64,000 bases of DNA from Loxodes magnus. Lineage: Eukaryota > Ciliophora > Karyorelictea > Loxodida > Loxodidae. Positions 1 to 64,000 of the stretch are shown piece by piece. The translations under genes were made by a program, and so were the position numbers. The stretch spans positions 496,001 through 560,000 of the forward strand of contig CAMPDV010000100.1 in NCBI GenBank assembly GCA_946699065.1. Reading direction: 5' to 3'. Within the stretch, counting starts at the first letter, position 1. Each line of letters begins with the position of its first letter. Below the pieces are notes generated by a model. The model saw only the letters and a program-made list of their open reading frames with translations, did not search any database and was not told where the DNA came from.

Positions 1-240
1 AACTACGACACAAGAATTGTATCAAGTTTTTGAAAGGTGCTGAGTAAAAAGCTAGAAGTATTATAGCAGAAACAATTGCATAATAAAGTTTAATCTTAAT
101 GAAAAGTTGTCATTCATATAAAATGCTAAGCATTAGTATAATATCTTGTTATTTAGATTATCTAAACATCTATAGTTATTTTTTAAACCTAAATAAGGAT
201 TTAAAGTATAAAATTTATAGCATTTGATTAGAAATTACTA
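1..240. other. A+T-rich leader, no gene seen
   Basis: This stretch is A+T-rich. I see no protein motif in any frame under the ciliate code. It may be the 3' end of an upstream gene or the promoter region of the gene that starts at 241. Confidence 0.4.
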
Positions 241-2550
241 ATGCGTAAATCATTATCTTTGCAAACTAATGATATTTACTTGTTTGAAAATTACGCTTAC
301 AAAATATTAGCTCAGATAGTCGAAAGACATCCATTACGTGTAAATATTCCCGAAACTTTAATTTATGGCTTTGGATTTAAAAGTCCTAATTATATATTTA
401 CGAATTAGAAGACAAACAGAGTAGAAGTGATAAAAGAAATCTAAGATAACGTAGTTAACTAGTTTTTTGACATCTGTAGATCTTAAAGTATTAGACCATC
501 TGATATGATAGAAGATATAACTTTTCCTATTTTCCTTAATAAACGAAATAAAGCAGATTAATTAATCTCATAAAACGAAGAAGTAGAATTTTATATGAGT
601 GATAAGAATATCCCAGTTTGAAATATAATGACTGCTTCTACTTTATGAAATGAAAATGTGAGTCATAAATAACAAATCATTTTGTAAAGATATTTGATAC
701 CTAAAGATCCTTTTGTTAGCATAGTAAACTGTACCTGAAGTTAAAACAACATTGTTACCAAGACTGCAATAACCAATAAAGAAAAACTATATAATAAAAG
801 ATAAAAAGCTACTTGGGATAAAATACTACCTTAGCTTATTAAAAATAAAGGAGATAAAAGTTTCTTGTAAAATGTTAAAGCATAATTCGAACTGGAGGCA
901 GCGTAGAGATAAGCAGATCAGTTGAAATCACCTAAAAAATTAGAAATAAATGAATTTAGTAAAATTTAATCATTAAAGAATGATTCAGAGTATCTTGTTT
1001 ATAGTGATCAAATCGAGTAAGTTAAGACAAGCATAGTGCCTCTAAATCTTGAGTTAGATAAAACTTTGAAGCATTTGGTTTTACAACTAAATAGATTCTA
1101 TTTGAATGAAAAGGGATTGCAAGTTCTAGAACTGACGGCATAGTTTATATAAGACAAATAAGGAAAATGATGAATGATAAATTTTAAAAATTTCAAAACT
1201 GAAAAACTGTTAAAATAAAAAAATGAGCTTGCTTAATAGTAATAAATCAACATGCTTTTAATGACTTAAATTCAAATTCCCTAAAAAATTCAGCTAAAAC
1301 CATAGAAAGTTGAGCAAGACTCATATTAGAAGAGGAGAAAGTCTTAATTTAAAGCAAATACTTAATAGTATTCTATTATTCAAACTAAAGAATCTATAAG
1401 TGATTGGAATAGTTCGGTAGAAAGTTCACCTTATTAATCTAATTCTTCAGTAAATCCTATAAAAGTTTAAGAGATTTAGATGCGCTAGGAAGAAAGTGCT
1501 AGTAGATAATCAGCTCTAGATTAAATAGAGGAAGATGCAATAGAAGATCCTATTTAAAGCTTTAATGTTGTATAAAACTTAGGATCTTAAAATAATTTGG
1601 AAGGTGAAAAAAACTAATAAAATAAAATTAATAACTTGTTAAACCCCAGCAGGAGAGGTTCTGTGCATAAAACTTAGGTTCCAGGAATTAAAAAAGAAAA
1701 ATTTACACAAAAAATGAAAAAGAAAACGTTGTTATATTCAAATAGCTTCGAATATTAAAGATCAATTGACATATTAGAACATTCATAGTAAAATTCTCCT
1801 GCTTTGAAAAAAGGAAGAAGCCCTTCATTACTTAAATAGGGTCTTGAAAAGATTAATTTTAGATAATGATTCTTGAGTGATGATTTTAGTTAATAAAAAA
1901 ACGACTAAAGTTAACACGTTTAGAAGACTTAGCATTCATAAAATAAATCTTATGATATGGTACCTTTCTACCAATTTTATACTCCGACTAAGATAAAACC
2001 TTATAGTAAAGATGTTAAGCTAAATGTTGAGATTATAAGGAAGTAAATGAAATCAGGGTTTCACTAAAGAATTAATAGAAGAGTTCACTACTAAAATTAG
2101 AAAACCTGAAAGTAGGAATATATTCATTTAATACAATAGCAGCTTGATTTCACTGTAAATAAATTTGAGAATTTAAGGATTCAAGCTTTAGAAGCTAGAA
2201 AGAAAATAAGACAGCAAGAAGAAGAGGAAATTTAGAAATTTTACAACTAGTTCTATATCAATAAATAAATTATTTAAACTCAGAAAGCTTATTTCTTTAT
2301 TCTTATATCAACATTGTTCTATTTATAAGTAAAAAGCTTAATCTTTTGCAACTAAAAAAAGAAACCTTATGCTTAACATAGCTAAAGGAAATATTTCTCA
2401 AATGTTTTAAATAATCATAAATATAAAAGTAAACATTTGATTCTTTTTTGTCTAACTAAATTAATTAATTAATTTTACAATATTCGTTCCTCTACTTAAA
2501 ATGCATTTAATACTCTTTAAGCATTAATCGAAAGCTATTCACAGATTTGA
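241..2550 (+). CDS. Gln/Ser-rich coiled-coil protein of unknown function
   Basis: I do not recognise this protein. The frame opens at the ATG at 241 and runs about 770 codons with TAA/TAG as Gln. In-frame TGA codons (619, 646, 736, 1168, 1171, 1867, 2107) are best read as Trp. The first 320 residues look globular, with phrases such as KATWDKILPQL and DKQGKWWMINFKNFK; WW in the latter is encoded by two consecutive TGA codons. The middle (about residues 330-580) is Ser/Gln/Asn-rich and probably disordered. Residues 580-680 are charged and helical. I chose the TGA at 2548 as the stop because it is in frame and abuts the stop of the convergent gene. The last 90 codons look weakly coding, so the true end could be earlier or follow an unrecognised intron. 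No transmembrane segment is evident in the confident part. Confidence 0.55.
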
Positions 2551-2551
2551 T

Positions 2552-3640
2552 TCACATTTACATCCAAATATTGTATGATGCTATACGAATTAATATTTAA
2601 AGTGTAAAAAAATGTATAAAAGATAAAGCAAATTATGAATTAAATGAGGAAAACACTGACGTTAATAATACAATAGGATTTTTATTTTTGCTAGTATCTT
2701 TAATTGAACTATCGTGTGAGGATATAAACTAATCTGCTGATTGTTGAGTAAAAAATAGCTTGCTGTCCATGTTATTGCAAGATTTACTGAACATAGATAC
2801 AAAAGTTAGTACCTCATTATGCTTATTTTCGTTAATTTTTAGAATTTTAATTATAGTGAATGTAGGCAAAAGTTCTGTAAAGATATAGTAAAAGAAGACA
2901 GTTAGGCCTCTATATAAATAATTACCATATTATATCTCCTTTATTTCTCATTGAATAATAGGCATTACTTTATGATACTGCAAACTAGCTTATCAAAGCT
3001 CTTGAAAGAACAGCTGTCAATCCAGCTATTAGCAACATAAAAAATTGCTTTATACAACTATGCTACCCAAATATTTTTTTCAAGCTTATAAGAGCCATTA
3101 TTCCAACTAAGAGTAGTAAAAAGCTAGTCACATATTCAAAGATAGCTGTAGTAAGCATAAAAGACCTAAATTATTAATTTACTGATATTAGTCTAAATAC
3201 TTTTAATAATTCCCTAGCTCAAATTAAGAAACTTCATATGACTAATAAGATAATCTAACTATCATTAAAGTACATAGCACAAGTCCTGAAACTATTCTCA
3301 GAATAACCTTTTATCTAGGCTATAATTTATAAATTTCTACACAAAATTCTATCCAAAAATAAATTAGCTGAAAGGAAATGAAAGATCATAAAAAAACAGG
3401 TATTCCTTGCAAAACCAAATAGCTAATTATAGAGTAGTTCATAAAAAAATCGCAGAAAAAAACGATTCTTATAATTGAGAAAAGAGCAATGAAAATATGG
3501 AAAAATAGCATTCGCAATATTTTTCTATCTCTATTGAATATCCGAATTGAGCATCAAACTAAAAGCAGAATATAAAGTATAAATAACACTTCATAAGATA
3601 TTCGCCCTCCCAACTTGTCGTCTTCTTTATAATTAGCCAT
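2552..3640 (-). CDS. THH1/TOM1/TOM3-like seven-helix membrane protein
   Basis: This is a multi-pass membrane protein of about 350 residues. It resembles the THH1/TOM1/TOM3 (DUF1084) family, eukaryotic seven-helix proteins related to GPCR-like folds. The family logic is visible in order: RKILRMLFFHIFIA in an early helix, IPVFLWSFISFQLIYFW, VSGLVLCTLMIVRL, FEYVTSFLLLLVG, a small-residue helix LLIAGLTAVLSRAL, and the C-terminal FFYYIFTELLPTF that mirrors the family's conserved Glu-x-x-Pro. After it comes a Ser-rich cytoplasmic tail with FVSMFSKS and SSHDSSIKD. The frame is continuous only if two tiny GT-AG introns are removed: 3166-3182 (17 nt) and 2910-2925 (16 nt). A TGA codon formed across the second splice encodes the Trp in DIIWGLTVFF. 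The start ATG follows an A-rich leader. The stop TGA lies 1 nt from the stop of the gene on the opposite strand. Confidence 0.75.
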
Positions 3641-5200
3641 CTTATATTTACACAATTCATTTAAAAAAAAGCAAATTTTCTAAAATCTATGTAATATAAT
3701 AAATGAATTAAAATGCAACAGTATACCTAAAATTAAACAGCTTTTATTAAAAATATCAAATTAAATTTAGATAATAATATCTATAATTTAATTACTTAGA
3801 GGAACTTAAATCACTTATAAATCATTTTTACTTAAAAAAATAAATTATAAAGGATACATAAAGGATTTCTTTCTTACTCATATTGCTAAAATAAATAATC
3901 TAGCATAATAATTCTTTAATATATAGATATTAAATCTTTTACTGATTAATTTATATAAAAAACAAACAATAATTGATTCTATTTCAATGCTAAGCAAGAT
4001 AATTTTAATCAATATTAAACATAGAAATTAGCTAAGTTATTTTAATTTTTAATGTTTCTAATTAGTTGTTTCTGAAATGCTAGGTTAAATTATGAGATAA
4101 GATGTTTAGTATTTTGTTTTTTGGAAAATAATTTTAGAATTTAGATAGTTGATGCTATTTTCAGAAATAAAAATTCTGCTAACCTTATTAATAATTCTAA
4201 ATTATTAATTAATATATTTTAATTTTGGATGTGGAATAGTTTATGCAGGATTAGAAATACAATTTAATAAATGATGATAAATATTTTTAATCCTTAAAGC
4301 ATTAATATTCTTCGTTATTAGAGTTGGCAATGCTTATTTTCATACTTATATACTAAATACATTGCTTAATAACTTATATAACGTAATTATTTTTGAGGTA
4401 AAGCTTTTGAGTAATTAAAACTAAATAAACATTTAGAAGTTTTATCTTATTATTCTAATATCCCTTTTTTAATGCTCTAATTATCTAAAATGTTTAATGT
4501 TCTGATAATCTAATCAATTTTAATGCTAATTTATTTTAAATTTATTATACCTTTTATAACTCTTTTCGCTTTCTTTTTTATACCTTTCAAAAATAAACAC
4601 TGATAGAGATATTCAAAAATATTAAACTATTAAATAAACTAGGTAATCAATTATTTAGTTATCTGTAACTCTTAAATTATCATTAATGATTATAATCATC
4701 CTACTATAAAGTTAGAATATAATTAGCAAAATAGAAAATTATTATATTTTAGATTAACTTAAACTTTCTTTATTTTTGAGGTATTAATTATAAAATAAAT
4801 TATTATATAACTTAAAGGATTAAGGAAGGAAAATTAAGGGATTATAAAAGTATTATTATAGCAAAGCATTAAATTCCTTAGGAAATTTAGAAGCAAAAGT
4901 TTGTATAATAAAAATAGTTTTTATCTATATTTAATTAATTAAATAATAAATTAAGTCTAACTAGCTTAATAAAAGTGGATATTAAATGTAAGTGTTGGGT
5001 TTTAATGAAGGCCAAATAAGTAAATTTTATTTAGCTAAAATTATGATTTATATTTTTTTAAAAGCTTTATTGGCTTTATATAGCTTCCTTTAAATAAATT
5101 AAAGAAGGAATTGATGATGAAATATTAGATAAGGAAATGTTAGAATTATTGATAGAGAAATCATAATAAATTTCATATTTTAAACTTAGATAAAGTCATC
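3641..5200. other. Intergenic A+T-rich DNA
   Basis: About 1.5 kb of very A+T-rich sequence separates the start of the minus-strand seven-helix gene from the end of the next minus-strand gene. I find no conserved protein motif, RNA gene or clear repeat here. It must contain the promoter of the gene starting at 3640. Confidence 0.5.
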
Positions 5201-5689
5201 TCAGGCTCTCTTGGCGAACTTGAAATCATTTAGAGATCCTTTTCTTAAAAGCTATCTTTCCAAGAAGCTCCATAGGTCAGGAGAATTTTCTTTTGTTGTT
5301 TGTCTCAAATAATCACCATTTGGAGAATCTTAAGTTAAAACTTCTTCCAAATATTCACATGGAATTGCTCTTGAATCCCACCAGTGCATTCCTACGAAAT
5401 AAATAACAACACTAAAAGCAAAGTTCTCCCTGAAACCGGCATGACCTCTAAATAATGCTGGTCCAATAACTCTCTTTCCGAGCCACCATGAACCTACAAT
5501 GAAGGGAATATTTATTAGAGCTCTTGTCCATAGTTCTCTTTCACCTCTAACTTTTATTCTATTCATTTCGAAATTGCTCATCTTTTAGGTTTCCAAAATC
5601 TAAAGCCATTCTTAGTATTAGTAATATGACATGCTTACGTAAGGCCAATGTAGTCGCCTTTAAAATAAGTCACTACCGGCTGTTGCCAT
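5201..5689 (-). CDS. Small conserved-looking membrane protein, possibly mitochondrial
   Basis: This is a 162-codon gene with an ATG at 5689 and TGA stop at 5201. The protein begins MATAGSDLFQRRLHWPYVSM and contains an arginine-rich stretch (RIKVRGERELWTR). Two hydrophobic segments follow (ALINIPFIVGSWWLG and ENFAFSVVIYFVGMHWW), then a polar, charged tail. The composition is richer in G+C than its surroundings and strongly protein-like, with many Trp, Gly and Arg, which argues for purifying selection. An internal ATG at 5581 also opens the frame, but the longer start is better supported because the upstream 36 codons read smoothly. I do not recognise the family. Its size, basic N-terminus and single or double membrane span resemble the lineage-specific accessory subunits of ciliate respiratory complexes, but that is a guess from features and not from homology. 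Confidence 0.75.
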
Positions 5690-8600
5690 TTTATTTAAAA
5701 ATTAAATTTATACGCATTTAAATTATTTAGCCTGATTTACTTTTACCTTTACAATCCTCTCGCTTTACAGGCCAAAGTTTTTTAATTACCCTGCGTTTTT
5801 TAAAGTTCAATCTTTCCAGTGACTCTTTTATTTGAAACAGGGAGATATTCGCTATTATTTTAATTTTTGCTTATTATGTAGAACCAAAAAATTGAAGAAT
5901 GACTAACTAAACTTAGTTACAAAGATTAAGTATAATTAATAACGAATCACAGAGGCAATAATCATATTAGACCTTTCATAGAATAAGCTACTATCCTAGC
6001 ATTCTCAATCATCTTCCAATATACAATCTAGTTTTAAATAGATAACACTTTAATCAGTAGATAAGAGTGTGAAATAACTTAAAATAGAAGATATTTATAT
6101 TGAATACATTAGATTAAGCTACTTTCATATTATAATATATTGCTACTTTATATCCAATCAGTTTAAAATTCGCTAACTCTGTTTCAAACTTAGTATTATT
6201 AAAAATTATATTACTAAGTTTGTTCAAATGCACTATTTGAATTATAGAGCTAAGTCAATGTTTGCATAGATTCATCAGATATTTTAAAATAAATAGTTAA
6301 AAGCATTAGTACTAAAAATTGATTTAATGCTGGCAAAATTTAAGAATTTAGTGTTTCTTAAAGCTTAGCTTTCATATAAAGATATAAAGCTACTTTAATT
6401 AATAGATTCCACATTCTTATCGGTATAGCAAAAATAGTGCTATATAGATAAACTCAAAACAAACTCTTAAATATAAAATCAAAATATTAAAATGAGAATT
6501 AAAAGCAGTTTGAATGGATTTAAGTACTAAAGACTATGTCTAAATTATATAAAGTAAATAAAGAAAAAAGTTTAATTATAGGTTAATTTACTTATATAAG
6601 AATCTAAGCTTATGCTTGAATGCTTGCCTCTAGTGTTAAATTATTTTTATTGAATGAAGAATAATTAAATTCTGACTTTTTTAATATATTTCATCTATCT
6701 AAATAAGATTATCAAGACATTATATAATAAGAAACTTTTAGGTTTAAGTTTGAAGTATTTACTTTTGTATTTTGAATCTAAATGAATCTAGAAAAAAGCA
6801 ATATTTTAGAAAATGAAAGTAAAGATTATATTAAATTGATAAAAGTAGAACAGCTTTTAATTTATTATCAATATCTTCATATAATAATTTAGATATCATG
6901 CTCTTATTTTCAAAGTAAAATAATTAAATAAGCAATAATACCAATAAATATTTACTTCTTAATTTTTGCTTTTAGTGTGCTCATTCATATATTTACTAAG
7001 AAAGTTCCTAGTTGTATCAAAAGTTAAACATAAGTTTCTTTAAGAATTAAATTGACTTAACGATTGGTTTAATTATCTAGAGCTAAATGAATAGTGATAT
7101 GAAATTATTTATTAAAGTTAAATTTGAAGATGCTAGTTTTTTATTTACCTTGCAGATGAGTTTAACGCTATTGAGTTAAATTATAAAATAAAAATAAGAA
7201 CTATTTTTACTTTTTGAACTTTTCTTTATAATGTTTATAAATTTAATTTTAAGTTATAGTTATAGAAACATCTCTAGTATCTTTCGTTTTATTTCAAAGA
7301 TTATGCTAAATTAGCTTTATCTAATTTAATAATGTTAATTAGTTCTTATGAATAATGAGATTTAAATACTATTTCCAAATAATTCTACAATATTACTTTT
7401 TAATTAATAACTCAGAACATTAAAGTTTAGGTTTTTAAAATTACCTATTGAATATAAGTTATTAAGTCTTAGCTAACTTTATAAGTAGTAACAAAATAAC
7501 TAATAAGAGCAATATTCAAAACAGTTTATTAATAGAAAGGTTTTAGAAATAAAGCATAATCTTATATAGTTTATAGTTAAAATTTAAAATAAATATCAAT
7601 TATTAAGAAATTAAACTTCATGTAATACAGTCTAAAATGTATTCTTTACGTTTAAAAAATTAACTAAAAATTGCTTTCCATCTCTGCTTTTTTTATTTTT
7701 TATTTATTCTTATAAATAAGGTAATCATAATTTCAATTATTTCCTATCTTTATACTATTTTAATCTGGAGATAGTACCATTAACATCTTAGTAAGGGATA
7801 TAAGCCAATCGAAAAATTACTATTATTCTATTATTTATCTATTCCATCAGTAAAATAAAAAATCTGATAAAAGGGATTTAATTCTTTATCTAGTTACTTA
7901 GTTAGAATCTTATTATCAGTCAAATATTAAGTAACATTATGAAAATAAATTCTATTATATAATTTAATTTCTGTTGGCTTTTAGCGATTATTTATTAGCG
8001 ATTATTTATTAGAAATTATAATATAAGGCTAATAAAATGCTTAATGCAAGCTTTATTTAAGAATTGAAGGGTTAGAAGAATGTGAATATTTCGATAAATG
8101 ATTAAATTAATTAGTCTCATACTTAGAAACTAATAGCAATCATTATTTGTATTATCTCTTATTTAATTATATTAGCATCCACTTAAATAAGTTATAGCAA
8201 ATGCTATGGTATTTTGTCATTACTAATCTTAATTTTTCTTTAAATTTATTTAAAAAAATAATATCAAATAATATCTAAAAGAGGAATAGCTTTTATTTAG
8301 CTAATGTAATATATATAAATTTAATAAAATAGGAGTATTATTTAGGTAATCATAGAAGCAACAATATTTGCTTAAAAGGAAATAAAATTAAAATTTAACT
8401 TAAATTACTTAAATGATAGCTTATTAAAAGCTTTAATTAGAGAGTAGATACATCAATAATATTAAGTAAAGCTTCTAAATTAGAATTAATATAAGATTTC
8501 TTAACTAAAAATAAAAAATAAGCTAATAATTTTATAAGAAATTCATTTTGCATAGATACAAAAATAATAATACCTTGATACTTATATTACTAAATTTTTC

Positions 8601-9496
8601 TCTTTGATCAAAAGAATTTCTCATCTGAGTAAAACAAATTATTAAATATATAATGTCGTCAGTTAAATATAATAATATGTCTAGATCTAGTTAAGAATCT
8701 AGCGCTTTTTATTTATAGTTATTTTATCACTAGATTTAAATAATGGATGTAATCTAGCTATTTAATATAATATATTTATATCTAGAATTTATAAAATTGC
8801 TCTATCCAAATAGTTTAAGCTAAGCATATGAATTATAGATTAAGCTTAATCTTAATTTAATTAAAGAGGCTTGTAAACGAAATGCATATGCATATTCTAA
8901 TAATTTAATATTTCCTTTCATCTTAAATTTATATAGAAGAATTAAGAAAGATTATACTTATTATTTTAACTAAGTTTAGCACTTTTACTATTATTACCTT
9001 ATATTTCTTATGATAAAATAGTTGAATTTAGTAAAATAGCATAAACTAATGCTTATTTTAAGTTAAGAATATTATGCTTTCTTTATCTAAGTTTCTTTTC
9101 TCAAAAATTGCTTAATCATGAACTCTTAACATTGATAATAACTCTACAAAAAGTCTTAAAATAAGGATATAGTATTATATAATAATGACTATTTAATAGT
9201 AGTTATATTGGATTTTCTTATAAATTTGTATGATTTACTCTAAGTTGCTAATTTAAGTGACTAAAGATTAATTTATATGTGCTTAATAATTTTATCCTGC
9301 TTGTTCATATATAGTATACATATTTCCTCTATTAACTATAAGCTATTTAACATTTACCTATCCTTAGGATTAAGCTTTGCTATGAACTTTTAGAGATATA
9401 TATTGCAAGATTATGAGGTTTAAAGTCTTAATTAGAGTATAGAATTATTTAGAGTTTACTAGGAAGTAGAAATAAAATTAATTAGTATAAAATTGA
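5690..9496. other. Long A+T-rich intergenic region
   Basis: About 3.8 kb with no gene I can support. Frames are open over long stretches only because TGA is the sole stop. The implied proteins are runs of Asn, Lys, Ile, Leu and Gln without motifs. The only clear structure is a short tandem duplication at 7982-8009. Confidence 0.5.
7982..8009. repeat. Two-copy 14-bp tandem repeat
   Basis: The unit TAGCGATTATTTAT occurs twice in direct succession. It lies in non-coding A+T-rich DNA. It looks like a simple replication-slippage product rather than a functional array. Confidence 0.7.
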
Positions 9497-12097
9497 ATGG
9501 AAGTAAAGGTTTAAAAAGTAGCTACTTTTAATCCTCTTAAGAATCACCATTTGATTAAGAATAATTTGCAACTATATTAGAACCAAAGACCTTAATCTGA
9601 ACTCACTCCTACCAGATTTACTAAGACTGAAACTACCCCTGCTAGAATTCAGCCTATTAATTCTGCTACAAGGCAAATGCCTTTGCATTCCTTTTATAAC
9701 TAGAACAAAAATTTTGCATTTGAATAAGAACAAAAAGAAAGACCGTTAACAGCGCTTATAAAAAGTCCCTAAATGATGTTGAATCAAAACAAAGGTAAAA
9801 CGTTAGTTCAGAAAAATGAAATTTAAACTCCTCATTCTTTCCTTATTAAAGATCCATATAAAAGGCAAGAAATAGATATATAAAAACAAAACTAAGAACT
9901 AAAAAAAATCTAAGTAATTACTAAGTAAAATTATAGAAACTACTTGCAATTCAAAAAAGAACTCGATGATGAAACTAAACATAGCATTGCTCAAAGAGCT
10001 AAAAGTGCGAAAATTGGACCTTCAGCACGTTAAGCAAACTAAAACGCTTTTTCATATAAATAATTGTAGCCAATAAGTAAATAAATTAATTTGTAAGAGT
10101 AATTTAAAAATTTAAAGCTATTAAGACTAGAAAGATCTAATAAGCAACTCAATGAAGTGACATAATTATTGAATTATACTTATTAGCTTCAAAATTAACT
10201 TAAGCCTCATTCTCCTTTTAGGTAGATTAAATCACCTTAAAGATAAATGCCAGATTATACAATTAATGTACCTAAATCAAGAGAAGTTTACCTAGGTATT
10301 AAAAAAATTGCAAATGCATTTCCAACTGCATAAAATGTGAGGCCTCAAACTTAATAATATTAGAAAACAGAAAACGTTTAGATCAAAAATCTTTATTTGA
10401 ACAGTAACAAATAAGCTAGACCAATTATGACAGCAGATCAAAAAATATTTGCAACTTAAAATCCAAAAACTACATTATACAGAGAAATCTTTGAAAAGAA
10501 AGATAGAAATGGTTAGACTTTATAAAATGATATATCTAATTCTTTAGCTTCTTTGACGAATTCCAACTTAAAAGATGCAACTAAGTTAAATGAATATATA
10601 ATTGGAAAGATTATAGGCTAAGGTGCATATGCAGAAGTAAAATTTGCTATTCATAAGCCTACGAATAAAAAGGTAGCTGTTAAGATTTATGATAAAGTTA
10701 AGCTGTTAGATCCTATTAAAAGAAAAAACGTATTTCGTGAAATTTAAATAATGATTAAGCTATCCCACCCGAATATAGCCCAATTAATAGAGGCAATTGA
10801 TTCCTAAAAGCAAGTAATTTTAGTTTAGGAGTTTTGTAGCGGAATTAGTTTACATTAACTATTAAAAAAATAATAAAATCGCAGAATATCAGAAGTCTAT
10901 GCTAAAAGGATCTTTTAACAAATAGTTTCAGGAATAGCTTATTGTCACAGTTTAGATATTTGCCATAGAGACTTAAAATTAGAAAACATTCTTGTTGATG
11001 ATGTTAATTATGCCGTTAAAATAATAGATTTTGGATTTAGTACTATGATCAATAGGAAAATTAAGATATTCTGTGGAACTCCTAGTTATATGGCACCTGA
11101 AATAGTTAACAAGAAAGAATTTTTTGGATAGCCAGCTGATATATGAGCTTTAGGAGTATTATTATTTGCTGTATTATGTGGCTTTCATCCTTTTAGAGGG
11201 TCTTCAGATTCAGAGCTTTATAAAAAAATATCTAAATCTTAATTTTCATTTTCAGACCATGTAAGTATAGCTGCCCGTGAGCTTATATCTAAAATGCTCT
11301 AGGTAGATCCACTCTAGAGACCTTTAGCAAATGAAATTTTATAAAACGCGTGATTTACTTAAGTCTAGCCCATCATATAAAAGGTATAAGCACCAGAAAT
11401 AGATAAAAAAATAAAATTTCAATCAGTTGATATAAAAAGGATGTTCCAGGATTAAGAGTTAAGCTTTAGAAATTAAATAGAAAACTAATTTAATGCCATA
11501 AGTCAAAAAAATAACTAAACTTAAATAGATAAAGTAAGTGAAAATTCTCTCTTAACTTCTAGCAAAAATATAATCTAAAAACTAGATGGAAATATAATAT
11601 GCAATATAGTAAGTTATTATTTTTCTATATTTAGATGAGACTGGGATATAGCGAAAGAGATATAATAAATCAATTAAAAGACCATAATAGTAAAATTTCG
11701 TAATTATACTACAAATTAAAAACGCAAAACACAATTTACTAGAATGGAAGGTTGACAAGTGGAAGTAACAAGAATTTTTCAAATGACGTTCTAAAAGGGG
11801 ATGATTTAATACAACATGAAATCAAAAAATTTCTTTAATTGTAACTTTAAATTATTGCAAAAATCTTATAAGCTTAATCATTAAATTGCTATATACGCTA
11901 AGTTTTGAAGAAGCTAGGTTATTAATATCATTTTTATGCTTAAACAGGTGCTATTAAAAGTTAGACCGATTATTAGAATGCAAGGAAAATTTAAAGTTTA
12001 AAAAAGCTAGAAATTTAAGTTTATTTAACTATAACTGTAAGGATTAAATAGGTTTAAAAGTATCTTAAATATCTTCGACGTATTTATAGGAAGGTGA
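9497..12097 (+). CDS. MARK/SNF1-family Ser/Thr protein kinase (paralogue 1)
   Basis: This is a cytoplasmic protein kinase of about 850 residues. A 365-residue N-terminal extension rich in Gln, Lys, Thr and Pro precedes the kinase domain. The glycine loop IGQGAYAEV starts near residue 373, the catalytic lysine is K396 (AVKIY) and the catalytic loop is HRDLKLEN with D492. The DFG motif is at residue 511, followed by CGTPSYMAPEI and DIWALGV, whose Trp is a TGA codon at 11144. After the kinase domain lies a UBA-like segment (IMRLGYSERDIINQL...LYYKLK), as in AMPK-related/MARK kinases. A 26-nt GT-AG intron (11609-11634) sits exactly in front of that segment. The last 250 nt need one further frame change, probably an intron near 11890-11910. 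After it the frame runs cleanly to TGA at 12095-12097, ending in a basic, hydrophobic stretch that could be a KA1-like domain. The next gene starts 14 nt downstream. A paralogue lies at 61049. Confidence 0.85.
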
Positions 12098-12111
12098 GTT
12101 ATTTATATAAA

Positions 12112-12468
12112 ATGTCTCAGAAATCTGAATCTAGTAGCTCTCATAATTCAAGTAGAAGCAATTCTCCTTTCGATTAATAATTAGAAAATTAAATGAATTA
12201 GTAAGAAGCATGGAAAAACTAATCAAAGACGGTAAGTAAAACTGAATAACTTCCAGAATACTAAGAAAAATTTACCTAGCATAGTTCTTGTCCAGGTGTT
12301 GACAATACTAACTTAAAAGATGTTTTTATTAATGGTTTTATGAGACCAAGAAGGTTTAGTGCATATATTTTCGATCGTAAAATTCATTAAAGATTTTCCT
12401 TTCAAAACCAGAATACTCAAAAACTATGCAAAACAATCAAAAGGCTTTCAGTCGAAAGTATCTTCTGA
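12112..12468 (+). CDS. Small Ser/Gln-rich protein, unknown
   Basis: A 118-codon frame begins with AAA-ATG-TCT, a start context shared with the gene at 13085, and ends at TGA 12466-12468. The N-terminal 40 residues are Ser/Asn/Gln-rich. The C-terminal half reads like a folded or basic peptide-binding segment (LKDVFINGFMRPRRFSAY, IHQRFSFQNQ, KRLSVESIF). No family is recognised and no membrane segment is present. It starts 14 nt after the kinase stop, so if both genes are real the intergenic spacer is extremely short. An alternative is that part of this sequence belongs to the kinase 3' untranslated region. Confidence 0.5.
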
Positions 12469-12945
12469 TAAACTAATAATTAGTTCATATTATTCTTATA
12501 GCTAATTTCTACATCACACTTATATTATATCATTAATATTACATTATTTAGCCTCTAAAAGTTCCAGAATTTAAATTAATAACGGTAATTTTAAGTTAAA
12601 ATCTGATTATAATCTCAATAAGGAACTAAAATACATAATACATCTTTTTGATTTTCATTTAATTTACTTCAATTAAAAAAGGAGAGTAAATAAAAGGATA
12701 TTTTGAGCTAAATAAAAATATCAGAAATCCATTTTAACTAATAAAGTAGCTAAAAATCCATTTCAACAACTGAGATATAACTTTTCATTTATTCTGCCTT
12801 ATAACAAATTTAAAAGCAATAAAGCAATATCAACTTACTATCAAAATACTAATCTCTGAGTATCTTTTTTAATTAATATCTATGGAAATAAGTATTCGTG
12901 ATAACCAGGAAGTTATGATTAATATATAAACTTAAATATTTTAAA

Positions 12946-13050
12946 ATGTCTATAGAAGGAACTTATAATATAACTGATTCCATTCCTTAAAGGAAGAATT
13001 TTAGTTAATTAGTAAGTGCAAATTTAAATAAATAGTTGAAGAAATTATGA
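12946..13050 (+). CDS. Possible 34-residue micro-ORF or short spliced gene
   Basis: A short frame beginning with ATG-TCT after an A-rich leader reads MSIEGTYNITDSIPQRKNF and ends at TGA 13048-13050. It contains a 24-nt GT-AG segment (13012-13035) that could be an in-frame intron. Its codons look more protein-like than the flanks, but it is too short to prove. Confidence 0.25.
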
Positions 13051-13084
13051 TTTAGTATAATTTTAGTGTAAAAATAGAAACGAA

Positions 13085-14780
13085 ATGTCTAAAGCAGAAA
13101 TAAAGAATAAAGTATAGATATAAAATATTTCTACAATCAAGGAATAAATTTCTAAGGTAAAGCAGATTAAGAAGGAAAATATAGTTGATAGTTACTAATT
13201 ATCTATCGAAAATTTTGAAATTAACGAGTAATCAAAACCACCTAACACTCCTTTAAGTATTGAAGCTTGCAAATTAACCGGATGTGACCCAACAGATTTG
13301 CTGTATTTACCTTTAGAACAATTCTAGAAAATTAGTTCAGAAGAATATTTGCAGAAAATGCACTATAACTTCCATGAGGCAAAGAGAAGAGGTAATTTTC
13401 TTTAACATAACACATATAGGTCTTATAAGGAATGTTAGAGAGAATAAGCAAAGGATTCTACACCAGAAAAGATATTTGACTGTTCCTAAAAGGAACTTTG
13501 AAAATTCGAATAGTTTTGTCTCAACTCCCTATAGTAAAAAAGATTCATTTACGTCTAGAAATAAATCAGTTGCTTTAAAATAAAGATTACAACCTATCTC
13601 ATCTAGATCACTATCTATAAAAACAAGTGAATTCGAATTAGTTTAAAAGAAGAAAACACAATAAAAAAAGTATTTAAAAAATTTGCTTAAATCAGAAGAG
13701 TAAGCAATACTCAAACAGAAGGAATTATTTTTATTGTAAGAAGCTGATAAAACTAAAGAGGAGTAAATTAGACGCAAAAAGGAAGAAGATGAACAAATAA
13801 AAAATGACGAAAGGAAAAAAAATATAAAGTAAAAAATGATAAGAGAGGAAATAGAAAGATAATAGGCAGAAAAAAAAGCTTTAGATATATAAAAAAGAGA
13901 TTAGGAAGAAAAAATTAAGCTTCAAACTAAAATGCAAGAAAAAATTTTAAATATGAAATAAAAGCAGAAAGAATAAGAAAAGAAAACTCTTTAACATCAA
14001 CTATAAACAGAAAAAAAGTTAATGGAATAGTAAAAAATGCTCTTAGAGAAGATGTACCAAAAAGAATTGTTTGAAAAAGAAAAAAAATTTGCATTAGAAA
14101 GAAAGAAATTAGAAGATTAAAAAAGAATGTAAATTAGGAATTAAGAGAATAACCAAAAAAGGAAATAAACCTTATCATTAATGATTTAAAAGGAAAACAT
14201 GAAAAGTGAAAAGTTTTAATAAAAGTAATCAACTTAAGACAAAAAGTATCTTGAGTATAAAAGGAAAAAATAAGAGATAAAGGAAAAAATAAGACAATTA
14301 GGCTTAGAAAAATCTCAAAAAATATAATAAATTAAGAGCTAAGTAGACTTAAATTTATCTGAAAAGAAAAACTAAGCTCAGTAGAAATAATAAGATATGC
14401 AAAATAAAGTTTAACAATTGAAAGAATAGGCAAAAAATGAATAAATTCTTAGAAATTAGCTATAGAAATTAAAAGAAGCATGAAAATACGAAAATTAAGA
14501 AAGGGTTTAGAATATTTAGAGATATAATAAAGAAAAACTGCAATAGAAGTTATAGTAAATTGATTCTAAAGTTAATGACTTCATAAACGAAAAGAAAATA
14601 ATATTGCAAGAGAGGATAAAAATTAATACCGAAGCTCAACTAAAAAGAAAGAGGATTAAAGATATGATTTACTAAATGCAAGTAGATAAAAAATGGGATC
14701 CAAGCCTACTGTAAGTTTCTAATTTTAGAAGCGTGGTTTTAAGCGATTCGGAAAATGAAAGCAACATAAACAATCTTTGA
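13085..14780 (+). CDS. Long coiled-coil protein with N-terminal 'EACK-GxDP' motif
   Basis: This protein of about 555 residues has an N-terminal domain containing SIEACKLTGCDPTDLLYLPL followed by YNFHEAKRRGLI. This pattern occurs in several ciliary or centrosomal coiled-coil proteins, CCDC177-like among them. From about residue 190 to the end it is an almost uninterrupted charged heptad-rich coiled coil (Lys, Glu, Gln). It finishes with an acidic tail VVLSDSENESNINNL and TGA at 14778. A 28-nt GT-AG intron (13392-13419) joins the N-terminal domain to the rest; without it the frame breaks. One TGA codon inside the coil (EAWKYEN) must be Trp. The family name is an inference from a short motif. 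A structural role in cilia or the cytoskeleton is likely but unproven. Confidence 0.8.
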
Positions 14781-14811
14781 ATTGTAATTTTAATTAAAAC
14801 TTTAAATAAAA

Positions 14812-15168
14812 ATGGCATAGCATGAGAGTGAATTCCTTAAGCAATTGACTCAAGCAGAAATACAATCTAGAGAGATAATCGAGAAAGCTAAGCATGCCAG
14901 AGCTGAGCGTCTTAATGCAGCTAAATTCGACGCTTAGTCAGAAGCTGGAGAGCTTAGGAAAGAATTAGAAGAAAAATATCAAGCAGAATTGTCTAAGCAA
15001 GAATAAGATTAGCAGCTAATGGAGCTTCAGTAAGCTACTATGGAGGAAATAAACAATATAGAATAACAAACTAACAAAAACAAATCCAAAGTCATTGAAT
15101 TCCTGATTTCTAAAGTATTAGAAGTAGACATCAGTGTTCCAGCTGTTTTGAAAGGAGAATTTGCTTGA
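14812..15168 (+). CDS. VMA10: V-type H+-ATPase subunit G
   Basis: This is a complete 118-residue subunit G, the same length as animal homologues. It forms the peripheral stalk of the vacuolar proton pump, together with subunit E, on the cytosolic face of acidic organelles. The diagnostic N-terminal block is intact: ESEFLKQLTQAEIQSREIIE followed by KAKHARAERLNAAKFDA. A long helix of Glu/Lys/Gln follows, and the C-terminus holds a hydrophobic patch, VIEFLISKVLEVDI. TAG/TAA codons fall at Gln positions. The ATG lies only 31 nt after the stop of the coiled-coil gene, and the TGA at 15166 is followed by A+T-rich DNA. Confidence 0.9.
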
Positions 15169-16486
15169 ATTTTTTTAAATACTTATATAAATTATCAATA
15201 TTCAGGAGTAAATCTTCTTCATTTACTTTCTTCCTGTTTTCATTTAGTTCCTTAAGTATAAGGGCTACTATTCAATTTAGATAAAAAACAATTCTCTCTC
15301 TTTAAATATAACAAGTTTTAAATTGTCAAACTTTGCATTTAGCTATTTAATATTCTATTTATTTAATTGGAAAGCATAAATTAAATCGTTGACTTATTAT
15401 ATTCAGAGTAATCACTATATCCAATAGCTTTATATTCAAATTATTAATTTAAATTAAAAAATTAAGCAACTTTATTTACTTTGAATCATTATCTATTGCT
15501 AATTTTTTCGATTAAGAGTATTAATCTTTTAAATGAAATTTTATTTTATTATCTTCTATAGAAAACTAAATATCTCCATAGTTACTTACTTTTACACATC
15601 AAAGATAGTTATATAAAGCTCTTTAATATTAAAATTTTGTATGGCCCAATCTACATTGAGGTAGCAAAATTCTAATTAAAAAGGTTTCAAATATTAAGGT
15701 ATTTTGGAACTCAACATTTACCAAAAAAAGGAATAATTAAAATAACTATAAATTTTATATAAAAGTTATGAAATATTTCTATTACTAAAAGCTTAGAAGT
15801 ATTAATCTATTTTTACATTAAATTAAATATAACTTCATCAATTTTAAATCGAAAAAGTGGTATGAAGATTTATATCCTAAGGTTGAAAATTAAGGAATAT
15901 AAATATTTAAGCAGATAAACGTATTTTAGCTATATATTTTTCTTTTTGGTATACGTTTATTTGAAAAAAGCTAATAAAAACTAGTACAGGAAAGCGATAA
16001 ATATCTTAAAGAAAGTCTAGATATAAATAGTTAAAAATATAGGACATAATGCAAAAGATATTTAATTAAATAAAATTATCAAAGACATGAAATATTTACT
16101 TCATAGTTATATTTTACCTATATTTAATGTTTTATTGATAATTATAAGTTAAACCTAAAAAACTAAAAGTTTATAGTTTCCATTTATTTATTAAATAAAT
16201 AGCGTATTTTAAATTATAACCAGAGCCCTAGCTCTCTACTAATTAAATTTTTCTTATTCTGCTGATTTGCTTTATATTATTTAAATTTTATAATTATAAG
16301 ACATTTTTTTAAGAATCTGATTTTTTGAGTTATTAAATAGGTACAATTTTAAAATGTAGTATTATTTGATTACTAATGCTTTAGATGCTTTTACTAGTTA
16401 AATAATGAATATGAGATATTATTATGTATTTAGAATTATATCAAATTACTTATTTGCCTAATTATTCTGTTTAATATCTAAATAAA
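15169..16486. other. Intergenic A+T-rich DNA
   Basis: About 1.3 kb with no supported gene. It holds runs of A and T and weakly open frames only. Confidence 0.5.
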
Positions 16487-16759
16487 ATGAAGATTATAGA
16501 TAAGATTTTAAGGGTCTAGCAAGCAAGATATCCTTGGCATTATATAATCTTTGCTCTTAATTGCCTTTTGATAACTCCAGGAATAGGAACAATTTTGCAT
16601 GCTTTTATAGGTGTATAAATAAGATATGATCAGATTATAATAGGATGCTTGTAATTCATAATACCTTATCTAGGATAAATTTGGTCAATTTATTGGGGAT
16701 ATCTAATTTTTAGGACAGGAAGATACACAGAGCCAGAAATTTTACCTTGTAAACTTTGA
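16487..16759 (+). CDS. Small two-helix membrane protein, Stum-like
   Basis: This 90-residue protein starts at ATG 16487 in an AAAATG context and stops at TGA 16757. It has a short basic N-terminus and a first hydrophobic segment with the motif NCLLITPGIGTILHAF. A short polar link and a second hydrophobic segment (GCLQFIIPYLGQIWSIYWGYLIF) follow, then a tail ending in LPCKL. The NC-x-x-PG-x-GT-I pattern followed by an I-W-S-I-x-W-G-x-L-I-F helix is widespread in small ciliate membrane proteins and resembles the Stum mechanosensory-protein family. Membrane insertion is clear; the function is unknown. It has no close neighbour, with 1.3 kb before it and 1.6 kb after. Confidence 0.75.
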
Positions 16760-18329
16760 TTTAATTATTTTGCAATTCTTAATATATTAACTATTCTTAG
16801 CCAATCTTCACCTTTTTTCTTAAATCTAAGAGAAGAGATTTATAAATCAACTTAAAGGTTATAAAACTTAAAATAATCAAAACTTACAAGCAAGCCTAAA
16901 TAAAACTTAATATTAGTCTTTTTTCTATTTATTTTTAGGTGTTTCAGAGTAAATCTAAGAAAATTAAACTATTGCTTATCTTATATATAATCAATATAAT
17001 TTTCTATAGATAATTAAGCACATATAGATATATTAATATACCTGTATTTAAAGTAATCTAATATAATTCATATTAAATTACTTTATCTTAATAGAGATGA
17101 TATAATTATCTATAGTCAAATTTTATCTCTATTCTATAGCAAATAAATAAGTGGAACTTATTTTATTATAGAATTAAGTAAAATTTATTGCTTTTGATCA
17201 AGGGCTCTTTATTCGTATTTTAAGACAACTTTCAAACTAATTTCAACAAGTTCATTTTGGTTTAATACTAAATTTTAGTTGCAAAGTTATTAGAAAAAGT
17301 TAATAAATATTGATTACTTAATGGATTTTTACTTACTTTTTAGTAAATAAGTTTTAACTAGAGTGTTTCTAATGAATGTATAAGGATAAGAGCTAGTTAG
17401 ATTATTAAGAGTTAAATATTGAAAATTAACTAAAAGCTTGTTAATTTTCCTTTTTAACTCATCCTATTTTCAGCTAATATTAAATATAAGTTCATAGGAT
17501 AATCATTTATTAACTCTCTTCATAATATAAGATAAGATAGTATCCATCTCACCTATTTGCTATCTCTATTAAATTTAAAATTATATTTGCTGGTCTAGAT
17601 TTGATATAATTTGTATAACTAAGAGGAAATTTCATTATAATATAGCTTTTATTAATTTCAATAACTATTTACACATTCAAAAATTAAAAACCTTTAGAGC
17701 TTAATATGTAAGAGCAATTCCAATCTAATCATAAAGGAGATGTAATTTATATTTTACGAATATATTAGAACAAACCTGCTTTGATATTCGCTTTAATTGC
17801 TATAATTAAGAATAAATGTTATTCATTTTTATCTGGAATCTTTAAATATAGAATCATATAATTTGATAAGGATAAAAATAAATTGCTATATATGAATATA
17901 ATCATTAAATTTAGGTATCTTAGTTTGATTCTTTTTAACCATTTTGCTAAATTTTGCTTTATTAAATCAGAATTTTACATCGATCTAATTCCTTTAACTA
18001 TTCTTAAAATAGTTTGATAATATGGATCTAAATATGAAGATATTGGACTATATTAATGCGTCTAAATAATTTTATAATTGCAATCATACATAATTTCAAA
18101 TAATTAAAACGCTTAGTTTTATTTATATTAGAGTAAAGGGTGCAATTTAATAATATTTATATCAAGTTACTGAAATTGCTTTTTAGGTAGTTTTAATAGG
18201 ATAAAGATATTAGGATTTTAAAGATTAACTTTGTTATTAATTTTAGAGCACAATACTGTTTATTATTTTTAACCATGTAAACCATTTTTCTATGCATTTA
18301 AGCTGAAATTTTCGTTGTAGGGTATAAAT
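16760..18329. other. Intergenic A+T-rich DNA
   Basis: About 1.6 kb between the Stum-like gene and the histidine kinase. No motif, RNA gene or notable repeat was found. Confidence 0.5.
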
Positions 18330-20993
18330 ATGGAAATTTAGGATGAAGCTGCCTATAAAACTTTTTTATCTAATCGCATTAAGTTTACTAACAAACTAAT
18401 GAGTCTGGCAATTGCGATTTTAAGCCTTTCAATTCTCTTGAGTCAGAAGTAGCAAGAAACCCATTTAATTCCAGGAACAATATTTTATTTAAGCTTTCTT
18501 TCATTCTTAAAACTGAAGTTTTTCGAGAGCTAGAATTCGATATTTTTAATCAGCAGAATTAACTACTTCCTGTTAATACTTATCAACATTGGCTTCAACT
18601 CCAATGATCTACACTAAATTATAGCGAAGCTCCTTTACAATAATTTAATCATTTTGCTAGGAAATTTCATGCTCATTTAATTTAAATTTCAGCTTGTATT
18701 CAATACTGTGATCTCTTTGCACTTAGCCTATAGTACGCTTTAGTAAATCTTATTACAGCAGTAAAGCTATTTGATTATAGTTCTGATGGTGCTAACCTTC
18801 ATTTGCTAGACTTTAATTAACTATTAGGGATAAAAAGACCTAATTTAGTAGTTTTAATCTCACTATGATATACAAGAGATGAATGCTCAGCTAGAATTGC
18901 TTAGCTATTAAAATGTTGGAATAGCTGTAATTTCATCTTCCAAACTGCTTTTTATTAACCAAGCTCTTAAGAATCTAACCAGAGATGGAGATATTTTCGA
19001 ACTGTTTAGCAGAATATATTGTTACACCTTCGAAAACTTATAGCATAACGCTAAATAAACTTTAGCAGATAAGCTAAAAACATATAGCAGTTAGAAATCA
19101 GCAGAATAATAAAGTTTAGGAGTGTTTTACTTATAGGATGAAAGTAATAAAAACTAGTATTATGAAGTTAATGCTTAGGCTATAAGCTGATAAAGACAGA
19201 TAGCTATCATTCTAAATTTCCAAAATATTTCCTCCATATTAAAACTGGAAAGGGAAGCCACTGAAAACAAGTATAAAACACTTTTTATAAGAGCTTTCAG
19301 TCATGAAATAAGAACTCCTGTCACAATTATTCAGAGTATTTCAAGTTTCGTAGTGAATAAAGCGAAAAATTTGAAAAATTAGCATGAGCTAGAGAATATT
19401 GTTAAGGATACCTTTAAATAAATATAAATAGAAAGTAACTATCTACTAAGCATTTCAGACTAAACTGTTGATATTACAGATATTCAACAGTCTAAATTTA
19501 AATTACAGCCTTAATTGTTTCTATTTTAGGATTTGATTAAGGAAGCCATAAGTTTGATTTCTTAATCCGCTTCTAGAAAAAATATAGAATTGAAAGAAGA
19601 TTTAGATTCAAAATTGCCAAAAAATGTTATTGGAGATAAAAGACGAATCAAGGATATTATTTGGAATTTTTTACTTAATGCCATTAAGTATACAAAATAA
19701 GGATTCATTGAAGTAAAGATAAAACTTTCATCAAAACCTGTTATTAATATCCCTTATTAATAAGCACAACTTGACTAATTCTCTAAAGACTTAGACTTTT
19801 TCATGTGTTCATTTTCCGTAAGAGATTCAGGCTGTGGAATTAAAAAGGAAATTAAGCAAAATTTATTTAATCTATTCGGAACTAATAAAGGATGCTTAGA
19901 ACGACCTTAAGGTATAGGTTTAGGTCTTTTCTGTAGTTAAGAACTGGCTTTATAATTAGGAGATAGGCCTGTGAAAGTTAATTCGAAAGTAAATAAAGGG
20001 TCTAGGTTTAAATTCTATGCCGTTTTAGCGATTTAATTGAAAAAGAGTTTTTCTTCTAATAATTTAGCTAATTAACTTATGCCATCAAGTTCAAATCAAT
20101 TTTATGGAGTATTTACAACACCTCTTATAAAGCCTTACAAAAGCATCTCTATTAATATGCTGAAAATTTCCAAGTCTCCTCAATTTCAATTGAGGTATTG
20201 CAACAAATAGCAAATTTAAAATTAATGCAAATGTAACTAAATTCTTATAGTAGATGATACAGAAATGATCATAATGGTATTAAGTGAAATTATGAAGAAT
20301 TATAGAATTTAAGAAGCTAGAGATGGATTAGAAGCGTTAGAGAAAGTGAAGAAGCAAATGAAAAATGAATGTTGTAATAGTTTTTAACTAATCATAATGG
20401 ACTGCCAAATGCCTATTATGGATGGATGAATAGCGGCACGAGAAATTAGGAAATAAGGCTATAAAGGACCAATTCTTGGGTATACAGCATATACAAGCTC
20501 AGAAGATCTTACCAGATGTTAAGAAGCTGGTATGGACGATGTTCTAAATAAACCTTCTAAAGATACCATTATATTAGAAAAAGCCGAATAAATGATTCTA
20601 AATTCAAAGCGCGATAGCTAGGATTAAGCAAGCATACAAAAATCAAGAAGTTAAACAAATTTGTAGCTATAAAAGAACAAAAACAGGAAGAAAACTTTTC
20701 TTTAGAGAAATGTAAAGCAACTTGTAGCTGAAAGAACTCTTATGAGTAAAAAAAAGTCTGTGGAGCCTAGAAGGATTTTCCAAAATACATTCTAGGTATG
20801 CAAAATCTAACTATAATATTAATTAAATGATAATTCATTCTTTTTAATGAGATACTAAGCATTTTACTTTATAACTCTATCACTTCCATTTTCAGTTCGC
20901 TTCATCTAATTACCCTAGAATACTTCTACTGATTACTTTGCAATTATTCTATATAGTAAATTACTAAGGACGATTTTTTTAATCTTACTATGA
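18330..20993 (+). CDS. Membrane-bound hybrid histidine kinase with receiver domain
   Basis: This is a two-component sensor of roughly 800-890 residues. The N-terminus carries several hydrophobic segments, so it is probably anchored in a membrane, and is followed by a short PAS-like linker region. The histidine-kinase core has the phosphoacceptor H325 in SHEIRTPVTII. It is followed by an N-box NFLLNAIKYT, G1 box VRDSGCGIKKE, F-box LFNLFG and G2 box GIGLGLFCSQELA. A Ser/Asn-rich linker leads to a complete receiver domain with ILIVDDTEM, phosphoacceptor D691 in IIMDCQMPIMDGW, and the conserved Lys at residue 741 (VLNKPSK). The Trp in MDGW is TGA. Autophosphorylation and phosphotransfer within the protein are therefore expected. 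The coding signal weakens after about 20790. TGA 20991 is the first in-frame stop, but the true end may be earlier if an intron starts near 20795. Confidence 0.85.
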
Positions 20994-21242
20994 ATCTTTT
21001 AGATAATAAAGTTTTTAGTACTAATTAAGATGAATATATCTATAGATATTATATTTGGAAGTAGGAATAGATAACAACAGATAAAGCGTGCTATAAATAA
21101 ATAATTAATAGATTGCGTATTTATAATCAAGTAAGTTAAAGCTAAAAATAGATAAAAACATAAAATAAATGAGATCTAACTAAGAGGAGTGAAGATATCT
21201 TACTTCACATTCAATGAATTAATAAAATTGAATCAAAAGTAA

Positions 21243-21587
21243 ATGTATACAAGTATTGCATAAATAAGCAGAGTATTTAAAAATATGAGTCATACTTAAT
21301 AAAATTTGAGTGGTAAGTTTTATTTTAAGTTATAAGAAAATTAATTTATCTAAAGAGTAAGATAACATTCCACAACAAACAGAGATGTAAAATAAGTATC
21401 TTAGTATCTTTGGAGTCTCTATAATAGCTTTTATATATTAGATGCGTATACTGTACATTATCTTCTATTCAACATATATAATCTTTGTAGACTTAAACAA
21501 TAATTAATGTAAATGTAAGTAAGTCACAAATTTTAATTAGCCTTGCTATTACATTCATAAAAAGAAAATAAGTATAAAAGAAGATGA
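21243..21587 (+). CDS. Small basic protein, unknown
   Basis: A 114-codon frame starts MYTSIAQISRVFKNMSHTQQ and ends LLLHSQKENKYKRR before TGA 21585-21587. The middle contains an aromatic helix-like segment (SQYLWSLYNSFYILDAYTVHYLLFN, given here only to show its nature) and then a basic, Gln-rich region. It looks protein-coding but matches no family I know. A GT-AG segment near 21515-21540 might be an intron that would change the C-terminus. The kleisin gene begins about 170 nt downstream on the same strand. Confidence 0.45.
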
Positions 21588-21758
21588 ATAAGAAGAGAAT
21601 AAGTTTAATTGATTTAAATGGAAATCAAAAGGATTATTTAAATCCTATATCTAAAGATTTATTAGTTAGCTTAATTTTTAAATTAAAATGTAAATCTAAT
21701 AGATATCCTCATATCCTTTTAAGGAAAAAGCTTACTAATTATCATAAACATTAAGACT

Positions 21759-23252
21759 ATGGAACTAAAAGAGGAACTGATTATGAATAAAAAAAGTGAA
21801 CTACATAAAATTTGACTTGTAGGAATCAATAAAGAAAGCAAAAAAATTACTGCTAAAGCATTGCACAAGATGAATTTGATTAATCTGACATAATAAATTT
21901 AGAATTTTCCTTCAAAATCTCTGAAACTTAAATCAAATTTGCTTTTTGGGTTAATTAAAGTTCATTCTCTTATACTAGAGAGATGGATTATGCTTGCAAA
22001 TAAACTCCAAGCTGAAATTCAGTTTTGTTTTTAGGATAGTTAATTAAAGAATAGCAACAGAGCTAACAATAAATAAAGAAGAAGAAAGTAAAAAGATATA
22101 ATGAAAACTCCTATTTCACTGCAAGACTAACTAGGAATTTAAATAGATCCATAAAAGACAATAGAAAATTAAATGTCTAATGTTAAATTGATGCAAATTT
22201 TATCTACTGCTTATACAATCAATTAAGGAGATTCTAAGATTTAGTAAAATAGCACTGGTGACTTGAAATAACCTTAGTTAGATTTCAATCAATAGAGCTT
22301 TGGTCTTGACTTCGAGTTTGAAAATAACTTAAACTAAATATAGAATTAAGCTTAGTTATAAGACTCAAATTTGGATCAGATTTACATTAAAAATGAAATG
22401 GACGATCAAAATTTATAGAGGGATATTGAAAATTTCAGCAACAAGAAGAAACTTAGAAATAACAAAAAGGAAAGAAATGTTATTGATAATGAAATTGACT
22501 TGAAAATTTAAGACCCTAAAAATAGAGAAATTCAAATAAAGAGTTTACTCAAATCTAAAATGGATAATTTGACACAATCTAACATGGATTAAGCAAAAGA
22601 AATATTTCGTCTGCTAGTTGCTCCTTTTTAGCCAACAAATGAGATAATAAGAAAAGTATAGAAGCAATAGTAAATTTTATTAATGACAACTAATGACCAG
22701 AATATAATTAATTTTCATTATTAAGACATAAATATAATGAGTGAGCAGTAGAGTTTTTATTTGAATGACTAGGAATAGTAGTTGTAAGGTACTTCAGAAA
22801 AAGATCAATTAAGTAAAGAAATTTTATAGATATTTTCTTAAAACTCAGTATAAAGCAATGCAAAAAATTTTGAAGTTTGCTCTACATTTATGACATAAAT
22901 TTAATTTACTTAAGAAAATATATAAATGACTGCAAGGAACTGCTATGTTAAAAGTCAAAAAGATAAAGAAGTACTCAATTATTTAATTAAAAAGTAGAAA
23001 AGGTAGAATAAAGATTTACTTGCCTTAACTGAAATAAATAAAGGCTGTAAAAGAAATACAGCTTCAAAGTCATTTTTGTCTTTATTATTTCTACAGGCTA
23101 CTGGAGATGTAAATTTATATTAGCAAAGTCTAAATACCTTTGAAGACATTTCAATATAAATAACTAAATTGGGTTATGAAAGCATCGAAAATTGCAAATC
23201 TTAGAGCAAATGGCTACTTGACACTAATTAGAACGCAGGAGTTACATATTGA
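21759..23252 (+). CDS. Kleisin subunit of cohesin (Rad21/Rec8 family)
   Basis: This 497-residue kleisin would close the SMC1-SMC3 ring of cohesin in the nucleus. The N-terminal Rad21/Rec8 domain is recognisable from about residue 12: HKIWLVGINKESKKI and ALHKMNLINL. These are followed by LLFGLIKVHSLILER, equivalent to the family's LLLG-V-RIY block. The key Trp is a TGA codon. The central 300 residues are divergent, acidic and Gln/Asn-rich, as usual for the family. The C-terminal winged-helix block is present: TASKSFLSLLFLQATGDV, then LYQQSLNTFEDISI, matching the F-LL-LA...L-Q...F-DI-I pattern. No intron is needed. The start lacks the common MFYS beginning; an upstream exon cannot be excluded. 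It is shorter than animal Rad21 and could be mitotic or meiotic; sequence alone does not decide. Confidence 0.8.
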
Positions 23253-24514
23253 TCTACAAAATTTAAAACATTTGATAGCAATTTTTTTACTCAATCCTAT
23301 TTTTCATTTTTAAAGATATTTCTTGATTCTAAAATTATATAAATAGTGGCTAATTTATAATTGTAATACAATTACCATAATTAGAATACTTAATCTGATT
23401 TTTGAGTTAATTAATACTTTTTAATAATTAATAACTAAGTATTTTATCAATTTACTCAGATTCAAGTGTTTTCTCTTATTATTAACTAATTATTCTTTTA
23501 ATTTATCTAAATTTTATAAGTTTTATTCATAATATACTTTTAAGATAATTATACCTTTAACATTAGTTTCATATTAAACTTGCTATAAATTATTTTAATT
23601 TCTTATGATTATTAAAGTCCTGCTAAAGATATTAATTAGAATTAATTAGTAATTTAGCATTTATATTTATATACAATCTTTTATATAATTTTATTTATGA
23701 TATATTACAAATCTGAATCATTATAACTTTTACCTAAATATCTAGCTTTCTTTTATATTTATCTTCCTTTTTTAGCATTAATAATTTTAAATTTGCAGAT
23801 TGTAATAAAAAAGAATCTTATAAAGATGTTTTATTACTAGCTACTTTTATTCTTTTAATAAACACCCTAAATAATTTTTTAAATATAAACATTTAGATAT
23901 TTCTAATCTTACACTTTCAACTATATAATATCTTTATATCCCTAAACGATTCTTTGTTTTATAATAACTTCTTTTAGTCTATATTCTTTTATATTCATAC
24001 TTACATAATATTTTACCTCCTCTTGCTATTTATATAGCTGATGATATTCCTATATCTTGAAATAAGGAAAAATTAGAAATAATTATTTTATTCACAATGA
24101 AATATTGATACTTAACTAGTGACTAAATTCTAGTAGATCTCTTAATGCTATTAAATTTACTTTTTTCCACTTCATAATAAATAGATTATATATTAGCTTA
24201 TTAGTTATAATTCTAGATTTATATATTTAAATATAAGTTTGCTATTAGAACTCTTATTTTATATCCTACTACATTCTGTTGCTAAAAATACAGGATTTTC
24301 TTAATTTATCTTAACACTTGGAAGACTTAGATTTTTTTATTCTAGATAGATCTATTTTATTGGAATAAGTTATATTTACCCACTTTAAAGGTAAATTTTT
24401 TTTCTCATTAATTAAATTAAAAACGTATTTTACAGCTTTTTATCTAATATTTCTAAATAAATAATTAGTTCTCAAAGATAATCGATTTAATGTCTTAATA
24501 GATAAAACTCTAAT
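23253..24514. other. Intergenic A+T-rich DNA
   Basis: About 1.3 kb of A+T-rich sequence with no supported feature. Confidence 0.5.
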
Positions 24515-27319
24515 ATGAAAAATCTATCTGATGTTTATAGATCATATAATGAAAGAAACTTAAGTTTAGTAGGGTATCATTTAAAAATATTGATGAAGCT
24601 TCAATTATATTACTACTATGTAAGATTATTGCAGACTATTTAATTCAAATTAATGGTTACAAATAGGTAAGATTATATTTCATATTACCTTTAGCTTTTT
24701 ATAAAAAGTAATTTAATACCAGTACCTAAAAATGTTAATAGTTAGTCATTGAATAATTGATGAATAAAAATAGCTTAAAATGATGGAAATAACCTACTAT
24801 AAATAATAATTCTAAGACCCATCTTTTATAGCATATATTATTAAATATATAAAAAAGCAAAAAAAATAAAAATTTTGAGCATCAATTTACTTACATTTTT
24901 TAATTTTGCTTATAAATCGAATAAATGAATAAATGTATGACTAATAATTTAATTTTAAGGGAATCCAGTAGCATTTAATATTTAAAGGTAAATAATTATT
25001 TAACTTAATAAAGTAAAAAATTATTCTCATAAAAGCTTTTGCTTTGTTTCTAATTATAATTTTTGTCCCTTTATTTAAGTTACAAATTAGTCTTGATCAA
25101 GTTTTTAAGAGATGTTTTAATATAATGTTTCAGAAAATAAGCCTCTATTAAGTTTGCTTTTCTTTTAGTTTTGCTGACTCTGGTAAACTTTTAAAAAATT
25201 TAGCTTTTTTCTTTAAACTTGTTAGCTTGCTGTTCTTTAGTTGGATAGAGAGAAGGTTTGACTAAAATTAGGATTTATTTGTGTAGTGCTCATTGTATTA
25301 CCGTTCAGTTTTGTTCTTGTCATGCTAATAGCAGGAAGTTATAGTTATTTCTTCAAGTTCTAATAATCTTAATTATAATAGAAAATATAATTAAGCTTTT
25401 TATTTGCTCCTATTTAATTTACTTTGTAATTTATTCTGCGATCATACTCCGTGTTATGAGGACTTTAAGTCCTCGCAGTTATTAAACTTTTGCTTTTACA
25501 GTTTCTAGTTGTAATGGAACGCTTTTCATTATCTTATTAGATTTAAGCATAATAGTTTTATAGTTAAAGATCTAGAATAGCAACATTACTCAAATTGCTA
25601 CTTCCCTTAGTCATTTTTTTCACTCTGATCTTAATTTAAGGAGAATTCCTAACCATAAAATCTTAACTTTTTGCTTACTAATTTTCTTGAATGTTCTCCT
25701 ATGTACGATCTTTCTATATGCTTTGCTTTTTCTCTTTTAATTACAAATTTTTCAATTTAGATGCTATATCGATTTTTTGATTTTTTTCCATAATATAAAA
25801 GCTACCTTCAATAATATTAAAAGGCTTTGCAGACTAAACTTAATATATAAAGCTTAATTAAATCATAGGATTTTATTATATTTCTATTTATTTGTTTATA
25901 CCTACTTCTATATCACTTTTAATGCTATATTTTCATTTTTAATATCTTCAATTATAGTAATATTTACCAGCCTGATGCTTTATTATATTCTTTACTCTTA
26001 CTAGATAATAAGTTTTATTCTTTATTATCCATAAAAATTTGTTTTGAATAAGGATATAAGCATTTAAGTTTCTTTTGACTATTCTTCTTTAATTTAAAGT
26101 AGAGTTATTGTTGTCTATATAGTAATATTATAAAATAACTTGGGTTTCAATTATTTACTAATATCTATCTTTTCTTATTTTTTATTTTTCTTAGCCAAAT
26201 ACTCATGAAATTGTACACCTAACTAATATAGTATCATGATAGTCCTCAGTTTATCTATAATAACTCATTTAGAATCTCTTTTTTAGCTGGAAAGATACAA
26301 TTTTTGAATAGGTCTTTCAATTATTTAGAACGATCTTTATTTTTTCTTATAATTAGTTATTTTGCTATCTCTTATCCTAAATATGCTAAGTACATAAAGT
26401 TTACCCCATAGCAAAGAATTAAATAATATACTTAGATTTAAATTAAATAAACTCATTGCTAACTTTAAAAAGAATCTGATAAAGCAGTGTACTTTTAATA
26501 GTTAGTATTTGCTTTGTAGAAATAGGTGGAAACTCTAAGTAGTTAGTTATATAAACTGGGCTTATTTTTTGAGAAAGGTGAGTTCTTTATTATTCAATTT
26601 TATAAAAGATATACTTAACTAATATTTAAGATCTTCTTGTTTTAGAAGCTTAGCAATCTAAGAACATTTTAAATTAAATAAACTAGCATAAGGATAGAAC
26701 ATTTCTTCATAGCTTCTTAATAATCTGTCTTGATAGAGTATAAGATTTAAATATTGATAGAATTAGCTAAATTAAGCAAAGAAATTTACTGATAAATTAA
26801 AAGAACTAATTTCATATTTAGATATCTAAGTCTAGATATAACTAATAAATATAGTTTGCCTATAAATTTTAATTAGCTAAATACTTCCTAAATAAATAGC
26901 CTCAAAATAATTAATTTGATTTATTGATGAGCTTAACTTAAGAGAAAAATTAAGATATTTGCATTTATTTATTTTGCTATACTGTTATCTCGTCTAAGCT
27001 TTTAAGCTTTTAATTACTCAGAGTTAATAATTTTTATTATCTGAATATTGAAAATTTTTACCTTTAAAGATAATAAATTTAATATTTAAATGATTAAAGC
27101 ACTAAAGATTAGACTTAAATTAATAATAGATACTAAAGATCAAATATATACTTTCTAACCTTCTGCTTTTTAATAGAGAGCTATATCTAATTAAAAGTTC
27201 TCTAGGTTGCAAGGCTTTTTCTTCTTAATTCTTTATATGCTTTAAGATTTAAATAACGCTAATCATTAAATTATGTTAAAATTCCTTTTTTTTCTTAATT
27301 ATTTAGTTTTCTTCAGTGA
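24515..27319 (+). CDS. Unidentified polytopic membrane protein
   Basis: The frame from ATG 24515 (MKNLSDVYRSYNERNLSLVG) is open to TGA 27317. From 25080 to about 26200 it encodes at least eight hydrophobic helices of membrane type, for example FICVVLIVLPFSFVLVMLIA, LLKLLLPLVIFFTLILI and GFYYISIYLFIPTSISLLML. They are separated by short basic or Gln-rich loops. After about 26550 the composition changes to a polar Gln/Asn/Lys-rich tail, probably cytoplasmic. The first 560 nt after the start are less convincing and probably contain unrecognised introns. The frame also remains protein-like for about 350 nt beyond the TGA chosen as the stop, so that TGA could be Trp. I cannot name a family; a transporter, channel or sensor are all possible. 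It converges on the guanylyl cyclase gene. Confidence 0.5.
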
Positions 27320-27763
27320 AAGAGAGCCCAAAAATCGATAATGTAAGACTTACATTAATTTCTACCTGCATATCAATTAAATTAAGGAGAGTTTAGATAC
27401 TTTATTTAGCTAATTAAATCACTATTAGTAAGAAAAATTAGCTCTATTTAAGGTACTCTTAATGTAGAATCTGGTGACTTTTTTCCTCAATAGTAATATA
27501 TTTATTTGAGGTAGATTTAAATATTTGGTTGCATTAATGTGTATAAGAATTAGATATAATTTAGAGATATATCTATAGGAAGGATGTTCTCTCGTAAGAA
27601 AAAACAACTATTTTACCTTTAAATCCATCTCCATGATACTATAAAATATGCTATTACGTCTTAATATATCCTAGCTTAAATTTAACTTATGAAGCTCTAT
27701 TTAAAGCAATGCAATAATATCCAAAGAATAAGGAATCAAAATGCTTAAAGCTAAAATTAAATA

Positions 27764-30700
27764 TCATTTTTGCTTGAACTATAATTATAGAGAGCCACTT
27801 AAGATAAAATTAGTTAAGCTAAAGAATAATTTTAAACATAATAAAAACTTTAAATTGAGGTATTTAAACTTATAAAACCACTATAAATAACTTCTAACTT
27901 CGAACGTTTAATTTAGAGTTGTTTAGATTAACTTTAACAAATTTAATTAGCTTTTTTAAGAAATATCTTAATCTTAGATATTTATTTAAAAAAAATACAA
28001 CCCCGCAATTGCTTTTTCTACAACTAATTTAATTGATTTAAAGTTAGGTAGAAAATAAAGTTGTTAAGTAGAAATTAATTTTAACATAAGAATTTAAGAA
28101 GATTTAACTTTTTCTTCAGAGGTTTCTGGATATAAAAAGTAAGATTCAATTTCATTTTTCTGGTTTGCTTAAGAACTTTTTACTTCGACTCTTTTATTGA
28201 ACTTGAAAGTTAGTTTATTTTCTGGTCTGTTTTCTATTATGTTCTTTACGCTTTAGCTAACATTTATAAATCCTGCCAGTCCATTACTTTCCATTTTGTT
28301 AGCTACCATTACATCATATCCATAGATATCATATCTTATTATATCGCTACCACTTATTCCTCCTATTATATTTCCTATATGAACTCCTATACGCATTTAG
28401 AGTTGACCTTTCCAAATTTGATTTAAATCATTTATTTCTTAAATCATTTAAAATCCAAACTTTATGATGTTCATTAGCTCAAGAGATGAATTTCTCTAGT
28501 TTTTTTCTTATTTTCCATCATAACCTATAGCTACATAGCAATCACCTATTGTACATACCTTGTAGCATGAGAATTTTTCACAAATATTGTCTAACCTGCT
28601 AAATAGGTTTTATAGAGCTGAAATAACCTTTTTTGGCTTTTTATTACTAGAAAAATTAGTGAATCCTACTATATCCGCAAATAAAATAGGCACTTAATCT
28701 ATTTATTCGGCTACTGCTTATCCTTCTTTTAGTCTTTCTACTACATGATATGGCACTAAATGAGCTAACAAATTTTCCGATTTTTTTACTTCCTTAACAG
28801 CCTCATTAGATACCAAATAAGCATTTATTTCACTATACTCATTCATAAAAGCACCACAGAGTATAATTGCTTTACTTACTATAATCAACTCTAATTAAAA
28901 GAATAAAACATTAGTTTCTTCAATATATACTGTGAAAAATATGCTTTCTATTGGGATTAGAATAATCAAGGTTCAAAATGTTTACTTGAACATCGAAAAA
29001 TTGCTAAAGGAAATTAAAACTGAATAAAAGGCTACCAAATATCCTACACTATCATGGAACATTTATGTATAAAAAAGTTGAACTAATAAATCGCAAAAGA
29101 ACAGCAGATTATTAAAAAATGCTAACTTTTTGTTATAAGATTTTTTATAAAGCTGCACTACAAATAAGCTTAAATGTATGATCAGGAGTATTAATAGAAT
29201 TATCCAAATAAACTTGCATTAATTTTCGTAGTCACTTATATTGCCAATCACTATTACAAAAGTTTAGAAAACAGTGTTTACTATTATTCCAAATAAGCTA
29301 AGCTTGAATTAATATTTCAGTTTATTTTTTATGAATTCTTAATCATTTTCTATATTTCAGTGCTTTAAGGGCTAGAATAATATCTGATAATAATTTCATA
29401 GAAATATTTTAGAATTTTTTTTCTTTTTTACTATATTTTAAATGTTTTAGTTAAACTTTAAGTAAGGAGAAAATTCTTCCTTGCTATAAGAATTTATTAG
29501 CTATAGTTTTTCTTATGGTTAAATAATCTTTAGCTCAGTAGATGTATAAACGACTTAATTTTACTACTTAGATTCTGTTTTTTCTGCTTATGGTTTATTC
29601 GAGAAGAATGATTAATCCATTGTTTTATTAAAGTCTATTTATGATTATGAATTTTATAACTACTCTGATGTAGAATCCTAATTTTAATTCAGGGCATCTT
29701 AAAAATTTTTGTCCAAATCTTTACTCGTTTCATTATTCTAATTTAAATCTACTGGCAATTTCAGATTTTCTTTCTGCGTTGATTTTTAAGATTCAAGACA
29801 TTTAGATTAATCTTATTGTAGTAATTAAGAAACTTCCTAGTCTTTTAGTTCTTACTTTTTCTAAGTATTGATTTGTTAGACTGAACCAATTTTATCTTAT
29901 AACTATAAAGATTTTAATTTAATTTTTTTCTTATATCTGTCTTCTAAATTTGGAAGCTGCTAATTTTCTTTAGTATTTAATAAATTTGAACTCTTCTTTG
30001 ATTCTTTGTATAAAATAGGATTATCCTTATCTGGGCTAATTTCAATCTTTTAATTTTATTCTTTTGAATTTTTAGAATCTTAGTCGCTCAAATCTTGCTT
30101 TTCAAAATTATCTAAATGAGAATCATTATTGATACCTTTTAGTGCTTTTAATTCACTTAAAAATCCTTTTCAAAGTAAAAATTTCTTTAAAAATTAACGA
30201 GAATTTCAAGTACTTTCACTTTTTTAATAATTACTCATTTTTTTATTCTTCAAATATTTGGAGAGAAATCACGATTTTTTGTCTATTTCATTCTTCTGAT
30301 CAGGATTTACTGGTTGATCTTCTGATTTTATCAAGATCTTTTTAAGAAAGTTACTTTTCTAATCGTATTTTTATATAATAGGCTTTTCTTAATCGTTTTG
30401 GTTAAAATTTATTGTGAAAGTATTTTAATCTCTTTCCAGGGTTTATTTTTGCTAAAAATTTGTGTTATCTTTGATTTCAAAGGCAGATGCTGTGACTTCT
30501 TTATCCAGATTTATATCATTAGTTAACTCTTCTGAGGATCTCTTTTTTTCATTTTCTTGAGAGGATTTCCATTCTTTTTCCTTCTTAATAGTTTAAATAG
30601 CTAAATAGGAAAAGGGAAATTAGTTAAATAATGCTTTTACTAAATTTTAGAATAAATAGGTGTTCATAGTGCCTTTACCCTTTATTTCTTTGATTTATTT

Positions 30701-33700
30701 TTAGCATTATATTTTTAGGTTTTGTATCTCTTTGAATGTTATTTCAGACATTCTGATACTCATAGGAACATCATTCGAGCTGCACATCCTACTTGCTGTG
30801 TTCACAGTATCTCCTACTAGACAAAATTGAGGTTTGTGGCTCCCTACTATTCCTGCAATAACAGATCCTGAATTTATTCCAATCATAACTTGAACATTTT
30901 TTCCATTTGGTAAGAATATTTTTTGGCATTTATTAACCATATCAATAGCAAGAAGCAGACATCTTTCAGCATCATTAAATATTTAACCTCCTTTATCGTC
31001 AGCATAATTTAAGCCTGCACAGGCCATATAAGTTTTTCCAACAGTTTCTATTTTATAGACTTAATGAATTTCGCATAATCTATCGAAATTTAGCTAAATC
31101 TCATTAAGTAGTTCGATTAATTCTTCTGGACTTATATTCAATATAATATCCTCTAGTTTATAAATATCACAGAAAATTACTGTCACTTTCTAATGCTCAT
31201 CTGCAATGGATCAATTTCCCGCTTTAATTCTACTTATTAAAAATTATGGGAATAAGTTCTAGAGAATATCATAGGACTGAGACATGTTATTCTTTACAAA
31301 GTTATAAAAGATAAATCCTTATCTTTCTACCTCATCTTATGAGTATATTATCTGAGCACAGATAACAAAGATACAAAATATGGCTACATATCGTATGGTT
31401 AAATCTACATGAAATAACATCATATACTAACTTCAGTTTTTATTCTCTAGAACTAGAACATTTTATAGCACATCGTTAATAATGTAAACTATTATTGCAA
31501 ACAAATTTATCAAAATGCTTTAAAATACTTCTATCCTTGATATCAAAAAAGAAGTGAGTAAAGAGTAAATTATGATATGATCAATTTAATTCACTTGTAG
31601 TGAGAGTGCTCAAATTACCAAGAAGCAGTCTTTTATTATTGATAAATGGTGATTGTATTTCTTGCTTCACATCTTAAATTTTAAAAGCAAGAATATGATA
31701 GCAGATAGCGAGATGTTGATAATGATACCTCATATCTAGTTCAAGGAAACTTAATTTCTATTAATTATTACAATAATAAATACAAGCAAGAAAGTAAAGC
31801 AGAATATTAGTAGCGTAATTTTAAGGATTGACTATCTTTTTAAAACCAAGTTTAGAATATACTTAAGCTCTATGAATTTATTCCTAAATCTTTTGCTGAT
31901 TTTTTTTGTATCGTATAGATCATTATTAGACAGTATTATGTTACTATTGCTTTCTTTACAGTTTATTACACTACTTCACTTCCCTTCATATCTTTTAAGT
32001 CTAAAATTCATTTTCTTTAGGTTCTTGTCTAATAATAAAGTGAAAATGTTCTGAGGCTAATTTAACTCCTTTAGTATTTAGTAAAAGTCAGGCTTCCAAA
32101 TAGTAAAAAAATCTTTAGATCTAGTTATCAGATAATTAATTCCAATTGCTAGGATTGTTGAAGTTCAAAACTAGGAATTGTACAAATAATAAAAATCAGC
32201 AAAGCTTTGGCTATCCAACATTTTAATCACTTAAACTAGAAGATAAATAGGGATGCTAATTGTAATAAAAAGCACTAAAAGGATCAGTAAACTTAAACTT
32301 CATGTATTAGCTGTTTAAAGTAGCTTCATATAGCATAGAATGGAAATGTTGAACTGCATAGTAAAGAATAAAAATTCTAAACTAACCTAGCAAAAATCTT
32401 CTTTGTAAGTAATAATTATAATAATGCATACTATGAAGGATCTTATCATAGATTCCATCACTAACTTAAATATTCTACCATAGCTAAATTAATCGTTCTT
32501 AAAATTTTGCTCGTAAGCCTAAGGATATTACATTATTAATCGAGGATTTATTATAAAATCTGATATTCCATAGCAATAAGATAAGATTGTTGAGAATATT
32601 AAGACGTTTATTATAGCGTAAGGATAAATTAAACTGGGATCACTATTAAAAGATGTTTGCAACTAAAGATAGAAAAAAGGCGCAATTGTTACCAAATGAA
32701 CGAATATTATCCAAGAAATGGTATTTCATAATCTGAATTAGCATAAATTTCCGTGGATTAAATTTAAACTTGCAAGTTAGCTAAATTCTTTTATTTCTAT
32801 ATCACTAAAAGTCTAAGCTGAAATATTTAGTTCTTTCTTAATTATTACACCTACGTTTGCCATCTTACTCATCAAAATATCATTAGATGCAATGCCAACA
32901 CTCATTACTTTAGGTTTAAATGAATATTACTATTTTAAAAAATTTATTACTAGTGCTTTTAGTTATGAACTAGCATTAGATATAACTACAGACTTGCAGA
33001 CAAAGGATATTAAAGTAAAATATTAAAGTGCTTCCTAGTCCTACAAAATCTATTATAGGTAATCTGCATCAATTAATAAGATAAAATCTTATTTTTCATT
33101 GTATTGCCATTTTGAAAGTCTTTCTTAAAGCATTGTTAGTTTTAAAGTTTAGGGATTCAATGAATTTTAGGGCTGTAAGGAGATAGGTTTATCTTTATTA
33201 CTTATTTAAGATTTAATGATATTAGATAGAAGAATTTTGACTTATTAATTCTATGAACTATTCTCTTCTTATAATTTTTAATTGTATATTTATTACATCT
33301 TGGGAGGAATCGTTATTCTTCTGTTTCTTTTTTTAATGCTTAATAATTATTAATTTTAATCTTAACTTTTAGCTGATAACTTTTCAATTTCTTCTTTACT
33401 TAAAATTTCTTTAATCTAACCCCTTTTTTCTGGAGAAAATGTCGATTCCTTTTTAGTACTTGATCATATGGGAATCTAAACCGTTCAACTTTTCGCTTCA
33501 TTTTTTTACGGCATAATTAGAAAACTTAAAATTTCTTTACTCTTCTTAGTAATTGTATTATTTTTATCAGTCTAATTTGGTTGAAGATTATTTATTGATG
33601 AAAAATTTTTCCCTTTTAAAAATCATTTTCCATAAGTGTCTTCTGGCTTATCTTAAGGAGAAGGCTAAATTTAACTGATTTTGATTTTATAATCAATTTC

Positions 33701-36118
33701 TTATTTTTATTCTTTTTATTCTTATTAAACTTGATTATTCTCATTCTTTTAACAGTTCACTTACTAGCTTTGCTCATTTATTTCTTTTTTAAAAATTTGT
33801 TAATCTAGAACGTTAAAAAGTTGTCATTTAATTTCTTCAGAGTGCTCTTTTTTTGCCACTTCTATAACTTAATCTTATTACTTAACTATCTAAGAAGTGA
33901 TTGCTGTATTTAATGTGGCCGAAGAATTTTCAGAACTAATTACTCACAACTTGATTCCAGAATCTTATAATTAGTTTACTGACTAGATTGTACTTGGACT
34001 TATATCTTCTAACAAAGAAATAAAGCCTTAATATTGTAGATCTCTTTCTATAGAGCTGGCTAGTTTCTACATCTTGTTTTATTGTTCCTGGATAGAATCT
34101 TTATACTTCATATACTTTACTAAGAAATTCTTTGCTGTTTGCTATTATAGATGCTTCTAAGCATAAAATATATTAATTAATCCTTTATTTTAGCTTATTT
34201 TCTCTACTTCCTTTTAATTCAGATTAAAATCTGGACATATGCTTTTGATAGATTCCATGGTTCCTTTACAAATTAAAATAATATCGTTTTTGTTGTTTTC
34301 TAGTAGACTTGGTGGGTTTTATAAATCTCCATTTTCTTGATATTGCTTTATGTTGCTAAAAGTTTGCTAGTCTATTTCTTGAACGATTACAGACATTCTC
34401 TATCTTTCATTAGTAAACTCATTTATAGCTATTATTTAATAAAAATAGGTTTAGCTTAGTACTCTAAGCTAGCAAATCACTAAGTCACTATATTCCAGTT
34501 CGAACCCATAGTGCTTTACTATTTATGATACAACATATTCATCTGATATCATTTCTTAGTTAAAACTATTATTTTCTATCACGAGTAAAGAATTACATAG
34601 TGATATGCTTTTAAAAAAATTCTAAAGTTAAGTATCTGCTTGCAGATCTTTCTATAGCTTCTCTATTAAGACCTTATCATTTTCTATTTTTTCTTAATAA
34701 GGAAATACTTAAAACTTATTGGTTGAAACTGATTGTACTGCACTTATTTAATTCTCATATAGCTCCTATTTCTGGACATTTTTTTACATATAGCTACTAT
34801 TTTAAGTGCTCTCAGTTTGAGTCTTTTCTTTGAATTTGTTTTCTAGATAACCGTAAATTTTATTTCCAAAAACACACCCTTTGAATTTAAGATTTTGAGT
34901 AGTAGACAAGGTAGATTTTTCTATTAATATGTACTCTATTTTCCCTAAATCTTCTAATACTTCTATATTTTTAACTCAAACTTAGGATTAAACTTAGCTA
35001 ATTGTAAAGTCCTATTCTATATGCCTTTTAGCATGTATTTTAATTAGATCTAGAACTAAGTAAAGAGATATTGGAAATATAGTAAAATATGATCAAAAGA
35101 AAGAGAAAAGCTCTTTAGTGTTTCTTTTATCCTCCTCTGTAAAAAAATTCTCAGCGTCTTCGTTAAATTTGATTCATATGATCATACCAAAATAGCTAAA
35201 CAGAGTTAGAATTATTTGTATCAATATAATTAGAAACAAAAGGAAGTTTATCTTTTCTTCTATGTTACCCTTTTTTGCTTCTGGCTTGATAGCTTGTGTT
35301 TACTGATTGTCTAAATATTCAAAAATGGAAATCCCAATAGACCATTAAGTATTTTTGAGAATACTTTCCTTAGGAATAATATTATAACTATTTAATTTTA
35401 GCTAGTTTGGTAGTTTAGGGAACTTAATGGTTCCTATAGAATTTTCATTCTTGCTATCAAATTTTATTTTCGTATCTTTAAACTTTGAAGCGTTCTTAGC
35501 AAGTTAGTTTTCGTCAAAAGTAAAAAGCAATTCTTAGCTATATTGTATAGCCTAGCATATTTTGTATTAAAACACTCCATTTACTTAAGATGTATCTATG
35601 AAGCATTATCCTAGTTCTGAAGTTGCTAAAAGGATAATATTACAAGGAGCTTGCTCCTCATTTTTGATAAATATTATTTAGCTTTCCTATATATCCTTCC
35701 ATATCTTCTGCTCAAACTTTCCTCGGTCGATTATAGTAAAAGTTCTCTAGTTTATTTAATCAATGTTCTCATTTAACGCTTTAAGATTATTTTTTTTCCT
35801 TTTAAAGCTTCATAATAAATAGAAAAGAAAGAAGAAAACATATATCAGAACATACCACTCAAATGATCCAAGCATAACCGAACTTAAAATAAATACCATC
35901 AAGTTAAGTAAAAACCAAATGTTCAAGTTTCTTAAGAGTCCAAAGATGAAACTTTTAGTAAAGAATTTATTAAAATTTCTGGTAATTAAAGAATGAGACT
36001 GCTCTATCTAACCTGAGTAGTTGTACGATCCAACTGTTATAGTTCTATCAATTTTGGTTGATAAGAGTTAACTTGAAATGCTAAAGCTATTTTATAGTGT
36101 TTTGATGGTAGCAGACAT
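27764..36118 (-). CDS. P4-ATPase-like / guanylyl cyclase fusion protein
   Basis: One uninterrupted frame of about 2784 codons encodes a giant membrane guanylyl cyclase of the ciliate/apicomplexan type. Residues 1-1230 form a flippase-like P4-ATPase module. Its catalytic motifs are degenerate: the DGET position reads NGVF (about 180-183), the phosphorylation motif DKTGT reads EKSTL (400-404), and the hinge GDGxND reads GIASND (1075-1080). This part should not pump. Hydrophobic segments follow, then a C2-like cyclase half (about 1640-1800). That half has guanine-selecting E1691 and C1766 and transition-state residues N1773 and R1777, but Lys1695 replaces the second metal Asp. A Ser/Lys/Gln-rich linker and more helices lead to a C1-like half (about 2470-2640) with both metal-binding aspartates, D2482 in FADIVGFT and D2526 in IGDCY. 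The inverted C2-C1 order is characteristic. The product should make cGMP at a membrane. No intron is needed. The C-terminal 90 codons after the cyclase are plausible but less certain. Confidence 0.9.
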
Positions 36119-39100
36119 ACAACTTTATTTTCTTAAGTTATAAACAGAAATTAATACTTTAATTTATTTATGCAATCCTTATATTACTCTTACACCATTC
36201 CATCTTACCAATAAAAAAGAATAATTTCATTAAATAGCTAGCTAAACTAGAAAAGAGATATTCTATTATAGAAATAAAGTATTTAAAGCATTTAAGTAGA
36301 AGACAATTCAGATATCTAATAAATGGGATTGCTTAAGTGAATTTGGTATATTTTCTTTATCGATTCTAATAGCTACTAAGCAAATAATCCACTAAATAAA
36401 CTTACAATATTGATAAATAGTATCAATAAATCAACAATAGCTAAATGGCTGAAAAGCTGAAGCAATATTAAGTATTTTGTAGTCTTTATATATTAAGAAG
36501 AGTAGATATAGAAGTTAATTCTTCAGATAACATTTCTACATGTTTGTATTCTTAAATTTGCTTGATAATAGAGAAGATTTTTAATAATGAATATATAAAA
36601 GGGAATATATAAGGGAGTATAAAGTTTGATTTAATTTTAAGCATTCTATTGAAATTTAAGTACTTGAATTAGGATTAAATATAGTTATATAAATAAAAGG
36701 CTATAATTTAATAAGCTTATTAATAATAAACTTAGAATAACCTAGAAAATCAAAGAGAACACATTTATAAATGAAGGATATATAGATCATTTAATTAGTG
36801 TATTACAGCTTCAAAAAATTATCTTATAAAGTTATTTATGCTAGGAAATTAAAATATTTAATCAAAATGTAGAAAGCATAATAGAAGTTGCAGAAGTTGC
36901 CAATCTGTATAAAATTAAAAAGAGTAGTCATTCTAGAATTTATGCTTAGTGTATAAAAGATTTCTAGGTAGATAACTAGCTAGTGGTATATAAAGTTTTA
37001 ACTAATTTGCTCTGAAACGCTTTTAGATTTTAATATATTTTATATTATTCCTATATTCTTGCTTTCATTCTACAATCAAACTATAAACACTTGAACTTTG
37101 CTTTTTTTATTTATAATAAGAGTATAAATGGGAAAAAAGTGTGTTTGAAATGAGACATTTTGTTTTGAAAATGTGCTGAGTAAGAGGTATAGAAAAGCAA
37201 AGACTTGGCAATTAAAAGATATAAATATAAATTTGAAAAAAGTAGGTTTTAGAGAGGAAGAATGACATTGAAAGTATTGGAAAATTAATTAAAATATAAG
37301 ATATTTTATAGTAAATGAATTAACCAAGTGCCAAGAGTCTTTATACTATTAATTTAAAGCTTGCTAATTTCAAATGTTAAAATCCTTGATTTCTATTTTA
37401 AAAGAAAGCCTGGAAATGTTTTAGATCTAGTATGTATGAGTAGTAAAAGAAAAAATAGATCAAATGTAACTAAATTATATTAAGCAATTAGCGAAAATTT
37501 AGATATAAAGATTTACTATGATTATGAATGTAAAAAAGCACAACTTTCTTATTTATTTTAAGTAGAAATCTTAAACAAATTATGTGATTTTACCAAGAAA
37601 GCAGAACTTTGATATATGTTGTATATTATAAAGTAGTTAAAATAAAGGAGCTTGTCTTATAGATTGTAACATTACTAGCATTCGATTTTATATATTTGGC
37701 AATTCTTAGATATAATAGTATAAGAAATGAGCAAAAATAAAAAATCCATAGCGCTCATAATATAAAGCTGATCTTAATAAAGAATAAAAGAGATAAAAGA
37801 ATTCAAATATAATAAGAGATTAAAGCAATTTCATCTCTTACTAATAATGCTATACCAGTTATAATTGTTTAATTATATACAACTAAAAAAGAAATAAAGC
37901 TTATTATTATTAATTACTTATATCAACTTATAATTCTCTTCTTGTTAGATTTTTTAGTTATAAACTAGTGAAGAAATAATCAAAGGAAAAACATAGAGTA
38001 CTTAAATATTAATGATGATGAAGGAAAAAATGCAGATATAGGATAATAAAATTTATATTAAAGCTTTTACTTTCAAATAGCTAGTAAAGGAATCATCTAA
38101 ATTTTAAATGATTTTAAAGTGGCTTCAATTAAAGTTAAGTTAAGCTTAAATTATTTAAAAATTTCGCTTATCTTGGTTGAGTATTTTACCCCTTAATCTT
38201 TTTTAGTATGACAAGCAGAAATTTTCTTTATATAAAAGAGCAAATTTTAATACTCTCAGCAAACTTAAAAGAAATTTAGTATTTATTGATATAGATTGTA
38301 ATTAACTACCTAGAGTAAATAGTTTAAGTAGTGTCTTGCTAGTCTAGTTTAAGTTTTATATCTTTAGTTATACTTAAAATATTGAAATTTAATTTAGCTT
38401 AGAATTTTTTAAAGCTTTTGAAAAGATAAGTTTTATAAAGAAAGGAAGCTTTTAATATAAATAGATAGATAAGTTAAATAAATCTATATAACTAAATGAT
38501 TTTAGCTATGATTGACAAAACTAATTTTAGTAAGTCCAAGTTATAATAGAAGCTTAAATATGATAGCTTAATATATAATACCTTCAAATTTAAATTAGTG
38601 AAAGCTTAAGTAGCTTTAATAATCATATTATTGAATTATACCTTACATTATATATATTTACAGATAGTTTAATGTAAAGAAAAGGAAAAAAGTAATTAAA
38701 AAACTTTAGCTTAGAAAATTATTAAACCAATCATTGAATCTTCTCTAGATAGAACATCCACAAATAATGTTATCTAATAATAAAAGTTAATCTACAATTA
38801 TTCATTAAACAGCTAATTATAAAAAACATTAGAATCAGATATATTTGATCAAGTAGTTAAAGTTAATAATTACAATAAATAGAATTGTAAACTAGTTATA
38901 CTAATTATTACTATTGTAGTTATTAGCTATAACCTAATAATTGAAATATTTAGAAAGGATTAATATTATAAAATAATATATGCTAACAATTTAAAAATAC
39001 CTATCTTTTTTTAAATATATATAAGAGAGCAGATAGTTCTATTAGTTAAAAGAATTGTTATTATTAAATTTAACTAGAACTCTTTAATTTCTTTACATCT

Positions 39101-42100
39101 CATAAATATAAAAGATATTAAATTTTGAAATGGCGTTAATTTTCTTAAGACAGAAAGTAATAAAAAGTTATTAGGAATCTATTATTTAGATTTAATGTTT
39201 GATTACGGAGACTTTATTTCTCCAATTTCTGGATTTAGTAAGAATAGCTATTATTAATTATTTATAATATTTTAAATTTGATTTCAGCCAAAGTCTAGTA
39301 TTTTGGAAAATGTTTGGAAAAATCTCAAATAATTTTTTAGAAAAATAGTTCAAAAAAATTAAAATTACTATAGATAAGCTTTTCATATGAATAAAACTGG
39401 ATTTATATTCTGAAGATAGTCAAGATTATTGTTTTTTGCAGGCAATTTTCTATCTTATTTTGTTTGAAGTTTAAAAGAAATATAATTAATATTGAATTTT
39501 TTTAAGCCTAAGAGAAATAACTCCTAAGAAACTATTTTGTTCAAAATTTTATTTTTAGAGTTATAGATGTAAGAATTCTCATCTTTTTGGTATTGCAAAT
39601 AAAAAGTCTCTACTGCTATAAAATATTTTAGATTGCCTTTATGTTGATATTACTCATATGCTTAAAAATACTTATATTACTAATTTCTTGTTTAGATAGA
39701 ACTTATATAATCTTACTGTTTGAAGTAAGATCCACCAAAATCTAAAAATTTCTCTTTCCAGACAAAATTTACCTAATCTTATATAGTATATTTACCTTTG
39801 AATAATTTAATTTCTTGAATTTACAGACTTTCATCAATTTCCTCAAACTCTTATTATTAATAAAAAAATTTGTTCTAGCACCTTATTAAATTCTCTAACT
39901 ATTCCTTATTTATTCTAAGTTTACACCTCATTTCCTTAATTTGCAATTAGGAAGTTCTGCTTTTTTCTAATTTAAAAGTTTTTTAGCTTTAGTATTTTTA
40001 AATCCAATCTTCTTAATTTCTTGATGAGTAATTTAGTAATTTTTTAATATTTGTATTATGTGTTTTATTAATCAAATATGCAATCATCGGATCATTTCCC
40101 ATATTCCTTATTGCTCCTAATATCTAATTATCATATTCTCTAACATTTTTATATTTGAATCACTCTTCTCTTAGTCATTCTTTTCAGATTTCAGTACTTA
40201 TATATATTTTTAATTCCTTTTATTTTTTAATTTATAAAAAGCTGATATTTATGAAATCAATAATAAGCTTAAAAGGAAAGTTATTATAGAAAAGTATCCT
40301 ATAGAATAATTTAATATAGTAATAAGTTATTTAGTTGAAAGAGTTAATCTAAAATCTTATTTTCATTCACTAGTTCCTTATCAAAAAACTTGTAATATAC
40401 AATGTTGAAATAGAATCAATGTTTTTAAAAGTTCTCAGCTAGATCCTTTGATTATTACTATTGCCAAATATAAGAAATCAAGTAGATGACTAAAGTATAT
40501 GAATAGGAATACAGAAATTAAATTTGGCGGAGATAATATGCCAGTACATTCAAAAGTGAATTTCTAGATTTGTAATAAAATTACTAAGAATAAACTAAAT
40601 TCTTATGAAACTAAATCAAAATATATTGCTAATCATTTTCAAAAGTAAGTTATTTATTAAAGATATTATAACTATTAAGATATAACTAAAGCATAGTAGT
40701 TAATGCTTCATTTTAGAGTATTTTGGCTTATTAATTACGAATATGAATTATGTATTACTCACTACAAGCGTTCTTATTTTAAAGAATATAGGTTAAACTA
40801 AAAAGAAATGCTATTAGCTCATTAACTTGAAAGGAAAATAATTCTTACTTAAAATTGCTAGCATTTGAATAAGCTTAAATATATAATAAAAAAGCCTAAA
40901 ATCTAAATATCAATTATTAAGAAAATAGTCTACCATATATATTTTTATTTAAATATAATAAATTTAAATCCTATCTAGTACCATTTCATTATATTATATA
41001 TGCTTTAGATAAACTAATTTTAAATATAGGTTAGTAAGAAGTTGGTAGACAATTTAAATGAGATATTAATGGAAATATTTGGGAGAGCTCTTGGTAATTA
41101 TAAAAGACTAGGGATCATAAATTAATAAGATAATACTTAAAATGAGTAGAGTTAAATGATGTAAGCATAATATTAAAGTGGTTCCTACTTATAAAATTAA
41201 ATTATTATATTCTTATCATTAATAATTCAGAAATCTCTGCTTTAACTAACATTATACCTTTAGTTGCTTATATAGCTAAGATCTCATTAATTTAGTTTAA
41301 TATATTTTATAATCTACTGCTAGGATTATGTTTGCTTTATTAATAAATATATTTCTTTCTAGATCAAAATAATAAGATATTAACTACTAAGGGTTTAAAA
41401 CATTAGCGAATATTGATGCTAAAATAGAAAAAGACATTAAGAAATAATCTCAAATCTATTAAAAGTTGATTAATTCTTATAAAAGGAGTAAAATAAAAAA
41501 GAAAATAGCCAACAATTTCTTTAATAAAACTTAGTAGCATTAGATGAGAAAGGGATGCTGATAGATATTTCCAACATCAAATAACTAGCATAACTTTATT
41601 TAATTTTAATTTTATTCAAAGTCTTAAGATCTGTAAGCTATTAAGTTAATTTATAACTTATTCAAAATAAAGTAGACTTTTGTATATTTAGTAGCTAATG
41701 CATATTAAGAGGTAAAAATATCATATTTTTCTTCTAATTTAATTATTATAATTTAATAAGCATTTATTATAAAATAATATACTCAATTATATTCCAAGTA
41801 TGTATTATACTAAGAAGCAAGCTTACTTAAATACAAATTAAATTGAATATATAAAATAAGGAAATATAATGCGTAAACTTTCTTCGTTATTTAAGCATCT
41901 TAAAAGTTCATTTTAATTAAGATAACTTAATAATTCAATTTCTTTACTTATATTTAACCTTAAAGTTGAAAAAAGGTCTAAGAATCAATGTTTATAACTA
42001 TAAATTTCCTTATTTTAGATTTATACAAATTACAGAAATTAATTTAAATATAATATAGAAGGAATGCATCAACCTGGCAATTCTTGTTTATAGCTTTTCA

Positions 42101-42746
42101 CAGAGATTGAAATTTACTTTTTAGTAGATAATCTAATTAGCAAACTATAAGGAGTTGAATTAAATTTAAAATAGCTTGTATATGAAGGCTATAAATTAAC
42201 TTAATTATTAATATTTCTTTTTCTTAAATAAAAGCTGCTGAACTATTTTCAAATAATACTTATAGTTATAATATTTAGATATAATATAAGAAGACTACAT
42301 GCAGTTAGATGCTTTTCTTTATTTCCTTTTTAAGCTTTAAATGAAATTTATTCGATTGTAATATAATATCCCTCTTATAGTTCTAAGAATTATAATTTTA
42401 TTAAATCATATTCAATTATTTATTGGGGAATTTCAGGTTTAAGACGAAAACAAACAACTAAGATCTTCAATTAGAATCTTTTTATTATATTTATTTGAAA
42501 TAATTGTTCAAATTAGGGATTTAATGCTTAGAATTATTTCTCATTTTTTCTCTTTTGTTACTGTCAATTCTCTTATAATAAATTTAATTTATCCTACTAG
42601 ATTCTGATTTATCCATCAATCAGCTTCTTATATCTTAATAATCTGTTTTTATTAGTAAGTTTCCTTGCTTTAGTTATTTATTTTAAGTTTAATGAAGCAT
42701 TTATTATTTAAGCTATGTATATTCATAAATCCTAAGAATTAAATTA
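36119..42746. other. Large A+T-rich region without a defensible gene
   Basis: About 6.6 kb between the start of the cyclase gene and the retroelement. Frames are open, but the conceptual proteins are Ile/Lys/Gln/Asn-rich and motif-free. A plus-strand stretch from about 40480 (MTKVYEQEYRNQIWRRQYAS) looks somewhat more protein-like for about 50 codons, and the last 3 kb could be decayed 5' parts of the retroelement. I cannot support either as a feature. No RNA gene was recognised. Confidence 0.4.
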
Positions 42747-44605
42747 ATTGAATATAAGACTTAAAGCAAAAATATAAAGGAGTATTTACTAAAGTTGATT
42801 TTTCAGATTAAATAGATAATTATACTAAGCAGCAGCTGATAAAATAAAGAAGAAGGTAGTTAATTAATAGGGAAATATTGGAAGATATGGATTATAAATT
42901 TACTTATGAGCTTCTTTTTATGTATTGAAATATCTTAACTATGAAAGCTATGCTTTATAATAAACTTTATTGTATGTAACTTTTATATTTTCTTCTCTTT
43001 TCTATAAATAACTAGTTATTATCTGCTTGTCTGGAACTAAGCTTAAGTTTATTAATATAGATTGAAGAAAAATGTTTGATGTATGTATTTAAATTAGAGA
43101 TTAATTTAAAGGTTAACAATTAATTAGAGTAGATTGGAAATATTTTTCACAGAGGTTTTTATGCTAAAATAGCTTTATTAAATTTATTATTTTAATAAAC
43201 AATTTAAAAATTAGGCTAAGTTTATCTCACTGAGCTTCTAACTCTTTTATTGATTTCTTAAAGTACCTAATTGGGATTTAAATACCAGGATTCAAGTATT
43301 AGCTTCGCTTGTAGAGGATGGGCTGATGATCTTATTCTTCTTTCCAAATCTGCAAAGTAGATGTAGAATTTAATAAATGAAACAAATAAAGTTTTTGCAT
43401 GAACACATTTAAAGATTAATGTTACCAAATCTGAATGCATCTAATTTCTAAAGAAGAATAAGAAATAAGAAATTTTAAATTTATGGTTAGGTAATTAATC
43501 AATTGCTTAAAAAGAACAAGTAACATATTTAGGACTTATTCTACATCAGAAGAAGAATTTTAATCCCCATTGCAAAGAAGTTGTATCCAAATACATAGCT
43601 GCAATGAAGAAAGCTGTTTTTTAACTGATGAGATATAAGAACGTAACTCCTTGACATTTTAAAACTTTATTTAGACTTTTTACATTACCTAAAGAAGAAT
43701 ATGGAGGAGATTTATTACCATAAAGTATTCAAAAAGGAGTAACTGGAGTTCTGAACAGAATAGAATCAAGCATGAGATTAATTTCAAGAAACTTTTTAAG
43801 TAGCAACTTCAACATTTAATGAATCATGTTATATAGACCTGAATTGATTACCCTTTAAGCACATTATGGCTATAAAATTCTTCAGATTCTATTATAAAAT
43901 GAAATAAGAAAGTATTTATTTTCCAAGATCAACAATAGGCTCTCTTTTCATTAATATATGGAAGAAAGGATTTCAATACTACGATTGAGTGTAGCAATTA
44001 TCAGACCTTTATAATATCGATCTGCAGAATTAATAGAATAATACCAATCTTAATCTTTTACTAAACATATAAGAGAAAAAATACAGCAATATTTCTACAA
44101 AGTAGCTACTAAAAATTTTATGAGAATGAAAACATCTAAAGTATATACTGAATAATTTGGTAATCTTTAGCAATTTCCACAAATTACTTATACGAAATTA
44201 AACAAATAGTATAGACGAGAAATTATCAGTATATATAGACTTAGAACCTAAACTTATTATTTTCGTAAGGATCTTTAAAATCGTCATTACCCCATTGATA
44301 ATTCCTATTGTATGTGTGGAGAGTATGAAAATTTCGAGCATATCTTTAAATGTGTGTACGATTCTAATATAATGAATTGATTATCGGAAAAGATCGGGAA
44401 TTATGACTTAAGGCGCCTTATACTATATGATCAAGAATATCTAAACTCATTTTCAAGATCTAAATTGGAGTACTTAAACTTATAGATCAAAATGTTTCAC
44501 AAGAAGCTAATGACAAGGAGATTTGAGATTCTAGAAATGGAAAAAGCAAAAAAGGAAGAAGCTAAAGATGAATAGAAAGAAGAACTAATTAAAGAAAAAT
44601 GATGA
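42747..44605 (+). mobile_element. Non-LTR retrotransposon, 3' half of reverse transcriptase ORF
   Basis: A single frame of roughly 600 codons with TAA/TAG as Gln and TGA as Trp encodes the C-terminal part of a LINE-type reverse transcriptase. The catalytic box is GWADDLILL (near 43318-43344), preceded by a possible motif B region. It is followed by LKINVTKSECIQFLKK and VTYLGLILHQKKNFNPH, the usual post-YxDD thumb signatures. The C-terminus carries a zinc-binding CMCGEYENFEHIFKC, the CC-HC knuckle typical of such elements, and ends in a charged Glu/Lys tail before tandem TGA codons at 44600-44605. The frame has no internal damage, suggesting recent activity or young age. The N-terminal fingers/palm motifs and any endonuclease are not recognised upstream, so the copy is probably 5'-truncated. 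It is followed within 45 nt by a hairpin. Confidence 0.8.
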
Positions 44606-44646
44606 GATGTAAACAAGATTAAAAAACAATTAAAAAACATTTACTA

Positions 44647-44688
44647 ACGTCTATAATTGAAAGAAGCAATTCTTGCAATTAAAGACGT
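44647..44688 (+). repeat. 3'-terminal hairpin of the retroelement
   Basis: ACGTCTATAATTG and CAATTAAAGACGT form a 13-bp stem with one mismatch around a 16-nt loop, 41 nt after the reverse-transcriptase stops. LINEs and their SINE partners often end in such a structure, which the reverse transcriptase binds to start target-primed copying. Its role here is inferred from position. It also lies at the presumed 3' end of the minus-strand beta-helix gene. Confidence 0.6.
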
Positions 44689-44689
44689 C

Positions 44690-47600
44690 AAAAAACTCTT
44701 TTAGTTTAAATTTATTTATTTATTTCTTAACTATTTCTTTGTTTTAACTGGAGTTAATTTACTTAAACTCTTCTCTTTGTGAATTCTAGTCCTCACTATA
44801 ATGAGTTTAATTAAGAGTATTATCAACTATGCTTTGATCATTATCTTTTAGTTCTTCTATTAGAAATATATGCTATATATTGAAATCTTTCTGTATAATA
44901 TTTTCTTTCTTTAATTGAAAATCAATTTACTAGTATCCAATTTTATTTTTAGTAATCATTAAAGTTTCATTACAAAAATCCTATTCAATTTCAGTTTTTC
45001 TTCTTATTTCTTTAAAAGTCCCCCTTTATCAAATACCATTCAATCTTTATCTTACTTCATATATATTTATCTAATTTATCAGATTCTAGTATTTCAATAT
45101 TCCTGCTATGAAAAAGTAATAATTTTCCGCTGCTTATTTATAAAATCCTTTTAAATCAGTATTTATAAGAAGGAATAATTCAATCTCTTTCAAGAATTTA
45201 TTTTCCTCCTTTTTATTGAAACGTTAGAACCCTTTTTTACTTAGTTTTCTATCTAAATCTAAATCAAAAAATGTTTCCTCTTTATTCTCTTTTTTATCCA
45301 TTTAAAGCAATTGCAAAAGTTTCTATTTACACTTACTTTAACTTCTGCCCTTCTTATTTATCTCTTTTTCTCAATTTTCTATAATATCATTTAAGTTAAT
45401 TTTCCCTTTCAAGCAGTTAAAATAGAAATATAATTTAAGTGATTTAACTTGAGTGTCAGTGCCATACAAAAAGATAAGTTAACAAATCCAAATGACAATA
45501 AAGTAGCAGTTAGATAGTAGGAGTAAGATAAAAGCAATAATATCAATGAATAAATATCAAAAGCCAGAATCAAAATAAATCCCTAAATATAGAATGAAAG
45601 CTGATATGGCTAGGTAGCTTATTTCCAGTTGATTCAAGTCTCTTTTAATATAAGGCTAATATCTTATTTAAATTAGGATACAGCATACTAATATCAAAAT
45701 CAAGCATTGAAACTGGAAATTAATGTAGTTTTTGAAGAAATACAAATACTAAGGAAATAATAAGCTTTTGGTATAATTGAAAAGATGGTGGGAGCTGAGA
45801 ATGACCTTCGTGACTAAAATTTCTGGTTTTATGGCTAGGAGCAAGTTCCTTTCCTGTCGCTGAGAAAGTCCCTGGTCAGAGTCATTTTCTGAAGGGAACA
45901 CTGTCTTTGAGATTATCCACTCTTGGTAGGGGCTTGAAGCCTGGCCGCTCATAGCGATGGAGCTCCCTAGCAGCTATGCCTGGAGCACAACAGGATATCC
46001 CCGTTATTCCATAAAAAGAGAGCGTCGGGTCGTGCAATCGGAAGGAGTTTCCGGCCCAAAAACTTTTTTAGTTGAAATTAATTAATAAGCTTTTGGTAAA
46101 TCTTAACAAACTCTCAGAAATAAAACTCTTCTTTATATCCTATAAAAAGAAATCCTAGTTAAGACTTTATTAGATAAGACTTTAAGATCCTTTGTTTTTT
46201 GTTTAAGTATATGATTACTATGAAAGGAATGAAGAACCCATAAAATAATAAACTTGGTAAGTCTATTTTTAAGGTAAATCGAAGATGATTTCCCGCTCAA
46301 CAAATTATATCTGGATAAGAGTTTAAAGCTTTTACTTTTTTTGATATGTTATAGCAGCTAAAGACACTTAAAATTTCTTAAATTAAGTTAGAAAATATTT
46401 AGAAGAAGGAAACACTAAGAACTGTGTAAAAATAGATTTTTTAAACGCTTTTTTTGTTATTAAGGATATAAAACATAAACATATAAGGTTTATAACTAGA
46501 ATAACTAAAGGAAAGAGTAGGTTTATCATTATTTAACTGTAATACTTCTCTTCTCCTTCTTAATAAAAGAATTCAAATCTAAAAATTTAAGAAGTAACCT
46601 CATTGTGTCCTTAATTCAGTTAAAAGAGCTATACAACTGAATTTGGCCAATTGAACTTAAAATTTTATATCAAAACAGAGAACTGCATATAATTAGTCAA
46701 AATTTTGAAATAAACTCCATAGTAAGAATCTTACTTTTTAGCTTGGATTAAAGTCTAGTATACTAATCAAATAACGAATGATATGAAGATTATTATTGCA
46801 ATAACAGCTACTGATATTCCTTTGCTCTTACTAAAGCATTTTTGACATTTTTTAGATCCATCTTTTGTTCAATTTTATTCACACATATCACATAAATTCC
46901 CTCTAGCCTTTTACACAATTTCCTTATCAATTTATTCCTTTTCTCATTTTTTATTTTTATGCTTCATCTGCTTCTTTTAGGTAGTTGTAAACAAAGTCCT
47001 GATCTTAAGAATTGCCTAGACGTGCTTAAGGAGTTGGACATTCATGTATTCAATCTTTCCCTTCAATATCCTCTATTTGGTACAATTAAATTATCTCCAA
47101 ATCATTTAGCTCCTTTTCAACATTCTTTACAAGTGAGTTTATTTGATTTTAAGGAATATTATCCATAATAGCAGTTTTAACACTATTTGTTATCTATCAA
47201 AATTTATCCCTCAAGACATTATTGCATTCATACTTAAAAGGTAAATTAGTCTGCTATTTGTTTATTAGGAAGATTGTTGATATTTTTAATAGCGGCAGTT
47301 TCTAAATAAATATTGACATATGAATTTGGCTTTGCTCTTATTATTACATCGCTAAATTACCTTGAAACGCAGAAATTCTGGTTTTTCCTGATATTTCAGT
47401 GTTGTCAACAAAAACTGTTGCAGAAGATGAATCATCCGTTTTAGCAATTTATCCGAAGTTATCAACTATATATATAGGATGCAATGAACTAGGAAATCCA
47501 GGCAAATAAGATTGTAGTTGTCTCTAAATTTTTTGCTTTTAGCAATTAAACAGAGTATCAGATGAAAATGAACTACTTAAATTTTAAGCAAAAGAAGCTA

Positions 47601-50600
47601 TATTGTTTCCATAAAAAGCAAAGTTATTTTGAAAGTAAGAACATATACTATTATCATCAATATTTGGATTAAAAATGGGTAGAGTTCCCTGAAAGGAAAT
47701 AGCTCCTCCTTCTCCTTATTTAAGAACGCGATTTTTAATGAAAAAGTTGTTTTCTATTCTATATTAGCAATTTTATTTTTAGTCACAGGTCAATCTTAAT
47801 GCACCTCCTTAATATACTTTAAGGTTATTATCATCTACTATATTGTTTTCAAATATGGTTTTTATAAATGTAATGTTCGCATTTTTGCAATATCCAACAC
47901 TTCCATATTATAACGCTTTGCAGTTGTAAAAGGTATTATTTAATACAAGAGAACTATTCTAAAACAAATCGTTTTAAATGAAAAAGCAAGAACCTAATTA
48001 AGAAGTATAGTTAAAGCAATTGCAGTCTATTATGTTTATTTATGAGTTTAAAGCTAAAATTGCGGAACTATAATCTCCTTTTTAAGTTCCATTCAAAACT
48101 GAACTAGTTATATTAAGTAAGCTATTTTTTTCAATATATAATGAAGTAATTAGTTGCTTTCTAAAATACATTAAAGTATAAATATTTAACTACCTTTAGA
48201 AGTAATAACTGAACCTTACTATTACACTTAGCTTTCATAAAACTAGGAGTTCTGAAAATATAATTGAGACTATAGAGAAAATATAACTCCTTTACTCTTG
48301 AAGGCTTGCTACTATGAATTTTCTACTCTATCCATAAAAATATTTGAAAAATAGCTATATAAAAAGCCACCATTCTTTCCATAATTACCCTTGGCAAAGT
48401 AATATAAAAATCCATTTAAGATGATTCTGTATAGAATGCTCCTATTTCACTCCCAAAATTCTTAATAATCAAGCTCCTTTTTAAATAAATGTAAGATTTT
48501 ATGAAATGCCCAACACTTCCTATCTTTGCTTTATTCGAAATGAAAGAGCAATTGTCTAAAAAAATTAAATTAATGTTGACAAAATTGATATAAAAGCATC
48601 CTCCTTAATTTTTAGCATCGTTTTCGAAAAAATAGCAATCTTATAATTATTGCAAATATGCGTTTTCAATGTATATACAACCTGCATGAATATTTGCATG
48701 ATTCTTAACGAAACTAGTCTTTTGCAATAATTCAATTTTTGTTAGAAAAAAAAATTGCCCCTCATTCCCAGTATTTTCCTGAAAATAGCAATTATCTATT
48801 AAAGTTGCGTTTGAACTCTCTATGTATAAAAAGTCTCCAGTAATTCCTTAGTTTTTTATAGCTGTTATATTTTATAACTTCTGTACTTCGAATATATAAA
48901 AAAAAGTCCCACCATATTAAGCTTCATTTTTCTCAAAATAGCAGGTACTTATTTCACGGATTATAGAAGTGTCAACGCATAAAAATCCTCCGTAAAATTA
49001 AGCAACAGAATTTTTTGAGAAATTTTCTCTTAAGTAACTTATAGACGAAAATCTTAAGTTAAAAGTTCCTCCAAGATACGAGCTATTTTCGCTAAATATG
49101 TAATTAGAAACTAATTCTATTTATGACTTCTATAAATTAATAAAACCACCAGAGTTACTTGCTTTGTTACTTATAACTATTCCTTCAAGTCCTGCTACGT
49201 TTTCCTTAGAAGTATTACTTTCTATTGAACTTATATTAGAGCTTTTTATTTAGAAAAATCCTCCTTCTTATGCAAAATTTTTTACTGACCAAGATTACTG
49301 AAAATTTAATATTTATGATTAGTAGACATAAATAGAACCACCAAATGACGCACTATTTTCGACAAAAGAGCTATTATTAACTTTTGCTATAAAAAATCAA
49401 TCGAAACTTAGAAAGACTCCTTTTCCATAAGCTGAATTATTGACTGCCTGATTGTTTCTCATTTCATTTACATGAGAATTAACTTTCGATATTGAACCTC
49501 CGTTATTCGAATAATTTTCTTTAAAAATGCTGCTAGCAAGCAAATATATACTAGACTGCTAAATTTTTAAGAAACCTCCATTTTCAGAAGCTTTATTTCT
49601 AAGCACTTATAAAGATTATAGTATGCTTATTTTAGACTAATCTGCATCTATAGCTCCTCCACTTTATTTTGCATAGTTTTCAATAAAGGAGCAATTATTC
49701 ATAAATTATAAGTTAGATTCCAATAAACTGATTGAACCTCCTTTTTAGGCTTGATTATTTATAAATTATGAGTTTATTATATTGCTTATACTAGAAGAGT
49801 ATAGATACAAGACGCCACCATTCTCTTATGCAGTGTTAAGATAGAACAAATTGTCATAAAGATAAGTTATTTCTGACTAAAGTAAGTAAATGCATCCTCC
49901 AAAATTCTTCGCTTAGTTTCCTTCAAAAATATTATTTTATACTATATTCCCTTTAGAGTGCCTTAGTAAGATAACACTTCCATTGATTGCTTCATTGTTT
50001 TTAAATCTGCATTTTTCTACGTTCAGTTGACTTCTTTCTAAGTATAGAGCTCCTCCTTATTTCTCTCTTTTGTTACTCATAAAGAGGTTTTATATTGAAA
50101 TTACTTCAGAATTACTGGACTATATAACTCAATAGCTAGAAGGAAAAATTTTCTATAAAAGTTGAGTTTTATAAGTTTATAGTTGAATCTATAAATTACA
50201 AAAGACTATCAATTGCATTATTCAGGTAAAAAGAAAGGTTAATAAATGATGAAAAGCTTTTAATGGTATAGATAGATAATCCCTGATTTCTAATAAATCT
50301 GCTTTCTTTAATAGAGCTTCCCGTATTATCAAATCATAAAATGCTTCCTTATTACTATACTGAGTTATCAATAAAAGTTGAGTTTATAGAATCTAGCATA
50401 CTATACTACAGTCATAGACAAAATTAATAGCCTTAAAGATTTGAAAATTAAGTATCTTGTATAGATAATAAAGACTTATTAGCTTTAATGAAAGCAGAGT
50501 ATTGACCATAGTTAGATTAGTTACATTATTACTAGATATTTAGTTGTTATCCTGTAATTATTAAGTTTTGAAGTGACAGTGTATCATCTTACAAGTCTAT

Positions 50601-51011
50601 TGTAACCTTAGTATCTATAATCTAAATGACTGCTTTGATTAAATAATTATAGCACATTTCTTGGTATTACTCTGAATTAGAACAATTCTAAAATGTTTGA
50701 ATTATCAATTTCTTGCTTGATGATCTAGATTACTCTCCTCTTAGAATCTCGCATTTGTCAAGACAATAAGCGCAATCTTTTAAGCAGTCTAGAAAGTGTA
50801 TATGAGGTGACAGAAAGAGAGAGTATTACTATCCTTCTTAAATTTAATGCATGACTTACGACAAGGAAGTAAACGGAAATTTTATAGACCCATCTTGCTT
50901 ACTTATTTACAGCTGACTGAATACATCAGGACTAGTAATATAATACTAAATGAAACGATCTGCACAAACTTTGAATATAAATTAAAGGACCAGTAGAACT
51001 CCTAAATACAT
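44690..51011 (-). CDS. Giant beta-helix (pectin-lyase-like) membrane protein, interrupted by an insertion
   Basis: This would be a secreted or surface protein of roughly 1980 residues. ATG 51011 opens a signal peptide (MYLGVLLVLQFIF) and a Cys cluster CLKDCAYCLDKC. There follows a long series of parallel-beta-helix repeats built on the cycle GG-x-I/F ... S-x-I ... N-x-F-x-x-N-x-A (clearest at about 50080-48250), as in the pectin-lyase-like giant proteins of ciliates. The C-terminal membrane domain includes CWAGNHLRFTLKIDLPSLLF, GFLFIGYKEEFYFWEF, IQIRYQPYIKRDLNQLE and several helices. A charged cytoplasmic tail follows. GT-AG introns at 50104-50128 (25 nt) and 45688-45713 (26 nt) restore the frame. 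Other frame changes between 48500 and 46900 are unresolved. A GC-rich block (45758-46098) breaks the membrane domain. The stop is not resolved; 44690 is approximate. As it stands the gene is disrupted, and may be a pseudogene unless the insert is removed. Confidence 0.7.
45758..45773 (+). repeat. Left 16-bp direct repeat of the insertion
   Basis: TAATAAGCTTTTGGTA, identical to the copy at 46083-46098. It reads as a target-site duplication of coding sequence (minus-strand codons for Tyr-Gln-Lys-Leu). Confidence 0.9.
46083..46098 (+). repeat. Right 16-bp direct repeat of the insertion
   Basis: This is the second copy of TAATAAGCTTTTGGTA. It continues directly into the upstream coding part of the beta-helix membrane domain on the minus strand. 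Confidence 0.9.
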
Positions 51012-52463
51012 CTGGATTTTCTTTTATTTTAATTCTAATTTAAAGGATTAAATTTAGCTTAACTGTAAAATTTTAGGATATCATTTAATAAATTTTTTTA
51101 TTTGCAATCATACTTTTTTGATTATTTGAAGGCATTAACTATTCTCTCAAGCTTTTCTATAGCAACTATATATATTTTTTAATTAAAAAACTAGATAAAG
51201 TGATATATCATATTTGGATTATTTAAAGGGTTTATTTCATTTTATAAGCAGATGAAAAGAATCTATTTATATTTAATAAGCTATACAATGGACTTGCAAG
51301 CTATTATTATATAGAAAAAAAGCTTGGAATGCGAATGTTTTTGGGTTTTCTTCTTTATTATAATTTTACCTCTAATTGTCAAGATTTGAATTATCATTGA
51401 AAAATGGTAATTTAAAAAGAATTATATCTACTCTAAGCTTACTTGCTACATAATAGTAAGCTTTATACTTATTTACATGTTATAAGGGATTTTAATTATA
51501 GCTCCATTGTAGATAATTTCTACCAAAAGGATGCATATTATCAATTTGATTCTTTTTAAAGCTTTAAATGTTTAAGTTATAAATTTATTTAAATATAAAG
51601 TAATTTTAATATATTTGGAAAACCAGCTCACTCTAATATCTTGTTTACCTATCACAGAAGTACTAAAAAATCATTTTTTTCGATATAAAGATCATAATAA
51701 GATTATCTGGTATAAACAAGATTAACTATAAGCCAATATCTAGACTAGTTTTTAATCTCAACTAGATTTCTAGCTATATAGTTTTATCTTAATACTCCCT
51801 TCCCTTTACTTCCAAATCCTAAATATAATTAAAAATATCTTAATGGAAAGACTTATTTAGCAATATATTGTAATTATACTTAGTTATTAGCCTGATTATA
51901 GCTCATCAATATTAAATACCTTCTATCAATCACTTGTCTACTATTCATTTTGTTCTCGATATCCATAACTTAAAATATTTATTTAACTCTATAGATTAAA
52001 TGCTTGGTTACTTGCTCTTAATGCAAGAATTAAAAGAGTAAATATAACAGCAGAGTTTTGATTAGTTCTTATTAGTATAAGTATCTAAATAAAACTAATA
52101 GAAGGACTTAATACAATCATGCTTCTATTTTAGTTACAGCATTACATTGGTATAAAGCAATTAAGATTTAAAATAAAGGTAATTTGATTATAGATAAAAG
52201 TCACGTTTAGAAGGAGTTATAAGTTAACCCTTTTATAAGATACTTTGATTGCATTATTAAATAGAGCTATCTGCTAAAAGGTTTGAAGTTAATTATAGTT
52301 TTATAATGAAAATTCTTAACTCTTTATAAAGTGGTTTCATTTATAAATGGTAAGGTAGAAAAGATTTATATATGTAGTTTATTTGAAATAATATGAATAG
52401 GGAGTTATGTTGGTTTGGTATATAAGATATAATAACTTTAAGTTATGAAATAAAAAGTAATGT
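51012..52463. other. Intergenic A+T-rich DNA
   Basis: About 1.45 kb between the beta-helix gene start and the IFT74 stop. It should contain the beta-helix promoter and the IFT74 3' end. No motif was found. Confidence 0.5.
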
Positions 52464-54230
52464 TCATTTTAACACATATTTTGAGAGAATATCGTTTAGC
52501 TCGCTTAAAGAACTTGCACACTCTTGCATAAGCGGTTGATAATCAGTTTCTGCAGTTTTGCTTTCAACGAACTACTTAAGACTAAAAATGTTTTGTTCGT
52601 TATTAAGTAGCTTCTTTTCTATTTCTAATAAGTCAGTATGAATTTTATTATTCGCGAGTTGCTATTATTTTGTATCTAGTTTATGTTTAAGAATACGGTT
52701 CTATATAAAAGCTTACTATTTAGGACTGAGTGTCTTTACGTTGCTATAATTTAGATCTTTCTTTAATAAATCTGTTTTTTTCTTTTTCAACTAATGCTTT
52801 CATCTCCTCTATTTTTGAAAATTTATTGTCAATTTCAGTTGCCATTTACGTCTTTCTTTCTTCTAATTACTCCATTTCTTTACTTATTTTAGAATCAAGT
52901 GTATTTATTTTTTCTAAGTCTTTAAGTCTTTCCTCTCTGTCCATTTTAAGTCTTTCAAGAGTTACAGCACTAAATTTGGCTTAGTCTTACTATATATTAA
53001 AAATCTTACTTTAAATTCATAGTCTTGCTTCCATTCATTAACATTTTCTGCTGATGGAATGTTATATTATCTTTCAATATCTTTACTTTACAAACTTAAA
53101 ATTGCGATAATATTTTGCTCGAGCTGGTTCATTTAATTTAGTTCTTACTGCTTAAGGCTTGCGAAGGAATCTATAAAATCTGTCATTTCTTGATCTCTTT
53201 TATTTAGTTGCTCGATTTTTTTAGCTTCTTCTTCTCTTTATTAGGCTCCAGGTTGATTTTGCATATCTGAACTCATTTATTTAAGTTGCTAATGATAATT
53301 TGCAATGGCTGCTTTTACTTCGTTAATTCTTCTTTCAGATTGTTGAATCTCATTGTTAATTTCTTTTACTTTTGCAAGTAATCTTTCTCTTGCCTATGGG
53401 AAACTTAAATTAAGTTCACCAGTTTAAATCTCCAGTTCTTCCTTTTTAATTTGTAGTTGCTACTTTTGCTACTTGAGAATATGTGCTCGTTCTCTCAAAG
53501 GATCCATTTTTAACCTTTAGTCAGCTATCTGTAACTTTTAGTTAATTTCTTCCATAAGTGCTCTTTTATTTACAATATCTTGTTGTAGCATTTGATTTTC
53601 TTGCTGCAAAACTTCGTATTCTCTTCTAGTTTCTGGATCGAGAGAGCCAAGTTTCATTTCGGCTTCTTAGTTAATCATCATTATTTAATGCTCCATTTCT
53701 TAAATTTACTCCTCCTGCTGTCTTCTTTCTATAAACATATCATCCAACTATTACCTATATCTTTCGTTCTAAAGCTACACATGTTCAAACATTACGTAAA
53801 TATCTTCTGGTCTAGTTTCTGTTCTTTGTTTATCCAAAGTTAAGTTGAAATCTGCAAGTTCTCCTTCAAGTTTTCTAACTTCCATAATTAATGCTTCATA
53901 TTTTCTTTCCAAAGTATTGAATTCTTAGTTATCATTTTGTATTTTTTCTCCTTCTTTTTTAAATTGATTCATTTCCTAGTCTAGTTCCTTACATTTCTAT
54001 CTAAGAGCGTTCAAATAATAAGTTTTATCATATACTTTTCTTCCTGGGCCGCTTGGTCCTGTCTTAAGTCCTATACCTTGCTGAGTTACTGGTCTATCTA
54101 CTATATGCAAATCCTGCTATCCAACAGAGATATAAGCATTTTAGTCTTTTTATCCAGTAGGTTGTCTATAACCCGAAGGGGCGCGTTTTCCTGTGCCAGT
54201 CCTATACGCAGTCGGAACTCGTTCTGCCAT
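52464..54230 (-). CDS. IFT74: Intraflagellar transport protein IFT74
   Basis: This complete IFT-B subunit of about 576 residues is close to the roughly 600 of animal IFT74. It pairs with IFT81 and helps carry tubulin into cilia. The basic, Gly/Arg/Pro-rich N-terminus (about residues 1-45, PTAYRTGTGKRAP) is the tubulin-contacting tail. The family signature follows: VDRPVTQQGIGLKTGPSGPG then RKVYDKTYYLNALR. The rest is a continuous coiled coil, with conserved IYVMFEHVQLQNERYRQQLDDM and PSAENVNEWKQDY. Two GT-AG introns are required and give a clean frame: 52990-53009 (20 nt) and 52701-52716 (16 nt). The start ATG is at 54230 and the stop TGA at 52464. The gene is markedly less A+T-rich than its surroundings, consistent with strong conservation. 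The finding also implies a ciliated host. Confidence 0.92.
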
Positions 54231-54730
54231 TATATTAATCTAAAAACATCAGTTACTTTATAAAAGTAATTGAGACTTAGTTCAAAATAGCTAGCAAATA
54301 TGAAAATTATTAAACATTCTATCTTTATTTTTACTCTTCTACCTCAACACTCTCATATAGCACGCTTCTATTTATTATTCTCTATGCTCTAATAAGTAAC
54401 CCTTTACTATTCATTCGCTTGTTATAAAATAGTATCTTATACTTTGGTTTGGCTTATAAAATATTAATATGAATTCGGTTAAGAAAATGAAATAGAAAAT
54501 TAGAAAATCTAGCAATGTTTAGCATCTTTAAAATTTAGCTTTAGTAGCATTATAAGCATGCATAGTTATCTTACAGTTGATATACAATACAAGCAGCACT
54601 ACAACTAAATAAATTTCTAAATTAATGGCACAATCATCATTATTAGAATTATTAGTGGCTATATACTCTGTAACTAAAAGAATTATTTCTTTAAAAATAG
54701 AAATTAAATTATTATAATGAAATTGTTTTA

Positions 54731-56487
54731 TCAGGTTTCGTAAAGAAATAAGTTATAGAGGGAAAGCAAACTGATAATTTAAATCTCAAAATATTTAACT
54801 TGACTCTAATCTATTTATGTAGGTGCTATTGTTAAAATGGCTTTCAGATAATTAAATTCAGATTTAATAATAATATAGACAGTTAAAATTGAAATAAAAT
54901 GAGTTTAAATTAAAATAAAACAATTAGCAGTATTTTAAAATAAGAGACAGCATGATTGCTTTTTATTTTTGCTTTTAATACCAGATTAATTGCTATTAAT
55001 ACCTGTTTTATTTTCACTTTTCTTTTCGTTCTCGATTTTTTATTAATTTTCTGAGTTCGTTTGAACAATTTCTATAGCTATGTTTTCATTAGCTACCTCG
55101 TTTTTCTACTCCTCAGAATTATCTTGCATACCATCTAATTTAACAGCATTTACCTAACCAAATTTGGGACTGGTATTTTTCTAGCTTATAACTTGAGTTA
55201 TAGAAATTTCTTCTATAGATTCTTCGTTTTGATGAAGTGTGTATAAGTTTTGTAATTTAGTTATGTAAATGCTTTAACTTTCTTAAGGAATTTGCTTTAT
55301 AATATTCTCATGATTCCTTTTAACTTTCTAAAAATCATTCTATAGCACTTGAAGTTTAGGCATTTCAAATTTTATTTCAGACATGTTAAAACTATCCTCG
55401 GATGACTAATTTAGATTAGCTAATTACTAGATTTTTTAGTTTACTTACATTCCTTCGCTATTCAAACCTTGATTAGGAAAATTTTGATTTTTCATTGTAA
55501 CAGAATCTACTAAAACATGCGTAACTACTGAATTTTATACTGTATCTTAACTAACTTTTCTTTAGACTTAATCTTTGTCTTCCTATAACTTCTCTCCTAT
55601 AATAAATTTCACTTTCCTAAAGTTTGCTTGGCATTCTTATAAGAAGTTTTCAATATCTTCAGATTGCTTTTTGCATTACAGTATTTAAATTTATTCTTCT
55701 GATTTGTTCTTTATTTTTATAAGTTCGTTTATTTAGTTCTCTAGATCTATGATTAGTTCTTATATATTATTGACTTAAATGTATGCAGTGCATTTCTTGT
55801 TTGAAATAGTGGGTAAATATTGCTTTAACTCTTCATTCAAAATTTCGAGCTTTCTCTATTCAACTACGTTTAAGCTTCAAGTTAGTAAAACATCATAACA
55901 ATGCTAGAATTGCTCTTCTACTTTAATATGCTAAATCTCTGTAACCTTTTATTTTATATTTTGAAATATTTGCTCTTCAAGAAATTTAGCTTCGAAGGTA
56001 ATCATTTAATCAATGAATACTTAATGGTCCGATACGAAATTCTATATTAAGTGCATTATTATTACATACCTTAAATATTTATCAACTTCTTTAATGATAT
56101 CCTAATATTTACATCACCACATCTGATATTTACTTTAGGTAATGAGGTGGCTCCTTTATCAACTAGATCTCTTTTGAATTTCTCTTGGTGAACTTCTTTA
56201 TCAGCTGCTAATTTTCTCGATCTGCATGATAAAAGTTACTTATCTACCTGAACTTTATTGCTTAAGTCTAGAATCTCTGCTCTTCTTCGCTTAGCAATTT
56301 TTCATATTTCGTCAATTTTGACCTCTAAAGTTCTTATTCTGTTTTCTGACTTCAAATTTTTAGTTTGATCTATTTCCAAAAAATAGAAATAGTGACTATA
56401 ATTGAAAGATACCTATTCAATTCCTTGACTACATAGCTTTATTAATTACTACTCCTCTTAAATGCAAAAATCTAGTTTATTCTACAT
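54731..56487 (-). CDS. Coiled-coil protein with acidic/Gln-rich C-terminus, unknown
   Basis: This gene encodes a largely helical protein of up to about 575 residues. ATG 56487 gives an N-terminus with Cys residues (MQNKLDFCIQEEQQL). A helical region follows (TLEVKIDEIWKIAKRRRAEI, Trp from TGA). A 32-nt GT-AG intron (56102-56133) joins GATSLPK to DIIKEVDKYLR. A coiled-coil stretch to about residue 300 leads to a Ser/Asn/Gln-rich acidic tail ending in a Lys-rich piece near 54960. The in-frame TGA is at 54731, but the last 70 codons look non-coding, so the real end is probably nearer 54950 and may need another intron. I recognise no family. It lies between IFT74 and the SEC8-like gene on the same strand, about 350 nt from the latter's nominal end. 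Confidence 0.55.
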
Positions 56488-56841
56488 TTTATGAGTAATT
56501 TTTCAATAATTAAATGCTCTTTAAAACACTCTTAATAACACCTTTCTAACTGCACTTACACTTTATATTACATACTGCAAACTAATAACCCATCTTCATT
56601 TAGTTCTATCCAGTAATATAAAATATCTCTATAGACTAATCTTTTACTCTTTTAACTCTCTCAATTACTAGTTTTTAAATCTAAAGTAATACATAAATTA
56701 AAGGAATATTATTTTAATGATTATCATTATAAACCATATTAGCTTAATACTTTAGATACCAATAAGAAGTGTTCATAATAATATCTTGAACTATTTAAGC
56801 TAAAGCTTCATTTAACTAAATTAGCTCCTAAGTTTAATTTT

Positions 56842-59770
56842 TCAAATTATAAACAAAAGGTTATATTATAAAGTAATTTTGGATTTATGATCAATAAAGC
56901 AATTAAGTTATGTAGTTTGGAAAGCTATTAAGAGCATATTAATCTAATTGCTTTGTATACATTTGATTTTATAATAGCTTGATTAAATTGTGTTGGGTCT
57001 GAGTATTTAAAATTAAAATTAATTTTAGTTTTCTACTGGAGGATTCTCTTTTTTCTAAGCTTCCAAAAGCTACTCTATTTCTCGCATAGTTTCAAACTGA
57101 ATATGAAAATTTACTGAAAGACCAGTAGGTCTGCTTGGAGTATTCATATGAAGTTAGATGTTTAGTTAGTTCGTAGTAAAGAGAGTAGGCTGTATTCTTA
57201 TGAAATCGGTTAGTTCAATTTCACTTGTATTAAGCATTTGTATCCAAGTTTTGATATTCTCTATAGTTTAATTTTAGGACTGTAAGATAAAAATAGCTTA
57301 CAATTAAAGTAGAACCAAGTTCGTTTTAAATAAGTTTTACACCCTTTAAAAGCTTTTCATATGTCTCTTCATTAATATCTCGAAACTCTTAGATTTTTTC
57401 AAAAAACAAGAATTGAAGGTTTGAGACCACTTCATAATTAAGCTTATCTAGATCTTTTTTGTCAAGAAAGCTTTTAATCTCTAGAAGAATATCTTTGAGT
57501 TGGTTGCAAATAATAGATAATTATTGCTTAGATGTTAGCGTAAAATAGTTCTTCATTAGTATGTTGCATCTAATTATTATCTCTCCTTTGATTCATTGAA
57601 ATATTGTGTCATTTAAAGAAATTAGATCATCAAGAATTCCTCTAAAATCTCCTGGAAGTAATTCGTTTTCGTAAAACTTTTCTTCTTCTGTCTCAACTAC
57701 TTCGATTTAGGATTTAACAGAATTCTTAGAAGTTACATTTTCCTTTTCATTTTGGCTTTTAAACTTGAATACCTTCTATTTTATTTTTTATCCCAACTTC
57801 TTGAAAACGTTTTTTTTAGGAACTTAAACTTTTTCAGGCGAAGCTAGTTCAGATTAAGATTTAAATTAGCTACTAGTTTTGCTGAGGTTATAGTCAATAG
57901 AGTTCTTTTATACAGGTTCAGCTTCTAGGAGAATTTTAGCGTTCTACTCTATAAAAGTGATAAAATCTTATAGTTTTTAGTTTAAAGAAGCAAAAAATAC
58001 GAAGTGAGAAATATCCAAAATTTGGGTATATTGCTTTAGATCAATTTTGAAAATAACCTGATTCCTAAACTCTAGAAGTACCTAGTTGTTTTAAATGATT
58101 TCTTGGTAGAAAGAGGAATCTAAACCTATTTTACTCAGATTTTCCTTCAAAAAATGCTCTATTTGTCTAAGTATTAAAATCAGTACTTTGCTTAACTCCC
58201 AGTAAAAGTTCTAAGGCAATATTTCTATAAAGTCTATAATTTGCTTTATACTTTCTTTTAGCTTTTTGAAAGTTTTGATCTATGGTGGTTTGAACCACTC
58301 GCTTTAGAGTAGTATTTCCTATACAATTCTAATAGAGTCAAGCTAGTATCTGCTGAAGAATTCTTACTGGATAGTTTCAATTGACTCATTTATGATTTGC
58401 GAGTGTCCTTTTACAAACTAAGTTATGGATTGGATGTAATTCTATATCTGCTTTATTTCAAATGGAAACAAAAACAAAGGACATTGAAACTTGCTAAACA
58501 GTTGAGAATAGTTGACAGATCTTGCGTAAGGCTCGTTAGAAATTATTTATAGTTCTGAGTAAGAAGACATCATTTGCTTATTACCTGAATTCAAGAACAT
58601 ATCTTTAAAATACAGACAAAGCTCGAATTGAATTTGGTTCCATAAATTGCTAATTTTTAAAACTACGTTCTTTTTTTCGTCTTAGATTTGCATTTCATTT
58701 AGTCATAAAATTATTTCCTAAAAGCGATTTAAAATTCTAGCGGTCAAGCCAAAAATGTTATAAACCAGAGCTTAAAATTAAGATTTTTCTTCTTTGGAAG
58801 GAATCTTTAAAACTTCATCAAACTAAATGCTTTTCCTTAATTGTGCTTTTTAGTGAAATTATTCAGGTCTTGGTGTTTCTGGTATAAATATTTAGACCGT
58901 TTCCAAAATAAGCTTAGTCATGTTTTTAAAGCTCATAGCTATTTCAGGAGCAAAATTGTCTCTTAAAATGTTAGGGAGTCGATAAATTCCTTCCATGTTA
59001 TTTAAAGCTTTCAAAAGAATTGGGATTTACGAAACTTCGGCATCTCGTTCATATTCTGCTCCTTAGATCTAAGAAATGTCGAAATTCTACGCTTATAAGA
59101 ATTTCTCAATATCATGATCATTAGTAATAGCGTTAGTTTATTATACCATAGTGTCCTCTTTTTCATATAGAGTATTATAGATCTATTAAACAATTGCCTA
59201 TGTAATTGTGTTATTTCTATTCTAGAGTTCTTAAGCTAATATGTTATTGATGAGAGGAACGCTGTTATAGAACTGCTTTTATAGCAGAAGACGATTATAG
59301 ACTTTATACTTGAAAGTGGCCTTTATGAATTGCTATTCTCTTACTAAGTCATCCAAAGTTTATGGAGCGCATAGAAGTTCATTAGCCTCTTAAAGGATAT
59401 TGAGAGCTGTTTTAACATATAAGCTCTAATGCCAAATCTAACTAAGATTGATTCTTCTCTCTTTTAAAACTCCTTTGCATTAACTTAGAGTCTCTCTTAA
59501 TTTATGAATGTCATTCAAGATAGTTCCTAATTATTCACTTAGTGGCTCTGCTTTCGTAACAACCAATCTTAAACTATCATGCTACTTTGACGAAGTTTCA
59601 GAAACTTCCTAATCTACAAGCTTTTTAGTTTCTTGCAATGCACTATAAGAATCTTCTAGATTAGTGTTAGATTCTGATAAGATATAAAGCAACTCCTCAA
59701 GTGGATTGAAATTATCCTATTTTAAAAATCTAGGATGAACTGATCTTAGTACCTTCTCAGTATTTTCCAT
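56842..59770 (-). CDS. Probable exocyst subunit SEC8/EXOC4-like protein
   Basis: This is an all-alpha protein of about 900-970 residues from ATG 59770. The N-terminal 180 residues follow the exocyst/CATCHR pattern. A coiled coil (LGTILNDIHKLRETLSQCKG) is followed by WHQSLYVKTALNILQEANEL, then a Pro-containing turn (CAPQTLDDLV) and EQQFIKATFKYKVYNRLLLQ. These match the EXOC4 arrangement of tethering proteins that dock secretory vesicles at the plasma membrane. Long alpha-helical bundles continue throughout, with TGA-coded Trp in several places (IILWLNE, IFQWIKGE). A 22-nt GT-AG intron (57280-57301) links ELGSTLI to the C-terminal block with TDFIRIQPTLFTT and RPTGLSVNFHIQFETMREIE. The frame stays open to TGA 56842, but convincing coding ends near 57035. 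The family call rests on pattern, not on a computed alignment; another CATCHR-type tether is possible. Confidence 0.6.
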
Positions 59771-61048
59771 TAAGTAAATAATCTTAATATAGCGCTTTTT
59801 TAATTAGCCTATTAACTTATAGAAAATCACTTCAAACTCTAATTCTTTTATAAATATCTGCTTCTCTTGCTATCCTATTTTCTAATTATACTACCACACC
59901 TTTAATAAATCAAGGAGCTTTATCTATTTTAGTATTGATAATTTAGAGCACTATGAAGAAATCTATAATGTAGATAAGTTGTGGATAAGAGCAATACTTC
60001 TAAATACTTTCATCATATGAAACAGCATAATCTTAGTACATTCTGACTTAGATTTTACTATTTGGGATTATAATTAAAGTAGTTTCTATATTACTAAAAA
60101 CTATTAGAACATATCTTTAAAAGCTATTGTATAGAATCCTAGAACATAATTAAGCATTTCTCTTTAATATTAAATTAGTTCTTAATCTATTGGTTTTAGT
60201 AGTTTTTAAGTATATGTAAGCTACTAGTTTTTTAGTATATATGATAAGAAGTATTCTTTATATATCTATTTCAATTTCTGTATGCTTATAATACTTACAT
60301 TTAAGTACTTTACAATATTTATTAAATAGCTCTTTTGGAGACTTTATTACACTAGTTTGCTAGCTTGTCTAAAATATATTTTATCCTTGAATCTTATACT
60401 AAGAGTTAGCTATTGAATATTTACCAATCGTTAAGCTCTTAGCAATGAATACCATTTTTATTAAGGCAATATTGCTTCCTATCATATCATTGTAATTCTA
60501 CTATATTAATCTTAGCTACAAAGAGTCATATTTTGAAGTGTAATTGCTACTTAAAAGCTAATCTTAATTCATACAAAATAATTTCATCTTTTTAAATCCA
60601 AAAAATGAATCTACTATAAGACTAAAGGATAAGAATAAGAGATGCAAACTAGAGAGTATTACAGCGAATATATGGAACTAACTAGCATCAAGCTATAAAG
60701 CAGGGCTATGTGAAATAACAGCAGTTTCTATTTTTAAACCCTTAGACTAATAACTCACTTAATAAAACTATTAATAATATTAGACCTACTACTGCTCAGT
60801 GAAGTCTAACTTAAACTGGTAGCGTCTTCAGAAAATAACGTTACTTTTAATAGATTCAAGATTAGCAAGCGTAGAAACCTCCTACACATGTTGTAAGACT
60901 TGCTTAATAATTGTAAAAGAAGTAAGACTGCAAAGACTCTAATAAGAATGCTCCTTATTCGAGAATTTAAAAGACAGAAAGCTAAAAAAAGGTTTTCTCT
61001 TGTAAAAAAGAAGTGATACGATAATAAATACTGTAGGTACCTTATAAA
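59771..61048. other. Divergent intergenic region
   Basis: About 1.3 kb between the SEC8-like start (-) and the kinase start (+). It should hold both promoters. From about 60800 the plus strand reads as an open, Gln/Lys-rich frame continuous with the kinase, so an upstream exon with an earlier start is possible. Confidence 0.45.
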
Positions 61049-62602
61049 ATGGATGCTTCTAGTCCATAGTTGCAATAAAAATCTGAAGTTGCAAATAAAA
61101 GACCATAATCTGCTACTCCTTAGATAAAAAAATCTAGTCAAACATTTGCTCTAAAACTAGCAACTGAATGCTAACATATGAAGAACTAGAAGGAACTATT
61201 AGAAAAAATAAGATAGGAACAAATAAAAAACTAAGAGTCTTTAAATAAAAAAGAAAAGAGCAATTCATAAGATAAATAGCTATAAAGGAACTTATCTCCC
61301 AATATTATGGCAACGGATTCGTTAAATTTCAGTTAAAACATAAACGACATAAAAAGTAGTTTGGATGACTACGAAATTGGCCATTAAATAGGTCATGGAG
61401 CTTATGCTGATGTAAAATTAGCTGTACATAAGAAAACTAATCAAGTAGTTGCGATAAAGATATATTGAAAGGAAAAAATAAAAGAAGCACATAGATTAAA
61501 ATCCATTAAAAGAGAAATCTAAATTCTAAGTAAGTTAAAGCATCCAAATATTATTTACTTAAACAAAGTAATTGATTCTTCTAATTCTATCAATCTAATC
61601 CTGGAATACTTCGCAGGAACAAATCTACATTAGTATATAAAAAAGAAAAAAAGGGTTTCAGAAGAAACAGCTAAAATAATATTTCTATAGGTGCTAAAGG
61701 GAATTACCTATTGTCATGCTTAAAGTGTAACTCATAGAGATATTAAACTTGAGAATTTGCTAGTAGATGAAAATCTAACTATTAAAATAATAGATTTTGG
61801 ATTTAGTACATGCGTACCTAATGACAAGAAGCTTAAAATTTTCTGTGGCACTCCTAGTTATATGGCTCCTGAAATTGTATAGAAATAGGAGTTCTGTGGT
61901 CCTCCTGCTGATATCTGAGCACTTGGGATTTTGTTATATGCTTTATTATGTGGAGCTTACCCTTTTAAAGGAAAAGATAATGCAACTTTATATCAAAAAA
62001 TTAGTTAAGGAGACTTTACTTTCCCTGTTCTTTTAAGTGAAGAAGTTCAATCTCTTATAACAAGGATGCTTTAGATAAATCCCGACAAAAGACCCAGTTG
62101 CTAAACTATTCTTAAAGATCATTGATTGCAAAGTGCCAACTTATCTATCTCTTTTCTTAGTACTTAAGAAAGCGCTTAGCATAAAAGAGATGAAACTGTG
62201 ATCGAGGGTGATCCTAATATCCGTAGATCAATCACCAAAGAATAGATTAAAACTAAACAAAGGGCAAGACCTAAATCAGCAAACTTTAACTTAAAGATAA
62301 ACAAAGTTCCCTAAAGAGAATTCATAATTTTCGGAAACGACAAAAACGAAGAGCTAGACTTAGATATAATCGATAAAATAGTAACTTTTATAATTTATAG
62401 AGGAGTCTAGGGTATTCTAAATAGGCTATATAATCATAGATTACTAATAAGAGTAGTGGATTATATACATTATATTTAAAACTGTTAAGCAAAAAAAATC
62501 AAATGATACAGAAGATGACAAAAATCAATACTCAGTAGCATTAACTTGAAAGTTAGAAACCTTGCATGAAATTTTAACTTGCTGTATTTGTTAATATTCT
62601 GA
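61049..62602 (+). CDS. MARK/SNF1-family Ser/Thr protein kinase (paralogue 2)
   Basis: This is a cytoplasmic kinase closely related to the one at 9497 but with a shorter N-terminal extension (about 110 residues). The kinase domain has IGHGAYADV at about residue 114, AIKIYW, THRDIKLEN with catalytic D231 and DFGFST at 249. The activation loop ends CGTPSYMAPEIV, followed by ADIWALGI with Trp from TGA 61916, and DHWL. A basic linker (KTKQRARPKSANF) leads to a UBA-like segment IIDKIRSLGYSKQAIQ...LYTLYLKLL. A 20-nt GT-AG intron at 62381-62400 lies at the same codon position as in the paralogue, just before the LGYS motif. The unspliced frame stops at TGA 62600. The spliced frame has no nearby TGA, so the true C-terminus is unresolved and may involve one more intron. 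Confidence 0.8.
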
Positions 62603-63792
62603 GAGTCTAAATTGCTATTCCTATATTATGCCCCATTAATTTAAAGTTAAGTAAAGTAAATATTTAAACTCACTTATAAAGTGATCATTTCTTAATAAGA
62701 ATTTTGACTATACTTAATATAAAACTCTATATATCTGTGAAATAATCCTTTATATAAAGTATCTTTCCTCATATTATTATCACAAGAAGGTTAATTTTAG
62801 ACTTAAACTTAATTAGCTATACATCAATTTAGAATAATAGCTTCCTTTTAGCTTATCTATAGATAATATAGCATTATGATTGTTATGAACTTAATCGATA
62901 GTTTATTATATTCATTATATAGATTATAACTGCCTTTATCTTTTCTACTTTAACTTAATCTTTATATCAATTCCTAGGATTAAACGAAAGCTAGAAGCGA
63001 AGTTTTGACAAGATAATATAGAGATTAAGAGGTATTGAAAATTGTATAGCATACATGTTTGTGAATATATGGGCTAAGATAGAAGTGTATACTGTCACTA
63101 CTTTAGAATACTAGCATACTACTTTTTAATAGATTATATATCCAAGCACATTGCAATTAATACAATCTTCACTTCCACTTAATTTATATACAAGTATTTA
63201 TACTTCATTTATATTTAAAGCATCATAATTAAGCTTAAATGCAACATATTGTAAGGAGTTTTATTTAGTTCTAAATAGTATTATAAACTCTATAGTGAGA
63301 CTAATAAATAAATTAAGGGGTAGAAGTAAGTTGATAATGGTATTAGCTAAGGTAAATATAAAAAAGCAAAGAAGAGACAATCAAAACTAGCTAATTACAT
63401 TAATTTATCTTATTGTGATATTATTAGGTCTATATAAAGTATAAATGGTATTTCTTATACTAATACAGCTATTTAATATAGTTAGCTATATATTTTGATT
63501 AAGTATCTATCATTTATTTTATAGTATCTAGCACTTTAATTACTTAGCTATTATATGTCCATGATCAAGAAGAAAGGGGAAATTGAAAGCTATAATCCCT
63601 AAGGTTAAAGATACTCAAAAGGAGTTTTAACTTATTGGTTTTAATCTTATTAGTAAGATGAATTGTTTTAGTCCTTAATAGTTAAGGTGGTTATATTAAA
63701 TAAGGTATTTTGGGAACTCGAAACTAGACAAAAGTTTTATAATTGATCTAATAATCAAATTCAAATAGAAGAAGCTTTTTGAATATACGAAA
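62603..63792. other. Intergenic A+T-rich DNA
   Basis: About 1.2 kb, probably including the kinase 3' end and the promoter of the LSm2 gene. No further feature was recognised. Confidence 0.45.
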
Positions 63793-64000
63793 ATGGCTTA
63801 AATTAACTTCTTTTAATTTCTCAAGCAAATTCACGAGAGAAATTTAACTCTTACAGTCTGTTTGAAATCTAACTTAGAAATTGAAGGACAAATATTTCAC
63901 CTTGACCAAAACATGAACATGCATCTATATAACACCAAAATTAAATCAGAAAACTAACTTTACGCAGATATCTAAAGAGTATTCGTTAGAGGAAATAACA
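63793..64000 (+). CDS. LSM2: LSm2-like Sm-fold protein (partial, runs off the window)
   Basis: The first 69 codons of a small Sm-fold protein are present. LSm2 belongs to the LSm1-7 decapping ring and the LSm2-8 ring bound to U6 snRNA. The Sm1 motif is visible: an N-terminal FFQFLKQI helix, then LTLTVCLKSNLEIEGQIFHLD and NMNMHLYNTKI. The Sm2 motif RVFVRGNN is at the window edge, matching the LSm2 F-IRG-S block. The ATG at 63793 follows CGAAA, the A-rich start context seen elsewhere in the window. The usual length is about 95 residues, so some 25 codons lie beyond position 64000. It is more divergent than animal LSm2, but the spacing of the two motifs fits. Confidence 0.75.

Follow-up and report, generated by a model that had tools for sequence, protein, structure and literature searches.

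The segment at positions 45774–46082 of the window (the whole 64,000-nt stretch of the Loxodes magnus genome analysed here) is very probably a short, non-autonomous SINE-like retroelement that inserted recently, mobilised by target-primed reverse transcription through a LINE of the same genome. It comes from a young family with two expanded subfamilies. The element works like a SINE, and its strict membership in that class hinges on the promoter and on the origin of the head. A SINE inserted by target-primed retrotransposition had been one of the two proposals of the initial annotation of the window. Support for it comes from thousands of copies with fixed ends, from locus-specific duplications of 12–21 bp and a tail of (TTAA)n, and from paralogous genes that have the empty site.

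The insert and the interrupted gene

The insert is delimited by two perfect copies of a 16-bp direct repeat, TAATAAGCTTTTGGTA, at 45758–45773 and 46083–46098. When the whole window was scanned, this was the sole exact 16-mer repeated at a distance of 250–400 nt. The 309 nt between the repeats (45774–46082) have a GC content of 46.3%, and a 274-nt core within them reaches 50.7%; the non-overlapping 309-nt stretches of the window have a maximum of 38.2% and a mean of 25.0%. The description of a GC-rich insert between perfect repeats is thereby borne out, as is the predicted shift of the reading frame, since the spacing of 325 nt is not a multiple of three. The next GC-richest spots of the window, at about 54000–54250, 5250–5550 and 14800–15050 (39–42% in 200-nt windows), are not copies of the element, and no second copy was found within the 64 kb.

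The window copy is a full-length member of subfamily 1 with full-length matches elsewhere. It lies on the plus strand, antisense to the host gene. Its 5′ end is formed by the block TAATTGAAAAGATGGTGGGAGCTGA (45774–45798), which changes little among three sequence groups in our alignments. The 3′ end, AGTTGAAA, is followed by a TTAA-type tail (together 46070–46086), the last bases of which overlap the duplication by microhomology.

The interrupted gene-family region (45374–46498) is on the minus strand and is read from high to low coordinates. Excision of the insert together with one repeat joins ...FYFWEFVKIYQKLI to ISLVFVFLQK in the frame of the paralogs, and the joined frame at the site, FYFWEFVKIYQKLIISLVFVFLQK, agrees with theirs, for example FYFWEFVKIYQKFVISLVFVFLQK in paralog L117. 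Compared with L117, the window copy has 17 gap positions altogether, and single bases are missing at about 45735 and 45718, which is 38 and 55 nt beyond the insertion site in the reading direction. Past these positions the host family sequence runs on in a different frame. The initial annotation had stated that collapsing the repeats restores a continuous family sequence; this holds locally, at the join, but not farther on, as bases are missing there and the frame differs. The host gene copy in the window is probably degenerate and decaying, or else the assembly has errors there. No domain was recognised when the translated host region was compared with Pfam, and the designation as a "beta-helix" gene is not confirmed. 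Elsewhere in the window, frame 9497–11143 (+) contains a protein kinase domain and frame 58706–60481 (−) a Sec8 N-terminal domain, and frame 21816–23249 (+) has a Rad21/Rec8-like match under the curated cut-off.

The assembly was searched for an empty site with a query of 800 nt made of the joined flanks, with one repeat kept and the join at position 400. Two of the 41 matches are the window locus itself, found in two pieces. The other 39, several of which are probably duplicates of one another, are 67–71% identical to the query, and each of their ranges spans position 400. By the listed coordinates the difference in length between each of these ranges and that of the query never exceeds 5 bases, and the insert is therefore absent from all 39. 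Four paralogs (L117–L120) were aligned over 60 columns round the join: three are gapless and L118 has one single-base gap. An allelic empty site was not found in the assembly by the joined-flank search. The lack of an empty site in any relative had been named beforehand as evidence against an insertion; the paralogous genes have such a site.

Copies, target-site duplications and age

The assembly comprises 705,730,643 bases in 7,843 contigs, and the window corresponds to C100:496001–560000. A search with 45758–46098 returned 1,648 first-look candidates. The best 40 were scored, and all 40 are near full length. Besides the window itself, 39 of these best 40 matches are 96–97% identical and extend from query positions 9–19 to 328–337 of 341, which covers the block but little of the 16-nt repeats. 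Since the matches start at query positions 9–19, the 5′ copy of the duplication (45758–45773) is missing from the other element copies. A 24-mer from the element, with up to 3 mismatches, occurs at 4,643 places (2,352 + 2,291), and its reversed control at none. A 27-mer specific to subfamily 2 occurs at 1,555 places (789 + 766; control, 0). The subfamily-2 consensus differs from the 24-mer at only two positions, so the count of 4,643 should take in subfamily 2. The two subfamilies are about 81% identical, as judged by the subfamily-2 copy L109 against the first consensus and by alignment of the consensus sequences. At 309 nt the element is within the size range of SINEs (under about 500 nt); it is non-coding and dispersed in many copies. 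The initial annotation had named the lack of other copies as a refuting outcome, and there are thousands with fixed ends.

For analysis of the insertion scars, the subfamily-1 query gave 46 loci, made up of the 40 best genome matches, five 24-mer matches and L109. Twelve loci that had a 5′ flank in common with another were dropped, leaving 34. Flanking repeats reach a score of 12 or higher at 25 of the 34 loci, compared with 0.7% of 1,122 mismatched flank pairs. The remaining 9 loci fall below this threshold, with scores of 4–11. At the 26 loci where the score is at least 11, the repeats are 12–21 nt long. For subfamily 2, flanking repeats of at least 12 were found at 10 of 12 loci and in 2 of 132 mismatched pairs; two of the 12 loci lack one. 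Target-site duplications specific to each locus are thus found in both subfamilies. At each of the 26 listed sites the duplication starts with two A/T bases, its exact boundaries being blurred where tail and target are identical. L109 is nested in the tail of an oppositely oriented copy, and its perfect 21-bp duplication is made of that tail.

The 3′ tail is of the type used by LINE enzymes. It consists of a TTAA repeat; 32 of the 34 loci show a legible GTTGAAA(TTAA)n, with n between 0 and 4, mostly 2 or 3.

The copies have diverged little. Forty of them, some being duplicates by flank, show 3–10 differences from the consensus per 310 positions, and the window copy has 7. Thirteen subfamily-2 copies show 1–9 differences per 307 positions. 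Many copies of both subfamilies are only 1–3% from their consensus, and G-to-A or C-to-T changes account for many of those listed, read by eye. The low divergence is in part a product of choosing the best-scoring copies, and the full family may be older.

Candidate LINE partners and mechanism

LINEs are abundant in the genome. The RVT_1 domain gave 3,403 first-look candidates, and the best 150 were scored and lie above the cut-off without exception. Three groups were seen, LINE-A, LINE-B and LINE-C. The 3′ end of LINE-A is a hairpin followed by (TTTA)n in 28 of 30 rows, and the group was rejected as a partner on account of this tail. All 20 fetched 3′ ends of LINE-B, and those of L079–L081, carry ATAATTTAATT and then TTAA and/or TTTA units; this group encodes an AP-type endonuclease domain (Exo_endo_phos, E = 2.5e-12). 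LINE-C (L093/L184) has an RVT_1 domain (E = 3.7e-32), and its 3′ region yielded 994 first-look candidates. All 20 fetched LINE-C ends, as well as L093, finish in TTATATTTTAATTA and short TTAA runs, some of them having flanks in common. LINE-C was located at 1–1230 of the oriented L093 and in L184 (C910). In the LINE groups L128–L147 with L079–L081, and L049–L078, a predicted hairpin directly precedes the short tandem-repeat tail. On C5131 and C20, LINE reverse transcriptase domains recur at steps of about 2.5 kb, in the manner of a tandem array.

The element was compared with the three LINE ends against 500 shuffles. With the tail included, the score of subfamily 1 was reached by 42, 0 and 1 shuffles for LINE-A, LINE-B and LINE-C, respectively, and that of subfamily 2 by 1, 2 and 0. 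With the tail left out, the corresponding numbers were 437, 69 and 163 for subfamily 1 and 84, 102 and 39 for subfamily 2. Outside the tail, similarity between the element and the LINE ends is not clear, and LINE-C and the element have only the tail in common. Judged by the tail unit, LINE-C would be the best candidate partner, and LINE-B a possible one. The upstream regions of LINE-A and LINE-B copies (7 regions) do not match the element and were rejected as a source of its head.

SINEs with short tandem-repeat 3′ tails are moved by LINEs. The element resembles them in being about 310 nt long, non-coding and high in copy number, with fixed ends, long locus-specific duplications, a short-repeat tail and LINEs in the same genome. 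It differs from them in its internal T runs and in having neither a recognised tRNA, 7SL or 5S head nor an A or B box above chance. In the mechanism that we infer, the intermediate would be an element RNA that is structured in its 3′ part and finishes in a few UUAA repeats. A LINE partner in the same genome would provide the reverse transcriptase and endonuclease that take up this RNA. The endonuclease would nick an A/T-rich site, the UUAA tail would pair with the nicked strand by microhomology, and reverse transcription would begin there. Repair would then leave the 12–21-bp duplication.

Head, structure and alternative readings

The initial annotation had called for a check of relationships to tRNA, 7SL, 5S, RNase P and MRP RNAs, and no such ancestry was found with Rfam or with the genome's own SRP and MRP RNAs. 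Rfam gave nothing for the whole window at the gathering score. At E values up to 10 it gave three weak matches in 45500–46400, none of them within the element, and six in eight loci with related copies, all in the flanks. No tRNA was predicted by ARAGORN anywhere in the window. The genome's own SRP RNA occurs at 26 places, all on contigs C421, C273 and C93; four element sequences have no similarity to it above shuffles (43–240 of 300 reach the score). The MRP RNA of the genome itself was located at two places and its P RNA at a single one. RNase MRP had been suggested as an ancestor by a word resembling the CR-I motif. It was rejected, as the genome has an MRP RNA of its own and the similarity is unconvincing: in four tests altogether, the score was reached by 45 (plus) and 13 (minus) of 300 shuffles for subfamily 1 and by 34 (plus) and 179 (minus) for subfamily 2. 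A head from tRNA, 7SL or 5S RNA was thus not found.

A Pol III origin, which defines a SINE in the strict sense, would be putative here. In four sequences the best combined A- and B-box score was reached by 106, 185, 167 and 173 of 200 shuffles, where the boxes of the host may deviate from the consensus. Runs of four or more T occur inside the element. The run of six T at 46064–46069, a possible Pol III stop by its sequence, is located upstream of the mobile 3′ tail, and a Pol III transcript would therefore need read-through.

For the structure comparison, 14 sequences from three groups were used, and the consensus structure was predicted from the same alignment. In this prediction 97.1% of cells are paired, compared with a shuffled mean of 89.7%. 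Changes on both sides are seen in 16 of 54 pairs (mean of shuffles 12.1, with 6 of 500 reaching 16; slid controls 1–3), and further pair types are not raised (38 compared with a shuffled mean of 41.7). Paired changes among the groups, representing three lineages only, also affect the predicted hairpin near the 3′ end (helix 11, 46037–46054). These counts, with three lineages behind them, are suggestive of a conserved RNA structure of the element. The window copy has an unremarkable folding energy (z = −0.90; 18 of 100 shuffles are as low).

The third group of this comparison (minus strand 234–542 of L093, and L095–L108) is 66–70% identical to subfamily 1 and was used for structure only. It was rejected as a further mobile subfamily: the 15 fetched copies have common flanks and have therefore apparently multiplied inside a larger repeat. 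In places they are spaced by about 8.7 kb (C910, C731). In one of them, L104, 21 nt of the 3′ hairpin are duplicated locally.

As a tentative proposal, which we regard as possible rather than probable, the head may derive from an unknown structured RNA of karyorelict ciliates other than tRNA, 7SL, 5S, P or MRP RNA, perhaps not transcribed by Pol III. The element would then represent a SINE superfamily of new origin, spreading openly in the somatic genome without programmed elimination. An unrecognised GC-rich head with paired changes bears on the question of SINE origins.

Short non-autonomous LINE derivatives are known from trypanosomes (RIME) and Leishmania (SIDER). A derivative of this kind, with a head taken from a LINE end instead of a small RNA gene, would be mobilised by the same route, and this reading overlaps with the SINE-like one. 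It would account for the lack of a known small RNA as head, for Pol III boxes at chance level and for the tail common to the element and LINE-C. Because the element matches neither the upstream regions of LINE-A and LINE-B nor any LINE downstream end beyond the tail, we consider such an origin unlikely. A set of genes for a functional structured RNA, as opposed to a mobile element, is an extremely improbable reading of the copies: their GC richness and the paired changes across three sequence groups would fit, but they are dispersed in thousands with locus-specific duplications, one has inserted into a gene, the folding energy is not below that of shuffles and no Rfam family corresponds to them.

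The other proposal of the initial annotation, an internal eliminated sequence (IES), would make the block a germline segment that is normally cut out during macronuclear (MAC) development and was retained here. The direct repeats do contain TA, and removing the insert with one repeat gives a locally paralog-like sequence. However, the block is present in an assembly that we take from its size to be MAC, and hence in the soma; its thousands of copies have long repeats that differ between loci; and no canonical IESs were found according to the accessible portion of the L. magnus paper (PMC11441545), which lists a MAC assembly of 706 Mbp and a micronuclear (MIC) assembly of 848 Mbp. We therefore find this reading unsupported and very improbable. 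A miniature inverted-repeat DNA transposon (MITE) is equally improbable. MITEs are short, non-coding and high in copy number like the element, and are abundant in the related ciliate Blepharisma, as far as the accessible text of PMC9942856 goes. Against this, 45600–46250 contains no inverted repeat pair, terminal or other, and locus-differing duplications of 12–21 bp next to a one-sided TTAA repeat of variable number misfit a DNA transposase.

In the open-licence full texts of PubMed Central, no paper combines SINE and Loxodes. The term SINE is absent from the main text of the L. magnus paper, whose supplements may hold the family (PMC11441545), and from the accessible text of the Blepharisma germline paper (PMC9942856); its two occurrences in PMC3464196, in the portion available, are the mathematical word and were set aside. 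The Blepharisma BogoMITE is likewise a young, high-copy, short non-autonomous element of a related ciliate but, from what is given there, derives from a DNA transposon and is excised as an IES (PMC9942856). The non-LTR retrotransposons of L. magnus could supply the enzyme in the same species and differ from the element in being 5–6 kbp long and coding. The sections available of the L. magnus paper report that mobile elements are kept in the somatic nucleus, that most interspersed repeats are unclassified and that haplotype-linked indels are bounded by TA-containing repeats (PMC11441545). For part of this unclassified fraction the element supplies both an identity and a mechanism, and its insertion junctions are clean. 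The spread and tolerance of short retroelements in a ciliate without extensive genome editing become testable, as does the question of whether such elements explain part of the haplotype-linked indels described there (PMC11441545).

Putative SINEs are also described in Paramecium (PMC5405496; PMC6586856, both as far as accessible). Those of P. tetraurelia were recognised by being repeated and non-coding, and they are proportionally most abundant in the MIC-and-PGM compartment outside MAC-destined DNA (0.53% compared with 0.04%), according to the parts available of PMC5405496. By description, these are likewise short repeated ciliate elements without coding potential, whereas the Loxodes copies are present in an assembly inferred to be MAC and come with target-site duplications and an empty site.
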